64,000 nucleotides of DNA, from the NCBI RefSeq assembly GCF_002161555.1, contig NZ_NFHZ01000005.1, positions 124,001-188,000 on the forward strand. The letters are read 5' to 3'. A program made the translations under genes and the position numbers. Source of the DNA: Barnesiella sp. An55 (GTDB lineage: Bacteria > Bacteroidota > Bacteroidia > Bacteroidales > Barnesiellaceae). The notes below the pieces were generated by a model that searched no databases, was not told the origin of the DNA, and saw only the letters and a program-made list of their open reading frames with translations. Positions 1 to 64,000 of this stretch are shown in pieces; the stretch's first letter is position 1, and each line of letters begins with the position of its first letter.

Positions 1-435
1 CGTCTGGCCAAGGAGTATCCCAACATCGTGGCTATCAAGGAGGCATCGGGCAACATCACCCAGATGGATGATATCATCAAGAACAAGCCGGCCGACTTCA
101 TGGTTATCTCGGGCGACGACGGCATCACTTTCCCGCTGCTCACGCTGGGGGCTGTCGGGGTCATCTCGGTAATCGGCAACGCTTTTCCCAAGGAGTTCAG
201 CAAGATGGTACGCCTGGCACTCAACGGCGATTTCAAGAATGCCCTGCCCATACACCACCGCTTCACCGAACTCTTCAGCCTGCTCTTTGTCGATGGCAAC
301 CCCGCCGGTGTGAAATGTCTGCTCAACGCCATGGGCTACATCGAGAACAAACTGCGTCTGCCGCTCGTGCCTACGTGCATCACCACTTACGAAAAGATAC
401 GCGCCGTATTGCAAAGTCTGCACTACATTCCCTGA
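1..435 (+). CDS. dapA: 4-hydroxy-tetrahydrodipicolinate synthase, 3' part
   Basis: The reading frame is open from base 1, so the 5' half lies outside the window. DapA condenses pyruvate with aspartate semialdehyde in the lysine and diaminopimelate pathway in the cytoplasm. The visible part contains the KEASGN motif near residue 14 of the fragment; its lysine is the Schiff-base lysine of the family (the E. coli equivalent is Lys161 in IKEATGN). After this come the GDD and GAVGVISV segments of the last barrel strands, and the C-terminal helices end normally at a TGA (433-435). Two hairpin terminators follow directly. About half of the usual 295 residues are seen. Identification is firm from motif order. 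Confidence 0.93.
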   Translation, partial: RLAKEYPNIVAIKEASGNITQMDDIIKNKPADFMVISGDDGITFPLLTLGAVGVISVIGNAFPKEFSKMVRLALNGDFKNALPIHHRFTELFSLLFVDGNPAGVKCLLNAMGYIENKLRLPLVPTCITTYEKIRAVLQSLHYIP

Positions 436-445
436 CGCAGGGGCG

Positions 446-466
446 GGGGCGAACAGCCCCGTTTTT
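446..466 (+). terminator. Short hairpin after dapA
   Basis: GGGGC (446-450) pairs with GCCCC (456-460) around a five-base loop and is followed by GTTTTT. It lies 10 bases after the dapA stop. It is short and G+C rich, and probably acts with the stronger hairpin downstream. Confidence 0.5.
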
Positions 467-513
467 CCCCGGCGATGGGGAGATGACAATGAATTTGTAT
501 TTCCTTTATATAG

Positions 514-546
514 AAAGCGCAACCCACAGCGGGTTGCGCTTTTTTT
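514..546 (+). terminator. Strong rho-independent terminator of dapA
   Basis: A perfect 12-base stem, AAAGCGCAACCC (514-525) with GGGTTGCGCTTT (531-542), has a five-base loop and is followed by an unbroken T run to 546. It closes the dapA transcription unit. Confidence 0.9.
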
Positions 547-742
547 GTGGAGGATTTCTCTATATGGAGATTCTTTATATAAACGAGTATTCAAGGAAGC
601 AACGGGTGGTTTCCTTGCTCCATTGGCGTGAAGTTTATTAATGACATATAGTTCGCTATTGATCTAAACTTGCATTGAATATATACTAAATATATTGTTT
701 TTGTAAAAATAAGAGTAGTGAATAATATTTATTTGTGCATTA

Positions 743-774
743 TTTGTGTAAATAGGCAATATTTTATATATTTG
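743..774 (+). promoter_or_regulatory. Bacteroidota-type promoter for the ATPase gene
   Basis: TTTG at 743-746, a 20-base spacer, and TATATTTG at 767-774 match the Bacteroidota -33/-7 consensus exactly. The ATG at 797 then has a leader of roughly 15 bases. Confidence 0.75.
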
Positions 775-796
775 TAAATATTGAAATGCAAGATAT

Positions 797-2242
797 ATGA
801 GTGCCGTGAATTCTGTTATTGAAGAGGAAATCCAGAAACGTATGGTGGTTGATAATCCTTGGTGGGAATTTGGAAGTATAGATGAGGATTTTATTCAACT
901 CCCACGCCGAGCATATTTGGATGACTTTTATGAATTGGTGACAGACTTGTCTGTAAGACGAGCCGTTATATTGATGGGTCCACGACGTGTTGGAAAAACG
1001 GTTATGATCTATCACGCTATAGATCGATTGATTTCTTCGGGTGTTAATCCTAAGAAAATTATTTATGTATCGGTAGATACACCTATCTATAATAATATTT
1101 CTTTGGAAGATCTCTTCTCTCTTTCCAGAAAAGCTCTCAAGAATGAAGAAGATTATGCCGGATATTATGTGTTTTTCGATGAAATACAATATCTCAAGAA
1201 CTGGGAAGTGCATTTAAAATCGATGGTCGATACATTCCGTTCATCTCGTTTTGTAGCCTCTGGTTCTGCTGCCGCTGCTTTGAAAATGAAAAGCATTGAG
1301 AGTGGGGCCGGTAGGTTTAGTGATTTCTTGTTACCCCCGTTAACATTTTATGAGTATATACAATTCAAGCAACTGGATTCACTGGTAGTGAAGAGTAGCA
1401 ATGGCATATCTCCGTATGATACGATTAATATTGATGCTCTTAATAGGCATTTTATTGAATATATCAATTTTGGCGGTTATCCTGAGGTTGTTTTCTCGGA
1501 GACTATTCGTCGTAATCCCGGGCGATATATTAAAAACGATATTATCGATAAAGTCTTGTTGCGCGATCTCCCTAGCCTTTATGGAATATCAGATATTCAG
1601 GAACTTAATAAGTTGTTTGTGCACATAGCTTTTCGTTCCGGGAACGAATTTTCATACGAATCGCTTTCTACGGAGGCTGGTATTAGGAAAGAAACAATAA
1701 AAAAGTATCTCGAATATCTCGAGGCTGCTTTTTTGATAAAGGTCGTGAATCGTATAGATCAGAATGCAAAGCGTATGCAGCGTGTTACATCTTTCAAGAT
1801 ATATCTTACCAACCCTTCGTTGCGCAGTGCCTTGTTCACCCCGATAAGTGAAGGCGATGAGGTTATGGGGAGTATGGTGGAGACTACGGTCTTTTCTCAA
1901 TGGATTCAAGGAGGAAAGACAGACTTCTTTTATGCGAATTGGGCGAAAGGTCGCCGCAAAGGTGAAGTGGATATTGTATGGGTGGATGTGGCAACGCAGA
2001 AAGCTATATCGGTTGCTGAAATAAAATGGACCGACCGTTTTGTTGAAAATCCTTCTGAATTAAAATCTCTTTACTCGTTTTTATCGTTGAACCCGACGGT
2101 AAAAAAGATCTTTGTGACATCGAAGACTCGTTTTGGAACATACGATATTTCAGAGGGAAAAATAATGTTTATACCTGTTGCCATCTATTCATATTGGATT
2201 TCAAACTTTCTTTATCACTCAAAACGAGTGGAAAATACATGA
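797..2242 (+). CDS. AAA family ATPase with DUF4143 C-terminal region
   Basis: This 481-residue cytoplasmic ATP-binding protein belongs to the common AAA_14/DUF4143 family, whose cellular role is unknown. A Walker A motif, GPRRVGKT, is at residues 61-68, and a Walker B, VFFDEIQ, has its acidic pair at 128-129. The middle looks like a winged-helix stretch. The C-terminal part has VDIV followed by AEIKW, an arrangement of acidic residues and lysine like the PD-(D/E)XK fold reported for related ATPase families; whether it cuts DNA is not known. The gene has its own promoter and no operon partner. Its base composition is clearly richer in A+T than its neighbours, which suggests horizontal acquisition. 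It could be an accessory or defence gene, but nothing in the sequence proves that. Confidence 0.85.
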   Translation: MSAVNSVIEEEIQKRMVVDNPWWEFGSIDEDFIQLPRRAYLDDFYELVTDLSVRRAVILMGPRRVGKTVMIYHAIDRLISSGVNPKKIIYVSVDTPIYNNISLEDLFSLSRKALKNEEDYAGYYVFFDEIQYLKNWEVHLKSMVDTFRSSRFVASGSAAAALKMKSIESGAGRFSDFLLPPLTFYEYIQFKQLDSLVVKSSNGISPYDTINIDALNRHFIEYINFGGYPEVVFSETIRRNPGRYIKNDIIDKVLLRDLPSLYGISDIQELNKLFVHIAFRSGNEFSYESLSTEAGIRKETIKKYLEYLEAAFLIKVVNRIDQNAKRMQRVTSFKIYLTNPSLRSALFTPISEGDEVMGSMVETTVFSQWIQGGKTDFFYANWAKGRRKGEVDIVWVDVATQKAISVAEIKWTDRFVENPSELKSLYSFLSLNPTVKKIFVTSKTRFGTYDISEGKIMFIPVAIYSYWISNFLYHSKRVENT

Positions 2243-2610
2243 TAAAATATCATATGTAATAATAAGCTCAAAAAAAAAGCTTATTGTTACATTTCTATAT
2301 AAGCTATTGATTGTCATATAGTAATAGATGTAAAATAAGAATTTGATAGTGATTTTGATGCTTTCCTTGATTCTTAAGTTAAATCTTCTGTTATCGGTGG
2401 ATTTGTTATTTTTCTAAGGCTTTGATTAATTCTGTTTTAATGACCTGTTACCTCTACGATTTCTCTCTTGGACCGATATCTTTGGATTTGTATCGGGGGA
2501 GTGGAATGATACACCACACTGTCGAAAATCCTCCGGTAAATACCTCCTTGTTTATTTGGGTCGCTGGTGGCGATTGGGTATTTTTGTAGAGAGAAAAACG
2601 AAGCGAGAAG
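2243..2610. other. Intergenic region before the nuclease-helicase
   Basis: This 368-base A+T-rich gap contains a hairpin, TAATAATAAGCT (2257-2268) with AGCTTATTGTTA (2278-2289, one G-U pair), which may terminate the ATPase gene although it lacks a T tail. A -7-like TATCTTTG (2477-2484) sits inside an inverted repeat, CCGATA (2473-2478) and TATCGG (2491-2496), and has no matching -33 box. The best promoter of the next gene is at 2555-2586. I see no gene here. Confidence 0.6.
2555..2586 (+). promoter_or_regulatory. Bacteroidota-type promoter for the nuclease-helicase gene
   Basis: TTTG at 2555-2558, a 20-base spacer and TATTTTTG at 2579-2586 fit the -33/-7 consensus. The start codon at 2611 follows after about 25 bases. 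Confidence 0.75.
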
Positions 2611-5604
2611 ATGAACCACCCCGAGAGAGAAGAAACGTATGCGTTTGACCCGTTGCGTCGCATCGGGGCCGTGGTGGTGCGTATCGACGAGTCGGGGTTG
2701 CGGGTACGTATCGACGAGCCGGACCTGCCGGCCGAGATGCGGGTACTCGTGCATCGGGTCGGGGTGAACGACGAGTTTGACGAGACACTGCGTCTGGTCG
2801 AGCCGGGGTCGCGGCTGAATCTGGTTGATGTGGCTGTGGTCGATGGCGCCTTGCTGCCGCACTACCTCATACTCGAGCCCGACTATCTGGTCGATGTGAG
2901 TGCTTTGGCCGAGTGTGTGCAGGAGTATGGGGCGGGGTGGCCGCGATACTTTTGGAACCGCATACGCCCCAAGGCAACGACCGCCTCGATACTGTTGGGT
3001 AACTCGGTGAACCTCATGTTTGACGAGTTGGTAACGGCCGACGATTGCCGGGTTGTCTCCTTCGAGTCGTTGATGCCCAAGCTGTTTGCCCGTTACCCGA
3101 TTGAGTTTGCGGCTACTTCGTCGATCGACCGCTCGTTTTTCCAGACTTTGCGCCACCAGTTCGACACGTTGCAATACCTCATGGCCACGTTGCTCCCGGC
3201 CCATGCAATTGACCGCCGCCGGGCGATGGTCGAGCCCTCGTTTGTGTGCGAGGCGCTGGGGCTGCAGGGGCGTCTCGACTTCTTGCAGCGCGACGGCGGG
3301 GTGTGTGGCATCGAGTTGAAGGCGGGGCGTCCGCCTTTTCCCGAGGAGAATTGCACGAAGATTGCTCCTTCGCACCGGGTACAGTCGGTGCTGTATCAAC
3401 TGATGATGCAGAGCGTGCTGGGAGTGCGTCTCGATGAGCAACGCTTCTATCTGCTTTATGCCCGCAGTCGCTATCCCGACGGACTGTTGCGACCGGTGAA
3501 GGCTACCCCCGGCGAGTTGCGCGCTATCCTGAACCTGCGCAACAAAATCGTGGCGGTGGAGCGCGATGTGGCCCGCTACGGCGCCGTGCAGGCCGAGTGG
3601 CTCACGAGTCAGTTGAGTGTCGAGAATCTCATTCCCCGGCCCAGCCGGTTTACCGAACATTATATCCGCCCCGAGATTCAGCAGGGGCGTGCCCGCCTCG
3701 AACGCCGTGCCGACAATCGGTTGGCTTTGAACTATTTCTATCGCTTCTATGCCTTTACAGCCCGTGAGCACTACCTGTCGAAGGTGGGTTATGCCTCGGG
3801 CTCGGGTATCTCGGGGGCGGCATCGCTGTGGCGTATGTCGCGCAGCGAGAAGGAGCGGGAGGGGTATATGTTCACTGGCTTGCGGCTGGTGCGCAACGAT
3901 GCGGCGGCCGAGACTCCCGAGGTGGAGTTTGCCCTCTCGGGCGAACGGCTGTTGCCCGATTTCAGGGAGGGCGATATCGTGCTCTTCTACCGTTGCGACA
4001 GGGAGGCCGATCAGGTATCGACCTGCCAGATTTTCAGGGCTACGCTTGCCTCGCTTACCCCCGAACGCGTCGTGCTGCGCCTGCGCGACAGCCAACTTTT
4101 TGCCGAGGCATTGCCCCCCGATTCGCTCTATGCCATCGAGCACGACTATGTCGATTCTTCCTTTTCTACGCAATACAAGGGGCTCTATACCCTGTTGGGG
4201 GCTTCGCTGCACCGGCGGGGGCTGCTCACGGGAGACCCCGATGAGAGGCCGCAGAGCAACCCGCTGCGTCGGCCGACCTATACCTACGACAATGACCACC
4301 TGTTGCGCATCCTTACCAAGTCGGTGCAGGCCGATGACTACTTTCTGCTGGTGGGCCCACCGGGCACGGGAAAGACTTCGATGGCTCTGCGTCACATGGT
4401 GCGGGAGTTCATGGCGATTGACGATTGCCAGATTCTGCTGATGGCCTATACCAACCGGGCGGTGGACGAGATTTGCGACAAGCTCGACTCGATTGACGAG
4501 GTCGATGATTACATACGGGTGGGACAACCTCTCTCGTGCGATGCCGCTTATCGACCGCATCTGTTGGCCGAGCGCATGAAATCGTGCCGCAATCGCGAGG
4601 AGGTGTGTCGCGCTATCGGCGACTGTCGCATCTTCGTGGCTACCCTCTCGTCGCTGGCGGGCAAAACCGAACTCTTCAGTCTCAAACGCTTTGATGTGGC
4701 TATCATCGATGAGGCTTCGCAGATACTCGAGCCCCAACTCGTGGGGGTACTCTCGGCGACGACGCCTACCGGGCGCGATGCCATAGGCAAGTTCATCCTG
4801 ATAGGCGATCACAAGCAGTTGCCCGCTATCGTGGTGGAGCCGCCCGAAGAGTCGGTCATTACCGACGGGCAGTTGCGGGCGGCCGGTTTCACCGATTGCA
4901 GGGTATCGCTCTTTGAGCGCCTCTACCGCTCGTTGCCCGAGGGGTCGCCTTTTGCCGACATGCTCGATTGCCAGTGGCGCATGCACCCCGATATTGCCAC
5001 CTTTGCCAACCGTTATTTCTATCAGGGGGTGCTGCGCAACGGTACGGCTTCGCACCAGGTATCGCCCTTGCCGTTTGCGATTCGGGGCAACGACGAGTGG
5101 GAGCAGTTTGTGGCAACGCGGCGATTGGCCTTCCTGCCTACGACGATGGTTTGTGCCGGTAAGAAATACAACGACGAGGAGGCTCGCAAGGTGGCCGAGA
5201 TGGTCAATGCCCTCTATCGGTTGTATGAACGCAACGGGCTTGAGTTCGGCAGGCAGTCGGTCGGCATCATCACCCCCTATCGGCATCAGATAGCCCGTAT
5301 CCGCCAGGAGCTCGACCGGGCCCATAACCCGGCTTTCGAGGCGATACGCATCGATACGGTCGAGCGGTTCCAGGGATCGCAGAGCGACTGCATCATCTAT
5401 TCGTTTTCGGTGAACGACGAGCAGCAGCTCGAGTGGTTGCCCAGCTATACCGAAGAGGCGGGGCAGCTCATCGACCGCAAACTGAATGTGGCACTCACCC
5501 GGGCCCGTTGTCAGTTGTTCGTGTTGGGCAATGAGCAACTGTTGTCCCGGAATCCCATATACCTGCAACTGGTCGAATATCTGAGAAATGCTCCCGATAA
5601 ATAG
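2611..5604 (+). CDS. Dna2-like nuclease-superfamily 1 helicase fusion
   Basis: The 997-residue protein joins a RecB/Cas4/Dna2-type nuclease to a superfamily 1 helicase. The nuclease signature is GRLD (Asp223) followed by ELK (Glu235, Lys237), the PD-(D/E)XK pattern. The helicase has Walker A GPPGTGKT (582-589), a DEAS box (Asp700-Ser703), GDHKQLP from 732, and later the VERFQGSQ and LTRAR motifs, in the usual SF1 order with AAA_11/AAA_12-like halves. It probably processes DNA ends or flaps. The gene stands alone with its own promoter and a strong terminator. Such stand-alone fusions occur in many Bacteroidota, sometimes near defence genes, but no other defence gene is recognisable here. I could not assign the four cysteines that would mark an Fe-S cluster. 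A long antisense frame across this gene is a composition artefact. Confidence 0.85.
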   Translation: MNHPEREETYAFDPLRRIGAVVVRIDESGLRVRIDEPDLPAEMRVLVHRVGVNDEFDETLRLVEPGSRLNLVDVAVVDGALLPHYLILEPDYLVDVSALAECVQEYGAGWPRYFWNRIRPKATTASILLGNSVNLMFDELVTADDCRVVSFESLMPKLFARYPIEFAATSSIDRSFFQTLRHQFDTLQYLMATLLPAHAIDRRRAMVEPSFVCEALGLQGRLDFLQRDGGVCGIELKAGRPPFPEENCTKIAPSHRVQSVLYQLMMQSVLGVRLDEQRFYLLYARSRYPDGLLRPVKATPGELRAILNLRNKIVAVERDVARYGAVQAEWLTSQLSVENLIPRPSRFTEHYIRPEIQQGRARLERRADNRLALNYFYRFYAFTAREHYLSKVGYASGSGISGAASLWRMSRSEKEREGYMFTGLRLVRNDAAAETPEVEFALSGERLLPDFREGDIVLFYRCDREADQVSTCQIFRATLASLTPERVVLRLRDSQLFAEALPPDSLYAIEHDYVDSSFSTQYKGLYTLLGASLHRRGLLTGDPDERPQSNPLRRPTYTYDNDHLLRILTKSVQADDYFLLVGPPGTGKTSMALRHMVREFMAIDDCQILLMAYTNRAVDEICDKLDSIDEVDDYIRVGQPLSCDAAYRPHLLAERMKSCRNREEVCRAIGDCRIFVATLSSLAGKTELFSLKRFDVAIIDEASQILEPQLVGVLSATTPTGRDAIGKFILIGDHKQLPAIVVEPPEESVITDGQLRAAGFTDCRVSLFERLYRSLPEGSPFADMLDCQWRMHPDIATFANRYFYQGVLRNGTASHQVSPLPFAIRGNDEWEQFVATRRLAFLPTTMVCAGKKYNDEEARKVAEMVNALYRLYERNGLEFGRQSVGIITPYRHQIARIRQELDRAHNPAFEAIRIDTVERFQGSQSDCIIYSFSVNDEQQLEWLPSYTEEAGQLIDRKLNVALTRARCQLFVLGNEQLLSRNPIYLQLVEYLRNAPDK

Positions 5605-5618
5605 AGGGTTAAAATAAG

Positions 5619-5654
5619 AAAGACCGATTGGGCTCGTGCCAACCGGTCTTTTTT
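5619..5654 (+). terminator. Terminator after the nuclease-helicase
   Basis: AAAGACCG (5619-5626) plus TTGG pair with CCAA plus CGGTCTTT (5644-5651), leaving one mismatch, and a T run continues to 5654. The opposite side is also A/T rich, so it may stop the converging lipoprotein gene too. Confidence 0.85.
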
Positions 5655-5688
5655 GTATCGGGAAAGAATCAATCGTTCAACTCGTATT

Positions 5689-6105
5689 CTAATTGAGAGG
5701 ATTGGCGCTCAGGCTCAGGGCTAACGTGCCTCCGGTATATGAGACAGAGACCGTTAATTGATATTCGGTCGTGGTTTTCTTATAGATGCCATACCCGTTT
5801 TCATCCACAAATCCGGCGGCTGTCAGTTTGTCGCAATAGTTGGTCTTAAGCGACTCTTCGCAGTTATAGTCCATGATGATGTATTGCAACATGCCCATCG
5901 TTTCGCTGTACCGGTGGTTCTCCAGCTCTCCGTCGTATGCCGGGAAATTGGCCAGAAACGGATATTTCTCTACCTCCGACGCCCAGGTCGTTTGGGACAA
6001 TTGTCCCCCCAGTGTCGTATCGTCGTCTTTACTCTTGTCGTCGCAGCCGATTACTGCCAGCATCAGCAGCAGTAGGGGGCATAGCCATAAAATCTTTTTC
6101 ATCAT
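5689..6105 (-). CDS. Small lipoprotein of unknown function
   Basis: The 138-residue protein starts with a lipoprotein signal peptide (MMKKILWLCPLL...) ending in the lipobox VIGC; the mature protein would begin at that cysteine, followed by an acidic linker rich in Asp and Lys. No catalytic motif is visible. Two further cysteines (in NCEE and NYCD) could form a disulfide. It lies 21 bases downstream of the protease-barrel gene on the same strand, so the two are probably co-transcribed and may work together at the outer membrane. I do not recognise the family. Confidence 0.8.
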   Translation of the reverse strand: MMKKILWLCPLLLLMLAVIGCDDKSKDDDTTLGGQLSQTTWASEVEKYPFLANFPAYDGELENHRYSETMGMLQYIIMDYNCEESLKTNYCDKLTAAGFVDENGYGIYKKTTTEYQLTVSVSYTGGTLALSLSANPLN

Positions 6106-6126
6106 TGTTGGGGTAAATATGGTTGG

Positions 6127-7824
6127 TTAAAAACTTACGCCTATCGAGAGGGCCAAACCCGAGAGCATTTTTGACTTCAGTCGGTACTCCTGGTCGTCAA
6201 ACGGTTTCAGCTTCTTGCCCAGGTAGCCGATGTTGGCAAATACATAGTTCTGGTATCCAAATTTGTAGGCTACCTCTACACCGGCACCGAAACCGTAGTT
6301 GATTCCGCTCAGGTCGGACCCGAAGTAGAGACCGCCCAACACCTTGGCATAGGGCACGAGATAGATAGGACCGCATTTGACAGGCAGCTGTCCACCGAGA
6401 TTGAAGTCGATGTCGAATATGTTTTTGGGATACTCTCTCACGACTTCGGTCAAGTTTTCCCATTCAAGCTTCTCGGTATTGACTTTCAAGAGCGAGGCCG
6501 AGATTTCGTAGGTCATGAAGGTGAGAATGGTGCGCTTGAACGCTACGCTGTACGACAGGTCGAACGCATCGCTGTTGAACGGGGAAATGAGGCCCACGTA
6601 TATCGAGGTGCCGAACCCGTAGCTCTTGGATATGCCGTTGGGCTCTATTTGGCTGGCTTTGACGTTTTCGGCATTGATCAACCGCCAGCGTCCTTGCTCC
6701 ATAATCCATTGGGTCAAGATGGGTTTGTCGCCTACGGCATAGGTGACGTCGGCCGTTTCTCGGGTTGTATCGAGATTGCTTACCCCCGAGAAGGTATAGT
6801 TCTTTCCCGAGAACTGGCGGCAGATGATATCGGCCAGTCCTATGCGGATGCCGTCCAACGGATTGCCTTGCTCGAAGCATGACTTCATGGCGTCGGTTGC
6901 TGCATCGGAGGCTGCGATGACCAGGTCGTAGAATGTGTTGGCCGAGATGTTCGAGACATATCGATATGAAACAAAGGGCATGACTGCCTGATAGGACGAC
7001 CGGGCTGCCTGGAGAAATGCATTGGCCTTGTTCTCTACTTCCGATTGGGTGAGCAGGACGCGGGAGTCGGCGGGATAGTTCTGCAGGAAATCGTCGATGG
7101 CACTCGTGGGTATGGCAAAGTTGGTATTCTCCCGGTCGGTTGCCTTCCAGGTATTGATGCCGATTACCGCAAATCCGGTGGCTGCCTGTTCGTCACGAAT
7201 GAGCAGGGGGCCGCCCGAGCTGCCGGCATCGACTTGTGCCGTGTGTTGTATCAAGGGTAGATCCTTGCCTTGGGTAAGCGATTGGACGAGGGCATTGGCG
7301 TTCGACACGATGCCTTGTCCCAATTGCCACGAAGGTTTGTCGCCCAAGGCCGGGAATCCGGCCGTAAACACGGTCATACCGTCGGCAATGGGCTGGCGGG
7401 TTATGTCGAGTGTGGGGGCCTGGGCCTCTTGCGGGAGAGCGATGAAGGCGATGTCGAACTCGTCGTGTACCCCGATTACGGGACAGTCGGCAAATCGCTT
7501 GGTGCTGTTATCGGGCAGTGAAAATTCGATATTGACAGATTCGGCCTGTTCCACCACGTGACGGTTGGTGATGATGTATAGTCGGTTGTCGCGTTTGTCG
7601 CGGTAGGCAAATCCTGTACCGAACATGTTTTTTCCATAATTCTGGAGGTTGTCGGCAGCCGAATAGAATCCGTCGCTGCGGAGCGATTTGCTGAAATCGG
7701 CAAGGAAGGCCTGGGTTGTTTCACTGAGGTTGGGCCGTACGATGGCAACCGTCTCTCGAAGGTTTTGAGCCGAGGCTATGAAAATCGTAGTCAATGCCAA
7801 AAGAGTGAGAATCTGTTTTTTCAT
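6127..7824 (-). CDS. Secreted trypsin-like serine protease with C-terminal barrel-like region
   Basis: The 565-residue protein has a signal peptide (about 1-19, cleaved after ASA). A chymotrypsin-fold protease follows: His89 in TNRHVV, Asp124 in FDIAFIAL and Ser203 in GSSGGPL form the triad, as in HtrA/S1C proteases. No PDZ domain follows. After a linker (about 250-390), the last 160 residues alternate aromatic and small residues like membrane strands and end in SIGVSF, a terminal Phe typical of outer-membrane barrels. I infer a protease anchored by, or assembled with, an outer-membrane barrel; the barrel is not certain. The lipoprotein gene follows in the same operon, and a -7 box TATCTTTG lies about 40 bases upstream. 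Confidence 0.82.
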   Translation of the reverse strand: MKKQILTLLALTTIFIASAQNLRETVAIVRPNLSETTQAFLADFSKSLRSDGFYSAADNLQNYGKNMFGTGFAYRDKRDNRLYIITNRHVVEQAESVNIEFSLPDNSTKRFADCPVIGVHDEFDIAFIALPQEAQAPTLDITRQPIADGMTVFTAGFPALGDKPSWQLGQGIVSNANALVQSLTQGKDLPLIQHTAQVDAGSSGGPLLIRDEQAATGFAVIGINTWKATDRENTNFAIPTSAIDDFLQNYPADSRVLLTQSEVENKANAFLQAARSSYQAVMPFVSYRYVSNISANTFYDLVIAASDAATDAMKSCFEQGNPLDGIRIGLADIICRQFSGKNYTFSGVSNLDTTRETADVTYAVGDKPILTQWIMEQGRWRLINAENVKASQIEPNGISKSYGFGTSIYVGLISPFNSDAFDLSYSVAFKRTILTFMTYEISASLLKVNTEKLEWENLTEVVREYPKNIFDIDFNLGGQLPVKCGPIYLVPYAKVLGGLYFGSDLSGINYGFGAGVEVAYKFGYQNYVFANIGYLGKKLKPFDDQEYRLKSKMLSGLALSIGVSF

Positions 7825-7861
7825 GATATGTGATGTTTCTGACCTTTTTGAAAGAGATATA

Positions 7862-7894
7862 CAAAGATAGGAATTTACCGGATATAAAGGCCAA
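7862..7894 (-). promoter_or_regulatory. Probable promoter of the protease-lipoprotein operon
   Basis: Read on the minus strand, TATCTTTG (7869 to 7862) is a perfect -7 box; a partial -33 element, TTGG, lies 21 bases further up. The start codon is 38 bases downstream. Confidence 0.55.
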
Positions 7895-8010
7895 TTTTAT
7901 GGATGAATGTGCTTTTTATAATATTAAAGATGCTGTTGGAACCTGGAAATTATGGATGATAAAAAAACAAAATAGATTCAAGGCATGAAGCTGTCGGTGG
8001 GCTTGAGGTA

Positions 8011-8060
8011 TAAAAATATCCGTTTGCGACTCATCCGAGGGGGATGGATGGCAAACGGAT
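8011..8060 (-). terminator. Terminator of the metA-U32 operon
   Basis: A perfect 10-base stem, ATCCGTTTGC (8018-8027) with GCAAACGGAT (8051-8060), has a 23-base loop. On the minus strand it is followed by TATTTTTATA. It lies 30 bases after the U32 stop codon. Confidence 0.8.
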
Positions 8061-8090
8061 TGTATCTCTGAATCCGGGACCTTGCGGCGG

Positions 8091-9917
8091 TTATTTCGAC
8101 TCTCGCTGTATGGTCATCTCGCACGCCTTGCAGTCAAAGTGCAGGGTGAGCCGTTCGCCTTTGTAGAGCAGGGTGAGCGGTTCGGGCAACTCCTTGCCGG
8201 CCGGTGTCTTTTTGCAGTATCCCAACATGTGGCGTATGCAGTGACGCGTGAACATGAGCGGTACCCCCTCGACCGGTCGGGTCTCGAAGGCGGGCTCTAT
8301 GCGGGTGACGCCATGCTCGCGGTAGAACTGCTCGGCCAGGTGGTTCGATACGTTGCCCAGGTAGTTGAGGCTGCTCTGCGGATAGCGGGCACTCTTGTCT
8401 TCGGCTCGGCGACGTTCGGGACGATAGGCGATGCGGCGGGTCCGGTCGAGCCACTCGACAGCCCGTTGCCGCAGTTTCGACAAGGTCGAGGCGGGGATAA
8501 AGAGCTCTTCGTCGAGGTCGATATCGATGCGCGAGGCGGTATAGATGGAGGTACCCAGCTTGGCCAGTTGCTTCCGTTGCGTCTCCTTTTGGGGCGTTCG
8601 GGCCGGTTGGTGCGGGGTATCTTCGCGCACGGTTACCGAGAGGCCGCACTCGTCGGTGAGGGTAAGGGCAAAGCCGTCGGGCACGGCCTGAAGTCGCAGG
8701 GTTACCTCGATGCGGCGGTCGGCCGTGGGGCGTGACAACAGCTTTTCAAACTCATAGTCGAGGTTGCGGTAGAGTGTGGTGTGGGGCGTGATGCCGCTGC
8801 GAGATGCCGGGAAGATGCGGTTCCCCTCGGCCCGGTTTACCCGTACCCCTTCGAACTGGCCCCGCTCGTTGAAGAAACAGAGTCCGTCGCCGTTGTGCAG
8901 CGAGACGGTTCCGGCCACGACAAAAGAGTTGCGGTCGGTCTGTTTCACCTGCCCCACATATTCGCCCAGCGATTTGGGGGTGTCGGGCGAGGCGATGGGT
9001 ACAGCGGTGCGCCCGTCGAGGAAGTAGTGGGTGAAGCCCCGGTTGAAACTCTTTTCGAGGCGGGGGGTAAAGTCGATGGTCGAGATGCCGGTCGAGGATC
9101 GCCGGTACTCGGGGCGTCGATTGAAGATGCGGTCGAGAGCCTGCCGATAGTAGGCGGTGCAGTTCTTGACATAGGCCATCTCCTTGAGTCGGCCCTCGAT
9201 TTTCAGCGAGGAGACACCGGCGTCGAGCAGCTCTTCGAGGCGGTCGCTCTGGTTGAGGTCGCGCAGCGAGAGCAGGTGTTTGTCGCGGGCCACGATGTGT
9301 CCGCGGCCGTCGATGAGGGTGTAGGGCAACCGGCAGTACTGGGCACATTCACCTCGGTTGGCACTGCGTCCGCACATAGCCTGGCTCAGGTAGCACTGTC
9401 CGCTGTAGCTCACACACAGGGCTCCGTGCACGAAGACTTCGAGCGGCACCTGTGTGGTGGCGCTTATCGCCCGTATTTCGTCGAGCGAGAGTTCCCGGGC
9501 CAGGACCACTTGCGAGAATCCGCACCGCTCGAGAAACTGGACCTTTGCGGGGGTGCGGTTGTCGGTCTGAGTACTGGCGTGCAGGGCGATGGGCGGGATG
9601 TCGAGCCGGGTGATGCCCATGTCCTGAACGATGAGGGCATCGGCCCCTATGCGATACAGCTGGCCGATGAGACGCTCGGCCTCGGTCAACTCGTGATCGT
9701 GCAGCAGGGTGTTGAAGGTGATATAGATGCGGGCGTCGAAGCGGTGGGCAAAGTCGATAAGCCCGGCCAGGTCGTCGAGGCTGTTGCCGGCTGCGGCACG
9801 GGCCCCGAAACGGGGAGCCCCTATATAGACGGCATCGGCCCCGTGGAGGATGGCCTCTTTACCGATTTCGGCATTTTTGGCCGGGGCCAGCAGTTCTATG
9901 CAGCGAGAGTGAGTCAT
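8091..9917 (-). CDS. U32 peptidase-family protein (RlhA/TrhP type)
   Basis: The 608-residue cytoplasmic protein begins with the typical ELLAPAKN segment and a TIM-barrel-like N-terminal half. The U32 signature is present: Glu160, then VFVHGALC with Cys168 and SGQC with Cys175, followed by Cys182, Cys191 and Cys195. The long C-terminal half places it with the DUF3656-containing members. Characterised members RlhA and TrhP add hydroxyl groups to 23S rRNA C2501 or tRNA U34, so RNA hydroxylation is more likely than the historical collagenase label; which RNA cannot be told. It overlaps the upstream metA by four bases (ATGA), so the two are translationally coupled. Confidence 0.85.
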   Translation of the reverse strand: MTHSRCIELLAPAKNAEIGKEAILHGADAVYIGAPRFGARAAAGNSLDDLAGLIDFAHRFDARIYITFNTLLHDHELTEAERLIGQLYRIGADALIVQDMGITRLDIPPIALHASTQTDNRTPAKVQFLERCGFSQVVLARELSLDEIRAISATTQVPLEVFVHGALCVSYSGQCYLSQAMCGRSANRGECAQYCRLPYTLIDGRGHIVARDKHLLSLRDLNQSDRLEELLDAGVSSLKIEGRLKEMAYVKNCTAYYRQALDRIFNRRPEYRRSSTGISTIDFTPRLEKSFNRGFTHYFLDGRTAVPIASPDTPKSLGEYVGQVKQTDRNSFVVAGTVSLHNGDGLCFFNERGQFEGVRVNRAEGNRIFPASRSGITPHTTLYRNLDYEFEKLLSRPTADRRIEVTLRLQAVPDGFALTLTDECGLSVTVREDTPHQPARTPQKETQRKQLAKLGTSIYTASRIDIDLDEELFIPASTLSKLRQRAVEWLDRTRRIAYRPERRRAEDKSARYPQSSLNYLGNVSNHLAEQFYREHGVTRIEPAFETRPVEGVPLMFTRHCIRHMLGYCKKTPAGKELPEPLTLLYKGERLTLHFDCKACEMTIQRESK

Positions 9918-10831
9918 CGGATATCGTTCAGATTATAAGGAGTTTGTTGATATACAAAGTAGTTGAGCCAGTTGGTAAAGAGCAGGTTGGCGTGTCCCCG
10001 CCAGGTGACTACGGGGCGGTTGTCGGGGTTGTCGCCGGGGTAGTAGTTGCGGGGAATGGCTATGTCAATCCCTTTGGCTCGGTCGCGTCGGTACTCGATG
10101 TCGAGCGTGAGTGCCGAATATTCGGAGTGGCCCGTGATGAAAAACTCGCGGCCACCGCGGGCCATCACCATATATACGCCAGCCTCTTGCGATTCGGAGA
10201 GGATGGTGAGTTCGGGGTTCTTCTCGATGTCGCTGCGACGCACCTCGGAGTAGCGGCTGTGCGGCACCTCGAAGCGGTCGTCGAAGCCCCGGAATATGGG
10301 GTTCTTTTCGTCATACTTGTGGTGGGTGAATACCCCGAACAGCTTATGGGGCAGCGCATGCTTGGGAATGCCGTAGAAGTGGTAGAGCCCGGCCAGTGCC
10401 GCCCAACAGATGTAGAGGGTCGAGGTGACGTGGGTATGGGCCCAGTCGAAGATGTCGGTCAGTTCGTCCCAGTAATCGACCTCTTCGAAGTCGAGCTTCT
10501 CGACCGGAGCCCCGGTGATGATCATGCCGTCGTAGTTGTGGGTGCGTATCTCGCTGAATTCCTTGTAAAAGGTGTCGATATGTTCGACGGGGGTATTGTG
10601 CGAGATGTGCCCCGAGACGTTCATCAGGTCGAGCTCGATTTGCAACGGGGTGTTCGAGATGAGCCGCAGCAGGTCGGTCTCGGTGACAATCTTTAGCGGC
10701 ATGAGGTTGAGAATGAGCAGTTTCAAGGGACGGATGTCTTGCGTCGAAGCACGCAAGTCGTCCATGACGAATATGTTTTCGGCTTTGAGAATCTCGACAG
10801 CCGGCAGCGATGACGGTATTTTTACAGGCAT
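9914..10831 (-). CDS. metA: Homoserine O-acetyltransferase of the MetA family
   Basis: With the start at 10831 (MPVKIP) the protein has 305 residues, and its numbering matches characterised MetA proteins: nucleophile Cys142 (YICWAA), His235 and Glu237 (GHSEYS). Residue 111 is Glu (TGAPVE). In this family Glu111 marks acetyl-CoA use (B. cereus) and Gly111 marks succinyl-CoA use (E. coli), so I call an acetyltransferase of methionine biosynthesis despite the MetA fold. The frame is open to 10894, but a -7 box, TACTTTTG, lies at 10877-10870, which puts the earlier ATGs upstream of or at the transcription start and supports 10831. It is followed by the overlapping U32 gene. I see no SAM riboswitch in the short leader. 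Confidence 0.92.
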   Translation of the reverse strand: MPVKIPSSLPAVEILKAENIFVMDDLRASTQDIRPLKLLILNLMPLKIVTETDLLRLISNTPLQIELDLMNVSGHISHNTPVEHIDTFYKEFSEIRTHNYDGMIITGAPVEKLDFEEVDYWDELTDIFDWAHTHVTSTLYICWAALAGLYHFYGIPKHALPHKLFGVFTHHKYDEKNPIFRGFDDRFEVPHSRYSEVRRSDIEKNPELTILSESQEAGVYMVMARGGREFFITGHSEYSALTLDIEYRRDRAKGIDIAIPRNYYPGDNPDNRPVVTWRGHANLLFTNWLNYFVYQQTPYNLNDIR

Positions 10832-10869
10832 GGTTTCGTAGGATTTGATGTCATTGACTTCTGTCATGA

Positions 10870-10900
10870 CAAAAGTATAAAAAAATGGTGGCACGATAAA
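10870..10900 (-). promoter_or_regulatory. Promoter of metA
   Basis: On the minus strand TACTTTTG (10877 to 10870) matches the -7 consensus; TTTA lies 19 bases further up (10900 to 10897) as a near -33 match. It decides the metA start at 10831. Confidence 0.6.
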
Positions 10901-11013
10901 ATCTTTGGTAAAACGGCGATAAATAATTGATATTTATTTGGTTAATAGGTGTGTAGTGCCTCGAGTGTCAATCTCTGAAATATAAAATACATAAAAAAGC
11001 AACATATTTTTTT

Positions 11014-11027
11014 ATGTTGTACAACAT
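11014..11027. promoter_or_regulatory. Perfect 14-base palindrome, operator candidate
   Basis: ATGTTGTACAACAT is a perfect palindrome. It sits 20 bases before the -7 box of the small downstream gene, about where the -33 element would be, as expected for a dimeric repressor or activator site. The binding protein is unknown. A second CAACAT a few bases upstream could also pair with ATGTTG as an RNA hairpin. Confidence 0.5.
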
Positions 11028-11047
11028 GTTTTTTGAGGAAATGGTAT

Positions 11048-11055
11048 TATATTTG
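11048..11055 (+). promoter_or_regulatory. -7 promoter element for the 43-residue gene
   Basis: TATATTTG fits the -7 consensus. There is no good TTTG at the right -33 distance; the palindrome at 11014-11027 occupies that place, which hints at activator-dependent or repressible transcription. Confidence 0.5.
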
Positions 11056-11120
11056 CCATGTAAAAAGAGAAAGAAAACAATCCGTTTTCCACAATGGGTG
11101 GAGAACAAAAAGGCTGAATT

Positions 11121-11252
11121 ATGATGAAAGAACAAATGACAATTGAGATGCTTCGGTATCAGATAGCGAAGTATCGTGCCATGGGCAACGGTCCCATGTG
11201 CCAGGAGTTGACAGCCCTGTTGCAAAAAAAATTGGCAACGGCGGTTGCCTAA
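11121..11252 (+). CDS. Small protein, 43 residues, unknown function
   Basis: A short reading frame from ATG 11121 to TAA 11250-11252 encodes 43 residues beginning MMKEQMTIEML and ending KKLATAVA. It is basic and predicted helical, with no signal peptide or membrane segment and one cysteine. Support comes from context: a -7 promoter box and a palindrome upstream, and a very strong terminator 53 bases after the stop, so it has a complete transcription unit of its own. I do not recognise it. Alternatively the transcript could act as RNA. Confidence 0.55.
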   Translation: MMKEQMTIEMLRYQIAKYRAMGNGPMCQELTALLQKKLATAVA

Positions 11253-11305
11253 CTTTGAGAGAAGGTTGAGGCCCCCTCTTTACAGTTGGAGCCCTTGAAA
11301 TACGA

Positions 11306-11349
11306 CGAGAGCGGAAATCCGATATTCGGTTTTCCGCTCTCGTTTTTTT
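11306..11349 (+). terminator. Strong terminator after the 43-residue gene
   Basis: A perfect 12-base stem, CGAGAGCGGAAA (11306-11317) with TTTCCGCTCTCG (11331-11342), is followed by seven T. It also lies just beyond the 3' end of the converging Dabb gene. Confidence 0.9.
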
Positions 11350-11372
11350 GTATGCTGTTGTCGTGGCGCCGA

Positions 11373-11666
11373 TTAGCAGGTGTAATCGACACAGGCGCGG
11401 TCGGCCTTGTGGCCGGCCAGCAGACCGGCGGCAGCCACGTGGGCCGGGTGTTTGGCATAGGTCTCCACGTCGGCCATGTTGTCAACCGTGGCGGTGAGCA
11501 CTACATCCCAGCACTCGGCGGGATTTTCGTTGATACCCACTTCGATACTACGAAGCACGTCGATAACGGCGGGCAATTCGAGCAGAGCGTTTTTGAATCG
11601 TGTGGCCACCTCTTTGCGTTCCTCGGGTGTGCCGGTGAGTTTGAAAGTAACAATGTGTTTTACCAT
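11373..11666 (-). CDS. Dabb (stress-responsive A/B barrel) family protein
   Basis: The 97-residue cytoplasmic protein starts MVKHIVTFKL and has the dimeric alpha/beta-barrel pattern of the Dabb family, with the conserved HP(A)H segment near residue 73. Members are small dimeric proteins of varied and mostly unknown role. It lies 15 bases downstream of the ABC-F gene on the same strand, so it is probably co-transcribed with it. Confidence 0.82.
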   Translation of the reverse strand: MVKHIVTFKLTGTPEERKEVATRFKNALLELPAVIDVLRSIEVGINENPAECWDVVLTATVDNMADVETYAKHPAHVAAAGLLAGHKADRACVDYTC

Positions 11667-11681
11667 AACCGAATATCTTTT

Positions 11682-13322
<1,641 letters not shown>

Positions 13323-13330
13323 TCAGGCCG

Positions 13331-13361
13331 CAAAGGTAGTGCTTTTTTTCGAGATATGAAA
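13331..13361 (-). promoter_or_regulatory. Promoter of the ABC-F-Dabb operon
   Basis: On the minus strand TACCTTTG (13338 to 13331) is a perfect -7 box, with TTTC 19 bases further up as a near -33 match. The start codon is 33 bases downstream. Confidence 0.6.
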
Positions 13362-13435
13362 TGTTCGGTTGGCGTGTAATTCTGTAAAGGTAAAGCGTGT
13401 AGTGGAACCGATGGGTCGAGATTGACCGCCCGGGG

Positions 13436-13467
13436 TTTGCGAAAGCGGGGGGAAAAGGCTACATTTG
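13436..13467 (+). promoter_or_regulatory. Promoter of trmD
   Basis: TTTG (13436-13439), a 20-base spacer and TACATTTG (13460-13467) match the consensus fully. The ATG at 13487 follows after 19 bases. Confidence 0.75.
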
Positions 13468-13486
13468 CAGCCAAAATGTGAGTGTT

Positions 13487-14164
13487 ATGATGCGTATCGA
13501 TATTATCACCGTATTGCCCGAACTGTTGCAAAGCCCCTTGAATTACTCCATTCTGAAGCGGGCGCAGGATAAGAAACTGGTCGAGATTGTGGTTCACAAC
13601 CTGCGGGACTATTCGCTCGACAAGCACCGCAAGGTCGATGACTATCCCTTTGGTGGCGAGGCCGGTATGGTGATGCAGATCGAGCCGGTGGACCGGGCCA
13701 TTACCCAGCTGAAGAGCGAGCGGGACTACGACGAGGTAATCTTCACTACCCCCGATGGCGAACAGTTTGACCAGCCCATGGCCAACACCCTTTCGATGGC
13801 GGGCAACCTCATTATTCTGTGCGGCCACTACAAGGGTATCGATTACCGCATACGCGAGCACTTCATCACCAAAGAGGTGTCGATAGGCGACTATGTGCTC
13901 ACAGGTGGCGAGCTGGCGGCGGCCATCATGTGCGATGCCATCGTGCGGCTTATCCCCGGAGCCATCGGCGACGAGCAGTCGGCCCTCTCCGATTCGTTTC
14001 AGGACAATCTGCTGGCCCCGCCGGTCTATACGCGCCCGGCCGAGTACAAGGGTTGGCGTGTGCCCGACGTGTTGCTCTCGGGGCACCAGCGCAAAATCGA
14101 CGAGTGGAAGCACGAGCAGTCGCTCGAGCGCACGCGCCGTCTGCGCCCCGACCTGCTAAAGTGA
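13487..14164 (+). CDS. trmD: tRNA (guanine-37-N1)-methyltransferase
   Basis: TrmD methylates G37 of tRNAs reading CNN codons, using S-adenosylmethionine, and prevents +1 frameshifts. The protein shows the family landmarks: IDIITVLPE at the N-terminus, [10 protein letters not shown], the trefoil-knot SAM pocket with LCGHYKGID, and [11 protein letters not shown], then RPAEYKGW and LLSGHQRKI near the end. The start at 13487 gives 225 residues, normal for the family, and is set by the promoter; an upstream GTG in frame at 13478 is less likely. It is not next to the rimM, rpsP or rplS genes found beside it in many bacteria. Its last nine bases overlap the converging pgl gene. Confidence 0.95.
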
Positions 14165-14887
14165 GAGGTCGCGGCTGTGTAGTTCGATTTCGGTAAATAT
14201 CGTTGCCCGCGTCGTGTGCGAGAGTATGTAGGCGGCGGGTGTGGCTGCGGGTTCCTGGCGAGAGACCAGGCGGTGCAGCAGTTCCTTTTTGCGTTCCCCC
14301 ACCAAGGCGATGAGAATTTCGCGGGAGGCGAGTATCACCTCGCCGGTCTGCGTCACCCGGTATTGTCCGGTCGCGGGATGTTGCGACACGGCATAGAGGT
14401 CGTCCGATTGCAGAAGCCCGGGGTCGTTGCCGAATATCGAGGCCACGTGTTCGTCTTCGCCTATACCCAGCAGGGTGCAGTCGAAACGGGGCACCCCGTT
14501 GCAGTCGGGCAGCCGCTCGGCTATGAGCCGGGCATAGCGTTCGGCTTCGTGCCCGGGAGGCTCTTCGCCCCGAATCCGGTAGATGCGGTCGGGCGATATC
14601 CCCACGGGTTTGAAGAACAGGCGTTCGGCCCAGTAGAAATTGCTCTCTTCGCTGTCGGGTGGTACACATCGCTCGTCCACCCAAAAAAAGTGTACGTTTT
14701 TCCAGCGTGCGGGCTCGTGGTAGCGGGTTCGCCACAACTCGAACAGCCGACGGGCCGTCTCGCCTCCCGAGAGGGCCAGGTAGAAGGGCTTTCGGGTGCG
14801 GGCGGCCACCGAGACGAGCAGTGCCTCGGTGAGGGCGATGAGCGACTTGGAGGCATCGGGGTAGAACTGTACGATGGTGGGGTTCAT
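14156..14887 (-). CDS. pgl: 6-phosphogluconolactonase
   Basis: The 243-residue enzyme hydrolyses 6-phosphogluconolactone, the second step of the oxidative pentose phosphate pathway, in the cytoplasm. The DevB/SOL family pattern is visible: LALSGGETA near residue 40, [12 protein letters not shown] with the conserved Asp-Glu, SNF, and [14 protein letters not shown] near residue 160. The second motif usually reads GxGxDGHxAS; here it reads [10 protein letters not shown], with Glu in place of Gly. It starts four bases inside the end of zwf (ATGA overlap) and ends overlapping trmD on the other strand. Confidence 0.93.
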
Positions 14888-16395
14888 GAGTGGCGGGAAT
14901 TACAGAGACAACAAACCGATTCGTTGAGCAGATAGGGTTGGGCGTGGATGCGGTCCACTACCTCGCGGGGCAGTTTGCTGCCTGCGGGATAGGTGATGAG
15001 TCCCTCGTCGCCGTCGCGTTCCCAACTCTCGAGCAGGGGGGCCAGGAAGTGCCAGCTCAACTCCAGGGCATCGCTGCGCGAATAGAGCAGGGCGTCACCC
15101 CGCATGGCATCGAGCAGGAGCCGCTCGTAGGCACCGGGCAGGCGGGTCTCGATGAGCGATTTGTAGAAGAAGTCCATACTCACCTGGCTCACCTCGAAGT
15201 TGGTCCCCGGCTGTTTCAGACCGAAGCGCAGACGTATGCTTTCGTCGGGTTGCAGGGTGATGACCAGCTGGTTGCACGAGTTGCCGCAACACTGTCCGGG
15301 GAAGAAGGTGCGGGGGGTGTTACGGAAGTGGATGACCACCTCCGATCGCTTCTCGGCCAGCCGTTTGCCGGTATAGATAAAGACAGGCACGCCGGCCCAT
15401 CGCCAGTTGTCGATATAGAGCTTGAGGGCAACGAAGGTTTCGGTGGTCGATTGCGGGTCGATGTGTGGCTCGTCGCGGTAGCCGGGCACCTTTTGTCCGT
15501 CGATGGTGCCGGCCGAGTATTGCCCCCGCAGGGTGTTGCGGGCGATATCGTCGGGCGAGAGGGGCCGCAGCGAGCGGAATACCTTGCTTATCTCGTCGCG
15601 GATAGCCTCGGGCTCGAACGTGGCGGGTGGTTCCATGGCGATGAAGGCCATGATTTGTATCAGGTGGCTCTGCACCATGTCGCGCAGGGCACCGGCCGAG
15701 TCGTAGTATGAGCCGCGCTGTTCCACTCCCAGCGTTTCGGTGGCCGTGATTTCGATGTGGTCGATGTAGTTGCGGTTCCACAGCGGTTCCCATATGCTGT
15801 TGGCAAAACGCAGCACGAGGATGTTCTGTACCGTCTCTTTCCCCAGGAAGTGGTCGATGCGATAAATCTCCCGTTCGGGAAAGATGGAGCAGAGCAGATG
15901 GTCGAGCGCCCGGGCCTCGGCTTCGTTGCTGCCGTAGGGTTTCTCGATGATGATGCGCCGCCACCCCCGGGACGAGCTGTTTTGGTGTTGCTCCCGTATA
16001 AAGGCGGGTATCACCGGGTACATGATTGGCGGGGTGGCCAGGTAGAAGAGTATGTTGTCGTCGATGCCGGCAGCGTTGCGCAGTTGCTCGATTTCGGCGA
16101 AGAGAGGGCCGTAGGCCTCGCTGCGGGTGGTGTCGCACACGATGTAATAGACACAGCGCAGGAAATCGGTCAGATGCGGGTTGTCGGTGGCAGAGGTCTT
16201 GCCGCTTTGGAGCATCGACTCGTAGAGCGATTTGCGGAACTCCTCGGTATTTTGTCGGGTGCGGGCTACCCCCACGATGAGGAATTTCTCGGGCAGGAGT
16301 TTGCGCTCGAAAAGCGAGGGGATGAGTTTGCGGTGTGTCAGGTCGCCTGAGGCGCCGAAGATAACCAGTATCTGACTGTCGGGAATTTTGTTCAT
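14884..16395 (-). CDS. zwf: Glucose-6-phosphate 1-dehydrogenase
   Basis: The 503-residue enzyme oxidises glucose-6-phosphate to the lactone and reduces NADP+. The dinucleotide-binding motif IFGASGDLTHRKLIP is at about residues 13-27. The catalytic and substrate motif RIDHFLGKE is at about 180, preceded by EKPYGSNEAEA. Length is normal. It lies 12 bases after gnd and overlaps pgl, so the complete oxidative branch of the pathway is one operon (gnd-zwf-pgl), a source of NADPH and ribose phosphate. Confidence 0.96.
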   Translation of the reverse strand: MNKIPDSQILVIFGASGDLTHRKLIPSLFERKLLPEKFLIVGVARTRQNTEEFRKSLYESMLQSGKTSATDNPHLTDFLRCVYYIVCDTTRSEAYGPLFAEIEQLRNAAGIDDNILFYLATPPIMYPVIPAFIREQHQNSSSRGWRRIIIEKPYGSNEAEARALDHLLCSIFPEREIYRIDHFLGKETVQNILVLRFANSIWEPLWNRNYIDHIEITATETLGVEQRGSYYDSAGALRDMVQSHLIQIMAFIAMEPPATFEPEAIRDEISKVFRSLRPLSPDDIARNTLRGQYSAGTIDGQKVPGYRDEPHIDPQSTTETFVALKLYIDNWRWAGVPVFIYTGKRLAEKRSEVVIHFRNTPRTFFPGQCCGNSCNQLVITLQPDESIRLRFGLKQPGTNFEVSQVSMDFFYKSLIETRLPGAYERLLLDAMRGDALLYSRSDALELSWHFLAPLLESWERDGDEGLITYPAGSKLPREVVDRIHAQPYLLNESVCCLCNSRHS

Positions 16396-16407
16396 AGGGC
16401 TTTTTGC

Positions 16408-17871
16408 TTATTGTTCAGGAGCAGGTTGCGATGGATGGGGAGCGTTGGCCGGGTGATCCCAGTCGGTGTGAAAGAGTACCCCCTCGGGGGCGTCGGTACG
16501 TTCGTAGAGATGGGCGCCGAAGTAGTCGCGTTGGGCCTGGATGAGGTTGGCGGGCGATTGGGCACACCGCCAGCTGTCGAAGGCGGTGAGTGCGGCGGCC
16601 AGAGCCGGGACGGCGACTCCGGACCTCAGGGCGGCGCCCGTCACTTTGCGCCAGGAGGGCAGGCAGAGGCTTATCTTCTCGCGGAAGTAGGGAGTGAAGA
16701 GCAGCGGTTCGTATGACCCGGTTTGCCGATATACGGTGGCAATCTCGCGGAGGAAACGCGACCGGATGATACACCCTTTGCGCCAGATGGTCGCCAGGGT
16801 CGAGAGGTCGAGGTGCCAGTCGTTCAGGCGGGAGATCTGGTAGAGCAGGTCGAAGCCTTGGGCATAGGCCATGATCTTGGCGGCGTAGAGGGCGTGGTGC
16901 AGCTCGTCGGTATCGAGTTCGTCGATGGGCGAGAGGTCGGCATTGGGGTAGAGTCGGTGCATGCGGGCACGCTCCTGTTCGCGGGCCGAGAGAAACCGGG
17001 CAAAGACCGCCTGGGTGGTGACCTCCAGCGGAGTGGCACTGTCGAGTGCCGCCTCGACACTCCATTTGCCGGTGCCTTTTTGCCGGGCCCGGTCGGCGAT
17101 ACGGTCGAGCAGGTATTGGCCGTCGCTGTCGCGATAGCGCAGGATGATGGGGGTGATTCCCGTGAGATAGCTCTCCAGTACCCCCTGGTTCCAGACCTCG
17201 AAGGTGTGGGCCATCGCCTCGTGGTCGTTGTGCAGCTTGATTTTCAGCAGCGAGTAAATCTCGGCAATGAGTTGCATGTCGCCATATTCGATGCCGTTGT
17301 GTATGGTCTTGACCAGGTGTCCCGAGCTGTCGGGGCCTATCCAGGCACAGCAGGGGGTGCCGTCGTCGAGATGGGCCGCAATGGCTTGCAACATCGGCAA
17401 TATGGTCCCGGCCACTGCTTCGTCGCCGCTCGGCATGATCGAGGGTCCGTGCAGAGCCCCCTCTTCGCCGCCCGAGATGCCGCAGCCCACCAGGTAGATG
17501 CCCGCTTCGCGCAAAGCCTTTTGCCGTCGCCGGGTGTCGAGGTAGTGCGAGTTGCCGCCGTCGATGACTATGTCGCCCTTTTCCAGGAGAGGCTGCAAGG
17601 CTGCAAGGGTCTCATCGACGGGTTCGCCGGCTCGTATCATCAGCAAGATTTTTCGAGGTCTCTCGAGCGAATCGACCAGCTCTTGCAACGAGTAGGTGGG
17701 GCAGAAGGCCTTTCCCTCGTCCTGGCTTGCGAGAAAGCGATCGACCGCTTGCGGGGTGTGAGGGTGTAGCCGGTTGTAGAGCGAAACCCGGTATCCTTTG
17801 GCCTCGAGATTGATGGCCAGGTTCTCGCCCATGACGGCGAGTCCCACGAGGCCGATATCCGATTTTTTCAT
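16408..17871 (-). CDS. gnd: 6-phosphogluconate dehydrogenase, decarboxylating
   Basis: The 487-residue enzyme converts 6-phosphogluconate to ribulose-5-phosphate and CO2. Visible motifs are GLAVMGENLA (NADP+ fold, about 10-19), GGNSHYLDT with the conserved Asn and His, GCGISGGEEGALHGPS, and KTIHNGIEYGDMQLI with the catalytic lysine. It is the first gene of the gnd-zwf-pgl operon. Upstream, TTTC-N20-TAGTTTTA is a weak promoter match. Confidence 0.96.
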   Translation of the reverse strand: MKKSDIGLVGLAVMGENLAINLEAKGYRVSLYNRLHPHTPQAVDRFLASQDEGKAFCPTYSLQELVDSLERPRKILLMIRAGEPVDETLAALQPLLEKGDIVIDGGNSHYLDTRRRQKALREAGIYLVGCGISGGEEGALHGPSIMPSGDEAVAGTILPMLQAIAAHLDDGTPCCAWIGPDSSGHLVKTIHNGIEYGDMQLIAEIYSLLKIKLHNDHEAMAHTFEVWNQGVLESYLTGITPIILRYRDSDGQYLLDRIADRARQKGTGKWSVEAALDSATPLEVTTQAVFARFLSAREQERARMHRLYPNADLSPIDELDTDELHHALYAAKIMAYAQGFDLLYQISRLNDWHLDLSTLATIWRKGCIIRSRFLREIATVYRQTGSYEPLLFTPYFREKISLCLPSWRKVTGAALRSGVAVPALAAALTAFDSWRCAQSPANLIQAQRDYFGAHLYERTDAPEGVLFHTDWDHPANAPHPSQPAPEQ

Positions 17872-17994
17872 AGCTGTCGTGTCGTTAAAACTATTGTCTA
17901 TTAAACACTTCTCGAAATTTTTTGTTCAAGATAGAGACCCTCGTATTTTGTAGTCTCGATGACAGGGGGGATTGTTGTTCTCAATCTTTTTGCG

Positions 17995-18002
17995 TATCTT
18001 TG
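17995..18002 (+). promoter_or_regulatory. -7 element for the antiporter gene
   Basis: TATCTTTG matches the -7 consensus; ATTG lies 20 bases upstream (17971-17974) as a partial -33 box. The ATG is 26 bases downstream. The gnd operon is read in the opposite direction from the same 157-base gap. Confidence 0.55.
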
Positions 18003-18028
18003 TCTCCGTCTTTTGAAAAGAGAGTTTT

Positions 18029-19534
18029 ATGGTTATCAGTCCCGAAAATGTTTTGTTGGTAGGAGCCGTCTTGTTGTTCCTGAGTGTGCTTGTAGGTAAA
18101 ACCGGTGCTCGGTTTGGTGTGCCCGCCCTGTTGCTGTTTCTGGGGGTAGGTATGCTGGCCGGTTCCGATGGGTTTGGCATCCATTTCGACAGTCCGCAAA
18201 TAGCCCAGTTTATCGGTACGGTAGCCCTGTGTATTATTCTTTTCTCGGGTGGTATGGATACTTCGTACCGCGAGATAAAGCCGGTGTTGGCGCCTGGTGT
18301 GACGCTGGCTACGCTGGGCGTACTGATGACGACGGTCATCACGGGTCTCTTCATCTATTCGCTTGTCGATTTTCTACCCGGCGATTTTCAGTTGGGGCTG
18401 CTCGAGTCGATGTTGCTGGCCGCCGTCATGTCATCGACCGATTCGGCGTCGGTCTTCTCGATACTGCGGTCGAAGGGCATCTCGCTGAAAGAGCGTCTGC
18501 GCCCCACGCTCGAACTGGAGAGCGGTAGTAACGACCCCATGGCCTACATGCTCACGTTGCTGCTTATCCAGATTATCGAGATTGGATCGGTCAATTGGGG
18601 CGATGCCATTCTGTTGCTGGTGTTGCAACTGGTTGTGGGAGCGTTGGCCGGGTTTGCCCTTGGGTATGCCATCGTGTGGATTATCAACCGCATCGATGTG
18701 CCCAACGAGTCGCTCTATCCCGTGTTGCTGCTGGCTTGTGTCTTCTTTGTGTTTGCCTTTACCAACCTCTTGCAGGGTAACGGCTATCTGGCCGTGTATA
18801 TAGCCGGTTTGGTGGTGGGCAACCGCAAGTTGGTGCACAAGCGTAGCCTCACTACTTTCTTCGACGGCTTCACCTGGTTGTTCCAGATAGTCATGTTCCT
18901 CACGCTGGGGTTGCTGGTCAACCCCTCGGAGTTGCCGGCCGTAGCGGGAGTGAGCCTGCTGGTGGCTCTCTTTATGATTGTGGTGTCGCGCCCTCTCTCG
19001 GTCTTTGTGAGTCTCTTGCCCTTCCGCAAGTTCACGACCCGGGCCCGGGTCTATATTTCGTGGGTGGGTTTGCGTGGTGCCGTGCCTATTATCTTTGCCA
19101 CCTATCCGCTCATGTCGGCCGAGATACCCAATGCCCGCATGATGTTCAACGTGGTGTTCTTTGTGACTATCGTCTCCCTGCTGGTGCAAGGCACCACCGT
19201 GAGCGCCATGGCCCGTTGGTTGGGCCTCATAGGCAAGAGTGAGGAGAAGGAGATTTTCAACGTGGCGCTGCCCGATGAGATCAAGTCGGCCATGAGCGAA
19301 ATCGAACTCACCGCCGAGACCTTGGCCGGGGGCAACAAGCTCATGAACCTCGCGCTGCCCGACAACACGCTGGTGGTGATGGTGAAACGAGGCGAGCAAT
19401 ATTTTGTACCCAAGGGGCATACTCAGCTCGAGCCGGGCGACAGGTTGCTGGTAATCTCGGATAACGACGAGGAGTTGCGCCGCAGTTACGAAAGCCTGGG
19501 CATCAGCCGCTATACCATGCGCAAGAACCGTTGA
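18029..19534 (+). CDS. Potassium/proton antiporter, CPA1 (NhaP2/CvrA-like)
   Basis: The 501-residue inner-membrane protein has about 12 hydrophobic segments from residue 6 to about 385. It shows the CPA1 landmarks STDSASVFSIL near residue 137 and LESGSNDPMAYML near 165, the latter holding the ND ion-binding pair. The C-terminal 90 residues form a soluble TrkA_C-like domain (from the ALPDNTLVVMVKRGEQY segment to LLVISD), typical of NhaP2-type K+/H+ antiporters that control cell potassium and pH. It stands alone, ended by a long hairpin at 19603-19645. Confidence 0.88.
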   Translation: MVISPENVLLVGAVLLFLSVLVGKTGARFGVPALLLFLGVGMLAGSDGFGIHFDSPQIAQFIGTVALCIILFSGGMDTSYREIKPVLAPGVTLATLGVLMTTVITGLFIYSLVDFLPGDFQLGLLESMLLAAVMSSTDSASVFSILRSKGISLKERLRPTLELESGSNDPMAYMLTLLLIQIIEIGSVNWGDAILLLVLQLVVGALAGFALGYAIVWIINRIDVPNESLYPVLLLACVFFVFAFTNLLQGNGYLAVYIAGLVVGNRKLVHKRSLTTFFDGFTWLFQIVMFLTLGLLVNPSELPAVAGVSLLVALFMIVVSRPLSVFVSLLPFRKFTTRARVYISWVGLRGAVPIIFATYPLMSAEIPNARMMFNVVFFVTIVSLLVQGTTVSAMARWLGLIGKSEEKEIFNVALPDEIKSAMSEIELTAETLAGGNKLMNLALPDNTLVVMVKRGEQYFVPKGHTQLEPGDRLLVISDNDEELRRSYESLGISRYTMRKNR

Positions 19535-19602
19535 GGCAATTGGATGCCGAGGCGATTGCGCGTTGGCGTCCTATCCGGTGGCGTTAGCCAATCGATACAG
19601 AT

Positions 19603-19645
19603 ACGACACATCCCCATTCCTTCAGCAGGAATGGGGATGTGTCGT
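19603..19645. terminator. Long hairpin between converging genes
   Basis: A perfect 18-base stem, ACGACACATCCCCATTCC (19603-19620) with its complement at 19628-19645, has a 7-base loop. A TTTG follows on the plus side. It lies between the antiporter stop and the flavodoxin stop and probably acts in both directions. Confidence 0.75.
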
Positions 19646-19662
19646 TTGTAGGGGAATCTCGG

Positions 19663-20196
19663 TTACTCCTGGAGGGTTGCTTGGGCCCTCTCTCCCTTCA
19701 ACTCCTTTTGGAGCAGTTTGGTCCAGTAGTTCAGCCGGTGCTCGGTCTTCTCGGGTTCGTTCACCTCGTCGATGAGTAGCCCCACGAAATGACCGTCGAT
19801 AAAGGCTTTGGAATGTTCGAAGGTGTAGTCGCCGGCCTCGAAGGCACCGACGAACCGGGCTCCGGTCTTCTGCAACCGTTGGTAGATGATGCCCACGGCG
19901 TTGCAGAAGGTGTCGCACATCGACTGGTCGCCGCAACCAAACAAGGCGATGGTCTTGTCGTGAAGGTCGAGCACTTCGATGCCGGTGAGAAAGTCGTACC
20001 AGTCTTCCTGCAAATCGCCGTTCCCCCAGGTAGATGAGCCCAGCAACAGCAGGTCATATTCACCTACATCTGAAGGTTTGCTGCGGGCCACGTCGTGCAG
20101 TTGGCTGTGGTCGATGTGCATGAGATCGGCCAGCCGGTAGGCCACATTTTCGGTAATGCCGGTTGTGGAGCCATAGAAAATACCACTCTTTTTCAT
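19663..20196 (-). CDS. Flavodoxin
   Basis: The start at MKKSGIFYG (20196) gives 177 residues, the size of a long-chain flavodoxin. The FMN phosphate loop GSTTGITE is at residues 9-16, and the flavin-contacting loops SSTWGNGDLQEDW (about 57-69) and GCGDQ (about 91-95) are present. It is a cytoplasmic one-electron carrier that can replace ferredoxin under iron limitation. It lies 49 bases downstream of SusD on the same strand with no obvious terminator between, so it may be partly co-transcribed; that pairing would be unusual and may be chance. Confidence 0.93.
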   Translation of the reverse strand: MKKSGIFYGSTTGITENVAYRLADLMHIDHSQLHDVARSKPSDVGEYDLLLLGSSTWGNGDLQEDWYDFLTGIEVLDLHDKTIALFGCGDQSMCDTFCNAVGIIYQRLQKTGARFVGAFEAGDYTFEHSKAFIDGHFVGLLIDEVNEPEKTEHRLNYWTKLLQKELKGERAQATLQE

Positions 20197-20245
20197 GTTG
20201 CGTATCATGTTGCGTATGGAGTATGGTTGTGAAACAAATATCGAT

Positions 20246-21694
20246 TTATCGGTTGCCGCCGGCCCACCATACCGGCTCGGTAGTGACATAGTCGCCGTTG
20301 CCGTAGGCCTGGGCCACGTGCTCGTTGCTCACCACGTCGCTGTTGCCATAGGGCAGCCGCAGCGGGAAGGGCAGCGGGTTGTCCAGTTTCAGCGCGTCGC
20401 CCTCGGCCATGGCCGAGAGACGTCGGTAGTCGTGGTAGGCCTCCAGTACCTCACCCTCGTAGCAGGCCAGGTACTTCTGGTTCATGATTTCGCCGATGGG
20501 GTCGGCTTCGAACCGGGGGAGTACCACGTTCTGGAAATAGTCGTTGGCCTGGTTGGCCGAGAGTCCCACTTGTTCAAAGGCGGCTACAATGGCGTTGTAG
20601 AGTGAGCCGATGGCGTCGCCGGTGAGTCCCAGACGAGTCTGCGCTTCGGCCTTGACAAACTGTAGTTCGTGGTAGCTGAGCAGCAGGGTGGGGCGAGTGG
20701 GCGAGAGCAATCCCGATATGCCATAGTAACCCTGGCGTTGCTCGGGTGAGCCGTTGGGGGCGAATACCAGTTGGCCTGTACCGGGATAGGCTTTGAAGAA
20801 GAGGCTCTCGCGAGGGTCGTTCCGTTCGACGAGTTTCTGATGCAGGCTTTCGCTGGCCCCGAAGTAGCGGCGGTTCAGGTAGAAGGCATAGAAGGGGTTG
20901 ATCGAGGTGGAGCCGTCGTAGGGGTAGGCCAGCTGTTCACCGGTATCGACAAAGGAGCTGTCGGCATAGTCAATCACCTGGTCGTAGCGAGGCTCCCGGT
21001 AGGAGAGCCGCAGGGTGTAGCGGGCCTTCAGTCCATAGGCCGCCTTTATCCACAGTTTGGCCTGTTGGTCGGCGTCGTAGCTGCCATAGATGAGGTCTTG
21101 TTGTCCCACGGGAGTGAGGGTGGCCAGATCCTCTTTTTGCAAATTGGCAATGGCCTCGTCGAGCAGGGCGAATACATCGTTGTAGATCGACTCCTGGCTG
21201 TCGAGTTTGGGTTGATAAATCACACCGGGCTGAAGCGCTTCGCTCCAGGGAATGTCGCCCATGAGGTCGGTGAGGGTGGCCAGGTTGAGCGCCGTGAGCA
21301 CCTGGGCCATACCCAACAACCGGTTGGAGCCCGCCTCGACACCGCCGGGAGCACAACGCTCGCGAATGATTTTCAGGGAGCGCAGGTTGCGGTAGGCGGC
21401 TCCCCAGGCGTTGTTGAAGGTGGCTGCCGAATAGACTTCGGAGAGTCGCATCTCGGCGTTGTACATCTGGTTGAAGATACCCGCCTGTTGCTCCATATAG
21501 ACCGCCGTGTAGAAGGCAAAGTCGCCCGAGACGACGTTGACGGCCGAGGCCGTTTCGGCGTCGGTGAAGAGGTAGCGGGCCGGTACATCTTCGGGGTCGT
21601 TTTCGTTGCGGTTGAGACGATCCATCACATCGTCGGTACAGGCCGTGAAGAGGCCCGCCGCGCAGAAGAGATATATCCACTTTTTCATATCCAT
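20246..21694 (-). CDS. SusD/RagB-family outer-membrane lipoprotein
   Basis: About 482 residues starting MDMKKWIYLF with a lipoprotein signal ending LFTAC; the next Met two codons on is an alternative start. The DLMGDIPWSEALQ segment and the TPR-like helical repeats place it in the SusD-like_2 type. It would cap the SusC channel and bind the substrate on the cell surface. It follows SusC by 14 bases. No glycoside hydrolase, sulfatase or sigma/anti-sigma pair lies beside this pair, so the substrate is open; SusD-like_2 pairs often are not polysaccharide systems. Confidence 0.9.
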   Translation of the reverse strand: MDMKKWIYLFCAAGLFTACTDDVMDRLNRNENDPEDVPARYLFTDAETASAVNVVSGDFAFYTAVYMEQQAGIFNQMYNAEMRLSEVYSAATFNNAWGAAYRNLRSLKIIRERCAPGGVEAGSNRLLGMAQVLTALNLATLTDLMGDIPWSEALQPGVIYQPKLDSQESIYNDVFALLDEAIANLQKEDLATLTPVGQQDLIYGSYDADQQAKLWIKAAYGLKARYTLRLSYREPRYDQVIDYADSSFVDTGEQLAYPYDGSTSINPFYAFYLNRRYFGASESLHQKLVERNDPRESLFFKAYPGTGQLVFAPNGSPEQRQGYYGISGLLSPTRPTLLLSYHELQFVKAEAQTRLGLTGDAIGSLYNAIVAAFEQVGLSANQANDYFQNVVLPRFEADPIGEIMNQKYLACYEGEVLEAYHDYRRLSAMAEGDALKLDNPLPFPLRLPYGNSDVVSNEHVAQAYGNGDYVTTEPVWWAGGNR

Positions 21695-21708
21695 GTCGTG
21701 TTTGAAGG

Positions 21709-24700
21709 TTAGAAAGTTACGGTAAGCCCCCCTCCGTAGCTCGAGGTTTGGGGCAGGGAGAATCGCTCGAAGGTGCCGCTCATGTTGTTGTTGCCCTGCG
21801 ACGACTCGGGGTCGAGGTTGGGCATCTTGGCCCACAGCAGCACGTTGCGGGCGAAAGCAAAGATAGAGATGTCGAATATCCCTACGCGGGGAAACTGGTA
21901 TTTGACGGTGAGGTCGCGCATCTTGAAGAACGAGGCGTCGTAGATGTAGGCCTCGTCGATGTTGCCCAGTACGTCGGCATAGAGGGTTTCGTAGGCCCCG
22001 GCATCGTCGGCGCCTCCCCGCACGATGTCGTTGGGGGTGCCGTCGGACTTATAGCCGGGATAGACAAAGGGGGTGGTGCGGTCTTCGGTCTTCTTGCTCA
22101 CCCCATAGAGGTCCATCAAGCCGTTGGTGCCCGAGTACATGTCGCCGCCGTGCCGCCACGAGAAGGTGGCCGATACCGAGAGGCGACGGTAGCGGAACGA
22201 GGTGTTGATGCCCATCGTAAAGTCGGGGGCACACTGCCCGATGACCTGCGGGTTGCCCGAAGCCATGGGCATACCGTAGGTGGCGCTGTTGGGGTTTTCA
22301 TCGACGAGGATGCGCCCCTGGCTGTCGCGCTTGAAGGCGGTGCCGTAGATTACCGGGTAGTAGTCGCCCACACCGGCCCGTACCTGCGGGGTGACAAAGC
22401 CGCCAAGGAAGATGTTGGTCACTCCCGGTGCCAGCTCATCGACCCGGTTGCGGATGATGGTGAAGTTGACTCCCAGGTCCCAGGTGATGTCGGGCGAGGA
22501 GTAGAGTTGCCCGTTCAGGTCTATCTCGTGGGCGTCGGTGTGGATCTTGCCACCGTTGGTGAGGTATTGCGCGGCTCCGGTCGATCCGGCCAGCGGCACG
22601 GGAAATATCTGGTTCTTGATGTTCTGTCGCGAGAAGGTGTAGCTGGCGGCGAGCCGGTTGTGAAACATCCTCACGTCGAATCCCGCCTCGAACGAGTTGG
22701 TGTTCTGCGGAGTGAGGTCGGGGTCGTAGAGTTCGGCATAGGGCACATAGGCGGTGATGCCGTTGAGCGGATAGACTACCGGCGGGTTGGTCCAGAATCC
22801 ACCCGTGTAGGTGGGCCGCACGTAGTAGTTGTTGTAGTATCGGCCGGCCTGGCCTACCTGGGCAAACGACCCCCGCACCTTGGCAAAGGTGAGGATGGGG
22901 TTCCCCCGCAAGGGTTCGAGCTCGGTGAGAACATACGATGCCGATACCGAGGGGTAGAAGAAGGCCCGGTTGCCCCGAGGCATGGTCGATACCACATCTT
23001 CGCGGCCGGTGACGTTGAGGTAGAGCTGGTTGCGCCACGACAGGGTGGCGTTGCCAAAGAAACCCACGGTGCGGGCCCGCGTGATGGTGGTCGAAGAACT
23101 CTGTATGGAGGTGTTTTGTATCGTGGGGTTGCCGCCAAAGTTGAAGCCCTGGCCGTAGTGCTCGTAGATACCCTTGTTCTCCTGGTTGACTTCGTTGCCC
23201 GCCATGGCCATGAGGTGCCAGTCGTCGGTAATGTTCATCTCGTAGTTGACGGTAAACAGCGAGTTGAAAATCACGTTGGTCACGCTGTTCGACTCGATGC
23301 TGCCGGTTTGCCCCTGTGTGCCGTACTCATAGATGTTTTTGTAGCGCGAGGTGTAGGCATCGACTCCGATTTGCCATCGGGCCGACAACTTCTTGTCGCT
23401 GCTCCAGTTGATTTTTGGGGTAAACTCGACGAAGGTGTTGCCGAAGAAGCGGTGCGTATTCTCGTTGAACGAGTTGTGACGGGTAGCCCAGTAGGGGTTG
23501 TTGAAGGTGAGCGACCGGTAGCTGATTTGGGTGTAGGGGTCCTCGGGCAGCGCGCTGGGAATACCCTTGAGGTCGTAGCTGGGCGGTGCGCCATAAACGG
23601 CACCCAACACGCCGCTGTTGGCCGTGGGCGCCTTGTCGATGTTGTTGCGCACGAAGTTGGCCGAGAAGCCGGTCTTCCACTGTTCGGTGAGGTTCACTTC
23701 GGCCATGCCCCGCACCGAGTAGCGGGTGAGGCCGGTCGAGGGGATGACCCCGTCCTGTTGGGCGGTGCCTATGCCAAACGAGTAGTTGCCCTTCTCGAAC
23801 CGCTGGCTGACGTTGAGCGAGGTGTTGAAGGTGACACCCGTGCGGAAAAAGTCGTCGATGTTGTCATATACGGCCGGAGCCACCCACGGGTTTTCACCGG
23901 CCTGGGCCAGTTGGGGCACATAGTAGAGCCCTTGGGTGGACGAGGCGTCGAACTGGTTGAACTCGTTGGCTACGTTGCCGCCATAGGTGGGGTCGTCGGG
24001 CAGGGAGCCGATGCGGGGGCCCCAGCTCATCGACGAGGTGGGGTCGAAGCGCAGGGCCTGTTGCGAATTGCTGTAATAGCCTTGGGCCCACTGGCGTTGC
24101 ACCTGAGGACGTCGCGACAGCGTCTCGGCGCTGAGGTTGGTGGTGAAGGTGACGTGCGGTCGGCCAATCGACAATCCCCGGCCGCTTTTGGTGGTGATGA
24201 CCACCACGCCGTTCGAGGCCCGGATGCCATAGAGCGCTGCGGCCGCCTGCCCCTTGAGCACGTTGATACTCTCGATGTCGTTGGGATCGATGTCGATGGA
24301 GCGGTCGGCGATGTCGGTACCGCTCACACTCTGCCCCGTCGAGAAGTCGGGGGTCGATTGAATGGGCATGCCATCGACCACATAGAGCGGAGTATTGTTG
24401 CCGGTGAATGAGCGGGCTCCCCGGATGACCACCTGCGACGAAGCCCCCGGCATACCGCTCGAGGGAACAATCTCCACACCCGACAGTTTGCCCTGCAGGG
24501 CATCCGACAGGCCGGTGGTTCCCGCCTTGTTCAGGTCGCTGCCCTTCAAGTCCTGGGCGGCGTAGCCCAACCCTTTGCGGTCGCGCTTCATGCCCAGGGC
24601 TGTCACAACCACCTCGTCGATTTTGTGGTCGGAATTCTCGAGCACGATCTCCATGCGGTCGGTAATGGGAATCTGGCGGGTGGCCATGCCTATGTAAGAG

Positions 24701-24918
24701 ACAACTACCTCGCGGGCCGATGGGGGAACCCTGAGGGTAAAGTTCCCGTCGAGATCGGTACTGGTACCTATCTGGGTACCCGGCACGAGAATGGTGGCGC
24801 CGATGATAGGCTCGTTATCGTCGGCAAAAATCACCTGGCCGGTGATGGTGCGCTCTTGAGCCCCGAGGGTCGAAACCGTCCAGGCCAGCAGCGCCAGGAA
24901 AAGAATTAGCTTTTTCAT
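21709..24918 (-). CDS. SusC/RagA-family TonB-linked outer-membrane protein
   Basis: The 1069-residue protein has a signal peptide (1-20), a CarboxypepD_reg-like domain (about 24-105, with ITGQVIF and GNFTLRVP), a plug domain with the SusC signature LYVVDGMPI and the ALYGIRASNGVVVITTKSG segment (about 235), and a large barrel ending in GGLTVTF. It is an energy-dependent import channel and works with the SusD lipoprotein directly downstream. The first gene of the operon, its 214-base upstream gap shared with purH has no clear Bacteroidota promoter on this strand; TATCCTTT is the nearest match. Confidence 0.94.
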   Translation of the reverse strand: MKKLILFLALLAWTVSTLGAQERTITGQVIFADDNEPIIGATILVPGTQIGTSTDLDGNFTLRVPPSAREVVVSYIGMATRQIPITDRMEIVLENSDHKIDEVVVTALGMKRDRKGLGYAAQDLKGSDLNKAGTTGLSDALQGKLSGVEIVPSSGMPGASSQVVIRGARSFTGNNTPLYVVDGMPIQSTPDFSTGQSVSGTDIADRSIDIDPNDIESINVLKGQAAAALYGIRASNGVVVITTKSGRGLSIGRPHVTFTTNLSAETLSRRPQVQRQWAQGYYSNSQQALRFDPTSSMSWGPRIGSLPDDPTYGGNVANEFNQFDASSTQGLYYVPQLAQAGENPWVAPAVYDNIDDFFRTGVTFNTSLNVSQRFEKGNYSFGIGTAQQDGVIPSTGLTRYSVRGMAEVNLTEQWKTGFSANFVRNNIDKAPTANSGVLGAVYGAPPSYDLKGIPSALPEDPYTQISYRSLTFNNPYWATRHNSFNENTHRFFGNTFVEFTPKINWSSDKKLSARWQIGVDAYTSRYKNIYEYGTQGQTGSIESNSVTNVIFNSLFTVNYEMNITDDWHLMAMAGNEVNQENKGIYEHYGQGFNFGGNPTIQNTSIQSSSTTITRARTVGFFGNATLSWRNQLYLNVTGREDVVSTMPRGNRAFFYPSVSASYVLTELEPLRGNPILTFAKVRGSFAQVGQAGRYYNNYYVRPTYTGGFWTNPPVVYPLNGITAYVPYAELYDPDLTPQNTNSFEAGFDVRMFHNRLAASYTFSRQNIKNQIFPVPLAGSTGAAQYLTNGGKIHTDAHEIDLNGQLYSSPDITWDLGVNFTIIRNRVDELAPGVTNIFLGGFVTPQVRAGVGDYYPVIYGTAFKRDSQGRILVDENPNSATYGMPMASGNPQVIGQCAPDFTMGINTSFRYRRLSVSATFSWRHGGDMYSGTNGLMDLYGVSKKTEDRTTPFVYPGYKSDGTPNDIVRGGADDAGAYETLYADVLGNIDEAYIYDASFFKMRDLTVKYQFPRVGIFDISIFAFARNVLLWAKMPNLDPESSQGNNNMSGTFERFSLPQTSSYGGGLTVTF

Positions 24919-25089
24919 AATCGTTCTCTTTTCTTGGGTTAAAGAGGTTTGCTTTTTGAGAAAGGATAACGAAAGCGAAACTCCTTTTGTTCGGTTACGG
25001 GCAGCGATAACTCTGTTAAAACGAGCCGGGAAGAAAAGATTTGCCTCTTGGTGAAAAACTTTCGGCGATTATGCAAGGCAAAACCTATA

Positions 25090-25105
25090 TATTTTTGTAT
25101 TTTTG
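25090..25105 (+). promoter_or_regulatory. Two overlapping-register -7 boxes before purH
   Basis: TATTTTTG occurs twice in a row (25090-25097 and 25098-25105). Neither has a clear TTTG at -33. The purH ATG lies 27 bases after the second. Confidence 0.45.
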
Positions 25106-25132
25106 TGGCAAATTTATATGGTGTAATGCTTT

Positions 25133-26656
25133 ATGCTTGAAAATAAGAAAATTAAAACAGCTCTTGTCTCGGTTTTTCATAAAGATGGCTTAGACGAAAT
25201 TTTGAAACTCTTGCATGCCGAAGGCGTAGAATTCATTTCGACCGGTGGCACACAGTCGTTTATCGAATCGCTGGGAATCCCTTGCGGTGCAGTCGAGGAC
25301 TTGACCGGCTATCCCTCTATTCTGGGCGGTCGGGTAAAGACCCTTCATCCCAAGGTTTTCGGCGGAATCCTCAATCGCCGGGAAAATGAAACCGACCAAC
25401 AGCAAATCGCTCAATACGAAATCCCCTCGATCGACCTGGTAATCGTCGATCTCTATCCGTTTGAAGAGACGGTAGCCTCGGGGGCCGACGAGAGTGCTAT
25501 TATCGAAAAGATAGATATAGGCGGTATCTCGCTCATACGGGCCGCTGCCAAAAACTATAAGGATGTGGTTATTGTGGCTTCGAAGGCCCAATACGCTCCG
25601 CTGCTGTCGTTGCTGAAAGAGAAGGGGGCCAATACCTCGCTCGAAGACCGTCGCTGGTTTGCCAAAGAGGCATTTGCCGTATCGTCGGGATACGACAGCG
25701 CCATCTTCAACTACTTCGACGGTGGCGAAGGCTCGGCCTTCCGCTATGCCGGCAACCACGCCAAGGTGTTGCGCTATGGCGAGAATCCCCACCAAAAGGG
25801 TGTATTCTATGGCAACTTCGACGAAATGTTCGAGCAACTCCACGGCAAGGAGATTTCGTACAACAACCTGCTCGACATCGACGCCGCCGTGTCGTTGATT
25901 GCCGAGTTTGACGATACCACCTTCGCCATCCTCAAACACAACAACGCCTGCGGTCTGGCCTCGCGCGACACGCTGCTCGAGGCTTGGAAAGACGCATTGG
26001 CCGGCGACCCCGTATCGGCATTCGGCGGTGTGCTCATCACCAACCGCACGGTCGATAAGGCTACGGCTGAGGAGATGCACAAAATCTTCTTCGAGGTATG
26101 CATCGCTCCCGGTTACGACCCCGAGGCCCTCGAGGTTCTGGAGCAGAAGAAAAACCGCATCATCCTCGTGCAGAAACCCTTCCAGGCTCCTGCCCGTCAG
26201 TTCCGCTCGCTGCTCAACGGCGTGCTGGTACAAGACCGCGACCTCTATCGCGAGAAACCCGAGGAGTTGCGCCAGGTAACCGAAAAGGCCGTAACGCCTG
26301 CCCAGGTCGAGGACCTGCTGTTTGCCAACAAGATTGTGAAACACAGCAAATCAAACGCCATCGTGCTGGCCAAGAACCGTCAGCTCTGTGCCAGCGGTAT
26401 CGGGCAGACCTCGCGTGTCGATGCTTTGCGTCAAGCCATCGAGAAAGCCCACTCGTTCAACTTCGATCTGAAGGGAGCCGTGATGGCATCCGATGCCTTC
26501 TTCCCCTTCTCGGACTGCGTGGAGATTGCCCACGAAGCCGGGGTCGATGCCGTGATACAACCGGGCGGATCGATTCGCGACAACGAGTCGATCGAGTATT
26601 GCAACCAGCATGGCGTAGCCATGGTGATGACCGGCATACGTCACTTCAAACACTAA
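25133..26656 (+). CDS. purH: Bifunctional AICAR formyltransferase/IMP cyclohydrolase
   Basis: The 507-residue enzyme does the last two steps of IMP synthesis. The N-terminal MGS-like cyclohydrolase domain (about 1-145) shows ALVSVFHKDGL, STGGTQ and GGRVKTLHPKVFGGIL. The C-terminal formyltransferase domain has KVLRYGENPHQKG and the catalytic LKHNNACGLA segment (about 270), then ASDAFFPFSD and QPGGSIRD near the end. Full length. It ends 27 bases before mreB on the same strand, so mreB is probably also read from the purH promoter. Confidence 0.96.
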   Translation: MLENKKIKTALVSVFHKDGLDEILKLLHAEGVEFISTGGTQSFIESLGIPCGAVEDLTGYPSILGGRVKTLHPKVFGGILNRRENETDQQQIAQYEIPSIDLVIVDLYPFEETVASGADESAIIEKIDIGGISLIRAAAKNYKDVVIVASKAQYAPLLSLLKEKGANTSLEDRRWFAKEAFAVSSGYDSAIFNYFDGGEGSAFRYAGNHAKVLRYGENPHQKGVFYGNFDEMFEQLHGKEISYNNLLDIDAAVSLIAEFDDTTFAILKHNNACGLASRDTLLEAWKDALAGDPVSAFGGVLITNRTVDKATAEEMHKIFFEVCIAPGYDPEALEVLEQKKNRIILVQKPFQAPARQFRSLLNGVLVQDRDLYREKPEELRQVTEKAVTPAQVEDLLFANKIVKHSKSNAIVLAKNRQLCASGIGQTSRVDALRQAIEKAHSFNFDLKGAVMASDAFFPFSDCVEIAHEAGVDAVIQPGGSIRDNESIEYCNQHGVAMVMTGIRHFKH

Positions 26657-26683
26657 TATAAACTTTTAATACAATAGAGTCCT

Positions 26684-27703
26684 ATGGGATTGTTTTCTTT
26701 CACGCAGGAAATAGCCATCGACTTGGGTACGGCCAATACGGTGATTATCCACAACGATAAGATTGTGGTCGATGAACCGTCGGTGGTTGCGTTGGATAAA
26801 CGAACCGACAAGCTGTTGGCTGTCGGGGAAAAAGCTCGTCTGATGCATGGGAAAACCCATGAAAACATACGCACGATACGGCCGTTGCGCGATGGCGTGA
26901 TTGCCGACTTCTACGCCGCCGAGCAGATGATTCGCGGCATGGTGAAGATGGTGAGCTCGAAAAGCCACTGGTTCTCGCCCTCGTTGCGTATGGTAATCGG
27001 TATCCCCTCGGGGAGTACCGAGGTCGAGATTCGTGCCGTGCGCGACTCGTCGGAGCACGCTGGCGGACGCGATGTATATATGATCTACGAGCCTATGGCT
27101 GCGGCCATAGGTATCGGTCTCGATGTACAGGCTCCCGAGGGAAACATGATTGTCGATATAGGTGGCGGTACGACCGAGATTGCCGTGATTTCGCTGGGTG
27201 GTATCGTGTCGAACAACTCGATACGGGTGGCCGGTGACGACCTGACCAACGATATCCAGGAGTATATGGGTCGCCAGCACAATGTGAAAGTGGGCGAGCG
27301 CACCGCCGAGCTGATCAAGATCAACGTGGGTTCGGCTCTTACCGAGCTCGACAATCCCCCCGAAGATTATGTGGTGCACGGTCCCAACCGCATGACGGCC
27401 CTGCCTATGGAGGTGCCCATCTCGTACCAGGAGATTGCCCACTGTATCGAGAAGTCGATTTCGAAAATCGAGGCTGCCGTGCTCAACGCTCTCGAGCACA
27501 CGCCCCCCGAGCTCTATGCCGATATCGTGCGCAACGGTATCTGGTTGGCCGGTGGTGGCGCCCTGTTGAGAGGTCTGGACAAACGGTTGACCGACAAGAT
27601 TGGTATCCCCTTCCACATTGCCGAAGATCCCTTGCACGCTGTAGCCAAGGGTACGGGTGTGGCTTTGAAGAATATCGACCAGTTCTCGTTCCTCATTCGA
27701 TAA
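26684..27703 (+). CDS. mreB: Rod shape-determining actin homologue MreB
   Basis: The 339-residue cytoplasmic ATPase polymerises under the membrane and guides the elongasome. Actin-fold motifs are visible: phosphate 1 IDLGTANT (about 12-19), IGIPSGSTEVE, phosphate 2 IVDIGGGTTE (about 157-166) and the adenosine motif LAGGGALLRG (about 285). Length is normal. It begins the mreBCD-mrdA-rodA cluster; a long hairpin separates it from mreC. Confidence 0.96.
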   Translation: MGLFSFTQEIAIDLGTANTVIIHNDKIVVDEPSVVALDKRTDKLLAVGEKARLMHGKTHENIRTIRPLRDGVIADFYAAEQMIRGMVKMVSSKSHWFSPSLRMVIGIPSGSTEVEIRAVRDSSEHAGGRDVYMIYEPMAAAIGIGLDVQAPEGNMIVDIGGGTTEIAVISLGGIVSNNSIRVAGDDLTNDIQEYMGRQHNVKVGERTAELIKINVGSALTELDNPPEDYVVHGPNRMTALPMEVPISYQEIAHCIEKSISKIEAAVLNALEHTPPELYADIVRNGIWLAGGGALLRGLDKRLTDKIGIPFHIAEDPLHAVAKGTGVALKNIDQFSFLIR

Positions 27704-27755
27704 CTTACCCGACTGGAAGAGAGTAGGTTCCATCCTGCCGGGCATTTCAGTATAG

Positions 27756-27792
27756 ACGAGTTGCAAAGGTACGAAAGGCCTTTGCAACTCGT
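27756..27792. repeat. Perfect inverted repeat between mreB and mreC
   Basis: ACGAGTTGCAAAGG (27756-27769) pairs fully with CCTTTGCAACTCGT (27779-27792) around a 9-base loop. There is no T run after it, so it is a poor classical terminator. It may be an RNA processing or 3'-stabilising hairpin that lets mreB mRNA outnumber mreC mRNA. Confidence 0.6.
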
Positions 27793-27816
27793 TGTTGGTA
27801 GTCAAAAGCCGATGTC

Positions 27817-28662
27817 ATGCGCAATTTGATCGATTTTTTGTTGAGGCATAGCTCATGGATTGTATTTACATTCTATGTAGTGATAAGTTGCGTCTTGTTG
27901 TTTGACCGCAACCCCTACCAGCGCAGCGTCTATTTCTCGTCGGCCAACCGGGCGGCGGTCGTGGTCTATGACCTGCAGTCGGAGGTTACCTCCTATCTGG
28001 GTCTGCGCAAGGCCAACCGCGACTTGCAGCTGCGCAACGGTGAACTGGAGATGGAGGTACTCAACCTCAAGGCTCAGCTCAACAGCTATCGCACGGCCGC
28101 GGGAACCGATACGATTCCGGCCGACTCGGTGCTTCACGACTACGATTTCGTAGTGGCTCGCGTGGTCAACAACAGCGTGGCCCAAATCAACAACTACATC
28201 ACCATCGACAAGGGTCGTGCCGAAGGCGTGGAACCCGAGATGGGGGTAGTCGATCAGAATGGCGTGGTAGGTATCATCAACGTGGTGGGCGAGCATCATG
28301 CCGTAGCCATCTCGGTCTTGAATCCCAAGCTGCGTCTCAGCTGCAAGGTGAAGGGCAGCGACTACTTCGGGTCGCTGGTGTGGGATGCCGTGAATCCCCG
28401 CTATGCCGTGCTCGAGGAGATGCCCCGCCACGTCGAGTTTGCCCCGGGCGACACGATTGTCACCAGCGGATACTCGTCGGTATTTCCCGAGGGGTTGATG
28501 GTAGGAATCATCAGCGACTACAAGAAGCAGCGCGACGACAACTTCTATGCTTTGCGGGTTGAGTTGAGTACCGACTTTGGGGGCTTGGGATATGTACGCG
28601 TTATCTCGAACCGCATGAAAGAGGAGCAGGACAAATTGGAAAAGGAGGCCCGCGATGAGTAA
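27817..28662 (+). CDS. mreC: Rod shape-determining protein MreC
   Basis: The 281-residue inner-membrane protein has one N-terminal membrane segment (about 12-31), a coiled coil (about 60-95) and the periplasmic beta domain (about 115-265) with VARVVNNS, NYITIDKG and DTIVTSGYSSVFPEGLMVG. It links MreB to the penicillin-binding protein and RodA. It overlaps mreD by eight bases. Confidence 0.95.
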   Translation: MRNLIDFLLRHSSWIVFTFYVVISCVLLFDRNPYQRSVYFSSANRAAVVVYDLQSEVTSYLGLRKANRDLQLRNGELEMEVLNLKAQLNSYRTAAGTDTIPADSVLHDYDFVVARVVNNSVAQINNYITIDKGRAEGVEPEMGVVDQNGVVGIINVVGEHHAVAISVLNPKLRLSCKVKGSDYFGSLVWDAVNPRYAVLEEMPRHVEFAPGDTIVTSGYSSVFPEGLMVGIISDYKKQRDDNFYALRVELSTDFGGLGYVRVISNRMKEEQDKLEKEARDE

Positions 28663-29173
28663 TTGGTTACGATATATCTTTCTCTTTATCGTCATGGTGC
28701 TCTTGCAGGTGACGATCGGGAACAACATTCATCTGTTTGGGGTCGCCATTCCCTTTTTCTATATCTACTTTATTCTGCGGCTGCCGTTGTCGCTCTCGAT
28801 AAACTGGACTTATACGCTGGCTTTTCTGCTGGGCCTCACCATCGATATCTTCAGCAATACGCCGGGCATGAATGCCTTGGCATGTGTGGTTGTGGCCGCC
28901 CTGCGCAAGCCGGTGTTGAACCTCTATACGCCTCGCGGCGAAGATTATGCCGAGTCGATACCGTCGATTCGCAGTTTTGGAATGTCACTGTATGTGCGTT
29001 ATGCTCTCACGCTTTCGCTCTGCTTCTGTGTGGTGCTGTTTCTGGTCGAGTCGTTGAGCCTGCTCAATATAGGGCGGCTCGTCGTGCGTGTCGTGGCCAG
29101 TACGGCGTTGACATTCCTGGTAGTTTTGGGCATGGATAGCTTAACGAAGACGGGACGTGAGAAAAGATTATAA
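28655..29173 (+). CDS. mreD: Rod shape-determining protein MreD
   Basis: The 172-residue protein is nearly all hydrophobic, with five or six membrane segments, and matches MreD by size, topology and position between mreC and mrdA. The LGLTIDIFSNTPGMNALA segment corresponds to the conserved LGLxxDxxxxxxxG motif of the family. It overlaps mreC by eight bases and mrdA by seventeen, so translation is coupled. Confidence 0.92.
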   Translation: MSNWLRYIFLFIVMVLLQVTIGNNIHLFGVAIPFFYIYFILRLPLSLSINWTYTLAFLLGLTIDIFSNTPGMNALACVVVAALRKPVLNLYTPRGEDYAESIPSIRSFGMSLYVRYALTLSLCFCVVLFLVESLSLLNIGRLVVRVVASTALTFLVVLGMDSLTKTGREKRL

Positions 29174-31019
29174 ACTGGCCAAACGCAAATATGTAATCGG
29201 AGGCATCGTGCTGGCGATTGCCTGCATCTATATCGTGCGTCTCTTTTCGTTGCAGGTGCTTAACGACGATTACAAGCAGTATGCCGATGGCAACGCTTTC
29301 CTCAAAAAGACACAGTATCCTTCGCGCGGACTTATCTATGACCGCAACGGCAAGCTGCTGGTGTTCAACCAGCCGGCCTACGACGTGATGATGATTGTGC
29401 GCGAGGTGCGACCGTTCGATACGCTCGACTTCTGCCGCACGGTGGGTATCACTCGCGAGCAGTTTGACAAGCGCATGGAGGATATGAAGAATCCCCGGCT
29501 CAATCCCGGTTACTCCTCCTATACGCCGCAGACATTCATGACACAACTCTCGGCTCAGGATTATGGCCGTTTGCAGGAGAAGCTCTATCGCTTCCCCGGC
29601 TTCTTTATTCAGAACCGTATGCTCAGGCAGTATGCCTATCCCGTAGCGGCCAATGTGCTGGGCAATATCCGTGAGGTTTCGCCCCGTGATATGGAGAAGG
29701 ACGACTACTACAACCGGGGCGACTACACGGGCGACCTGGGTATCGAGCGTTCCTACGAGCAGGTGCTGCGTGGCGAGAAGGGGGTGGAGATTCTCTTGCG
29801 CGACGCTCACGGGCGCATCAAGGGCCGGTATGAGGATGGCCGCTACGACGTGGCTCCGGTGTCGGGCAAGAACCTGAAGCTCTCGATCGATATCGAGCTG
29901 CAGGCCTATGGCGAGAAGCTGATGCAGAACAAGATAGGGGCTATCGTGGCTATCGAGCCCTCGACGGGTGAGATTCTGGCCATGGTGTCGAGTCCCACCT
30001 ACGACCCTTCGATGCTGGTGGGCCGGGAGCGTGGCAAGAACTATCTGAAACTGAATCGCGACAAATACAAGCCTCTCTACGACCGGGCTCTGATGGCGGC
30101 CTATCCGCCGGGTTCGACCTTCAAACCCACGCAGGGGCTCATCTTCCTCAACGAGGGTATTATTACCGAGAACACGCTCTATCCCTGCTACCACGGTTTT
30201 GTGGCTGGTAGGCTGAAGGTGGGTTGTCACGGCCACGCATCGCCCCTCTCGCTGCTGCCTGCCTTGCAGACTTCGTGCAATGCCTTTTTCTGTTACGGGC
30301 TGCGGTCGATGATCGACAACCGCACCAAGTACAAGTCGGCCGCCGAAGCCTTCAACATCTGGAAAGACTACCTGGTTTCGATGGGCTATGGCTATCGGCT
30401 GGGTATCGACCTGCCGGGCGAGAGTCGCGGTTTCATACCCAACAGCAACTATTACAACAACATATATGGCGAGAACCGCTGGAGCGCCCTCACGATTATA
30501 TCGGTTGCCATCGGGCAGGGCGAGGTGCTGGCCACTCCGTTGCAGATTGCCAATCTGTCGGCGACCATAGCCAACCGGGGGTATTACATCACCCCCCATC
30601 TCATCCGCGAGATACAGGATTCGACGATTAATGCCGAGTTTACCACTCCCAAGCACACAATGGTCGATTCGCACTACTACGACTATGTGGTCGAGGGCAT
30701 GCGCATGGCGGTGACCGGTGGTACCTGTCGCATCGGTGCCATACCCGGTATCGAGGTGTGCGGCAAGACGGGTACGGCGCAGAACCCCCACGGCAAGGAC
30801 CACTCGGCCTTTATGGGTTTTGCCCCCATGAACAATCCCAAGATTGCCATTGCCGTGTATGTCGAGAATGCCGGTTTCGGAGCCACCTATGGGGTGCCCA
30901 TCGGGAGCCTCATGATGGAGATGTATCTGAACCGCAAGATTGCTCCCGAGCGGAAGTATCTCGAAGAGCGTATGTTACAATCCAACACGATTATATACAG
31001 TGGAGTCAAGAAGCACTAA
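29157..31019 (+). CDS. mrdA: Penicillin-binding protein 2 (elongasome transpeptidase)
   Basis: The 620-residue class B PBP has one N-terminal membrane segment (about 13-32), a PBP dimerisation domain (about 50-225, with YPSRGLIYDRNG) and a transpeptidase domain. The active-site serine is in STFK (Ser320, Lys323), the SxN motif reads SCN, and the KTGT box is present near residue 540. It crosslinks peptidoglycan during side-wall growth with RodA. The start is a GTG that overlaps mreD by 17 bases; no ATG fits better. The end overlaps rodA. Confidence 0.95.
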   Translation: MRKDYKLAKRKYVIGGIVLAIACIYIVRLFSLQVLNDDYKQYADGNAFLKKTQYPSRGLIYDRNGKLLVFNQPAYDVMMIVREVRPFDTLDFCRTVGITREQFDKRMEDMKNPRLNPGYSSYTPQTFMTQLSAQDYGRLQEKLYRFPGFFIQNRMLRQYAYPVAANVLGNIREVSPRDMEKDDYYNRGDYTGDLGIERSYEQVLRGEKGVEILLRDAHGRIKGRYEDGRYDVAPVSGKNLKLSIDIELQAYGEKLMQNKIGAIVAIEPSTGEILAMVSSPTYDPSMLVGRERGKNYLKLNRDKYKPLYDRALMAAYPPGSTFKPTQGLIFLNEGIITENTLYPCYHGFVAGRLKVGCHGHASPLSLLPALQTSCNAFFCYGLRSMIDNRTKYKSAAEAFNIWKDYLVSMGYGYRLGIDLPGESRGFIPNSNYYNNIYGENRWSALTIISVAIGQGEVLATPLQIANLSATIANRGYYITPHLIREIQDSTINAEFTTPKHTMVDSHYYDYVVEGMRMAVTGGTCRIGAIPGIEVCGKTGTAQNPHGKDHSAFMGFAPMNNPKIAIAVYVENAGFGATYGVPIGSLMMEMYLNRKIAPERKYLEERMLQSNTIIYSGVKKH

Positions 31020-32451
31020 CATATGGCGTTCGATCGACTGGATGACGGTGATTCTCTACCTCATCCTCGTGTTTTGCGGCTGGGTGAGTATCTATGCCGC
31101 CAGCTACGATTTTGACAATGCCAGTATCTTCGACTTTGCCGAGCGGTCGGGCAAACAGCTCATGTGGATAGGACTCTCGCTCATGTTGGCCTTCATGATA
31201 CTGATGGTCGATTTCAGGGTCTATGAGACCTATGCCTATCTCTTTTACGGTATCCTGATACTCTTGCTTATAGCCACCATATTCCTGGCGCCCGACATCA
31301 AGGGGTCACGCTCGTGGCTGGTACTGGGGCCGGTGAGTCTGCAACCGGCCGAGTTTGCCAAGTTTGCCACGGCGCTCGCTTTGGCCAAGACCTTCGGCAC
31401 CTATGGATTCTCTCTCAAGAACCGGCGCGACCTGTTCAAGGCCGTCTTCATCATCGTGTTGCCCATCGTACTCATCATTGCCCAGAAGGAGACGGGGTCG
31501 GCTCTGGTCTTTGCCTCGCTCATCTTCATGTTGTACCGCGAGGGGCTTTCGGGCCTCTTCCTCTTCTACGGGTTGTGTGCCATAGTCTATTTTGTGGTGG
31601 CGGTGAAATATTCGAGCCTCATGTGGGGGACGGTAGCCGCCGGCGAGGTGCTGGTGTTTATCCTCATATTCCTGGTAGTAGCCGGCATGTTGCTGTTTTA
31701 CCAGAAAAACGGCAGGGCGGCCCGCTATCTCATGCTGGGCTATTTGGCCGTGGGGGTAGTGTGTGGCGCGTTGCTCTACTTCGGGGTAGCGCTCAATCTG
31801 CTGTATGTATGCGTGGGTGTCACCGTGGCTACGGTAGCCTATCTGTTGGTGCTTTATTTTTCGAGTCGTTCGTTGCGTGTTCTCACTATCCTGGCTACGG
31901 CGTTGGTATCGGTCGTCTTTCTCTTCTCGGTCGATTATGCCTTTAACGAGGTGCTGGAACCTCACCAGCAGAAGCGTATCAAGGTGGCACTGGGCATGGA
32001 GGAGGATTTGCGGGGAGCCGGTTACAACGTGAATCAGTCGAAGATTGCCATCGGCTCGGGCGGTTTCTGGGGCAAAGGATTCCTCAACGGGACACAGACC
32101 AAACTGAAATATGTGCCCGAGCAGGATACCGACTTCATCTTCTGCACCATCGGCGAGGAGGAGGGATTCTGGGGAGCCGCAGGTGTGATTCTGCTTTTCG
32201 TGACACTCATCTTCCGACTCATTACCATTGGAGAGCGGCAACACTCGGCCTTTGGTCGAGTCTATGCCTATTGTGTGGTCTCTATTCTGTTCTTCCACTT
32301 GGCGGTGAATGTGGGTATGGTCATCGGGTTGTGTCCGGTCATAGGCATACCCTTGCCCTTCTTCAGCTACGGAGGTTCGTCGTTGTGGGGCTTTACTATT
32401 CTGCTCTTTGTGTTGTTGCGCATCGATGCATCGCGCACCGAGCGCCATTGA
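31000..32451 (+). CDS. rodA: Peptidoglycan glycosyltransferase RodA
   Basis: This SEDS-family inner-membrane polymerase has about ten membrane segments. Landmarks are GSRSWLVLGPVSLQPAEFAK (about 100-120), QKETGSAL near 165, and the C-terminal GLCPVIGIPLPFFSYGGSS motif. The GTG at 31000 is the start I prefer: it gives 483 residues and keeps the conserved NIWRSIDW segment ahead of the first membrane helix. An ATG at 31042 would cut that segment off and one at 30940 would add residues encoded by the mrdA tail. It overlaps mrdA by 20 bases. Confidence 0.9.
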   Translation: MESRSTNIWRSIDWMTVILYLILVFCGWVSIYAASYDFDNASIFDFAERSGKQLMWIGLSLMLAFMILMVDFRVYETYAYLFYGILILLLIATIFLAPDIKGSRSWLVLGPVSLQPAEFAKFATALALAKTFGTYGFSLKNRRDLFKAVFIIVLPIVLIIAQKETGSALVFASLIFMLYREGLSGLFLFYGLCAIVYFVVAVKYSSLMWGTVAAGEVLVFILIFLVVAGMLLFYQKNGRAARYLMLGYLAVGVVCGALLYFGVALNLLYVCVGVTVATVAYLLVLYFSSRSLRVLTILATALVSVVFLFSVDYAFNEVLEPHQQKRIKVALGMEEDLRGAGYNVNQSKIAIGSGGFWGKGFLNGTQTKLKYVPEQDTDFIFCTIGEEEGFWGAAGVILLFVTLIFRLITIGERQHSAFGRVYAYCVVSILFFHLAVNVGMVIGLCPVIGIPLPFFSYGGSSLWGFTILLFVLLRIDASRTERH

Positions 32452-32614
32452 TTGGAGCTGGGTATAGATCCTTCTTTTCGAGTGAGTTATACTCCGTATC
32501 CTCCCTTCCTTCACGAGCCTGCTCTCTCGTGCACGAGCGGGTATGCAAGACTAATAAAAATTAACTGAAAAGTTAATTGAGCCTCTGAGTAATAGGATTT
32601 TTGAATTATTATTC

Positions 32615-32622
32615 TATATTTG
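32615..32622 (+). promoter_or_regulatory. -7 element after rodA
   Basis: TATATTTG matches the -7 consensus. A TTTG occurs only 11 bases before it, too close for a standard -33 box. It could drive a short transcript ending at 32872. Confidence 0.4.
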
Positions 32623-32629
32623 TAATAAT

Positions 32630-32872
32630 AGTTGTTGCTGTGTAAAACTAATAAAATAGTTTTTTTGTAATCAGAATGGGGGACAGTATCCTATCATAGT
32701 AGGAAAATTCCGATAGCCGGTATTCACGCCTGGGTTGGGCTTCGCCGGCAGAGCGTGGGGTAGAGTTTTTGCAGTGGTCGCCTCATGCTGGAAAATCGGA
32801 TGGAAGGGCCTGTGTCGAACGGTCCGATCAGTAAAAAGCGGCACCACCGATGAGGGAGGTGCCGCTTTGGTT
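32630..32872 (+). ncRNA. Candidate structured small RNA
   Basis: Between a -7 box and a terminator, short complementary segments are nested in order: GACA (32682-32685) with TGTC (32813-32816), TCCGAT (32709-32714) with ATCGGA (32795-32800), and CACGC (32725-32729) with GCGTG (32753-32757). The inner loop CTGGG...CCGGCAG can extend the last stem. A local hairpin TCCTA/TAGGA (32689-32693, 32700-32704) sits on the 5' arm. This gives a long rod with a large internal bubble, reminiscent of 6S RNA, but I cannot test the homology. Strand and ends are inferred from the promoter element and terminator. Confidence 0.3.
32833..32872. terminator. Terminator between rodA region and the aspartyl protease gene
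   Basis: AAAGCGGCACC (32835-32845) pairs with GGTGCCGCTTT (32858-32868). On the minus strand a T run follows (TTTTTAC); on the plus strand GGTTTT follows. It lies 13 bases after the stop of the minus-strand gene and can serve both directions. Confidence 0.85.
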
Positions 32873-32880
32873 TTCAGTCG

Positions 32881-34092
32881 TTATCTATTTTGTGAGGTCA
32901 TATAATTTGATTGAGTAAGCACATAAGTGGTTGTATTGCCGTTGCTCTTCTTGACCGTATATCGGGTTTCGCCCTTGAGGCCCAGACCGTTTCGCTGTTC
33001 CTTCCAGGTTATCTCTTTCACCGGCCGATCGTTTATGGCTATGATGGTGTCGCCTATCTCGATGCCGGCCCGCTCGGCAATGCCGCCTTGATAGAGGCCG
33101 TTGACAATCCAGCCGTCGCAGATGTCTGTGCGGTCAACGGTTGCCATGTGTGAGACCGACGATTGGGAATAGGTACCTTTGTTTGCATTTCGTTTTACCC
33201 ATACCGAGGCGTGGAGCGGGTCTATGACTATATCGTAGAGCGACCAGATTTCATTGCCGATGATGCCTTCATAGGGACGGTTGGACGATAAGGCTCCTTT
33301 CTGGTTGAGCGAGCAGTCTATGACCAGATTGTCGAGTGTATCGACCATGCAGAACCGGGTGGCCCTTAGTGTCATATTTTCGGAACCGCCACCCACGCCG
33401 CCGGCTTGTGTGCGGAAATAGGCCTTGGGTATCTGGTCGAGATGAAGCGTCGAGGTTGTTTCGTTGGTGAGCGAGACGGTGGAACCACTGCCCAAATCCA
33501 TGCGAAACCAGCCTTCCACCACGTTTGCAGAGTCGATTTGCATACGGGCTTTTACGTCGATGCGATTCTCTTCGAATCGGGCTTCGAGCTTGTGGTAGCT
33601 GACGAGTGAGTCGGGCGGGAGTGGCTCTTTCAAAGGTGCAATGTAGCACTCGCTGAAGTTAATCATCAAAGGGGCCTGTAACAGGTGGGTGTTGCCCAGC
33701 AGGCCGTCGATATATCGTCCCAGAATATCGCGCAACCCGATGATGGGGGTTATCTTGTTCTGGTAGTCCAACCTGCCGCACCGAATCTTGATCGGGTCGA
33801 TGAAGATGTCGACCCGCTGCGGGTCGCTGCTGCCGGCACCGCCCATGTGGGCCGTACCTTTCCGGCCGAATGCGTCTTGCAGGTGGTTCAGGTTCAGAAA
33901 ATCCTTGTCGAGATAGAGGAAGTCGGCCCCGGTATCGTAGATAATTGTGACCGGTACGGTATCGTTTAGCGTGGCTTGCAGATAGAGATGACTGTCGAAG
34001 ATAAAGGGTATGGCGCCGTCGGGTCGTGCGGCATGGCTTTTGGAAAGACACAGAGCCCCCAAAAGGAAGATGAAGTAAACTGTTTTTTGCAT
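32881..34092 (-). CDS. Secreted aspartyl protease-like protein with PDZ domain
   Basis: From ATG 34092 the protein has 403 residues, with a signal peptide (1-21, MQKTVYFIFLLGALCLSKSHA cut at the end). It carries two retropepsin-like lobes: YDTGADFLYLD with Asp53, and DLGSGSTVSL with Asp199 in place of the usual D-T/S-G. A PDZ domain (about 330-385, QGGIAERAGIEIGDTIIAIN) follows. Activity is likely but not proven, because the second motif is DLG. It is the last gene of the BlaI-BlaR1-TonB operon, 118 bases after the TonB lipoprotein gene. A longer frame to 34167 would bury the signal peptide. Confidence 0.85.
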   Translation of the reverse strand: MQKTVYFIFLLGALCLSKSHAARPDGAIPFIFDSHLYLQATLNDTVPVTIIYDTGADFLYLDKDFLNLNHLQDAFGRKGTAHMGGAGSSDPQRVDIFIDPIKIRCGRLDYQNKITPIIGLRDILGRYIDGLLGNTHLLQAPLMINFSECYIAPLKEPLPPDSLVSYHKLEARFEENRIDVKARMQIDSANVVEGWFRMDLGSGSTVSLTNETTSTLHLDQIPKAYFRTQAGGVGGGSENMTLRATRFCMVDTLDNLVIDCSLNQKGALSSNRPYEGIIGNEIWSLYDIVIDPLHASVWVKRNANKGTYSQSSVSHMATVDRTDICDGWIVNGLYQGGIAERAGIEIGDTIIAINDRPVKEITWKEQRNGLGLKGETRYTVKKSNGNTTTYVLTQSNYMTSQNR

Positions 34093-34210
34093 GGCAGAAG
34101 CGTGTTTGTGCAGGGACTGAAACCGGGTAGGGGCGGACGAAGCTCTGGTCGGCTTCTTCTCCTGCACCCGACCCGATTTTCAAAGAGTAGTAAAAGGTCT
34201 CGCTTTCAGA

Positions 34211-34675
34211 CTATTGAAGCTTGAAGGCAATGGGCAGGGTATATCGTACGTTCACCGGCTGTCCGTCCTGCATGCCTGGTTTCCAGTCGGGGAGGGTACG
34301 CACTACGTCGATGGCAGCCTGATCGAGCATCTTGTCGATGCTGCGAACAACTTGAATATGGCCTATTTTTCCCTCTTTATCGACCACGAATTGCAGGACC
34401 ACACGCCCCTCGATGTGGCCGTCGATAGCGTTTTGAGGGTACTTGAGGTTTTGGGCAATTGTTTGGTACAGGGCTTGCGTGCCACCCGGGAACTCGGGCA
34501 TCACTTCGGCAACTTCATATACCGAGTCGGGTGTGGTTGGGGCCGGAGCAACCGTTTCGGTGGTAGCTCCGGATTCGTTGGGAGCAGCTGTTTCAGTTTG
34601 TTGAGGGTTGGCATTACAGCTGGCCAACAGGAGGCTTACGGAGGCCAGGACAGAGAATAACAGTTCTTTTTTCAT
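34211..34675 (-). CDS. Lipoprotein with TonB C-terminal domain
   Basis: The 154-residue protein has a lipoprotein signal ending LLASC at about residue 20, a Pro/Thr/Glu-rich linker (about 22-52), and a TonB_C domain (about 58-154) with YPQNAIDGHIEGRV and the VNVRYTLPIAFKLQ end. It has no N-terminal membrane anchor of the usual TonB sort. It would sit on a membrane facing the periplasm and may act as an energy transducer or a binding partner. Its domain is nearly identical, in DNA as well, to that at the end of the BlaR1-like gene 34 bases upstream. Confidence 0.87.
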   Translation of the reverse strand: MKKELLFSVLASVSLLLASCNANPQQTETAAPNESGATTETVAPAPTTPDSVYEVAEVMPEFPGGTQALYQTIAQNLKYPQNAIDGHIEGRVVLQFVVDKEGKIGHIQVVRSIDKMLDQAAIDVVRTLPDWKPGMQDGQPVNVRYTLPIAFKLQ

Positions 34676-34709
34676 TGCAGTAAAGTTTTATTTAAGGTGT
34701 ACAAATTGG

Positions 34710-35984
34710 TCAGGATAGTTTGAAGACAACCGGTAAGGTATATCGCACATTCACCGGCTTGCCGTTCTGCCTGCCCGGTTTCCAGTCGGGCAGCGTGTGC
34801 ATCACGTCGATGGCAGCCTGATCGAGCATCTTGTCGATGCTGCGAACAACTTGAATATGGCCTACTTTTCCCTCTTTATCGACCACGAACTGGAGGATTA
34901 CGCGCCCCTCGGTCTGGTTGTCGATAGCCTCCTGGGGGTATTTGAGATTCTCGGCGATAAACTCGAAGAGAGCCTGGTTGCCGCCGGGAAACTCGGGCAT
35001 CACCTCGGCCACTTCGAATACGGGTTCTTGCTCGGGTACCTCGCGGGGTATGGCCGTTTGGGGCTGAGCTCCGCTTGTCGTTGACTGTATCGAATTGTCG
35101 TTTTGTACTTTATGACCCGACGATTGCTGGCAACTCTGGCTGCCGACGATAAGTAGGAGCAGAAGCGGAGCAACCAGAGGGTAGAGGCATAGCGACCACC
35201 GGGAGGAGCGCTTGCGGTTGATCATGGCGATGCGCGCCTTCAAAAACGAATGGCTGAAGGGGATGGCCGACGTGTGCGTTGGATTGTTGTTCACCAAGTC
35301 GAGCAGCAGGTATTGGTATGACCTTGTTTCGGGCTCGTCGAGCAGGGCGGTGCGGTCGGCCAGATACTCGAGATTGAGCCGTATCTCCTTCAGCAGCAGC
35401 CAGGAAACGGGGTTTATCCAGCAGAGAGCCGCCATGCACTCACCCAGCAGAATGTCGGCCGAGTGCATTTGCTTGATGTGGGTTCCTTCGTGTTTCAATA
35501 TCTTGTCCAATGCCTCGGGCCTGTGGAGCATCGAGGCTGGCAGGAATATCCAGTTGAAGAACGAGCAGGGTTGTATTTCGTCGCGGCAGATGACAAGTCG
35601 CAGTCCCTCCTGGCGATGTATTTTGCCGCGTAGGCGCAGCCCGATAATCGAGATTAATCGCACGCCTATGCGCAGCCCCAGCAGCAGAGCTATGCCGCCA
35701 TAGAGCCAGGCAGCCAGCCGGTAGAGGTCGAGTGTGGCTGGGGTAGCGTTTTCGTCGGTTGGGCTCACCTGCAGTTCGGATAGGGAGACTTGCAGTACCT
35801 GTGGAACTGCCTGCCCGATGACCGGGATGCGATATAGCGGGAAGGTGATGGCAAACAGAAGGATGCCCAAGAGCAAGAACCGTCGCATGGCAAAGTGGGT
35901 GTCGCGGCTGAACAGTGCCTTGTAGGCCATGTAGAGCAACGTGAGTGCGATGTGTACTTGTAGCAGATATAGCAGAAAGTTCAT
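34710..35984 (-). CDS. BlaR1/MecR1-type M56 metalloprotease fused to a TonB domain
   Basis: The 424-residue inner-membrane protein has membrane segments near 3-20, 36-52, 88-115 and 262-282. The zinc motif HEGTH is at 165-169 (usual form HExxH), with Glu206 in NLEYLAD as the likely third ligand. Instead of a penicillin-binding sensor domain, the periplasmic end is a TonB_C domain (about 325-424). In BlaR1/MecR1 the protease cleaves the BlaI repressor on receiving a signal; the sensed signal here is unknown. It follows blaI by 24 bases and is in the same operon. Confidence 0.9.
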   Translation of the reverse strand: MNFLLYLLQVHIALTLLYMAYKALFSRDTHFAMRRFLLLGILLFAITFPLYRIPVIGQAVPQVLQVSLSELQVSPTDENATPATLDLYRLAAWLYGGIALLLGLRIGVRLISIIGLRLRGKIHRQEGLRLVICRDEIQPCSFFNWIFLPASMLHRPEALDKILKHEGTHIKQMHSADILLGECMAALCWINPVSWLLLKEIRLNLEYLADRTALLDEPETRSYQYLLLDLVNNNPTHTSAIPFSHSFLKARIAMINRKRSSRWSLCLYPLVAPLLLLLIVGSQSCQQSSGHKVQNDNSIQSTTSGAQPQTAIPREVPEQEPVFEVAEVMPEFPGGNQALFEFIAENLKYPQEAIDNQTEGRVILQFVVDKEGKVGHIQVVRSIDKMLDQAAIDVMHTLPDWKPGRQNGKPVNVRYTLPVVFKLS

Positions 35985-36008
35985 GATGTCTTGATTTTGG
36001 GTGTGGTC

Positions 36009-36371
36009 TTATTTTTTCTCTCGCTCGATCATTTCGATGATTTGGCGCAGGTCCTCCTCCGATAGCTTGTTTTCGTGAGCAAAGAAGGAGACCATCTCTT
36101 TGTAGGAGTCGGAGAAATAGCTCTTGACAATCCCCGACAGGAACTTTTTCTTGTATTCGTGCTGGCTGATGTGTGGCGTGTAGAGATAGGTGTTGCCTAT
36201 CTTCTGGCTCGACAGATAGCCTTTCCGCTCGAGATTCTTGACTACCGAGGCAACCGTGGTATAGGGTGGGCGCGGCTCGGGTAGTTTCTCGAGAAAGTCT
36301 TTGATGATGCCTTGCCCTTTTTCCCAAATAGCGAGCATTACCTCTTCTTCTTGGTGTGTCAGTTTGTCCAT
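36009..36371 (-). CDS. BlaI/MecI/CopY-family transcriptional repressor
   Basis: The 120-residue protein has the winged-helix N-terminus of the family (LTHQEEEVMLAIWEKG, then PYTTVASVVKNLERKGYL, about 36-53) and a helical C-terminal dimerisation part. It is the first gene of the operon with the BlaR1-like protease, whose role in this family is to cleave and inactivate the repressor. Two tandem dyad sites overlap its own promoter, so it most likely represses its own operon. It is not linked to any beta-lactamase in this window. Confidence 0.93.
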   Translation of the reverse strand: MDKLTHQEEEVMLAIWEKGQGIIKDFLEKLPEPRPPYTTVASVVKNLERKGYLSSQKIGNTYLYTPHISQHEYKKKFLSGIVKSYFSDSYKEMVSFFAHENKLSEEDLRQIIEMIEREKK

Positions 36372-36389
36372 GGTTCTATTTAATCTTAA

Positions 36390-36425
36390 TTACGATTGTT
36401 TCGCAAATCTACGAAAATTTCGTAG
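36390..36425. promoter_or_regulatory. Two tandem operator-like dyads at the BlaI promoter
   Basis: CTACGAAAATTTCGTAG (36409-36425) is a perfect 8-1-8 inverted repeat. TTACGATTGTTTCGCAA (36390-36406) is an imperfect copy sharing TACGA and TTTCG at the same spacing, offset by 19 bases, about two helix turns. The first lies in the spacer between the -33 and -7 boxes and abuts the -7 box; the second covers the -7 box and the start of transcription. This is a textbook position for repression by BlaI dimers. The core TACGA/TCGTA differs from the classical TACA/TGTA. Confidence 0.75.
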
Positions 36426-36434
36426 AATAACAAA
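36404..36434 (-). promoter_or_regulatory. Promoter of the BlaI-BlaR1-TonB operon
   Basis: On the minus strand, TTTG (36434 to 36431), a 19-base spacer and TAGATTTG (36411 to 36404) match the consensus fully. Both dyads overlap it. Confidence 0.75.
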
Positions 36435-36691
36435 TAAAATAATGAATTTTTTATGCCGGTTGAATTTAATAGGCTGATTTTATTGTATTTAATTCCCCTC
36501 TGTAATACCGGTGCAGAGCGGAGAGAGGGGGAGTGTCACTCCTGGAGAAGTATGGTGCGACAACTTCTGGAGCCAGTGGGGGAGAACTTCGGGGAGCGAT
36601 GGAGCAGTTAATCGGTTGGGCCGACAATTGGACATGAACGGTCGTTCCCCCCTGTTGGGGTGGTTTAAGACCGGTTAGCCGGGGGACAATT

Positions 36692-37048
36692 TTAATTGTT
36701 GCCCTCTTTCTCTTTCTTGGCCACGCGAGGAATGAGGATAGAGGTGTATAGCTGCAGGGCTGCACCCACGGTGAGCAGCATTATCCAGTCGGGATCGTCG
36801 CGGAACATGAAGTACGACGAAGCCACCAGGAAGAGCGACGAGAAAGTCTCGATATGGAAGAGCCTCTTCAGTCTGAAATTTTTGCCCTTGTACCGGAATG
36901 TGAGGCGACAGATAGCCATGCCGGCAGCACCGCAGGCATAGAGGTAGGGAACCCACGGCAGTTTGATCATGAACAGCGGTAGGGCGGCCCCGACGATAAC
37001 GGCGATAGACGATACCATAAAAAGCATGTCGCGAGTGTTCTGTTTCAT
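36692..37048 (-). CDS. Small integral membrane protein, unknown function
   Basis: The 118-residue protein has four likely membrane segments (about 8-27, 32-48, 68-84 and 87-108), with basic residues between segments two and three and a charged tail (KKEKEGNN). I do not recognise a family or motif. It lies 21 bases downstream of the FtsB/DivIC-like gene on the same strand and is probably co-transcribed with it. Confidence 0.75.
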   Translation of the reverse strand: MKQNTRDMLFMVSSIAVIVGAALPLFMIKLPWVPYLYACGAAGMAICRLTFRYKGKNFRLKRLFHIETFSSLFLVASSYFMFRDDPDWIMLLTVGAALQLYTSILIPRVAKKEKEGNN

Positions 37049-37069
37049 ATTCGGTTGGTTTTTAGCGGG

Positions 37070-37396
37070 TTATTTCTTAGGCTCGACGATATAGATATCT
37101 TCGTTGGGCTTACTCATATAATATTGTTCGCGGGCAATTTGTTCGACCACGTTTTTGTCGGTTTTCAGTTTCTCAATCTGGCTGTTGTAATAGTCGGTCG
37201 TGTCGTTTTGGGCCGCGATTTGCTGGCGCAGGTCGTTGATTTCGCCGTCGTAACGGATGCGTTGAATACAGCTGTTCTCGTCGATAAAGAGGATAAAGAT
37301 TAAAAACACGACCAGCACGGCTTTTCCCGGAGAGAAATGCTTGCGTGCGTACTCGAGTATTTTGTTCTTTTCGAACTTGCTTTTGTCAAATTTCAT
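37070..37396 (-). CDS. Septum formation initiator (FtsB/DivIC family)
   Basis: From MKFDKSKFEK (37396) the protein has 108 residues: a short basic cytoplasmic part, one membrane segment (about 27-41, VLVVFLIFILFI), then a coiled coil (about 50-82) and a conserved VEQIAREQYYMSKPNEDIY end. This is the DivIC/FtsB layout; such proteins join FtsL and FtsQ in the divisome. The frame is open 37 codons further up, but that extension is basic, without family likeness, and would spoil the topology. Confidence 0.87.
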   Translation of the reverse strand: MKFDKSKFEKNKILEYARKHFSPGKAVLVVFLIFILFIDENSCIQRIRYDGEINDLRQQIAAQNDTTDYYNSQIEKLKTDKNVVEQIAREQYYMSKPNEDIYIVEPKK

Positions 37397-37640
37397 CGCA
37401 TCGAAAGAATGGTCACCTATTTTTGGGGTAAAAGTACGAAAAAAATTTTGTTCGACCAATCGTGCCGGGTTCTTACTTGGAGAAAGTCTGCTTGCACGAG
37501 CGGACATAATTTCAGTAACGGAGTGTGAAGAAAATTTTCTTATTGGCTGTATCTAATTGCCTATAGATTAAAATAGTATAATTCTCTGAGTCTTTAAGTC
37601 TTGTTAATCAATTACTAACATGAAATGGCATAAAGCTTGT

Positions 37641-37648
37641 TATATTTG
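37641..37648 (+). promoter_or_regulatory. -7 element before the DUF4251 gene
   Basis: TATATTTG matches the -7 consensus. No TTTG is found at the -33 distance. Confidence 0.5.
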
Positions 37649-37651
37649 TAT

Positions 37652-37675
37652 CCGACAGGTAATGCAGCCTGTCGG
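37652..37675. repeat. Hairpin at the start of the DUF4251 transcript
   Basis: CCGACAGG (37652-37659) pairs perfectly with CCTGTCGG (37668-37675) around an 8-base loop. It starts four bases after the -7 box, so the expected mRNA would begin with or inside this hairpin. It may protect the 5' end or be an operator. Confidence 0.55.
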
Positions 37676-37693
37676 GTATTAAAGATTGAAACA

Positions 37694-38245
37694 ATGGGAA
37701 GATTTGCAGTCATGATGGCGATGCTTCTGCTTATAGGAGCAGGAGGCGCCGCAGCACAAGAACGAGAATTGACCAAAGCCGAAAAGAAAGCACTGCAAGA
37801 GCGCATCGACAGTTTGCAATATGTCGAGGCCGAGCGTGCTGTCAACGATCGGGCCTTTACGTTGGAGGCAGACCAGGTTATATTCAAGTATGGCCAAACG
37901 GCCTATGTGGCATCCAATACCAATTTCGTTTCGGTAAAAGACGACCATGCGGTTGTGCAAACGGCTTTCAATGTCCCCGTCAGCGGACTGAATGGTCTGG
38001 GTGGCGTGACCGTCGAGGGTACTTTCACGAACTATGACTTGAAGAAGGACAAGCGGGGGAATCTCTTGCTTTCCATGAATGTGTCGGGTGTAGGTATTTC
38101 GGCTCGTGTAGATATTACGCTCTACAAGGGTAGTAACGAAGCTATGGTGGATATTATGCCTAACTTCAATTCCAACAGGATAACCCTCAGAGGGGTGATT
38201 CTGCCGCTTGCCAAGAGCAGTGTGTTCAAGGGAGCTCCCCTTTGA
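37694..38245 (+). CDS. DUF4251 domain secreted protein
   Basis: From MGRFAVMMAM the protein has 183 residues, with a signal peptide (about 1-22, ending GGAAAQ). The rest resembles DUF4251, a Bacteroidales family of periplasmic or surface proteins without known role: it has the conserved RAFTLEADQV start, VPVSGLNGLGG in the middle and GRNRITLRG-like NSNRITLRGVI near the end. The start was chosen for the signal peptide; an upstream in-frame ATG at 37637 precedes the -7 box. It has its own promoter and terminator. Confidence 0.82.
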   Translation: MGRFAVMMAMLLLIGAGGAAAQERELTKAEKKALQERIDSLQYVEAERAVNDRAFTLEADQVIFKYGQTAYVASNTNFVSVKDDHAVVQTAFNVPVSGLNGLGGVTVEGTFTNYDLKKDKRGNLLLSMNVSGVGISARVDITLYKGSNEAMVDIMPNFNSNRITLRGVILPLAKSSVFKGAPL

Positions 38246-38298
38246 TTCGACCGGAATTGACCGGCGGTAACCGTCGGAAGTAAATGTTTTTGGAATGG

Positions 38299-38340
38299 AT
38301 ACCCGTCCCGCTCCCGGGGGAGTGAGGATGGGTATTTTTT
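38299..38340 (+). terminator. Terminator of the DUF4251 gene
   Basis: ATACCCGTCC (38299-38308) pairs with GGATGGGTAT (38326-38335) with one G-U pair, and a T run continues to 38340. Confidence 0.85.
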
Positions 38341-38422
38341 CTCCCTCCCGCTCCTCTCTCGGGTTGCTCCAGTCCTTGGGCAGAGGGGGGCACCTCTATT
38401 GCCGGGGTAGCGATTGTCCCCC

Positions 38423-38462
38423 GATAAAAGCAAAGGCCCCTGCCTGGTGGCAGGAGCCTTTG
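38423..38462 (-). terminator. Terminator of the M16 peptidase gene
   Basis: CAAAGGCCCCTGCC (38431-38444) pairs with GGCAGGAGCCTTTG (38449-38462) with one mismatch. On the minus strand CTTTTATC follows. It lies 25 bases after the stop codon. Confidence 0.75.
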
Positions 38463-38487
38463 TTATTGAATAGAGGCAAGTGGCGGT

Positions 38488-41385
38488 TTAGAAGCCCGAT
38501 TCGGAGAAGAGTTTCGACTCAGAAACCTTCACGACTTTGCCATATTTCTCAAGAGCCTTGGTATCGAAATCTTTGGGGTTGCCCACGATGGCGATAACGA
38601 TAGGTTTGCCTTTGATGTTCTCGTTGTAGAAGTTGATGATGTCGTCAAACTTGAGCGTCTCGATTTTCTTCATCTTGTCGATGGCCGGATCTTGGGTGTA
38701 GCCCATGCGTTTCCAGGCCTCATACACGGCGCTGGCCGAGCGGAACCCGGGTTTGGCGCTGAGTATCGACTCTTTGATGTTGGTCTTCACGACGTCGAAG
38801 TGCTCGGGCATCGAAGGCATGTTGGTGAGCAGGTTCATGTAGATGTCAATGGCATCGATGGTCTTGTCGCCCTGGGTGCCTACGAATCCTTGGAACATCG
38901 TGTTGCGACCGGCAACCGACGGGGTGGCAATGACACCGTAGGCGCTGTAGGCCATGGCCCGTTTTTCACGAATTTCGTCCATAACGAGGCTACCGAATCC
39001 GCCACCAAAGTAGTCGGAGAAGGCTTCGATCGAGATATCGTCTTTCACGTCGAAGGGTTTGCCCTCGATGAAGAAGTAGATTTTGCTTTGTGTAGCCTTG
39101 CTGTTGGGCAAGAAGAAGATGGTGTTCTCGCTGTATTGTTCGCGCGGACGAAGTTCAGGCGAGGTCGAGGGCATCTCTTGGGCTTTCAAGGGCAGGTTTT
39201 TGCTCAGTACATCGTACACCTCGTCGAAGGGTGCCGTACCCGTGTAGTAGATTTCGCACTCGTAGTTGGTAGCGGCCTGGAACTGTGTGGTGAGGTCGGT
39301 AATCGAGAGGTCGAGCAGGTCGCGGGTAGGAATACGTTGCAGGTAGTCGGAACTGTCTTTGTAGAGTACATACGAGGTGAGGGCACTCTCCAGCGTACTG
39401 ATATCGCTGCTCTCCATCTGTCGCGACCCGAAGGCGCTACCGATGAGGCTTTGCAGCTGCTTGTCGTCGAGTTTGGGGAAGAGAATCTGTTTCGAGAGCA
39501 ACTGGCAGGCTTTTACCAGGTCTTTTTCGTATCCGTTCATCATGACATACATATAGTTGTCATCGACGGCATAGGTGCAGTTGACGTTGAGCTCGCCCAT
39601 GGCACGTTTGATGGCCAGCGGCTCGATGTCGGGCAGCATACCGGCGTTGTTCATGAGGGCTACGGCATACTCGAGTTTAGGCATGCGGTGGGTACCCACA
39701 CCATACTTCAGGGTCATGGTGAACACGTCGTTCTCGGGGTTGAAGTTGTAGAACAGCTTGCTGCGCGTGTTGATGCGCTTTTGCTGAATCGAGTTGAAGT
39801 CGCAATATTTCACCTCGGGCAGGGTAACGGGGATGCTCTCTACCCATTTGGCATACTCCGACATTTCGCCCTTCTTCGTCTCGATGGGTTTGTAGGCCGG
39901 TTTCTTCAGTTTCTTGCCTTTGCTGTCGAGGTTCTTGGCTTCCTGAATGTTGAGGGCCAGATAGTTGTCGGTGAAGTATTTCTTGGCCGTAGCTTTTACC
40001 TCGTCGAGGGTAACGGCATTTACACGATCGGAATAGTTGAGTATCTCCGAGGGGTCGGTGCCTGTATTGAAGAGCGAAGCCAGAATGTAGGCTTTGGTCT
40101 CGTTCGACTCGAGTTGCAGTTCATATTCGCGAATCATGTTCTGCTTGATCGAGTTGAGCATGGTCTCGTCGAACTCGCCGTTTTGCAGTTGTTGCAGCGA
40201 TGTGAGCAATATCTTCTCGACCGACTTGTGGCTGTCCCAACGGTTTTGGTTGGCGTCGAACGAGGGGATGGCATTGATCATGATCACACCGGCATCGCGC
40301 ATCGAGTTCTGCCCGGCGCCTACGCTCATGATATCGCCGTCGAGTTGCAGCTTGTCGAGGATACCGGTCTTCTGCGAGTTGGAGAGCAGGTCGCAGCAGA
40401 TTTGCAAGGGTATTTCATCCTTGTCGTTCGAGGGCACACCGTTGTAAACGAGGGCCAGCATGGGGTAGTAGAATATCTTGGCGCTCTTCTCGGTGCGGCC
40501 TTTGAACTGGGGCACGGGTTGTTTCTCGCGGTGGATTTCGGCCCGGCGGGGAATACGCTCGAATTTCTCGCGAATCAAGGGGATAGCCGTTTTGGTATCG
40601 ACATTACCCACGAGGATAATCGACATGTTTTGCGGACCGTACCAGGTGTTGTAGAACTCGATGAGTTTGCTCAGCTGGGGGTTCTTCAAGTGCTCGGGCA
40701 GACCGATGATGGGGCGACCGTAGGGGTGGCTGCCGAAGGCTTGCTCGTTGATGAATTCGCCCAGACGCGAACCCCGGTTGTCGTTGTACATGTTGTACTC
40801 TTCATACACGGCCTCGAGCTCGGTTTGGAATCCGCGGAACACGGGGTCGATGAGGCGCTCGGAGTAGATCTCGAGCCACTTCTCGAGTTGCGAGGGCGGG
40901 AACGAGTTGTGATACTCGGTCTGGTCAAAGCCGGTGCTGGCATTCAGCCCTTTGCCTCCCATGTGATCGACCAGTTGCGAGAACTCATTACCGGCGGCAT
41001 ATTGGGCGGCCTCGCGGGTGAGCTCGTTGATTTCCAGGTCTATGGCATCGCGTTTGGCCTGGTCGGTCGTAGCGGCACGTTCGTCATATTTGGCAATGAT
41101 TTTGTCGTAGATGGGTTTCTCCTTTTCCCAATCCAGGGCGTCGATAGTCTGGGTGCCTTTGAACATGACATGCTCAAGGTAGTGGGCCAGACCGGTATAT
41201 TGCAACGGGTCATCTACCGAGCCTACTTTGAAGGCAACCATACCGAATACATCGGGCTTGCTCTTGTCTTCCCAAATGTAAACCGTGGCACCGTTGCGCA
41301 GGGTCATTACACTCAATTGCTGTGCTTTACCAGGCAGCCATAAAAGGCATAGCGCGATAAGACACAATAGTTGTTTGATTTTCAT
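38488..41385 (-). CDS. M16-family zinc metallopeptidase, secreted
   Basis: The start at MKIKQLLCLI (41385) gives 965 residues with a signal peptide (about 1-21). The inverted zinc motif HYLEH lies at about 70-74, and ELEAVYEEYNMY about 75 residues on supplies the third ligand, so the N-terminal M16 half looks active. The C-terminal half is the usual inactive partner. The size and periplasmic location match the PqqL-like insulinase group, which degrades peptides or small proteins in the periplasm. It has its own promoter and terminator. Confidence 0.92.
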   Translation of the reverse strand: MKIKQLLCLIALCLLWLPGKAQQLSVMTLRNGATVYIWEDKSKPDVFGMVAFKVGSVDDPLQYTGLAHYLEHVMFKGTQTIDALDWEKEKPIYDKIIAKYDERAATTDQAKRDAIDLEINELTREAAQYAAGNEFSQLVDHMGGKGLNASTGFDQTEYHNSFPPSQLEKWLEIYSERLIDPVFRGFQTELEAVYEEYNMYNDNRGSRLGEFINEQAFGSHPYGRPIIGLPEHLKNPQLSKLIEFYNTWYGPQNMSIILVGNVDTKTAIPLIREKFERIPRRAEIHREKQPVPQFKGRTEKSAKIFYYPMLALVYNGVPSNDKDEIPLQICCDLLSNSQKTGILDKLQLDGDIMSVGAGQNSMRDAGVIMINAIPSFDANQNRWDSHKSVEKILLTSLQQLQNGEFDETMLNSIKQNMIREYELQLESNETKAYILASLFNTGTDPSEILNYSDRVNAVTLDEVKATAKKYFTDNYLALNIQEAKNLDSKGKKLKKPAYKPIETKKGEMSEYAKWVESIPVTLPEVKYCDFNSIQQKRINTRSKLFYNFNPENDVFTMTLKYGVGTHRMPKLEYAVALMNNAGMLPDIEPLAIKRAMGELNVNCTYAVDDNYMYVMMNGYEKDLVKACQLLSKQILFPKLDDKQLQSLIGSAFGSRQMESSDISTLESALTSYVLYKDSSDYLQRIPTRDLLDLSITDLTTQFQAATNYECEIYYTGTAPFDEVYDVLSKNLPLKAQEMPSTSPELRPREQYSENTIFFLPNSKATQSKIYFFIEGKPFDVKDDISIEAFSDYFGGGFGSLVMDEIREKRAMAYSAYGVIATPSVAGRNTMFQGFVGTQGDKTIDAIDIYMNLLTNMPSMPEHFDVVKTNIKESILSAKPGFRSASAVYEAWKRMGYTQDPAIDKMKKIETLKFDDIINFYNENIKGKPIVIAIVGNPKDFDTKALEKYGKVVKVSESKLFSESGF

Positions 41386-41437
41386 ATTGTTAAGTTTTTG
41401 TGTGATTAAAATGTCAAAATAATGCAAACCTTGCGAG

Positions 41438-41445
41438 CAAAAGTA
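41438..41445 (-). promoter_or_regulatory. -7 element of the M16 gene
   Basis: On the minus strand TACTTTTG (41445 to 41438) matches the -7 consensus, 53 bases before the start codon. No clear -33 box. Confidence 0.5.
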
Positions 41446-41515
41446 GCATAAAATTGCTAACTTGGGGACGATTTTTCGACAAATTTAATTTTTTAATGTT
41501 TATAAATTTATTCGT

Positions 41516-42208
41516 ATGAAAAAGTTTCTATTTGCCGGATTGATGGTTCTCTTTGCCTCTTTGGGAGGTAGCGTTTCGGCTCAGCATGAGCCTACTACCA
41601 TGTGGCCCTATCTGTTTGAAGATTTTACCGATGCAACGCTCTACTTCCGTTCGGGTGAGAAGGGTAAGGCTCGGGTTAATATTCATTTGCTGCATAATGA
41701 CTTGCATTATTTGAACGGTTCGAAAATATTTACGACCGACAATCAGAACGATGTGGCACGCATCGTCTTGCCCGACAGCTCGGCTTATATGCGTTGTGAG
41801 AATCTGTATGTCGAGGTTTTGGACGAGACTCCGCAAGCGGTTCTGGGCCGCAAGACCACGGGCGACTTCGATCGGCTGTTTCAGGGTACGGGCGCATACG
41901 GCACCTCGTCATCGACTTCGGCTACCGACCAGTTGTCGAGTTTGCAGTTGGGAGGAATCACTAATCTCAATTACGACCTTATTCGGGTAGAGCGTGAGAA
42001 TGGCCAGACGTTGCCACTATCGGTACGCTTTTGTTTTATTATAGATAACCAGATTGTCAATGCCAACAAGCGTTCGATTTCCAAACTGCTCACCAAGGCC
42101 GATCAAAAGGAGTTTAATGCCTTCTTGAAGAAGAACAAGGTGAAGTGGAACAAGGTCGAGGGGCTGCGCCAGGTGCTCGAGTATATCTCGCCGCTGCTGG
42201 CCAAGTAG
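41516..42208 (+). CDS. Secreted protein of unknown function
   Basis: The 230-residue protein has a signal peptide (1-22, ending GSVSAQ). The mature part starts HEPTTMWPYLFEDF and contains KARVNIHLLHNDLHYL and ARIVLPDSSAYMR; a basic helical end (KKNKVKWNKVEGLRQ) follows. No catalytic motif is evident and I cannot name the family. It is divergent from the M16 gene and ends in a strong bidirectional terminator. Confidence 0.78.
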   Translation: MKKFLFAGLMVLFASLGGSVSAQHEPTTMWPYLFEDFTDATLYFRSGEKGKARVNIHLLHNDLHYLNGSKIFTTDNQNDVARIVLPDSSAYMRCENLYVEVLDETPQAVLGRKTTGDFDRLFQGTGAYGTSSSTSATDQLSSLQLGGITNLNYDLIRVERENGQTLPLSVRFCFIIDNQIVNANKRSISKLLTKADQKEFNAFLKKNKVKWNKVEGLRQVLEYISPLLAK

Positions 42209-42257
42209 TGAGTTGGAGCGACGGGCTGCGCTGCCGGGCGCATGCCGTGACCAAGAG

Positions 42258-42307
42258 AATAAAAAAAGCGGAGCAAGGTGAATTCCTTGTTCCGCTTCTT
42301 GTTTTTT
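42258..42307. terminator. Bidirectional terminator between converging genes
   Basis: AAGCGGAGCAAGG (42266-42278) pairs with CCTTGTTCCGCTT (42285-42297) with one G-U pair. Plus-strand T run 42302-42307; minus-strand T run opposite 42261-42267. It serves the secreted-protein gene and the outer-membrane protein gene. Confidence 0.9.
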
Positions 42308-42321
42308 ATGGATGATAGATT

Positions 42322-43566
42322 TTATTCAAACTTGCGTTGCCAGAACCACATTTCGTTGAAGGTGAGGCTCACCGAGATTCTGAAGTGGTCTTCCGATATG
42401 AGTTTTGCCGGCGAACATTGGCGGTTGATATATTCGAAGGCTACGTTTACGACCGATTTGTCGGTGGCAAGCGGGAATCCAAAACCGCAGGTAGCACCAA
42501 TCTCGTTCAGGTCGTTGCCGTTGATTTTCAGATAGGAGCGGTTGTAGAACAGACCGGCCCGGTAGTTGATGCGCTCGAAGTAGTTACCCCCGATGTTCTT
42601 GGGGCGGAATTCGGCACCCAGGGCCACCTTCAGCCGGTTGTTGAATTGCCCCGTAGAGGTTTGCAACTGTCCGGCATTGAGGTTGGTAAATTTGGCGTCG
42701 GCCCAGTTTTGGTAGGTGACGTCGGCCGCCACGGTAAGTCGTTTGTCGTAGTTGTAGCTGATACCACCGCCGTAGGTCGAGGCCAGCGAATAGTGGCTCT
42801 TCATGCTGAGGGTATCGGCATCGATCATGCTGCTCGAACTCACATCGTAGGTACTGGTGTAGGCTCGGCCCAGCAGCGCTTTGCCCGGTGAATAGACGGC
42901 ACCCAGCGTGAGGGTGTGTTTCTTGTCCCACTCGATGGCATATTGCGCGCCAAATTGCAGGTGGAAGTCGCGCACCTTCAGGTCGGTCTCGAATATACCG
43001 GTACTGCCGTTTGTAGGAATCACCGAGTTGGCATTGGTGAGGTTGCCGAAGAGGTAGCTCACGTTGGCTCCAATCGAGAATCCTTTGAAGAGCTCGCCGC
43101 TTACCCCCACATAGGCCTGCGAGATGTTGCCCTCGCCCGAACGACTGTCCGATCCGTTGGCAATGGAGCTGACAAACGAGTAGCCCACGTTGGAGTAGGG
43201 GAGCAATCCGATGCTACCGGCCATGTGGCGCCCCAATGGAAATTGCATGACGATGTAGTCGAGCGAACCGCTTTGCGACGTCTCGCTCAGGTTGCCCTCG
43301 TGAGTGGTGACAGCCTGGTAGGTGAGACCGATATCAAACAAAAAGGTGAGCGAGTCCATGCTGGTGTATGAAGCCGGGTTCATCGCATTGATTTGTCTGT
43401 TGTTATGCAGGGCGTAACCCACGCCACCCATGGCCCGTTGGGCCCCTATGGCATTGTCGCCGAGAATACCGTATCCAAATCGGGAGTAGGGCGATGTGGT
43501 ACCGTTTTGGGCCCATGCCATGGCTCCTATCATCAGACCGATGAAGAGAATTTTATATTTTAGCAT
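42322..43566 (-). CDS. FadL/OmpP1-like outer-membrane barrel protein
   Basis: The 414-residue protein has a signal peptide (1-19, ending AMAWAQ) and then the SPYSRFGYG start seen in a Bacteroidota outer-membrane family. Alternating beta pattern throughout, with repeated glycine turns (GAEFRPKNIGG, TYGGGISYNYDK), suggests a 14-stranded FadL-like barrel; transport substrate unknown. Its first 14 bases overlap the end of coaX, so it is translationally coupled to it, a pairing common in Bacteroidales. Confidence 0.85.
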   Translation of the reverse strand: MLKYKILFIGLMIGAMAWAQNGTTSPYSRFGYGILGDNAIGAQRAMGGVGYALHNNRQINAMNPASYTSMDSLTFLFDIGLTYQAVTTHEGNLSETSQSGSLDYIVMQFPLGRHMAGSIGLLPYSNVGYSFVSSIANGSDSRSGEGNISQAYVGVSGELFKGFSIGANVSYLFGNLTNANSVIPTNGSTGIFETDLKVRDFHLQFGAQYAIEWDKKHTLTLGAVYSPGKALLGRAYTSTYDVSSSSMIDADTLSMKSHYSLASTYGGGISYNYDKRLTVAADVTYQNWADAKFTNLNAGQLQTSTGQFNNRLKVALGAEFRPKNIGGNYFERINYRAGLFYNRSYLKINGNDLNEIGATCGFGFPLATDKSVVNVAFEYINRQCSPAKLISEDHFRISVSLTFNEMWFWQRKFE

Positions 43567-44281
43567 TTTCCTGTAATATTCTATTTAAACCGGTTAGTAC
43601 CAAATTTTCGTTCACAAAGATGCGACTTTTTATTTTCGCAGCCAATTTTAAGGCATCTCCCCCTGTTAAAAAAACGAAAAGCCCGGGGTAGGCCTCGGTG
43701 AGGCGGGCTATGTAGCCTTCGATTTCATAGGCTACGCCCAGGATGGCGCCGGCTCGCATGGCTGTCTCGGTGCTGAACCCGATTTCGGGAATCTCGCCCG
43801 AGTCGCCAATAAGAGGCAGTTTGCCGGTGTGCTCGTGCATGGCGAGCAACCGTAGCCTGATGCCGGGGGCAATGTTGCCGCCGGCAAAGGTGCCGTCGGC
43901 CGTGAGCAGGTCGTAGGTGACACAAGTGCCTGCATCGACAATGAGAACCGGCTGGCCGGGACACTCCATCGAGGCGCCCACCACGGCCGCAATGCGGTCG
44001 AGCCCCAGGGTGTGCGGGGTGTGATATCCAATATGCACCGGTATGCGCGACGAGTGGTCGAAGCATACGAAGCAGGGGACCCGCTGTTGCAGAATCGATA
44101 ATGCTTCGGGGTCGGGCTCGGTTACCGTCGAGAATATGGCGGCCTCGACCGGATGGTTGTCGAGGTATTGAACGACGGAACTGGCGTCCCATTTCGGGTA
44201 GTAATCGACATTTTGTAATTGTCCGGCCCGAAAAAGTGCCATTTTGGTTACCGAATTTCCTTGGTCGATGATAAGATTCAC
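43553..44281 (-). CDS. coaX: Type III pantothenate kinase
   Basis: The 242-residue cytoplasmic enzyme phosphorylates pantothenate in coenzyme A synthesis. The ASKHA-fold motifs are present: IDQGNSVTKMALF at the start (phosphate 1), GLDRIAAVVGA near 98, and DAGTCVTYDL near 122 (phosphate 2), then GGNIAPGIRLR. Type III kinases are not inhibited by CoA. It has a short leader behind a -7 box and overlaps the downstream barrel gene. Confidence 0.95.
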   Translation of the reverse strand: MNLIIDQGNSVTKMALFRAGQLQNVDYYPKWDASSVVQYLDNHPVEAAIFSTVTEPDPEALSILQQRVPCFVCFDHSSRIPVHIGYHTPHTLGLDRIAAVVGASMECPGQPVLIVDAGTCVTYDLLTADGTFAGGNIAPGIRLRLLAMHEHTGKLPLIGDSGEIPEIGFSTETAMRAGAILGVAYEIEGYIARLTEAYPGLFVFLTGGDALKLAAKIKSRIFVNENLVLTGLNRILQENAKI

Positions 44282-44297
44282 AACTCAAAATTTTAGA

Positions 44298-44305
44298 CAA
44301 AAATA
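44298..44305 (-). promoter_or_regulatory. -7 element of coaX
   Basis: On the minus strand TATTTTTG (44305 to 44298) matches the -7 consensus, 16 bases before the start codon. Confidence 0.5.
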
Positions 44306-44741
44306 CAAAAGAGGAATGGGTATGCATGCATTTGCTGCACTTTTTTTCGCAGATTTATACCAATGAGGCAATTTTGTCTATCGGTTATGCTTTTTTGCAG
44401 CTTGAGATGACAACGCACTCGATTGGGAATGTGCGGTTGTAAATTGTTAATATAATAAACTTTTTGCGTTAATTTTTTGATAAGATTAGCGCGGTTTGAT
44501 AATAATACGGTGGCAAGTATAGCCAATTTATATTTTATTAACATTTTGTATCCCTGTTTTTTTTCCTCTCTTCGGTTTGAAAAGAGATATTCTTCTATAT
44601 GGTTGGTCCTTAATAAGTTAGTTGCGCTGTGAAAAAATGTGTAATTGAGAATCTCGGTGGAACGTCAAGTGCGGTTGTCAAAAAGAAAGGCGATGCGGGT
44701 AATTTTCTTTCAAATTGAATTTCATATTGTCGTTTTTTTTC

Positions 44742-44749
44742 TATCTTTG
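44742..44749 (+). promoter_or_regulatory. -7 element for the SusCD-lipoprotein operon
   Basis: TATCTTTG matches the -7 consensus; only partial ATTG sequences lie near -33, at poor spacing. The start codon is about 220 bases downstream. Confidence 0.5.
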
Positions 44750-44967
44750 CATGCTGGATACTTCCATAAGAGGTATGAATGAGAGTGATTCTCAAGGTTT
44801 CAATTTAAGGTTTATATTATAATAAGGTTTAAAAGAAGAGGAGTTTTAAGAGTTGGTTTAATTGCAAAAGAGTGTAATGTAAAAGTCCGGCCTTGAAAAG
44901 CCGGGTGTGTGATAAGTAAAAGAAAGAAGAAGGAATAAATCGTTTATTTAAATTTAATTTCAGTCGT

Positions 44968-47952
44968 ATGAGAAAATTAACATTGTTATTGTGCGCTCTG
45001 TTGGCTGGCATTTCGTTAGCGGTGGCTCAGACGAGCATCTCCGGTACGGTATTGACGGCAGAGAATGACGAGCCGGTGATCGGTGCGTCGATCTTGGTGA
45101 AGGGCACGAACGCTTCTACCATTACCGATAGTGACGGTAAGTTTTCAATTAAGATTCCCGATGGAGCCGGGCGAACCCTGGTGATTTCGTACATTGGTAT
45201 GGAACGCCAAGAGGTATTTGCTCGCAACGGTATGGTGGTGAGATTGACTTCGAGTGATCAAACCCTCGACGATGTGGTTGTGGTAGGTTACCAAACCATT
45301 CGCAAGGAGGCCAAGACCGGTTCTATTGCCACGGTGAAAGGCGACGACCTGGCTTCAATCCCCGAGACTTCGGTCGATAAGATGCTTTCGGGTAAGATGG
45401 CCGGTGTATCGGTGTCTTCGACCAACGGTCAGCCGGGTGCTGCTGCTACGATTCGTGTGCGTGGTACCAGTTCTATCGGTGCTGCCAGCGACCCCTTGTA
45501 TGTAGTCGATGGTATCCCCGTAGAGAGTGGTAACGTGGGAGCTCTCTCCAACAGTATGAACGCCATTGCCATGATCAACGCCAGCGATATTGCCTCGGTA
45601 ACCGTGTTGAAGGATGCTGCCGCAGCCTCTATCTACGGTTCGCGTGCCGCCAACGGTGTGATCTTGATTACCACCAAATCGGGTGAAGCCGGTAAGTCGA
45701 AAGTTACCGCCCGCGCTCGTTATGGTGTTACTACGCTGGCCAACGACAACGACTTCGGTATGGCCAACCTGCAAGAGTATATCCAATATCAACGCGATGC
45801 CCGTATCAACGCCGGTTACGACGTAGATAACCCCGCATCGCAGTACTACTTCCCCCTCTCGCTGGCTGCCAAAGGCGGTACGAACTGGATGAAAGAGTTG
45901 ACCCGCAACGGTAGCTTGCAAGAGTATGAGTTGATTGCTTCGGGTGGTACCGGTAAGACTACCTATTATACTTCGTTGTCGTACAACAAGACCGATGGTA
46001 TCGTTCCCACCGTAGGTTTCGAAAAGATGCAGGTTCGTGCCAACCTCGATACCGAGCTCAACAAATGGTTGAAGGTAGGTACCCGTATCAATGGTGGTTA
46101 CATGAAAGTATCGGACGTTACCAACAGCTTGGTTAATGGTGATGGCCTGGCTCCTTCGAACCCCTTCTATTCGGGTATGGCTTTGGCCCCGACGATGCGG
46201 GCTTACAACGAAGACGGCAGCTACAACTTCGATCTTCCCTTCGTGTTCAACGTGAACCCGATTGCTGCAATCAAAGGCTCGGATAAATATGACAAGCAAT
46301 ACAAATTCAACGGTACGGCTTATTTGGAGTGGAAACCCATCAAGCAATTGACCTTCCGCACCAACAACTCGGTTGAGTATGCCTATACCAACAGCCGCCA
46401 GTTCTCGCCGGCATTCATCAACACCGCTTCTTATGGTGCAGCTCTGAATACGGCCGATGTGCAATATCGTCTGTTGACTACCTCTAACACGGTTACTTAC
46501 GACGACCTCTTCAACGACGTTCACTCGCTGAACATCATGTTGGGTCAAGAGGCCAATACCTATGAGTCTTCGTTCAACCAAGCTATATCGTATCACGTAA
46601 ACGAGCAACGTCCCTATCACTCGGTAGGTATTTCGGCCGAAGACCAAACGGCCTACGACGGTCTTACTCAAACGGCCATGGTTTCGTTCTTCGGTGTAGC
46701 CGAGTATAGCTACGACGGTCGCTACTACATCAAAGGTTCGCTCCGTACCGATGGTAGCTCCAAGTTCGGTCCCGATCGCCGCTGGGGTACCTTCTGGGCC
46801 GCCAGTGCATCGTGGAACATCCACAACGAGGCTTTCATGCAAGATATCAAGAATGTACTGAATGTATTGAAACTGCGTTACAGCTACGGTGTGAACGGTA
46901 ACGACAACATCGTCGCTTATGCTCACTACGGTCTCTACTCCGACATCGTTTACAACGGTATCACCGGTCAGCTCCCCTCGCAGTTGCAGAACCGCAAACT
47001 GACTTGGGAAACCAACAAGACTCACAACATCGGTGTTGACTTCCGTTTGTTTGACCGCTTGAGCGGATCGATCGACTGGTATACCCGTCGTACCGAGGAC
47101 ATGTTGATTGCCTCGCCGCTGCCCTATACCACCGGTTTCTCTTCGCAAGCTCAAAACGTAGGTCAAATCCGCAACAGCGGTATCGAGGTACAGTTGGATG
47201 CCGACATCTTCAACACCAACGACTTCAAATGGACCGCCGGTGTGAACTTTGCCGCCAACCGTTCGAAAGTACTTGAGCTGGCTCCGGGTCAGGACTTCAT
47301 CGGAACAGCGCTCCGTTATGTAGTAGGCGATCAGCTCTACACCTACTGGTTGTATGACTACGCTGGTGTGAACCCCCAAAACGGTAACGCCTTGTGGCGT
47401 AACGAAGAGGGCCTGTTGACCGAAGATTCGCAAGAAGCTCGCCGTATTCGTTGCGGCTCGCCCGAACCTCTGTGGACGGGTGGTTTCAATACCGAACTCT
47501 CTTGGAAAGGTATTTCGCTGGGCATCCAACTCGAGGCCCGTTACGGTAACAAAGTGTTGAACCAAGACCGTCAGCTGTTTGAGTCGGATGGCGCTTATGC
47601 TGAACAGAATGTCTGGAAAGGAGCCATGAACTACTGGAAAAAACCGGGCGACATGAACGTATTGCCGAAACCGGTTTACAACAACCCCAGCAACAGTATG
47701 CAGAGCTCTACCCGTTATCTCGAGGATGGTAGCTACCTGCGTATCAAGGATATTACTCTGGCCTACAACTTGCCTTCGAGATGGACCAAGAAAGCTCTCA
47801 TGAGCGGTGTACGCATCTATGCCAGTGCCCTTAACCTTTATACGTTCCACAACATGAACTACTGGGATCCCGAACACGGTACTCAAGGTGCTACCATCAT
47901 CAGCTACCCGATGACCCGTTCGATGATCGTGGGTGTGGATATTACTTTCTAA
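44968..47952 (+). CDS. SusC/RagA-family TonB-linked outer-membrane protein
   Basis: The 994-residue protein has a signal peptide (1-20, ending LAVAQ), a CarboxypepD_reg-like domain (about 22-100), a plug domain with DPLYVVDGIPVESG and SIYGSRAANGVILITTKSG, and a long barrel ending in VGVDITF. It begins a four-gene operon with SusD and two lipoproteins and is followed by a secreted C10 protease. I infer import of peptides or another non-glycan substrate. The first locus SusC (21709-24918) is only distantly similar. Confidence 0.94.
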   Translation: MRKLTLLLCALLAGISLAVAQTSISGTVLTAENDEPVIGASILVKGTNASTITDSDGKFSIKIPDGAGRTLVISYIGMERQEVFARNGMVVRLTSSDQTLDDVVVVGYQTIRKEAKTGSIATVKGDDLASIPETSVDKMLSGKMAGVSVSSTNGQPGAAATIRVRGTSSIGAASDPLYVVDGIPVESGNVGALSNSMNAIAMINASDIASVTVLKDAAAASIYGSRAANGVILITTKSGEAGKSKVTARARYGVTTLANDNDFGMANLQEYIQYQRDARINAGYDVDNPASQYYFPLSLAAKGGTNWMKELTRNGSLQEYELIASGGTGKTTYYTSLSYNKTDGIVPTVGFEKMQVRANLDTELNKWLKVGTRINGGYMKVSDVTNSLVNGDGLAPSNPFYSGMALAPTMRAYNEDGSYNFDLPFVFNVNPIAAIKGSDKYDKQYKFNGTAYLEWKPIKQLTFRTNNSVEYAYTNSRQFSPAFINTASYGAALNTADVQYRLLTTSNTVTYDDLFNDVHSLNIMLGQEANTYESSFNQAISYHVNEQRPYHSVGISAEDQTAYDGLTQTAMVSFFGVAEYSYDGRYYIKGSLRTDGSSKFGPDRRWGTFWAASASWNIHNEAFMQDIKNVLNVLKLRYSYGVNGNDNIVAYAHYGLYSDIVYNGITGQLPSQLQNRKLTWETNKTHNIGVDFRLFDRLSGSIDWYTRRTEDMLIASPLPYTTGFSSQAQNVGQIRNSGIEVQLDADIFNTNDFKWTAGVNFAANRSKVLELAPGQDFIGTALRYVVGDQLYTYWLYDYAGVNPQNGNALWRNEEGLLTEDSQEARRIRCGSPEPLWTGGFNTELSWKGISLGIQLEARYGNKVLNQDRQLFESDGAYAEQNVWKGAMNYWKKPGDMNVLPKPVYNNPSNSMQSSTRYLEDGSYLRIKDITLAYNLPSRWTKKALMSGVRIYASALNLYTFHNMNYWDPEHGTQGATIISYPMTRSMIVGVDITF

Positions 47953-47974
47953 CCATTAAAAAAAGAATGTGACA

Positions 47975-49444
47975 ATGAAAAAAATATTTTTATCGATAGC
48001 AGTTTTGGCGCTGGCTCTCACCTCTTGCGACGATTTCTTGACCAAAGAGCCGCCCATGGATCAGTCGGACGAACTGGCCCTTTCGACCTTCTCGGGTCTC
48101 GATGGTGCCACGGCCGGTAACTACCGGACAGTTATCTCGTGGTATGGCGCTTCGTTCCCCCTCACCTTCGACGTGATGTGTGGCAACGGTATGGTAGGTC
48201 CCGTAAATACCGGTCGTATGCGTATGGAGCCGGCCTGGAACTTTACTCCCACCAGCGAATTGGGTTTGTGGGCCAGTGCCTACAATGCCATCCTGGGTTG
48301 TAACAAAGTGTTGACCGCCATCAACGAAGGCAACTTCAATCGCGACGGTGTAACCGACGAACAAATCAACAATATAAAAGCCGAGAACCTCTTCCTGCGT
48401 GCCTTGGCCTACTTCGACCTGGTTCGTGTATATGCTCAACCCTATGGTTATATTAAGGAAAAAGGTATCACCGGAACCGAGGCTCTGGGTGTACCTATCG
48501 TACTGGAGGATGACCTGTCGGCCCGTCCGGTTCGCAACACGGTAGCCGAGGTTTATGAAAACCTCATTATCCCCGACCTGCAAGAGGCCGAGCGCCTGAT
48601 GAGCACCTCGTATGTTCGTGCAGGTGTGAAGGATATGGTTGCCACGGTTACTACGCCGGTTATCCAAGCCCTCATGGCTCGTGTATATCTGACTCACGAA
48701 GACTGGCAGCTGGCTGCCGACTATGCCAACAAGGTAATCCGCAACGGTCGTTTCAGACTCCTCTCGGGTAACAACTACGTTTCGATGTGGGACGGCAGCC
48801 TCGATGTAGCTCCCCAATCGGGCAGCGAGACCATCTTTGAGGTTTACGTCTCGCAAAGCGATGGTTCGAGCAGCTCGCTGGGTGACTATCTGACCGCTCC
48901 CGAGACTGCCGGTGGTGCCGGTTATGGCGACGTGCGTGTATCGAACGACCTGTTATCTCTCTACGAAGAGAGCGATGTACGTCTCACCGGTTTGACCAAG
49001 ACCAATGCGCAGTATCCCGGCTATCGCTGGTCAACCAAATATCCGGGTAAAGGTGGTCAGCTGGCCTACAACAATGTGCCCATTATCCGTATCTCTGAAA
49101 TGTATCTGACTCGTGCCGAGGCTCTCTACCGGGGTGCTACGATTAGCGGTGTAACGGCTCTCGACGACCTCAACCAGGTAGCCACCAGCCGTGGTGCCAG
49201 CGCTTACAGCCAGGTAAATATCGATAACATTTTCAACGAGCGTCGCAAAGAGTTCCTCTTTGAAGGTCAGGTTTACTTCGATATGAAACGTCTGCAACGG
49301 TCGCTGACTCGTACCGACTACGACCTCGATCCTCTTACGAAGGATATCGACTTCCCCAGCTACCGTTGGGCCTTCCCGATTCCCGAGAATGATATCCTCT
49401 ACAACTCCAACTTGGTTCAAAATCCCGGATATCAGAGCAAATAA
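47975..49444 (+). CDS. SusD/RagB-family outer-membrane lipoprotein
   Basis: The start is the ATG at 47975 (MKKIFLSIAV), 22 bases after SusC, giving 489 residues; an in-frame GTG two codons up is less likely. The lipoprotein signal ends LALTSC. The RagB/SusD pattern is clear: CDDFLTKEPP at the start, the AYNAILGCNKVL helix, LRALAYFDLVRVYAQPYG near 140, and the C-terminal IFNERRKEFLFEG-(x)n-FDMKRL segment. It forms the surface lid of the SusC channel. Confidence 0.95.
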   Translation: MKKIFLSIAVLALALTSCDDFLTKEPPMDQSDELALSTFSGLDGATAGNYRTVISWYGASFPLTFDVMCGNGMVGPVNTGRMRMEPAWNFTPTSELGLWASAYNAILGCNKVLTAINEGNFNRDGVTDEQINNIKAENLFLRALAYFDLVRVYAQPYGYIKEKGITGTEALGVPIVLEDDLSARPVRNTVAEVYENLIIPDLQEAERLMSTSYVRAGVKDMVATVTTPVIQALMARVYLTHEDWQLAADYANKVIRNGRFRLLSGNNYVSMWDGSLDVAPQSGSETIFEVYVSQSDGSSSSLGDYLTAPETAGGAGYGDVRVSNDLLSLYEESDVRLTGLTKTNAQYPGYRWSTKYPGKGGQLAYNNVPIIRISEMYLTRAEALYRGATISGVTALDDLNQVATSRGASAYSQVNIDNIFNERRKEFLFEGQVYFDMKRLQRSLTRTDYDLDPLTKDIDFPSYRWAFPIPENDILYNSNLVQNPGYQSK

Positions 49445-49463
49445 ATTTTAATAGAGAAAAGTT

Positions 49464-50348
49464 ATGAAGATCAATAAATTTATATATGTAGCTGTTGTAG
49501 GAGCGCTGTTTGCTTCGTGTCAATCGGTGGAGACTCCTATGTTCAGCGACGCAGACGCTTTTGTAGCGTTTGACAGCAAAACGACGACCATCGACGAGAA
49601 TGCTGGCAAAGAGATTCAGATCCCTATATCGTTGGTAGCATCGAAAGCCCTCGATGTAACGGTAAACTTCGAAATAGATACCACCGCCTATGCCGGCAAG
49701 AATGCCGCCAAAGAGGGTGTGAACTATCGTTTGAAAAATACTTCGAAAACTCTGACCTATACCAGTGGTGGTGAGTTGGTTCAATACATTGTTATCGAGC
49801 CTATCGACAACGACACTTATGATGGTGATGTTTGCCTCGATATCAAGCTTGTAGCTCCCAGCGGATGCAATCTGGGTGCCAATTATACGACTTCGGTAAC
49901 GATTGCCGATGATGACCACCCGCTGGCTGCTGCCGGTATCCTGGGCTCTTATAAGGCAAAAGGTGCATCGCCCTTCCAAGGTGAAGAGGGGGTAACCTAC
50001 ACATGGAACTGCGAGATCCAGAAAGATGCCGACTATGTCAACCGAGTATGGTTCTCGCAAATTGTTCCTGATGCTCTTACCGGTACGGCTTCTTACAAGG
50101 CTGTGATGGGTGAGGTGAGCGACGATTTCACTCGCATCACGATCAAGGCTCCTCAAGATTTGGGTACTCTGAATAACGGCGCTTACACTCTGCAATTCGA
50201 ATTGGGTAGCGGTAGCTCTGTTGATGCTCAAGTATCGAACGGTACGATCTCGATCAATGCGGTACTCTTAGGTAGAGCTTATGAGGGTACTTCGTTGGCT
50301 GGGAATATATCTGGTGCTCAAGCTGTTACGCTTACAAAAGTTGAATAA
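49464..50348 (+). CDS. Surface lipoprotein with a Calx-beta-like domain
   Basis: The 294-residue protein has a lipoprotein signal ending LFASC (about 18). An N-terminal beta-sandwich of the Calx-beta kind (about 27-150) is suggested by SKTTTIDENAGKE, VNFEIDTTAYAG, VIEPIDNDTYDGD and the end VTIADDDHP, whose acidic run may bind calcium. The second half is beta-rich without a named motif. It follows SusD by 19 bases in the operon and is probably a surface binding protein of this locus. Confidence 0.85.
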   Translation: MKINKFIYVAVVGALFASCQSVETPMFSDADAFVAFDSKTTTIDENAGKEIQIPISLVASKALDVTVNFEIDTTAYAGKNAAKEGVNYRLKNTSKTLTYTSGGELVQYIVIEPIDNDTYDGDVCLDIKLVAPSGCNLGANYTTSVTIADDDHPLAAAGILGSYKAKGASPFQGEEGVTYTWNCEIQKDADYVNRVWFSQIVPDALTGTASYKAVMGEVSDDFTRITIKAPQDLGTLNNGAYTLQFELGSGSSVDAQVSNGTISINAVLLGRAYEGTSLAGNISGAQAVTLTKVE

Positions 50349-50367
50349 ACGATAAAAATATAGAACA

Positions 50368-51819
50368 ATGAAAAAGTATATTATAGGATTATTCTCAGCA
50401 ATCTGCCTCATGGGGGCAGGTTGCACCGAGTTTGAGGATTATGCTCCTGTCAATATGGGTGAAGGTCCGTCTGTGACGGTTGCTCTCGAAAAGACTAATA
50501 TAGATGCCTTCAACCTGACGGTGACTCCGGCCGAGGGTACGGTTTACTATGCCTACCTGGTAACCAACAAGGCCATGACAATCGACGGTGAGACTCTGTT
50601 GGAAGGCGATTACGAAGGTGCCGAATTGGTAAAAGCTTCCGAGACGGCTACTGTATCCAAAGCATACACCAACCAAGAAATTGGTACTACCTATTATGTA
50701 TATGCCATCGCTTCGAATAAGGATGGTCTCTGCGGTGCTGTAGCATCGGCTACGCTCGAGTTGCCCGATACCGAGGCTCCCTATCTGACCGATATCCCCG
50801 ACGGTTACCTCTACACAGCCAGCAACCATGGCCACTCGGTTACGCTCACCTATAACGAGGTGGTGACTCGTGGTGAAGGTGCCATCACCTACAATGTAAC
50901 GAAGGCCGATGGTGCTACCTCGTATGCCAATGGTACCGTAGAAACTGTTGTTATCAACGGTGAGTCGGTAACCATCACGTTGCCCGAATCGGTAGTATTC
51001 GATGAGAACGAGGCTAAATCGTATGTATTCCTCGACTTCGCTGCCGGTGCATTTGTCGATGCCAGCGGTAACCAATCGGCTGCTCTGAAGGGAGGTGTAG
51101 ATACCGAGACTCAAACTGTGGGTGCTCCCTACTGGGAATATGTTCCGGGTGCCACTGTTGACACTGAGTTTACGGGTACTTTCGGATTCCTGTTCTATCA
51201 GTATGACTTCGATAATCAACAACCGGGTCAAACGCCCTATGGTTTCGATACCGAGTTTGAATTGAAACATGAGGACAACCCCGATACGATACTCATCAAG
51301 AATTTCTATTTCGAAGCTTCGTCATTTACCGCTGGAGGAAACTCGTTGGAGGCTGTCGTAGAGGGTAATAACTTCAAGGTTGCCGATATGTTGCCTATGG
51401 GTGTGATTCCCATGAGAGATCAATCTGGCACATCTTTCAATTGTCTTGTATGTTTTGCCGGTGTACCCGAGAGCGAGACTGAACAATTTGAGTGGGTTAA
51501 CTTCAATGCTACCGACGCTCAGGGTGTTACAGGATATGTTGCCGATCGCTGGTGCGGATTATATCTATTTAATTTCGACCTTATCCAGACACCGAATGCC
51601 GAAGGCTTCAATCTGGGTTGGTATGATGTCTGGAACTTGGCTGTATTTATGAAAGGCTCAGTTCAAGCTTCGCCTTCGGCCGGCATGAATGCCTCGGCTC
51701 CTGTATTGAAGAAACTGAATGTTCGCCAGGTTGACTGGTCGCTCTTCAGACCGTTGAACGGCAGCGAGAAAGCCAAAGCTCAAAAAGTAGTGAAGAGCAT
51801 CAAGGCAAAACGCTTCTAA
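50368..51819 (+). CDS. Surface lipoprotein of the second SusCD locus
   Basis: The 483-residue protein has a lipoprotein signal ending LMGAGC (about 19). Residues about 30-135 resemble a fibronectin type III-like fold (LTVTPAEGTVYYAYLV ... TYYVYAIASNKDG), followed by an Ig-like segment (about 137-240, DTEAPYLTDIPDGYL, then ATVETVVINGESVTITLP-like strands) and a C-terminal domain I cannot name. No enzyme motif. It is the last gene before the operon terminator and probably contacts substrate on the cell surface. Confidence 0.82.
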   Translation: MKKYIIGLFSAICLMGAGCTEFEDYAPVNMGEGPSVTVALEKTNIDAFNLTVTPAEGTVYYAYLVTNKAMTIDGETLLEGDYEGAELVKASETATVSKAYTNQEIGTTYYVYAIASNKDGLCGAVASATLELPDTEAPYLTDIPDGYLYTASNHGHSVTLTYNEVVTRGEGAITYNVTKADGATSYANGTVETVVINGESVTITLPESVVFDENEAKSYVFLDFAAGAFVDASGNQSAALKGGVDTETQTVGAPYWEYVPGATVDTEFTGTFGFLFYQYDFDNQQPGQTPYGFDTEFELKHEDNPDTILIKNFYFEASSFTAGGNSLEAVVEGNNFKVADMLPMGVIPMRDQSGTSFNCLVCFAGVPESETEQFEWVNFNATDAQGVTGYVADRWCGLYLFNFDLIQTPNAEGFNLGWYDVWNLAVFMKGSVQASPSAGMNASAPVLKKLNVRQVDWSLFRPLNGSEKAKAQKVVKSIKAKRF

Positions 51820-51851
51820 TCAGCGAGATTGATATTGATATCTTTATATGG

Positions 51852-51888
51852 AATAGGCCGGTACCCGTGAGGTATCGGCCTATTTTTT
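51852..51888 (+). terminator. Terminator of the second SusCD operon
   Basis: AATAGGCCGGTACC (51852-51865) pairs with GGTATCGGCCTATT (51871-51884) with one G-U pair and a T run to 51888. The protease gene downstream is therefore a separate unit. Confidence 0.9.
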
Positions 51889-51991
51889 CACCAGATCTCT
51901 ATTTTTTTTCGCCCATTTGACTCTTTTTTGATAGAAAAGAGTAGGGGAATACAACATTTTGTATGTTTAAAAACATAGAGAATGTTAAATT

Positions 51992-52023
51992 GTTGCAGAA
52001 TACATTCGAATTATCTATTTTTG
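51992..52023 (+). promoter_or_regulatory. Promoter of the C10 protease gene
   Basis: GTTG (51992-51995), a 20-base spacer and TATTTTTG (52016-52023) fit the consensus with one mismatch in the -33 box. The ATG is 47 bases downstream. Confidence 0.6.
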
Positions 52024-52069
52024 TCAACCGATAAATCGTGTATCTGTAAAACGAAACCAAAAACCGATT

Positions 52070-53728
52070 ATGAAATATAGATTATTCGCTTTCGTAATGC
52101 TGCTCTTCTCGTTTGTGGAAGGAGGTTTTGCAGCAGTAGTGTCTGAGAAGACCGCGGCAGAGACCGCAACCAAGTTGTTAACCGTGCGTGGCGGTTCGTT
52201 GTTCAAAGGTGGCGATGCCACTGTCGAAACCGTAGCACAAGACGGTGCTCCCATGTACTACATTGTTCGTTTTGAAAAAGGGGGTTGGGCTTTGATTTCG
52301 GCCGAGGATACGGTTGATCCCTTACTGGGTTATTCGTTTGACAGCGAGTATGTATCGGAAGGTCAGCCTGCTTGGATACAAAGCTGGTTGAAAGATTATA
52401 CCGATCAGATTAAGTTGGCTCGCAAGTCGCCCGCTCTGCAGCGTCATTTCCGCTGGGCTGGCGATGTAGTGACTCGCGCTACCGAAGACCGCATCGAGCC
52501 GTTGGTGCAGGTAACCTGGAATCAGGGAACACCCTATAATGCCTATTGCCCTACTGTATCGGGCGGCCCCGGTGGTCGTGCCTATGTAGGTTGTGTGGCT
52601 GTGGCCATGGGACAGGCATTGTCGGTTGTGCGTTATCCCTTGCGTGGGACGGGTACGAAGTCGTACACTTCGCCGATGGGTTTGTTGAGCGTGAACTTTG
52701 ATACTGAGCCCGATTACAACTGGGCCGCTATTCTTTCGGGAGCCAACAACTACAACGAGGTAGCCCGTCTGCTCTATCACTGCGGCGTGCTCATCGACAT
52801 GGAGTATGGTGCCGATGGTTCGGGTGCGGTTACCGACAATATTCCGGGTTACTTTAGAACCTATTATGGTTTCCCCGAAACGTGTGTATGTTACTCGCGC
52901 GATACCTATAAAGGTGGCGACGATGCCTGGCACGAACTCCTCCGCAGCGAGTTGAAACGTGGCCGTTGCGTGATTTATGCCGGTAACGAGGGCAACAAGG
53001 TGGGCCACTGCTTCAACCTCGACGGTTGGGACGGTTTCAACCAATACCACATCAACTGGGGTTGGGGTGGCTTGAACAACGGTTACTTTACCCTCGACAA
53101 CCTGGGTGATGATGTACAGGGCTCTTATCCCGACAATCACCGTGCCGTAGTAGGCGTGGCTCCCCTGTCGGAGACTCCGTATGACATCCGCTTGAGCACC
53201 ACCCGTGTTGCCATCGGCTCTCCTGCCGGTACCCCGGTAGCCGATGTAACGGTATATAGCGATATCGCCGATGCTCAATATAACTTTGAGGTGAAAGGTC
53301 CGTTGCAATTTAATGGCGGCTATGCCGAGGCCAGCTACGAGGTGCGCGACGGCAAGCTCTACACGACCAAGCTTATCGAAGACAAGGCTATTCACAAAAC
53401 CGTATATATCAAGGCAATCAATGCTTCGAGCGGCAATTCGTATGAGAAGAAGTTCGACCTGCAGCTCTACTCGGGTTCGGGTATCGACGAGGTATTGGCC
53501 GAGGGTGTGAAACTCTATCCCGTACCGGCCGACGATGTGCTCAACCTGGAGACTCCCGAGGCCGAGGGTCGATATGTGGTTTACAGTGTTACCGGTTCGC
53601 AACTCTTGCGTGGTAATGTAACTGACAACCACACCACCATCGACGTGTCGGGTCTCTCGAGAGGCAGCTACATGTTGCAATACTCAACGGCTCAAGGTGT
53701 GGTAAACAAAGCCTTCATCGTGAAATAA
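52070..53728 (+). CDS. C10 (streptopain-like) cysteine protease with type IX sorting tail
   Basis: The 552-residue protein has a signal peptide (1-21), a propeptide (about 22-135) that in this family inhibits the enzyme, and a papain-like catalytic domain with Cys175 in GCVAVAMGQ and His313 in VGHCFNLDGW, then YHINWGWGG. The C-terminal 85 residues form a type IX (Por) sorting domain: KLYPVPADDVLNLE near 484, GSYMLQYST and KAFIVK at the end. It should be secreted across the outer membrane and released or attached to the surface, where it could digest proteins and feed the adjacent SusCD system. It has its own promoter and terminator. Confidence 0.93.
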   Translation: MKYRLFAFVMLLFSFVEGGFAAVVSEKTAAETATKLLTVRGGSLFKGGDATVETVAQDGAPMYYIVRFEKGGWALISAEDTVDPLLGYSFDSEYVSEGQPAWIQSWLKDYTDQIKLARKSPALQRHFRWAGDVVTRATEDRIEPLVQVTWNQGTPYNAYCPTVSGGPGGRAYVGCVAVAMGQALSVVRYPLRGTGTKSYTSPMGLLSVNFDTEPDYNWAAILSGANNYNEVARLLYHCGVLIDMEYGADGSGAVTDNIPGYFRTYYGFPETCVCYSRDTYKGGDDAWHELLRSELKRGRCVIYAGNEGNKVGHCFNLDGWDGFNQYHINWGWGGLNNGYFTLDNLGDDVQGSYPDNHRAVVGVAPLSETPYDIRLSTTRVAIGSPAGTPVADVTVYSDIADAQYNFEVKGPLQFNGGYAEASYEVRDGKLYTTKLIEDKAIHKTVYIKAINASSGNSYEKKFDLQLYSGSGIDEVLAEGVKLYPVPADDVLNLETPEAEGRYVVYSVTGSQLLRGNVTDNHTTIDVSGLSRGSYMLQYSTAQGVVNKAFIVK

Positions 53729-53750
53729 AAAGTATTGACCATAGAGGTTG

Positions 53751-53785
53751 AAGGGTCGTGCCCCGAGGGGTACGACCCTTTTTTT
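53751..53785 (+). terminator. Terminator of the C10 protease gene
   Basis: AAGGGTCGT(G)CCC pairs with GGG(T)ACGACCCTT between 53751 and 53780, with a T run to 53785. Confidence 0.88.
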
Positions 53786-53860
53786 GTATCGGTCTGGCAG
53801 GGAGTGGCGATGTTCGGCCGGGCGGAAGCCTCGAGGAGAGGCATAATTTTTGCGGGAATA

Positions 53861-53892
53861 TTTGGAGTGCCCTGCAACTATTTATAATTTTG
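53861..53892 (+). promoter_or_regulatory. Promoter of the lptC operon
   Basis: TTTG (53861-53864), a 20-base spacer and TAATTTTG (53885-53892) match the consensus fully. The start at 53911 follows after 18 bases. Confidence 0.75.
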
Positions 53893-53910
53893 CAACACAG
53901 ATTCAGCAGA

Positions 53911-54582
53911 ATGGGAAGAAAAGAGAATACCGACCGGTGGTTTATGCGCGTTTCGCGCTGGGGACTCGTGCTGTTTGTCGCCTTTCCCGTCTTGTGGAGT
54001 GCCTGTTCGGGCTCGAAAAACGAGATGGTCAAAGGCTTTGACGATGCGACCGAGGTGCCTACGCTGCGCACTCTCGATGTGGAGACGCTTATCTCCGATT
54101 CGGGAATAACCCGCTACCGCATCAAGGCCCCCGAATGGCTCATCTACGAGAATGCCAAGGAGCCCTACTGGTATTTCCCGCGAGGCTTGCATGTCGAGAA
54201 GTTCGACTCGGTGTTCGCTACCGAGGCCCTCATCCAGGGCGACACGGCCACCTATTTCAAAACCAAACAGTTGTGGCGACTCGACAAGAACGTGCGCATC
54301 GAGAATATCAAGGAAGAGGTGTTTCTCACCTCGCAGATCTTTTGGGACCAGCGCAAGCGCGAGATCTACTCCGACTCGTTTATCCATATCGAAACCCCCG
54401 ACGAGGTAATCGAGGGGTATGGCTTCACCTCCAATGAGCAGATGACCCGCTATCGGATACGTCGCACCAGTGGCATATTCCCCATTAAACGCGATTCTGT
54501 TGCGTCCGACTCATCGCGGGTGGATAGCGTGGCTCCGAAACCTGTGCCGGCCGTGCGTGCCAAACAAAGAAAGAAATCATGA
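53911..54582 (+). CDS. lptC: LPS export protein LptC
   Basis: From MGRKENTDRW the protein has 223 residues with one N-terminal membrane segment or lipoprotein-like signal (about 16-33, ending WSACSG). The periplasmic part has the LptC/OstA beta-jellyroll pattern (TRYRIKAPEWLIYE, YWYFPRGLHVEKFD, ADTATYFKTKQLWRLDKN-like strands, RREIYSD, IETPDEVIEGYGFTSN). LptC bridges LptBFG to LptA in lipopolysaccharide export. The frame is open further up, but the promoter at 53861-53892 rules that out. It overlaps the next gene by four bases (ATGA). Confidence 0.9.
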   Translation: MGRKENTDRWFMRVSRWGLVLFVAFPVLWSACSGSKNEMVKGFDDATEVPTLRTLDVETLISDSGITRYRIKAPEWLIYENAKEPYWYFPRGLHVEKFDSVFATEALIQGDTATYFKTKQLWRLDKNVRIENIKEEVFLTSQIFWDQRKREIYSDSFIHIETPDEVIEGYGFTSNEQMTRYRIRRTSGIFPIKRDSVASDSSRVDSVAPKPVPAVRAKQRKKS

Positions 54583-55835
54583 ATTGGATTGTCATCATTA
54601 TTATCGCTTTGCTCTTTTCGGCCTTTTTCTCGGGCATGGAGATTGCCTTCGTGTCGTCCAACAAGGTGCGGGCCGAGCTGGATATGAAACAGAAAGGCCT
54701 GCTTTCGAAAATGTTGAGCCTCTTTTATGGCAATGAGGAGCAGTTTATCTCGACCATGCTGGTGGGCAACAACATTGCTCTGGTCATCTACGGTATGGGC
54801 ATGGCGGCCCTGCTCGAGCCGGTCATCGCCCTGGTGTGGGATCAAGAGGCTTTTGTGGTACTCATGCAGACCCTCCTCTCGACCTTGCTCATTCTGTTTG
54901 TGGGCGAGTTTATGCCCAAGACCATTTTCCGCATCGACCCCAATGCCACGATGCGATTCTTCGCGCCCCTGGTGTGGCTCATCTATGTGATTTTGTATCC
55001 CATCTCCCGGTTCACCTCGATGGTCTCGAAGGAAGTCATGCGACTGGCCGGGGTAAAGATTGCCCATCACACCAACTCGCTGATGAGTAAGATAGAGCTC
55101 GATTCGTTTATCCAGAAGAGTATTGAAGAGAGCGACTCGAAAGTCCCGGTGGAACCCGAAATGAAGATCTTTCAGAATGCCCTCGACTTTTCCAACGTGC
55201 ACCTGCGCGACTGCATGATACCCCGCACCGAACTGGTGGCGGTCGATATTGACGAGGTTACCGACGAGGAGTTGCTTCATACCTTTGTGAGTACGGGCAT
55301 CTCGAAGGTGCTGGTCTATCGCGAGAATATCGACAATATTCTGGGGTATATCCATTCGTCCGAGATGTTCCGCCAGCACGACGACTGGCGCAAGAGCATC
55401 CGCCCGGCCGTCTTTGCTCCCGAGAGTATGTTGGCCAACAAGTTGATGCGCAACCTCATGCAGCAGAAGAAGAGCCTGGCTATCGTGGTCGATGAGTTTG
55501 GCGGTACCGCCGGACTGGTAACTCTCGAAGACCTGGTCGAGGAGATCTTTGGCGATATCGAGGATGAACACGACACCCAGAATCTCGTGGCCCGAAAAGT
55601 AGGGGAGGACGAGTATGAGTTCTCGGGGCGCATGGAGATAGGGCGCATCAACGAAGAGTTTGGTCTCGACATACCCGAGTCGGACGATTATCAAACCGTG
55701 GCCGGTTACATTCTGCACCACTATCAAACCCTTCCCCGCCTGGGCGAGACGGTAGAAATTAAGAACTATCGGTTTACGATTTTGCGTCGCAAGGCTACGA
55801 AAATAGAACTTGTGCGCATGAAAATAGAGAAATAA
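54579..55835 (+). CDS. CNNM/CBS-domain membrane protein (CorC/HlyC family)
   Basis: The 418-residue protein has a DUF21/CNNM domain with four membrane segments (about 4-22, 58-80, 90-112 and 125-145), a pair of CBS domains (about 200-320, with MIPRTELVAVD) and a C-terminal CorC_HlyC transporter-associated domain (about 335-418). Such proteins are linked with magnesium and cobalt efflux; the old hemolysin name is historical. It is coupled to lptC by a four-base overlap, an arrangement often seen in Bacteroidales. Confidence 0.92.
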   Translation: MNWIVIIIIALLFSAFFSGMEIAFVSSNKVRAELDMKQKGLLSKMLSLFYGNEEQFISTMLVGNNIALVIYGMGMAALLEPVIALVWDQEAFVVLMQTLLSTLLILFVGEFMPKTIFRIDPNATMRFFAPLVWLIYVILYPISRFTSMVSKEVMRLAGVKIAHHTNSLMSKIELDSFIQKSIEESDSKVPVEPEMKIFQNALDFSNVHLRDCMIPRTELVAVDIDEVTDEELLHTFVSTGISKVLVYRENIDNILGYIHSSEMFRQHDDWRKSIRPAVFAPESMLANKLMRNLMQQKKSLAIVVDEFGGTAGLVTLEDLVEEIFGDIEDEHDTQNLVARKVGEDEYEFSGRMEIGRINEEFGLDIPESDDYQTVAGYILHHYQTLPRLGETVEIKNYRFTILRRKATKIELVRMKIEK

Positions 55836-55954
55836 GTTATTTTTTTTGACCATTCTATGCCGAGATAAATCCAAATTTTTGTATCTTCGTGCCCTTAGTA
55901 AAAGAGGATAAAAAAATAATAAAATATAAAACTAAAATTCATACAAAGTAACAA

Positions 55955-58051
55955 ATGGCTACGTTAAACAAAATCAGAAGTAAAGCAGGTTTGCTCGTGG
56001 TGATAATAGGAGTCGCCCTGCTCGCTTTTATCGTAGGGGACTTCCTCAATTCGGGGCACACCTTCTACGCCATGAATAAGAGTAAAGTCGCCGTGGTGAA
56101 CGGGACAAATATCGGAGTCGAAGAATTCCAGGAACGTGTGAAAATGCGTACCGATGAGCTGCAACAAATGTATGCTCAACGTGGAATGTCTATGCCCGAA
56201 GGATATGCATCGCGTATCAACCAGGAGGTTTATGACCAAATGGTAAACGAAATACTGCTCAACGAAGAGCTCGATGAACTGGGTATCGTGGTTAGCAAGG
56301 AAGAACTGGCCGACCTGCTCACCGGCGACAACATTTCGCCGATGGTACGTCAGTACTTTACCAACCCTCAAACCGGTGAGTTCGACCGTCAAGGTCTGCT
56401 CAACTTTGTGCAGGTAGTTCTCGATCCCGAGGCTCACGGCTACAACACGCCCGAGCAACTGGCCCAAATCGAGCCCCAACGTCAAATGTGGCTCCGCCTG
56501 GAGAAACAGGTGAAAGAAGAACGCGCTATTCAGAAATTTGCCAACCTGTTGAATCGTGCCATCATGCCCAACAAGCTGGATCTCGAAAACTCCTATGAAG
56601 AGGGCAAGACTTCGGCCGATATCGCCTATGCCCTGCAACCTTACACCTCGATTGCCGACTCGACCATCGCCATAAGCGACAGCGAGCTCAAGACCGAGTA
56701 CAACAAAGTGAAAGAGCTCTACAAGATGCCCGAGCGTCGTGCCATCAAATACATCGCGGTAAATATCGTTCCCAGCGAGAGCGACTATGCCAAGGCCAAA
56801 GAGAAGGTGGAGATGAACAAATCGGTATTCGCTACGACCGATGATGTGGCCACTTTCATTGCCAACAACTCTGACGAGTCGTATGACGACAGCTTTGTAG
56901 CCATATCGTCGATGCCCGAGAAGATGAAGAAATTTGCCGAGGCGGCTGCCGTAGGTGAGTCGTCGCCTCTCGAGTTTGAAAACGATACCTACACCATGTA
57001 TCGTCTGATGGATACCAAAACAGCTCCCGACTCGATCAAGGTGCGTCTGCTTTCGTTCCAACCCCGCTCGACCCAAATCGACAGCGTGCTCAACGTGCTC
57101 AACAACGGTGGCAGCTTTGCCGAGCTTTCGCCCAAGTTCAACGGCAACGACGAAGTTTGGTTGACCGAGAACATGGCAGCCACCATCGGTCGTCCCTTCA
57201 TCAGCAAGGTATTCAGCGAGGGTGGTAACGGTTACTTCAAGGCCGAGAGCCTGGGTGGCGAGCACATCGTTCAGATTTTGTCGCGTACCGCTCCCGTGAA
57301 GAAAGCCAAAGTGGCTGCCTATGTAGTGGCTGTGAATCCCAGTACCGAGACGCATACCGCCCTCTACAACCAACTGTCGTCGTATAGCGCTACCAACAAC
57401 ACGGCTGCCAAGTTTGATGCAGCTGCCAAAGAGGCTGGTTACACGGTCAACAGCTATGAGTGCACGGCCGAGGATTACTCGCTGCCCGGCATCAACGATG
57501 CCCGTCAGGCTATCCGTTGGGCCTTCAACGCCGAAAAAGGTTCTGTTTCTGAAATCTTTACTCTCGACAATTCGTTTGTAGTAGCTGCTCTTGAAAACGT
57601 GTCCAAAGAGGGTTATGCTCCTATGGACCAAATCAAAGACATGTTGGCTATCCGCGTGCGCAACGACAAGAAAGCCGAGAAGATTATCGGTGACCTCAAG
57701 GCCAAGAAGCTTACTTCGCTGGCCGGTTATGCCGAGGCCATGAAGGCTCAGGTCGATAGTGCCAAGTTTGTATCGTTCGCTTCGCCCTCGATTGCCGGTG
57801 TAGGTTACGAGCCGGTATTGAGTGCTCTGGCTCCCACGGCCGAGAACGGTAAGCTCGTAGGCCCCGTGAAAGGTGTAAGAGGTGTGTATGTATTCACCGT
57901 GACCGACAAGACGGTTTCGGAGCAACCCTTCGATGCTCAAGCCGAGGCTCGCAAGCTCCAGCAGAATTATACCTACCTGATCAACAGCCGTCTGATGGAG
58001 GTGCTTCGCGACAAAGCCGAAATCAAGAATACGATGATTCGCTTCTTCTAA
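55955..58051 (+). CDS. Periplasmic PpiD/SurA-type peptidyl-prolyl isomerase
   Basis: The 698-residue protein has one N-terminal membrane anchor (about 11-30, GLLVVIIGVALLAFIVGDF) and a SurA_N-like helical chaperone region (about 35-230). A parvulin-like domain is likely around 340-450 (PDSIKVRLLSF, then GGSFAELSPKF), followed by further domains to VLRDKAEIKNTMIRFF. It helps fold outer-membrane and secreted proteins, in keeping with lptC and the CNNM gene beside it. A 119-base gap with a near -7 match, TATCTTCG, may give it a promoter of its own. Confidence 0.9.
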   Translation: MATLNKIRSKAGLLVVIIGVALLAFIVGDFLNSGHTFYAMNKSKVAVVNGTNIGVEEFQERVKMRTDELQQMYAQRGMSMPEGYASRINQEVYDQMVNEILLNEELDELGIVVSKEELADLLTGDNISPMVRQYFTNPQTGEFDRQGLLNFVQVVLDPEAHGYNTPEQLAQIEPQRQMWLRLEKQVKEERAIQKFANLLNRAIMPNKLDLENSYEEGKTSADIAYALQPYTSIADSTIAISDSELKTEYNKVKELYKMPERRAIKYIAVNIVPSESDYAKAKEKVEMNKSVFATTDDVATFIANNSDESYDDSFVAISSMPEKMKKFAEAAAVGESSPLEFENDTYTMYRLMDTKTAPDSIKVRLLSFQPRSTQIDSVLNVLNNGGSFAELSPKFNGNDEVWLTENMAATIGRPFISKVFSEGGNGYFKAESLGGEHIVQILSRTAPVKKAKVAAYVVAVNPSTETHTALYNQLSSYSATNNTAAKFDAAAKEAGYTVNSYECTAEDYSLPGINDARQAIRWAFNAEKGSVSEIFTLDNSFVVAALENVSKEGYAPMDQIKDMLAIRVRNDKKAEKIIGDLKAKKLTSLAGYAEAMKAQVDSAKFVSFASPSIAGVGYEPVLSALAPTAENGKLVGPVKGVRGVYVFTVTDKTVSEQPFDAQAEARKLQQNYTYLINSRLMEVLRDKAEIKNTMIRFF

Positions 58052-58088
58052 TCGAGACGAAGAATCGTTTGAGATAAAAGACACACAG

Positions 58089-58135
58089 AGTGCGTATATC
58101 GTAGCTGGCGGCTCGATACACGCACTTTGTATTTG
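58089..58135 (+). terminator. Hairpin after the ppiD-like gene
   Basis: AGTGCGTATATCG (58089-58101) pairs with CGATACACGCACT (58114-58126) with one mismatch and is followed by TTGTATTTG. It reaches into the region just before rlmN. Confidence 0.65.
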
Positions 58136-58156
58136 TATTACAGCAATACGAGGGTT

Positions 58157-59182
58157 ATGGAAAAAGAACATTTGTTGGGGAAAAACATGGACGAGTTGCA
58201 GGCCTTGGTCGCCGAGGCAGGGATGCCCCGTTTCGCTGCCAGGCAGATTGCCGCATGGCTCTATGAAAAGCGGGTAGGCGATATTGCCGATATGACCAAT
58301 ATCTCGTTGCGTTACCGCGAACTGTTGTCGCAACGCTACGACGTGGGGCGTTCGCTCCCGATGCAGTCGCAGCGGTCGGTCGATGGCACGGTCAAGTACC
58401 TCTTCAGGGTAGGCGACAACGATTTCGTCGAAACGGTCTATATCCCCGACCACGACCGAGCAACCCTGTGCGTGTCGTCGCAAGTGGGATGCAAGATGAA
58501 TTGCAGTTTCTGCATGACGGGCAAACAGGGCTTCAAACGTAGTCTTACCTCGGCCGAAATCATTAACCAGATTCTCTCGGTAGAGCACAGCGACAAGCTC
58601 ACCAACCTGGTGTTTATGGGCATGGGCGAGCCCTTCGACAACCTCGACGAGGTGATGAAGGCGCTCACGATTCTCACGGCCGATTGGGGTTTTGCCTGGA
58701 GTCCCAAGCGCATTACCGTTTCGACTATCGGCCACCTCACCGGCATACGGCGATTCCTCGACGAGAGCCACTGCCATCTGGCCGTGAGCCTGCACTCGCC
58801 ATATCCCCAGGAGCGCCTGCAGATTATGCCTGTGGAGAAGGCCTTTCACATGAACGATATCCTGGCTCTGTTGCGCCAGTACGACTTCTCGCACCAGCGT
58901 CGGCTCTCGTTTGAGTATATCCTCTTCAGCGGCTACAACGACGACCTTGTTCATGCCGATGCTCTGGCGCGTCTGCTCAAGGGGCTCGATTGTCGGGTGA
59001 ACCTCATTCGATTCCACGCCATCCCCGGGGTGTCGCTCAAGAGCTCCGACCCCGAGTCGATGGAGGCCTTCCGCGACCGGCTCAATCGTCACGGAGTCGT
59101 GGCCACCATACGCGCTTCGCGGGGCGAGGATATCTTTGCCGCTTGCGGCATGCTGTCAACGGCCGAGAAAGAGCGCAAATAA
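58157..59182 (+). CDS. rlmN: Dual-specificity 23S rRNA/tRNA adenine C2-methyltransferase
   Basis: From MEKEHLLGKN the protein has 341 residues. RlmN methylates A2503 of 23S rRNA and A37 of tRNA with a radical-SAM mechanism. The cluster cysteines are Cys112, Cys116 and Cys119 in GCKMNCSFCM. LVFMGMGEPFDNLD binds SAM, SLHSPYPQERLQIMP is present, and the resolving cysteine lies near the end in FAACGML. The frame is open ten codons further up, but that stretch overlaps the terminator stem and does not resemble the family. Confidence 0.95.
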   Translation: MEKEHLLGKNMDELQALVAEAGMPRFAARQIAAWLYEKRVGDIADMTNISLRYRELLSQRYDVGRSLPMQSQRSVDGTVKYLFRVGDNDFVETVYIPDHDRATLCVSSQVGCKMNCSFCMTGKQGFKRSLTSAEIINQILSVEHSDKLTNLVFMGMGEPFDNLDEVMKALTILTADWGFAWSPKRITVSTIGHLTGIRRFLDESHCHLAVSLHSPYPQERLQIMPVEKAFHMNDILALLRQYDFSHQRRLSFEYILFSGYNDDLVHADALARLLKGLDCRVNLIRFHAIPGVSLKSSDPESMEAFRDRLNRHGVVATIRASRGEDIFAACGMLSTAEKERK

Positions 59183-59295
59183 GAGCCGCTCGTGTAAAAG
59201 TGCCTCCGGGCCGTGATGTATATCGGGGATTTTTCTTATCTTAGTGGGCCGAAAATTATTATCGGCCTCGGAAGAAAAAATAAAAACAGAGATCT

Positions 59296-60396
59296 ATGGA
59301 ACATAAGATAAAAGTGGGTATTACCCAGGGAGATATCAACGGGGTAGGCTATGAGGTGATTCTCAAGACCCTCTCCGACCCGCATGTCCTCGAGATATGT
59401 ACGCCGGTAGTGTATGGCTCGGCCAAGGTGGCCGCCTATCACCGCAAGGCTCTTGAGATGCCGGCGGTCAACTTCAACATCATTGCCGATGCCTCGATGG
59501 CCGACGCCAACAAGGTGAACATGATTACCTGTATCGACGACGAGGTGAAGGTAGAAATCGGGAAGGCTACCCCGGTGGGTGGCGAGGCTGCCTATGCTGC
59601 CCTTGAGCGGGCTGCCGCCGATATCGAAGCCGGAACAATCGATGTGCTGGTGACGGCACCTATCAACAAACACGCCATCCAGTCCGACAAGTTCGATTTT
59701 CCCGGCCACACCGAGTATCTGGAGAAACGCCTGGGACGAGGCAAGAAATCGTTGATGATTCTGCTCAACGATGTGCTGCGGGTGGCTTTGGTCACGACAC
59801 ATTTGCCCATTTCGAAAGTCCCCGAGGCAATCACCCGGGAGGCTATTCTCGAGAAGTTGCGCATCTTTGAGCAATCGCTCAAGCAAGACTTCTGCGTGGT
59901 GAAACCCCGCATCGCCGTTCTGTCGCTCAACCCTCATGCCGGTGACGACGGCCTTTTGGGGAACGAAGAGATCGATATTATCAAACCGGCCATCCAGGCG
60001 GCCAACGACAAGGGTATGCTCTGTTTCGGGCCCTATCCCGCCGACGGTTTCTTCGGTACGGGTCATTTCAAGCAGTTTGACGGTGTGCTGGCCATGTATC
60101 ACGACCAGGGACTGGCCCCCTTCAAGGCTTTGGCCATGGAGAGCGGTGTGAACTATACTGCGGGGCTGCCCGTGGTGCGCACCTCGCCCGATCACGGCAC
60201 GGCCTATGATATTGCCGGGCAAAACAAGGCCGATGAGCAGTCGTTCCGCAATGCCCTTTATCTGGCGCTCGATGTATATCGCAACCGTCAGTTCCACAAA
60301 GAGATTACGTCGGCTCCGTTGCGCAAGCAATATTTCGACAAGAGCGGCGACAAAGAGGTACTCGACTTGACGGCCGATACCGACAAAGACGAATAA
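59296..60396 (+). CDS. pdxA: 4-hydroxythreonine-4-phosphate dehydrogenase
   Basis: The 366-residue enzyme oxidises 4-phosphohydroxythreonine in pyridoxal phosphate synthesis. Motifs: KVGITQGDINGVGYEVI at the start, VTAPINKHAIQ near 120, THLPIS with a metal-binding His near 170, LNPHAGDDG near 215, and MYHDQGLAPFK near 275 with another metal His. Slightly longer than the E. coli protein (329). In the leader GGCCGA (59247-59252) can pair with TCGGCC (59262-59267). It is followed after 30 bases by the saccharopine dehydrogenase-family gene on the same strand. Confidence 0.95.
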   Translation: MEHKIKVGITQGDINGVGYEVILKTLSDPHVLEICTPVVYGSAKVAAYHRKALEMPAVNFNIIADASMADANKVNMITCIDDEVKVEIGKATPVGGEAAYAALERAAADIEAGTIDVLVTAPINKHAIQSDKFDFPGHTEYLEKRLGRGKKSLMILLNDVLRVALVTTHLPISKVPEAITREAILEKLRIFEQSLKQDFCVVKPRIAVLSLNPHAGDDGLLGNEEIDIIKPAIQAANDKGMLCFGPYPADGFFGTGHFKQFDGVLAMYHDQGLAPFKALAMESGVNYTAGLPVVRTSPDHGTAYDIAGQNKADEQSFRNALYLALDVYRNRQFHKEITSAPLRKQYFDKSGDKEVLDLTADTDKDE

Positions 60397-60426
60397 TTCA
60401 AAGAAAAAATTCATATAGACAACAAC

Positions 60427-61623
60427 ATGGGAAAAGTACTTATTATCGGCGCCGGTGGCGTGGGAACGGTGGTAGCGCACAAGGTAGCGCAGAACCCCGA
60501 TGTATTTACCGAAATCGTTTTGGCCAGCCGCACACAGTCGAAGTGTGACGCTATTGCCGAGGCTATCGGCGGCAATCGCATTGTGACCGACCATGTCGAT
60601 GCCGACAAGGTAGATGAACTGGTGGCTCTGTTCAAGAAACATAAGCCCGATATTGTCATCAATGTGGCTTTGCCTTATCAAGATCTCACCATCATGGATG
60701 CCTGTCTGCATTGTGGGGTCAACTACCTCGACACGGCCAACTATGAGCCCCTTGACGAGGCCAAGTATGAGTATAAATGGCAGTGGGCCTATCGCGAACG
60801 TTTCGAGCAGGCCGGCCTCACCGCCATTCTCGGCTGCGGTTTCGACCCGGGTGTGAGTGGCGTTTATACGGCCTATGCCGCCAAGCACTACTTCAAGGAG
60901 ATGCACTATCTCGACATTGTCGATTGTAATGCCGGAAACCACGGCAAGGCTTTTGCTACCAACTTTAACCCCGAGATCAATATCCGTGAGGTGACCCAAA
61001 AGGGTAAATACTACGAGAACGGCAAGTGGATCGAGACCGAACCGCACGAGATTCACCGTCCGCTTACCTATCCCAATATCGGCCCCAAGGAGTCGTATCT
61101 TATCTATCACGAAGAGTTGGAGTCGCTGGTGAAAAACTATCCTACCCTCAAGCGGGCCCGTTTCTGGATGACTTTCGGGCAGGAGTATCTCACACACCTG
61201 CGGGTAATCCAGGATATCGGTATGGCCAGCATCGAGCCCATCATGTACAACGGCATGGAAATTGTGCCCATCCAGTTCCTCAAGGCCGTGTTGCCCAACC
61301 CGGGAGATCTGGGCAAGAACTACACGGGCGAGACTTCGATAGGATGCCGCATCCGGGGTATCGACAAGGAGGGCAAGGAGTTGACCTACTATGTATATAA
61401 CAACTGCAGTCACCATGCCGCCTATCTCGAGACGGGTGCTCAGGGCGTAAGCTACACCACGGGTGTGCCTGCCATGATTGGTGCCATGATGTTCCTCACC
61501 GGTAAGTGGAACATGCCGGGCGTTCACAACGTCGAGGAGTTCGATCCCGATCCCTTCATGGAGCAGCTCAACAAGCAGGGGTTGCCCTGGCACGAGGTGT
61601 TCAACGGCGACATCGAACTGTAA
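60427..61623 (+). CDS. Saccharopine dehydrogenase-family enzyme, likely carboxynorspermidine dehydrogenase
   Basis: The 398-residue protein begins with a Rossmann motif, VLIIGAGGVGTVVAHK, and has the saccharopine dehydrogenase pattern (ASRTQSKC, INVALPYQDLTIMDACL, GVNYLDTANYE, GCGFDPGVSG). Size and sequence resemble carboxynorspermidine dehydrogenase, which joins aspartate semialdehyde to a diamine in the bacterial spermidine route. The decarboxylase partner (nspC) is not in the window. Lysine-forming saccharopine dehydrogenase is less likely, since dapA in this window indicates the diaminopimelate route. It is downstream of pdxA and probably co-transcribed. Confidence 0.87.
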   Translation: MGKVLIIGAGGVGTVVAHKVAQNPDVFTEIVLASRTQSKCDAIAEAIGGNRIVTDHVDADKVDELVALFKKHKPDIVINVALPYQDLTIMDACLHCGVNYLDTANYEPLDEAKYEYKWQWAYRERFEQAGLTAILGCGFDPGVSGVYTAYAAKHYFKEMHYLDIVDCNAGNHGKAFATNFNPEINIREVTQKGKYYENGKWIETEPHEIHRPLTYPNIGPKESYLIYHEELESLVKNYPTLKRARFWMTFGQEYLTHLRVIQDIGMASIEPIMYNGMEIVPIQFLKAVLPNPGDLGKNYTGETSIGCRIRGIDKEGKELTYYVYNNCSHHAAYLETGAQGVSYTTGVPAMIGAMMFLTGKWNMPGVHNVEEFDPDPFMEQLNKQGLPWHEVFNGDIEL

Positions 61624-61648
61624 GAGATACAGTCAAGCTATTTGACAT

Positions 61649-61688
61649 CGAGGCCGCTCCGGTATCCGGGGCGGCCTCGGTTGCTTTT
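61649..61688 (+). terminator. Terminator of the pdxA operon
   Basis: CGAGGCCGCTCCGG (61649-61662) pairs with CCGGGGCGGCCTCG (61666-61679) with one G-U pair and a three-base loop, followed by GTTGCTTTTG. Confidence 0.75.
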
Positions 61689-61764
61689 GTGCGGTTGTTA
61701 ACCAAGGATGTTTACCGAATATCTTTGGTTGATTTTGTTTTTACTCGGAATGTTCCTAAACAAT

Positions 61765-61793
61765 CGGGGCGGAAAGTCAATCTCTCCGCCCCG
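61765..61793 (-). terminator. Candidate terminator of the large surface protein gene
   Basis: CGGGGCGGA (61765-61773) pairs with TCCGCCCCG (61785-61793). On the minus strand ATTGTTTAGG follows, a weak T tail. It lies 42 bases after the stop codon. Confidence 0.55.
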
Positions 61794-61834
61794 ACTTCTC
61801 ATACCTGTTTTTATTTTTCCATTACATGTTCGTT

Positions 61835-64000
61835 TTATCTTACGACAGCTTTTTTCACCTCTCCTTCGGCTTGAACAACATAGACACCTGCCGGCAGGTA
61901 AATGGTGCGATCCTTACCCTTGTAAACCAGTACACCGCTCATGTTGTAGATATTTATTTCTGCCGTTGTACCCATGATATGCAGCATATTGTCAGACCCG
62001 AATACCCGCAGTCTGTCGTTTTCAGGTATTGACAAGTCTGAGGTCGATTTGAAAGCAGCTGTTACCCTTATTTTGAATGCCGGCATGGTGAAGCTACCGT
62101 CTGCATTCACGGTCACTTCTACAGTCGGGTCATCGGCCTTGAATACCTGGAGTGTGCCTTCCACATAAGCGTATAGTCCGTCCGGGACCGGTGTCAGCGT
62201 AACCACTTCACCGGCTCTTGCCCACGTCGTATCAGCCGCTACCGTACCGTTTTCGATTGCGTCGATGGTAACCGGATAGACCGTTTCCATATACAGTGCA
62301 AAGCCCGGATAGCTTTCGCTTCCATCCGATGTAAACCGGACAGTGAGCGTATTGCCAGAGGAAAGCAAAGCCGGTTCTATCGTTCCCATGCCGTTATAGT
62401 TGCCCAAAAGGCTGTTGTTACTGTCATGGATATACAAGTAGTCATATCTGGGTTCCACGTTGTAGTTACCGGTCAGGTAAATGCGGCAATCTTCCTGGGC
62501 TGTAATTACCGCAGTAGCCTCTACATCATTGGAATAATTTTCGTTCTGGCTACCGTCATCGGTAACTATCAGTGGATCGTTGCCCAAATCAATGGTTTGT
62601 GTCCCGCTTGTTTCCATTGAGGTGCTTGGATAGGCATATACCGTCAATAAAGTTCCTCTGCTACGCAAACCTTCCTCATCCACAATATAAAGCGTATAGG
62701 TGTAGATACCGTTCTCGGGAATCTGGTCTTGCCACGAAATTTCATTGACGGCAGTCGTATGCACAAGTGTACCGTCTCTGTAAATTTCGGTATGGTAGTC
62801 CGATGCATAATAATCCCACATCAGTACGACATTGTAACCGTTGTCCTCTTTACTGATTGCGTATGCAGCATATTCCAGATAGGGGATAAAGTCGGCAGAC
62901 AGAATGACATTGGCAGGCGGCATGGTAAAGCTGAAATCCTCATACTCGAATCTCTGTCCGTCATCCGTATTTACATAGAGGCGAAGAGCTTCGTAGCCAT
63001 AGTCCGGAGATACCGATACCTCCACTTCGGTCCCAGCATTACAGGAGTCGTAGGGTATGGATATATCTCCATGACGGATATCCTCGCTTACCGTAATCGA
63101 GAACAACTTGCAATCTACAAGAATCACCGTATCGGAGAGAAGTGTTATGGGCTCCGTCAGCGGATTGCCGAGCGTATCGGTGAATGACACTCCGCTATTG
63201 GCTCCCAGCTCTTCGGCCGTTGGCAATGGTATTTGTAAATTCAGGTTACCGTATTTGTCCATCATTTGCAGGCCTGTGGACTTGTGGATGAATGATGCGG
63301 CATAGACCCTGTGTTCGGACAGAAGCTCCGGCAAAGTATCGGCAGGCAAATCCTGGCCCCACATCTGCGTATCGTCGGTTATGGCATGTTGCAACAACCA
63401 GGCTACCTCGCCGCCGGCGAACTGTTCTGCTGTGCGCGATTCCATATTTTCAACCATTCCAAAATCCTCATCCACTCCCTGGTCTGCACTGCCCTGCAAG
63501 TAATAGCTGTCGGCAATGAGTCCATCATTATATGAAGTTACTCCGCCTATGGCCCCGAAGTCGTAATCGGCAGAAAGCAATGCCGTGCTGTAACACGAAG
63601 AGATGGAGCCGTAATTGTAGCCCACCACTCCGCCTACGTACGAGTCGGACCCGGTGGCATGAACCTTGCCCGTAGCATAGCAATAGTTCACCGTACCGTC
63701 GTTTTCTCCGACAACACCACCTAACGAATAATTCTCACCGACAATGGTGCCTGAATAGGAGCAGGCGGTGATGGTACCTGAATTTGTTCCTGTTATGCCA
63801 CCGACATTATCCCGTCCATGTATATAGCTGCCGGTCACTTCTGTCCGGCTTACGTTGCCATCGGAACCAATGTGCCCGAACAATCCCTGCATATCGGCTG
63901 ACGGTTGATTGATGTACAGGCCGGTGATGGTATTCCCTTGTCCGTCGAATGTGCCCTTGAACGATGCCGATTCACCTCCTATGGGTGTCCATGCCATTAA
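61835..64000 (-). CDS. Large type IX-secreted surface protein, 5' end outside window
   Basis: The frame is open to the window edge, so the N-terminus is missing; about 721 residues are seen. Numbered from the edge: GLUG-like repeats (about 20-165; DNVGGITGTNSGTI, YSLGGVVGENDGTV, SYVGGVVGYNYGSI), beta-rich parts ending in SFTMPPANVILSADF, a fibronectin-like domain (about 375-455), a CUB-like domain (about 490-580; YDYLYIHDSNNSLL, TVRFTSDGSESYPGF), an InlB-B-like repeat (about 580-650) and a type IX sorting tail ending GVYVVQAEGEVKKAVVR. It is probably an adhesin or a large surface enzyme whose catalytic part would lie outside the window. Confidence 0.83.
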   Translation of the reverse strand, partial: LMAWTPIGGESASFKGTFDGQGNTITGLYINQPSADMQGLFGHIGSDGNVSRTEVTGSYIHGRDNVGGITGTNSGTITACSYSGTIVGENYSLGGVVGENDGTVNYCYATGKVHATGSDSYVGGVVGYNYGSISSCYSTALLSADYDFGAIGGVTSYNDGLIADSYYLQGSADQGVDEDFGMVENMESRTAEQFAGGEVAWLLQHAITDDTQMWGQDLPADTLPELLSEHRVYAASFIHKSTGLQMMDKYGNLNLQIPLPTAEELGANSGVSFTDTLGNPLTEPITLLSDTVILVDCKLFSITVSEDIRHGDISIPYDSCNAGTEVEVSVSPDYGYEALRLYVNTDDGQRFEYEDFSFTMPPANVILSADFIPYLEYAAYAISKEDNGYNVVLMWDYYASDYHTEIYRDGTLVHTTAVNEISWQDQIPENGIYTYTLYIVDEEGLRSRGTLLTVYAYPSTSMETSGTQTIDLGNDPLIVTDDGSQNENYSNDVEATAVITAQEDCRIYLTGNYNVEPRYDYLYIHDSNNSLLGNYNGMGTIEPALLSSGNTLTVRFTSDGSESYPGFALYMETVYPVTIDAIENGTVAADTTWARAGEVVTLTPVPDGLYAYVEGTLQVFKADDPTVEVTVNADGSFTMPAFKIRVTAAFKSTSDLSIPENDRLRVFGSDNMLHIMGTTAEINIYNMSGVLVYKGKDRTIYLPAGVYVVQAEGEVKKAVVR

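Follow-up and report, generated by a model that had tools for sequence, protein, structure and literature searches.

A BlaI/M56 operon of Barnesiella with TonB_C at the sensor position: a predicted autoregulated switch, a possible internal signal peptide and an adjoining protease gene that appears to lie outside the circuit

The closest described relatives of the locus reported here are the BlaI-BlaR1 and MecI-MecR1 systems of staphylococci. It shares with them the repressor family, an M56 protein whose transmembrane and metalloprotease parts have the BlaR1 fold, the pairing of repressor and protease genes and a palindrome, here a predicted operator, over the promoter of the repressor gene. 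It differs in having TonB_C instead of a penicillin-binding sensor and no beta-lactamase, in its predicted operator, TACGAAA-n-TTTCGTA, and in its setting, which is a Gram-negative periplasm. In the Bacteroidota, pairs annotated as 'BlaI/MecI/CopY regulator' and 'M56 family metallopeptidase' (plus 'energy transducer TonB') are on record, for example UNS60_RS03295-03305 of Parabacteroides distasonis. There the protein families and operator class are the same and a TonB_C lipoprotein gene is likewise adjacent, though it is placed upstream and has a putative operator to itself, and the M56 protein carries CarboxypepD_reg and two TonB_C domains. By analogy, FecARI-type cell-surface signalling also leads from TonB-dependent outer-membrane proteins to transcription via regulated proteolysis (PMC7593790). 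The Barnesiella operon, however, has no sigma/anti-sigma pair and would rely on a one-component repressor that is cleaved by the membrane protease paired with it. In the literature searched, no description was found of the function or mechanism of M56-TonB_C or M56-Plug proteins with BlaI.

The window analysed is a stretch of 64,000 nucleotides from Barnesiella sp. An55, whose genome is 3.03 Mb, and coordinates are positions within it. An ORF check and Pfam found all four genes on the minus strand where the first-pass annotation had placed them, and Pfam bore out the identity of each: a BlaI/MecI-family repressor of 120 amino acids (36009..36371), a BlaR1-like M56 membrane protease of 424 amino acids with a C-terminal TonB_C domain (34710..35984), a TonB_C lipoprotein of 154 amino acids (34211..34675) and a secreted pepsin-like aspartyl protease (AP) of 403 amino acids with a C-terminal PDZ domain (32881..34092). 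The gaps had also been called short, which holds for the first two, of 24 and 34 bp, but not for the spacer between the lipoprotein and AP genes (34093..34210), which becomes 118 bp because the start of AP moves to ATG 34092. This ATG, rather than GTG 34167, is almost certainly the start, since homologues begin there with a signal peptide.

The order DivIC, u118, BlaI, M56-TonB_C is kept in eight of nine Barnesiella genomes. In the ninth (G004) the BlaI, M56 and lipoprotein genes are in place, and DivIC and u118 have no match in the stretch. RodA-PBP2-MreD lies convergent after the cluster in all nine. What comes just ahead of RodA varies: three genomes have AP there, four have a pair on the opposite strand encoding an outer-membrane protein and a leucine-rich lipoprotein, and two have no gene in this place. 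As judged from these sequences, the four genes are not a single conserved circuit. A linkage to the cell-wall genes mreD-pbp2-rodA, which is convergent in Barnesiella and co-directional in G034, was also considered. As none of the M56-TonB matches listed from about 50 other families adjoins rodA, this is read as a coincidence.

The repressor matches Penicillinase_R (1.2e-29, 103 bits) and, by phmmer, the MecI/BlaI structures 1sd6, 1okr and 1sd4, and it has both the winged helix and the C-terminal dimer region of the BlaI/MecI family. Staphylococcal BlaI is cleaved at the N101-F102 bond. This bond aligns with F96-F97 of the protein here, so that the P1' Phe is kept while the P1 Asn is not, and cleavage at the same bond is therefore not assured.

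Upstream of the repressor gene lies its promoter with a predicted tandem operator (36391..36434, minus strand), TACGAAATTTTCGTA followed by TGCGAAACAATCGTA. The TTTG box (36431-36434), 19-bp spacer and TAGATTTG box (36404-36411) fit the Bacteroidetes promoter consensus. O1, the first putative half of the tandem (CTACGAAATTTTCGTAG, 36409-36425; written TCTACGAAATTTTCGTAGA), overlaps the -7 box, and O2 (TGCGAAACAATCGTA, 36391-36405), the second, follows about two helical turns on. A palindromic operator at the repressor's own promoter is a feature of the BlaI/MecI family, and the predicted site here, a palindrome over the -7 box, is conserved with its layout in each of the nine Barnesiella genomes and also in G029 and G010, from two other families. 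The operator 35-mer is unique in the window, with none expected by chance, and 10 of these 11 genomes have exactly one zero-mismatch copy of the O1 15-mer TACGAAANTTTCGTA, the site in G004 having one mismatch. A larger BlaI regulon based on O1-like sites was considered and rejected, as the zero-mismatch site is found only at the BlaI promoter; relaxed O1 patterns gave extra near matches that were scattered and mostly not common to several genomes. The BlaI/M56 pair would thus seem to control only its own operon, the lipoprotein included. The genome holds a second BlaI gene, which adjoins an M56 gene fused to a TonB-receptor Plug domain. Like most distant BlaIs, it has ACTAAAA-TTTTAGT palindromes instead of the O1 type and, because the operator classes of the two genes differ, two separate BlaI circuits probably coexist in the genome.

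In the M56 protein Pfam finds Peptidase_M56 (2.4e-10) and TonB_C (5.4e-21; residues 346-423, 34716..34949). His165, Glu166 and His169 of the HEGTH zinc motif (35478..35492), together with Glu206, Ala209 and Asp210, are invariant in 21 homologues, giving the HExxH...ExxAD pattern of M56 proteases. In the AlphaFold2 model (mean pLDDT 79) the membrane and protease part matches S. aureus BlaR1 (8EXQ, 8EXP and 8EXR, with a TMt of 0.67 for 8EXR), while the C-terminal end matches the FoxA-bound TonB CTD (6I97_D, TMt 0.78, 1.3 Å) and so has the TonB fold. A profile search likewise returned BlaR1 (8EXP, 1.7e-12 over residues 2-284) and TonB (9e-12). No penicillin-binding or beta-lactamase-like sensor domain was found in Pfam or NCBIfam scans or in the model, and the blaR1_generic equivalog model scored 24.3 bits against a cut-off of 400; where BlaR1 and MecR1 have a C-terminal class-D-like, penicillin-binding sensor, this protein has TonB_C only. 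An ordinary beta-lactam-sensing bla operon that had lost its beta-lactamase would account for the presence of the BlaI and M56 families, but it is made very improbable by the missing sensor, the low equivalog score and the occurrence of the M56-TonB_C architecture in most of the roughly 150 top matches listed, across Bacteroidales. The initial description of an HEGTH protease with TonB_C at the sensor end, in a circuit devoid of a beta-lactam sensor, is upheld by these data.

The lipoprotein (TonB_C, 3.9e-23) consists of an LLLASC lipobox (Cys20), a linker and the TonB_C domain. Only three TonB_C domains are found in the genome, those of the M56 protein, the lipoprotein and a classical TonB encoded beside ExbB and ExbD genes. 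The N-terminus of the lipoprotein has a signal peptide alone and the TonB_C of the M56 protein comes after TM4; neither has the N-terminal ExbB-coupling helix and proline-rich linker of an energy transducer. Lacking this helix, the lipoprotein should be unable to transduce force. Free-standing TonB_C neighbours are either lipoproteins (LASC in the window; VGC) or exported as soluble proteins (KAQA↓Q in G029, AKA↓Q in G472), all of them without the helix. In a tree of TonB_C domains the M56 and lipoprotein copies are not separated; the two copies from G007 (94% identical) group together, as do those from G029. In G001, which has no lipoprotein gene, the M56 protein carries a lipoprotein-type TonB_C, as would be expected if recombination between the two copies had deleted that gene. 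These patterns indicate that the two domains recombine with each other.

The TonB_C lipoprotein gene of P. distasonis is found upstream of BlaI and carries a putative operator of its own, TACGAATATTTCGTA...TTTGCGAAACCGACGTA, in addition to the one at BlaI; both have an O1-type site and that of the lipoprotein also has O2. Because the operator has followed the changed gene order, the lipoprotein is probably a real output and target of the predicted BlaI operator. The suggestion that a TonB-type domain acts as a partner gains from this, as the linked free-standing TonB_C protein is a likely target.

We favour, with a probability of roughly one half, an autoregulated proteolytic switch of the BlaI/BlaR1 type with a periplasmic TonB_C sensor, in which the lipoprotein is a damping competitor and AP stands outside the circuit. 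The conserved site suggests that BlaI keeps blaI, m56-tonB and the lipoprotein gene repressed by binding O1/O2 across the blaI promoter. The BlaR1-built M56 protease would be switched on when its TonB_C gains or loses contact with a partner in the outer membrane to which TonB also binds, and would then cut BlaI. The derepressed operon would yield more TonB_C lipoprotein, which may compete for the partner of the M56 TonB_C and so damp the signal as negative feedback. Two of the nine Barnesiella are without the lipoprotein (it is present in seven), so this proposed competitor is dispensable. In P. gingivalis a BlaI gene that adjoins an M56 gene was found at a lower level (log2 -1.74) when hemin was in excess (PMC10470040). 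This hints that the signal may be TonB-dependent nutrition, but we take it as a lead only.

The junction between protease and sensor may bear on how such a switch works. TM4 of the M56 protein (residues 262-285, 35130..35201) ends in ...LLLLLIVGSQSC285, resembling the end of a signal peptide or lipobox, and in 17 of 21 aligned homologues it ends in Cys, nearly always after Ser or Ala, followed by a polar linker. Among 54 Bacteroidota M56 proteins less than 60% identical to one another, TM4 ends in [GAS]C in 20 and in small-x-[AG]↓Q in 15, with either motif in 33, against 2, 2 and 1 for the ends of TM1, TM2 and TM3. Shuffling the TM4 windows 2000 times gave a mean of 8.0 and a maximum of 19, and two fixed-offset control windows gave 0 of 54 each. 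By analogy with BlaR1, TM4 is expected to run N-in/C-out, the orientation of a signal peptide, and positive residues precede it as they do in signal peptides. A↓Q is the Bacteroidetes Q-rule signature of signal peptidase I (PMC5837995). Owing to this motif excess, the orientation and the published rule, TM4 looks like an internal signal peptide, which is either cleaved, setting the sensor free, or left over from fusion to secreted proteins; its conservation across divergent proteins favours use over relic.

An alternative to signalling through an uncut chain is that the M56 proteins are polyproteins, with signal peptidase II or I releasing TonB_C as a lipoprotein or soluble protein. The M56-TonB protein would then yield a product like the neighbouring lipoprotein, and the protease would be switched by the export or processing step or by the lost contact. 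Consistent with this, the free-standing neighbours use the same two routes, but several observations hold it somewhat below an even chance: at position -3 the SQSC of the window makes a weak lipobox, neither motif is present in 21 of the 54 proteins, the choice of motifs followed an initial inspection of some of these proteins, SC also comes after the helix in the DivIC family, and the pattern may be a remnant of gene fusion with secreted proteins. Extended to the whole of the Bacteroidota, the proposal is similarly tentative. It would make TM4 of M56 proteins a cleavable internal signal peptide at which signal peptidase II, or I with formation of pyroglutamate, frees a TonB_C, Plug or other periplasmic sensor, so that each polyprotein would give rise to a protease in the inner membrane and to a partner that is lipidated or free in the periplasm; those of the TonB_C type would be motorless TonB decoys. 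If TM4 is cut in this way, sensing could not pass through one intact chain as it does in BlaR1.

AP, by contrast with its neighbours in the autoregulated switch that we favour, would take no part in it. The protein matches PDZ_6 (2e-7), PDZ (4.1e-6) and Asp_protease_2 (3.9e-5), its catalytic pair Asp53 (DTG) and Asp199 (DLGS) is invariant in 20 homologues, and its model (pLDDT 89) has the double-lobed pepsin/retropepsin fold, with one catalytic Asp in each lobe as in pepsin-like enzymes. The first-pass annotation had made AP the output effector of a single four-gene circuit. AP is indeed adjacent and on the same strand in the three Barnesiella that carry it, where it comes last in the cluster, and the 200 bp upstream yielded no promoter, with no TAnnTTTG found in the 118-bp spacer. 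Outside the genus 30 AP loci were read, and in 3 of them a BlaI-M56 pair is no more than about 3 kb away, with AP directly downstream of it in one; the 3 are distant homologues in G351, G302 and G152 (the last divergent) and amount to a weak enrichment over a rough chance estimate of 1-2%. Against this, the other six Barnesiella have the BlaI/M56 pair without AP, and none of the six close orthologues (69-73% identical; in Bacteroides heparinolyticus, two Alistipes, Amulumruptor, Xylanibacter rarus and another Muribaculaceae genome) is linked to BlaI/M56, the genes around them being unrelated. That the gene stays with the pair in related genomes, on which the effector idea had been staked in advance, is thus contradicted. 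The spacer can also fold into a hairpin, clear in two of the three AP-carrying genomes (G003 and G006) and weak in the window, and no operator was seen near AP in O1 pattern searches of the genomes. An effector role is therefore unlikely. A promoter of its own, inherited with the gene, was also rejected, the upstream regions of the close orthologues being unalignable and sharing no common promoter. AP-family genes were found in 28 of 393 Bacteroidales genomes, and from the patchy presence, the unlinked orthologues and the weak enrichment we conclude that AP is, by its distribution, a mobile, horizontally moving stand-alone gene outside the BlaI circuit, which may be co-transcribed and co-expressed where it has landed at the end of the operon.

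Pairs of BlaI and M56 genes that include a TonB_C or Plug domain occur widely in the Bacteroidota. With a defined predicted operator, a defined probable target and a recombining pair of sensor and putative decoy, the proposed circuit can be tested in Parabacteroides or Barnesiella. Should TM4 prove to be processed by signal peptidases, the one-chain picture of BlaR1-type sensing would fail for the Bacteroidota.

Judging from 54 M56 proteins taken from the loci compared, the majority of these proteins in Bacteroidota have, at the end of their fourth transmembrane helix (TM4), either a Cys in a lipobox-like setting or an A|Q signal-peptidase site. The same genome also holds another BlaI-M56 pair (locus L005, contig C5, about 51.6-53.9 kb), whose M56 protein carries a TonB-receptor Plug domain and whose operator, ACTAAAAC-TTTTAGT, is of a different class.

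Upstream of BlaI in the window lies a gene for a 118-aa membrane protein (36692-37048), which found no match in Pfam and is 83-96% identical across seven other Barnesiella. It is preceded by a DivIC family gene (37070-37507); just past the single helix of this family the motif ENSC is conserved in all 24 ORFs matched, a set that includes repeated loci.

At the other end, the site between the M56/lipoprotein genes and RodA, where the aspartyl protease gene lies in the window, is occupied in four Barnesiella (L041, L043, L047, L040) by genes on the opposite strand for an OMP-like protein and a leucine-rich-repeat lipoprotein with GKSAYELAVE repeats. While the MreD-PBP2-RodA and BlaI/M56/TonB_C blocks are convergent in Barnesiella, in genome G034, from outside the genus, the BlaI, M56 and TonB_C genes follow directly after MreD-PBP2-RodA on the same strand (L058), the M56 gene being broken into two frames. 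Locus L138 has two M56 genes in tandem after BlaI, with a gene of the aspartyl protease family about 2 kb away.
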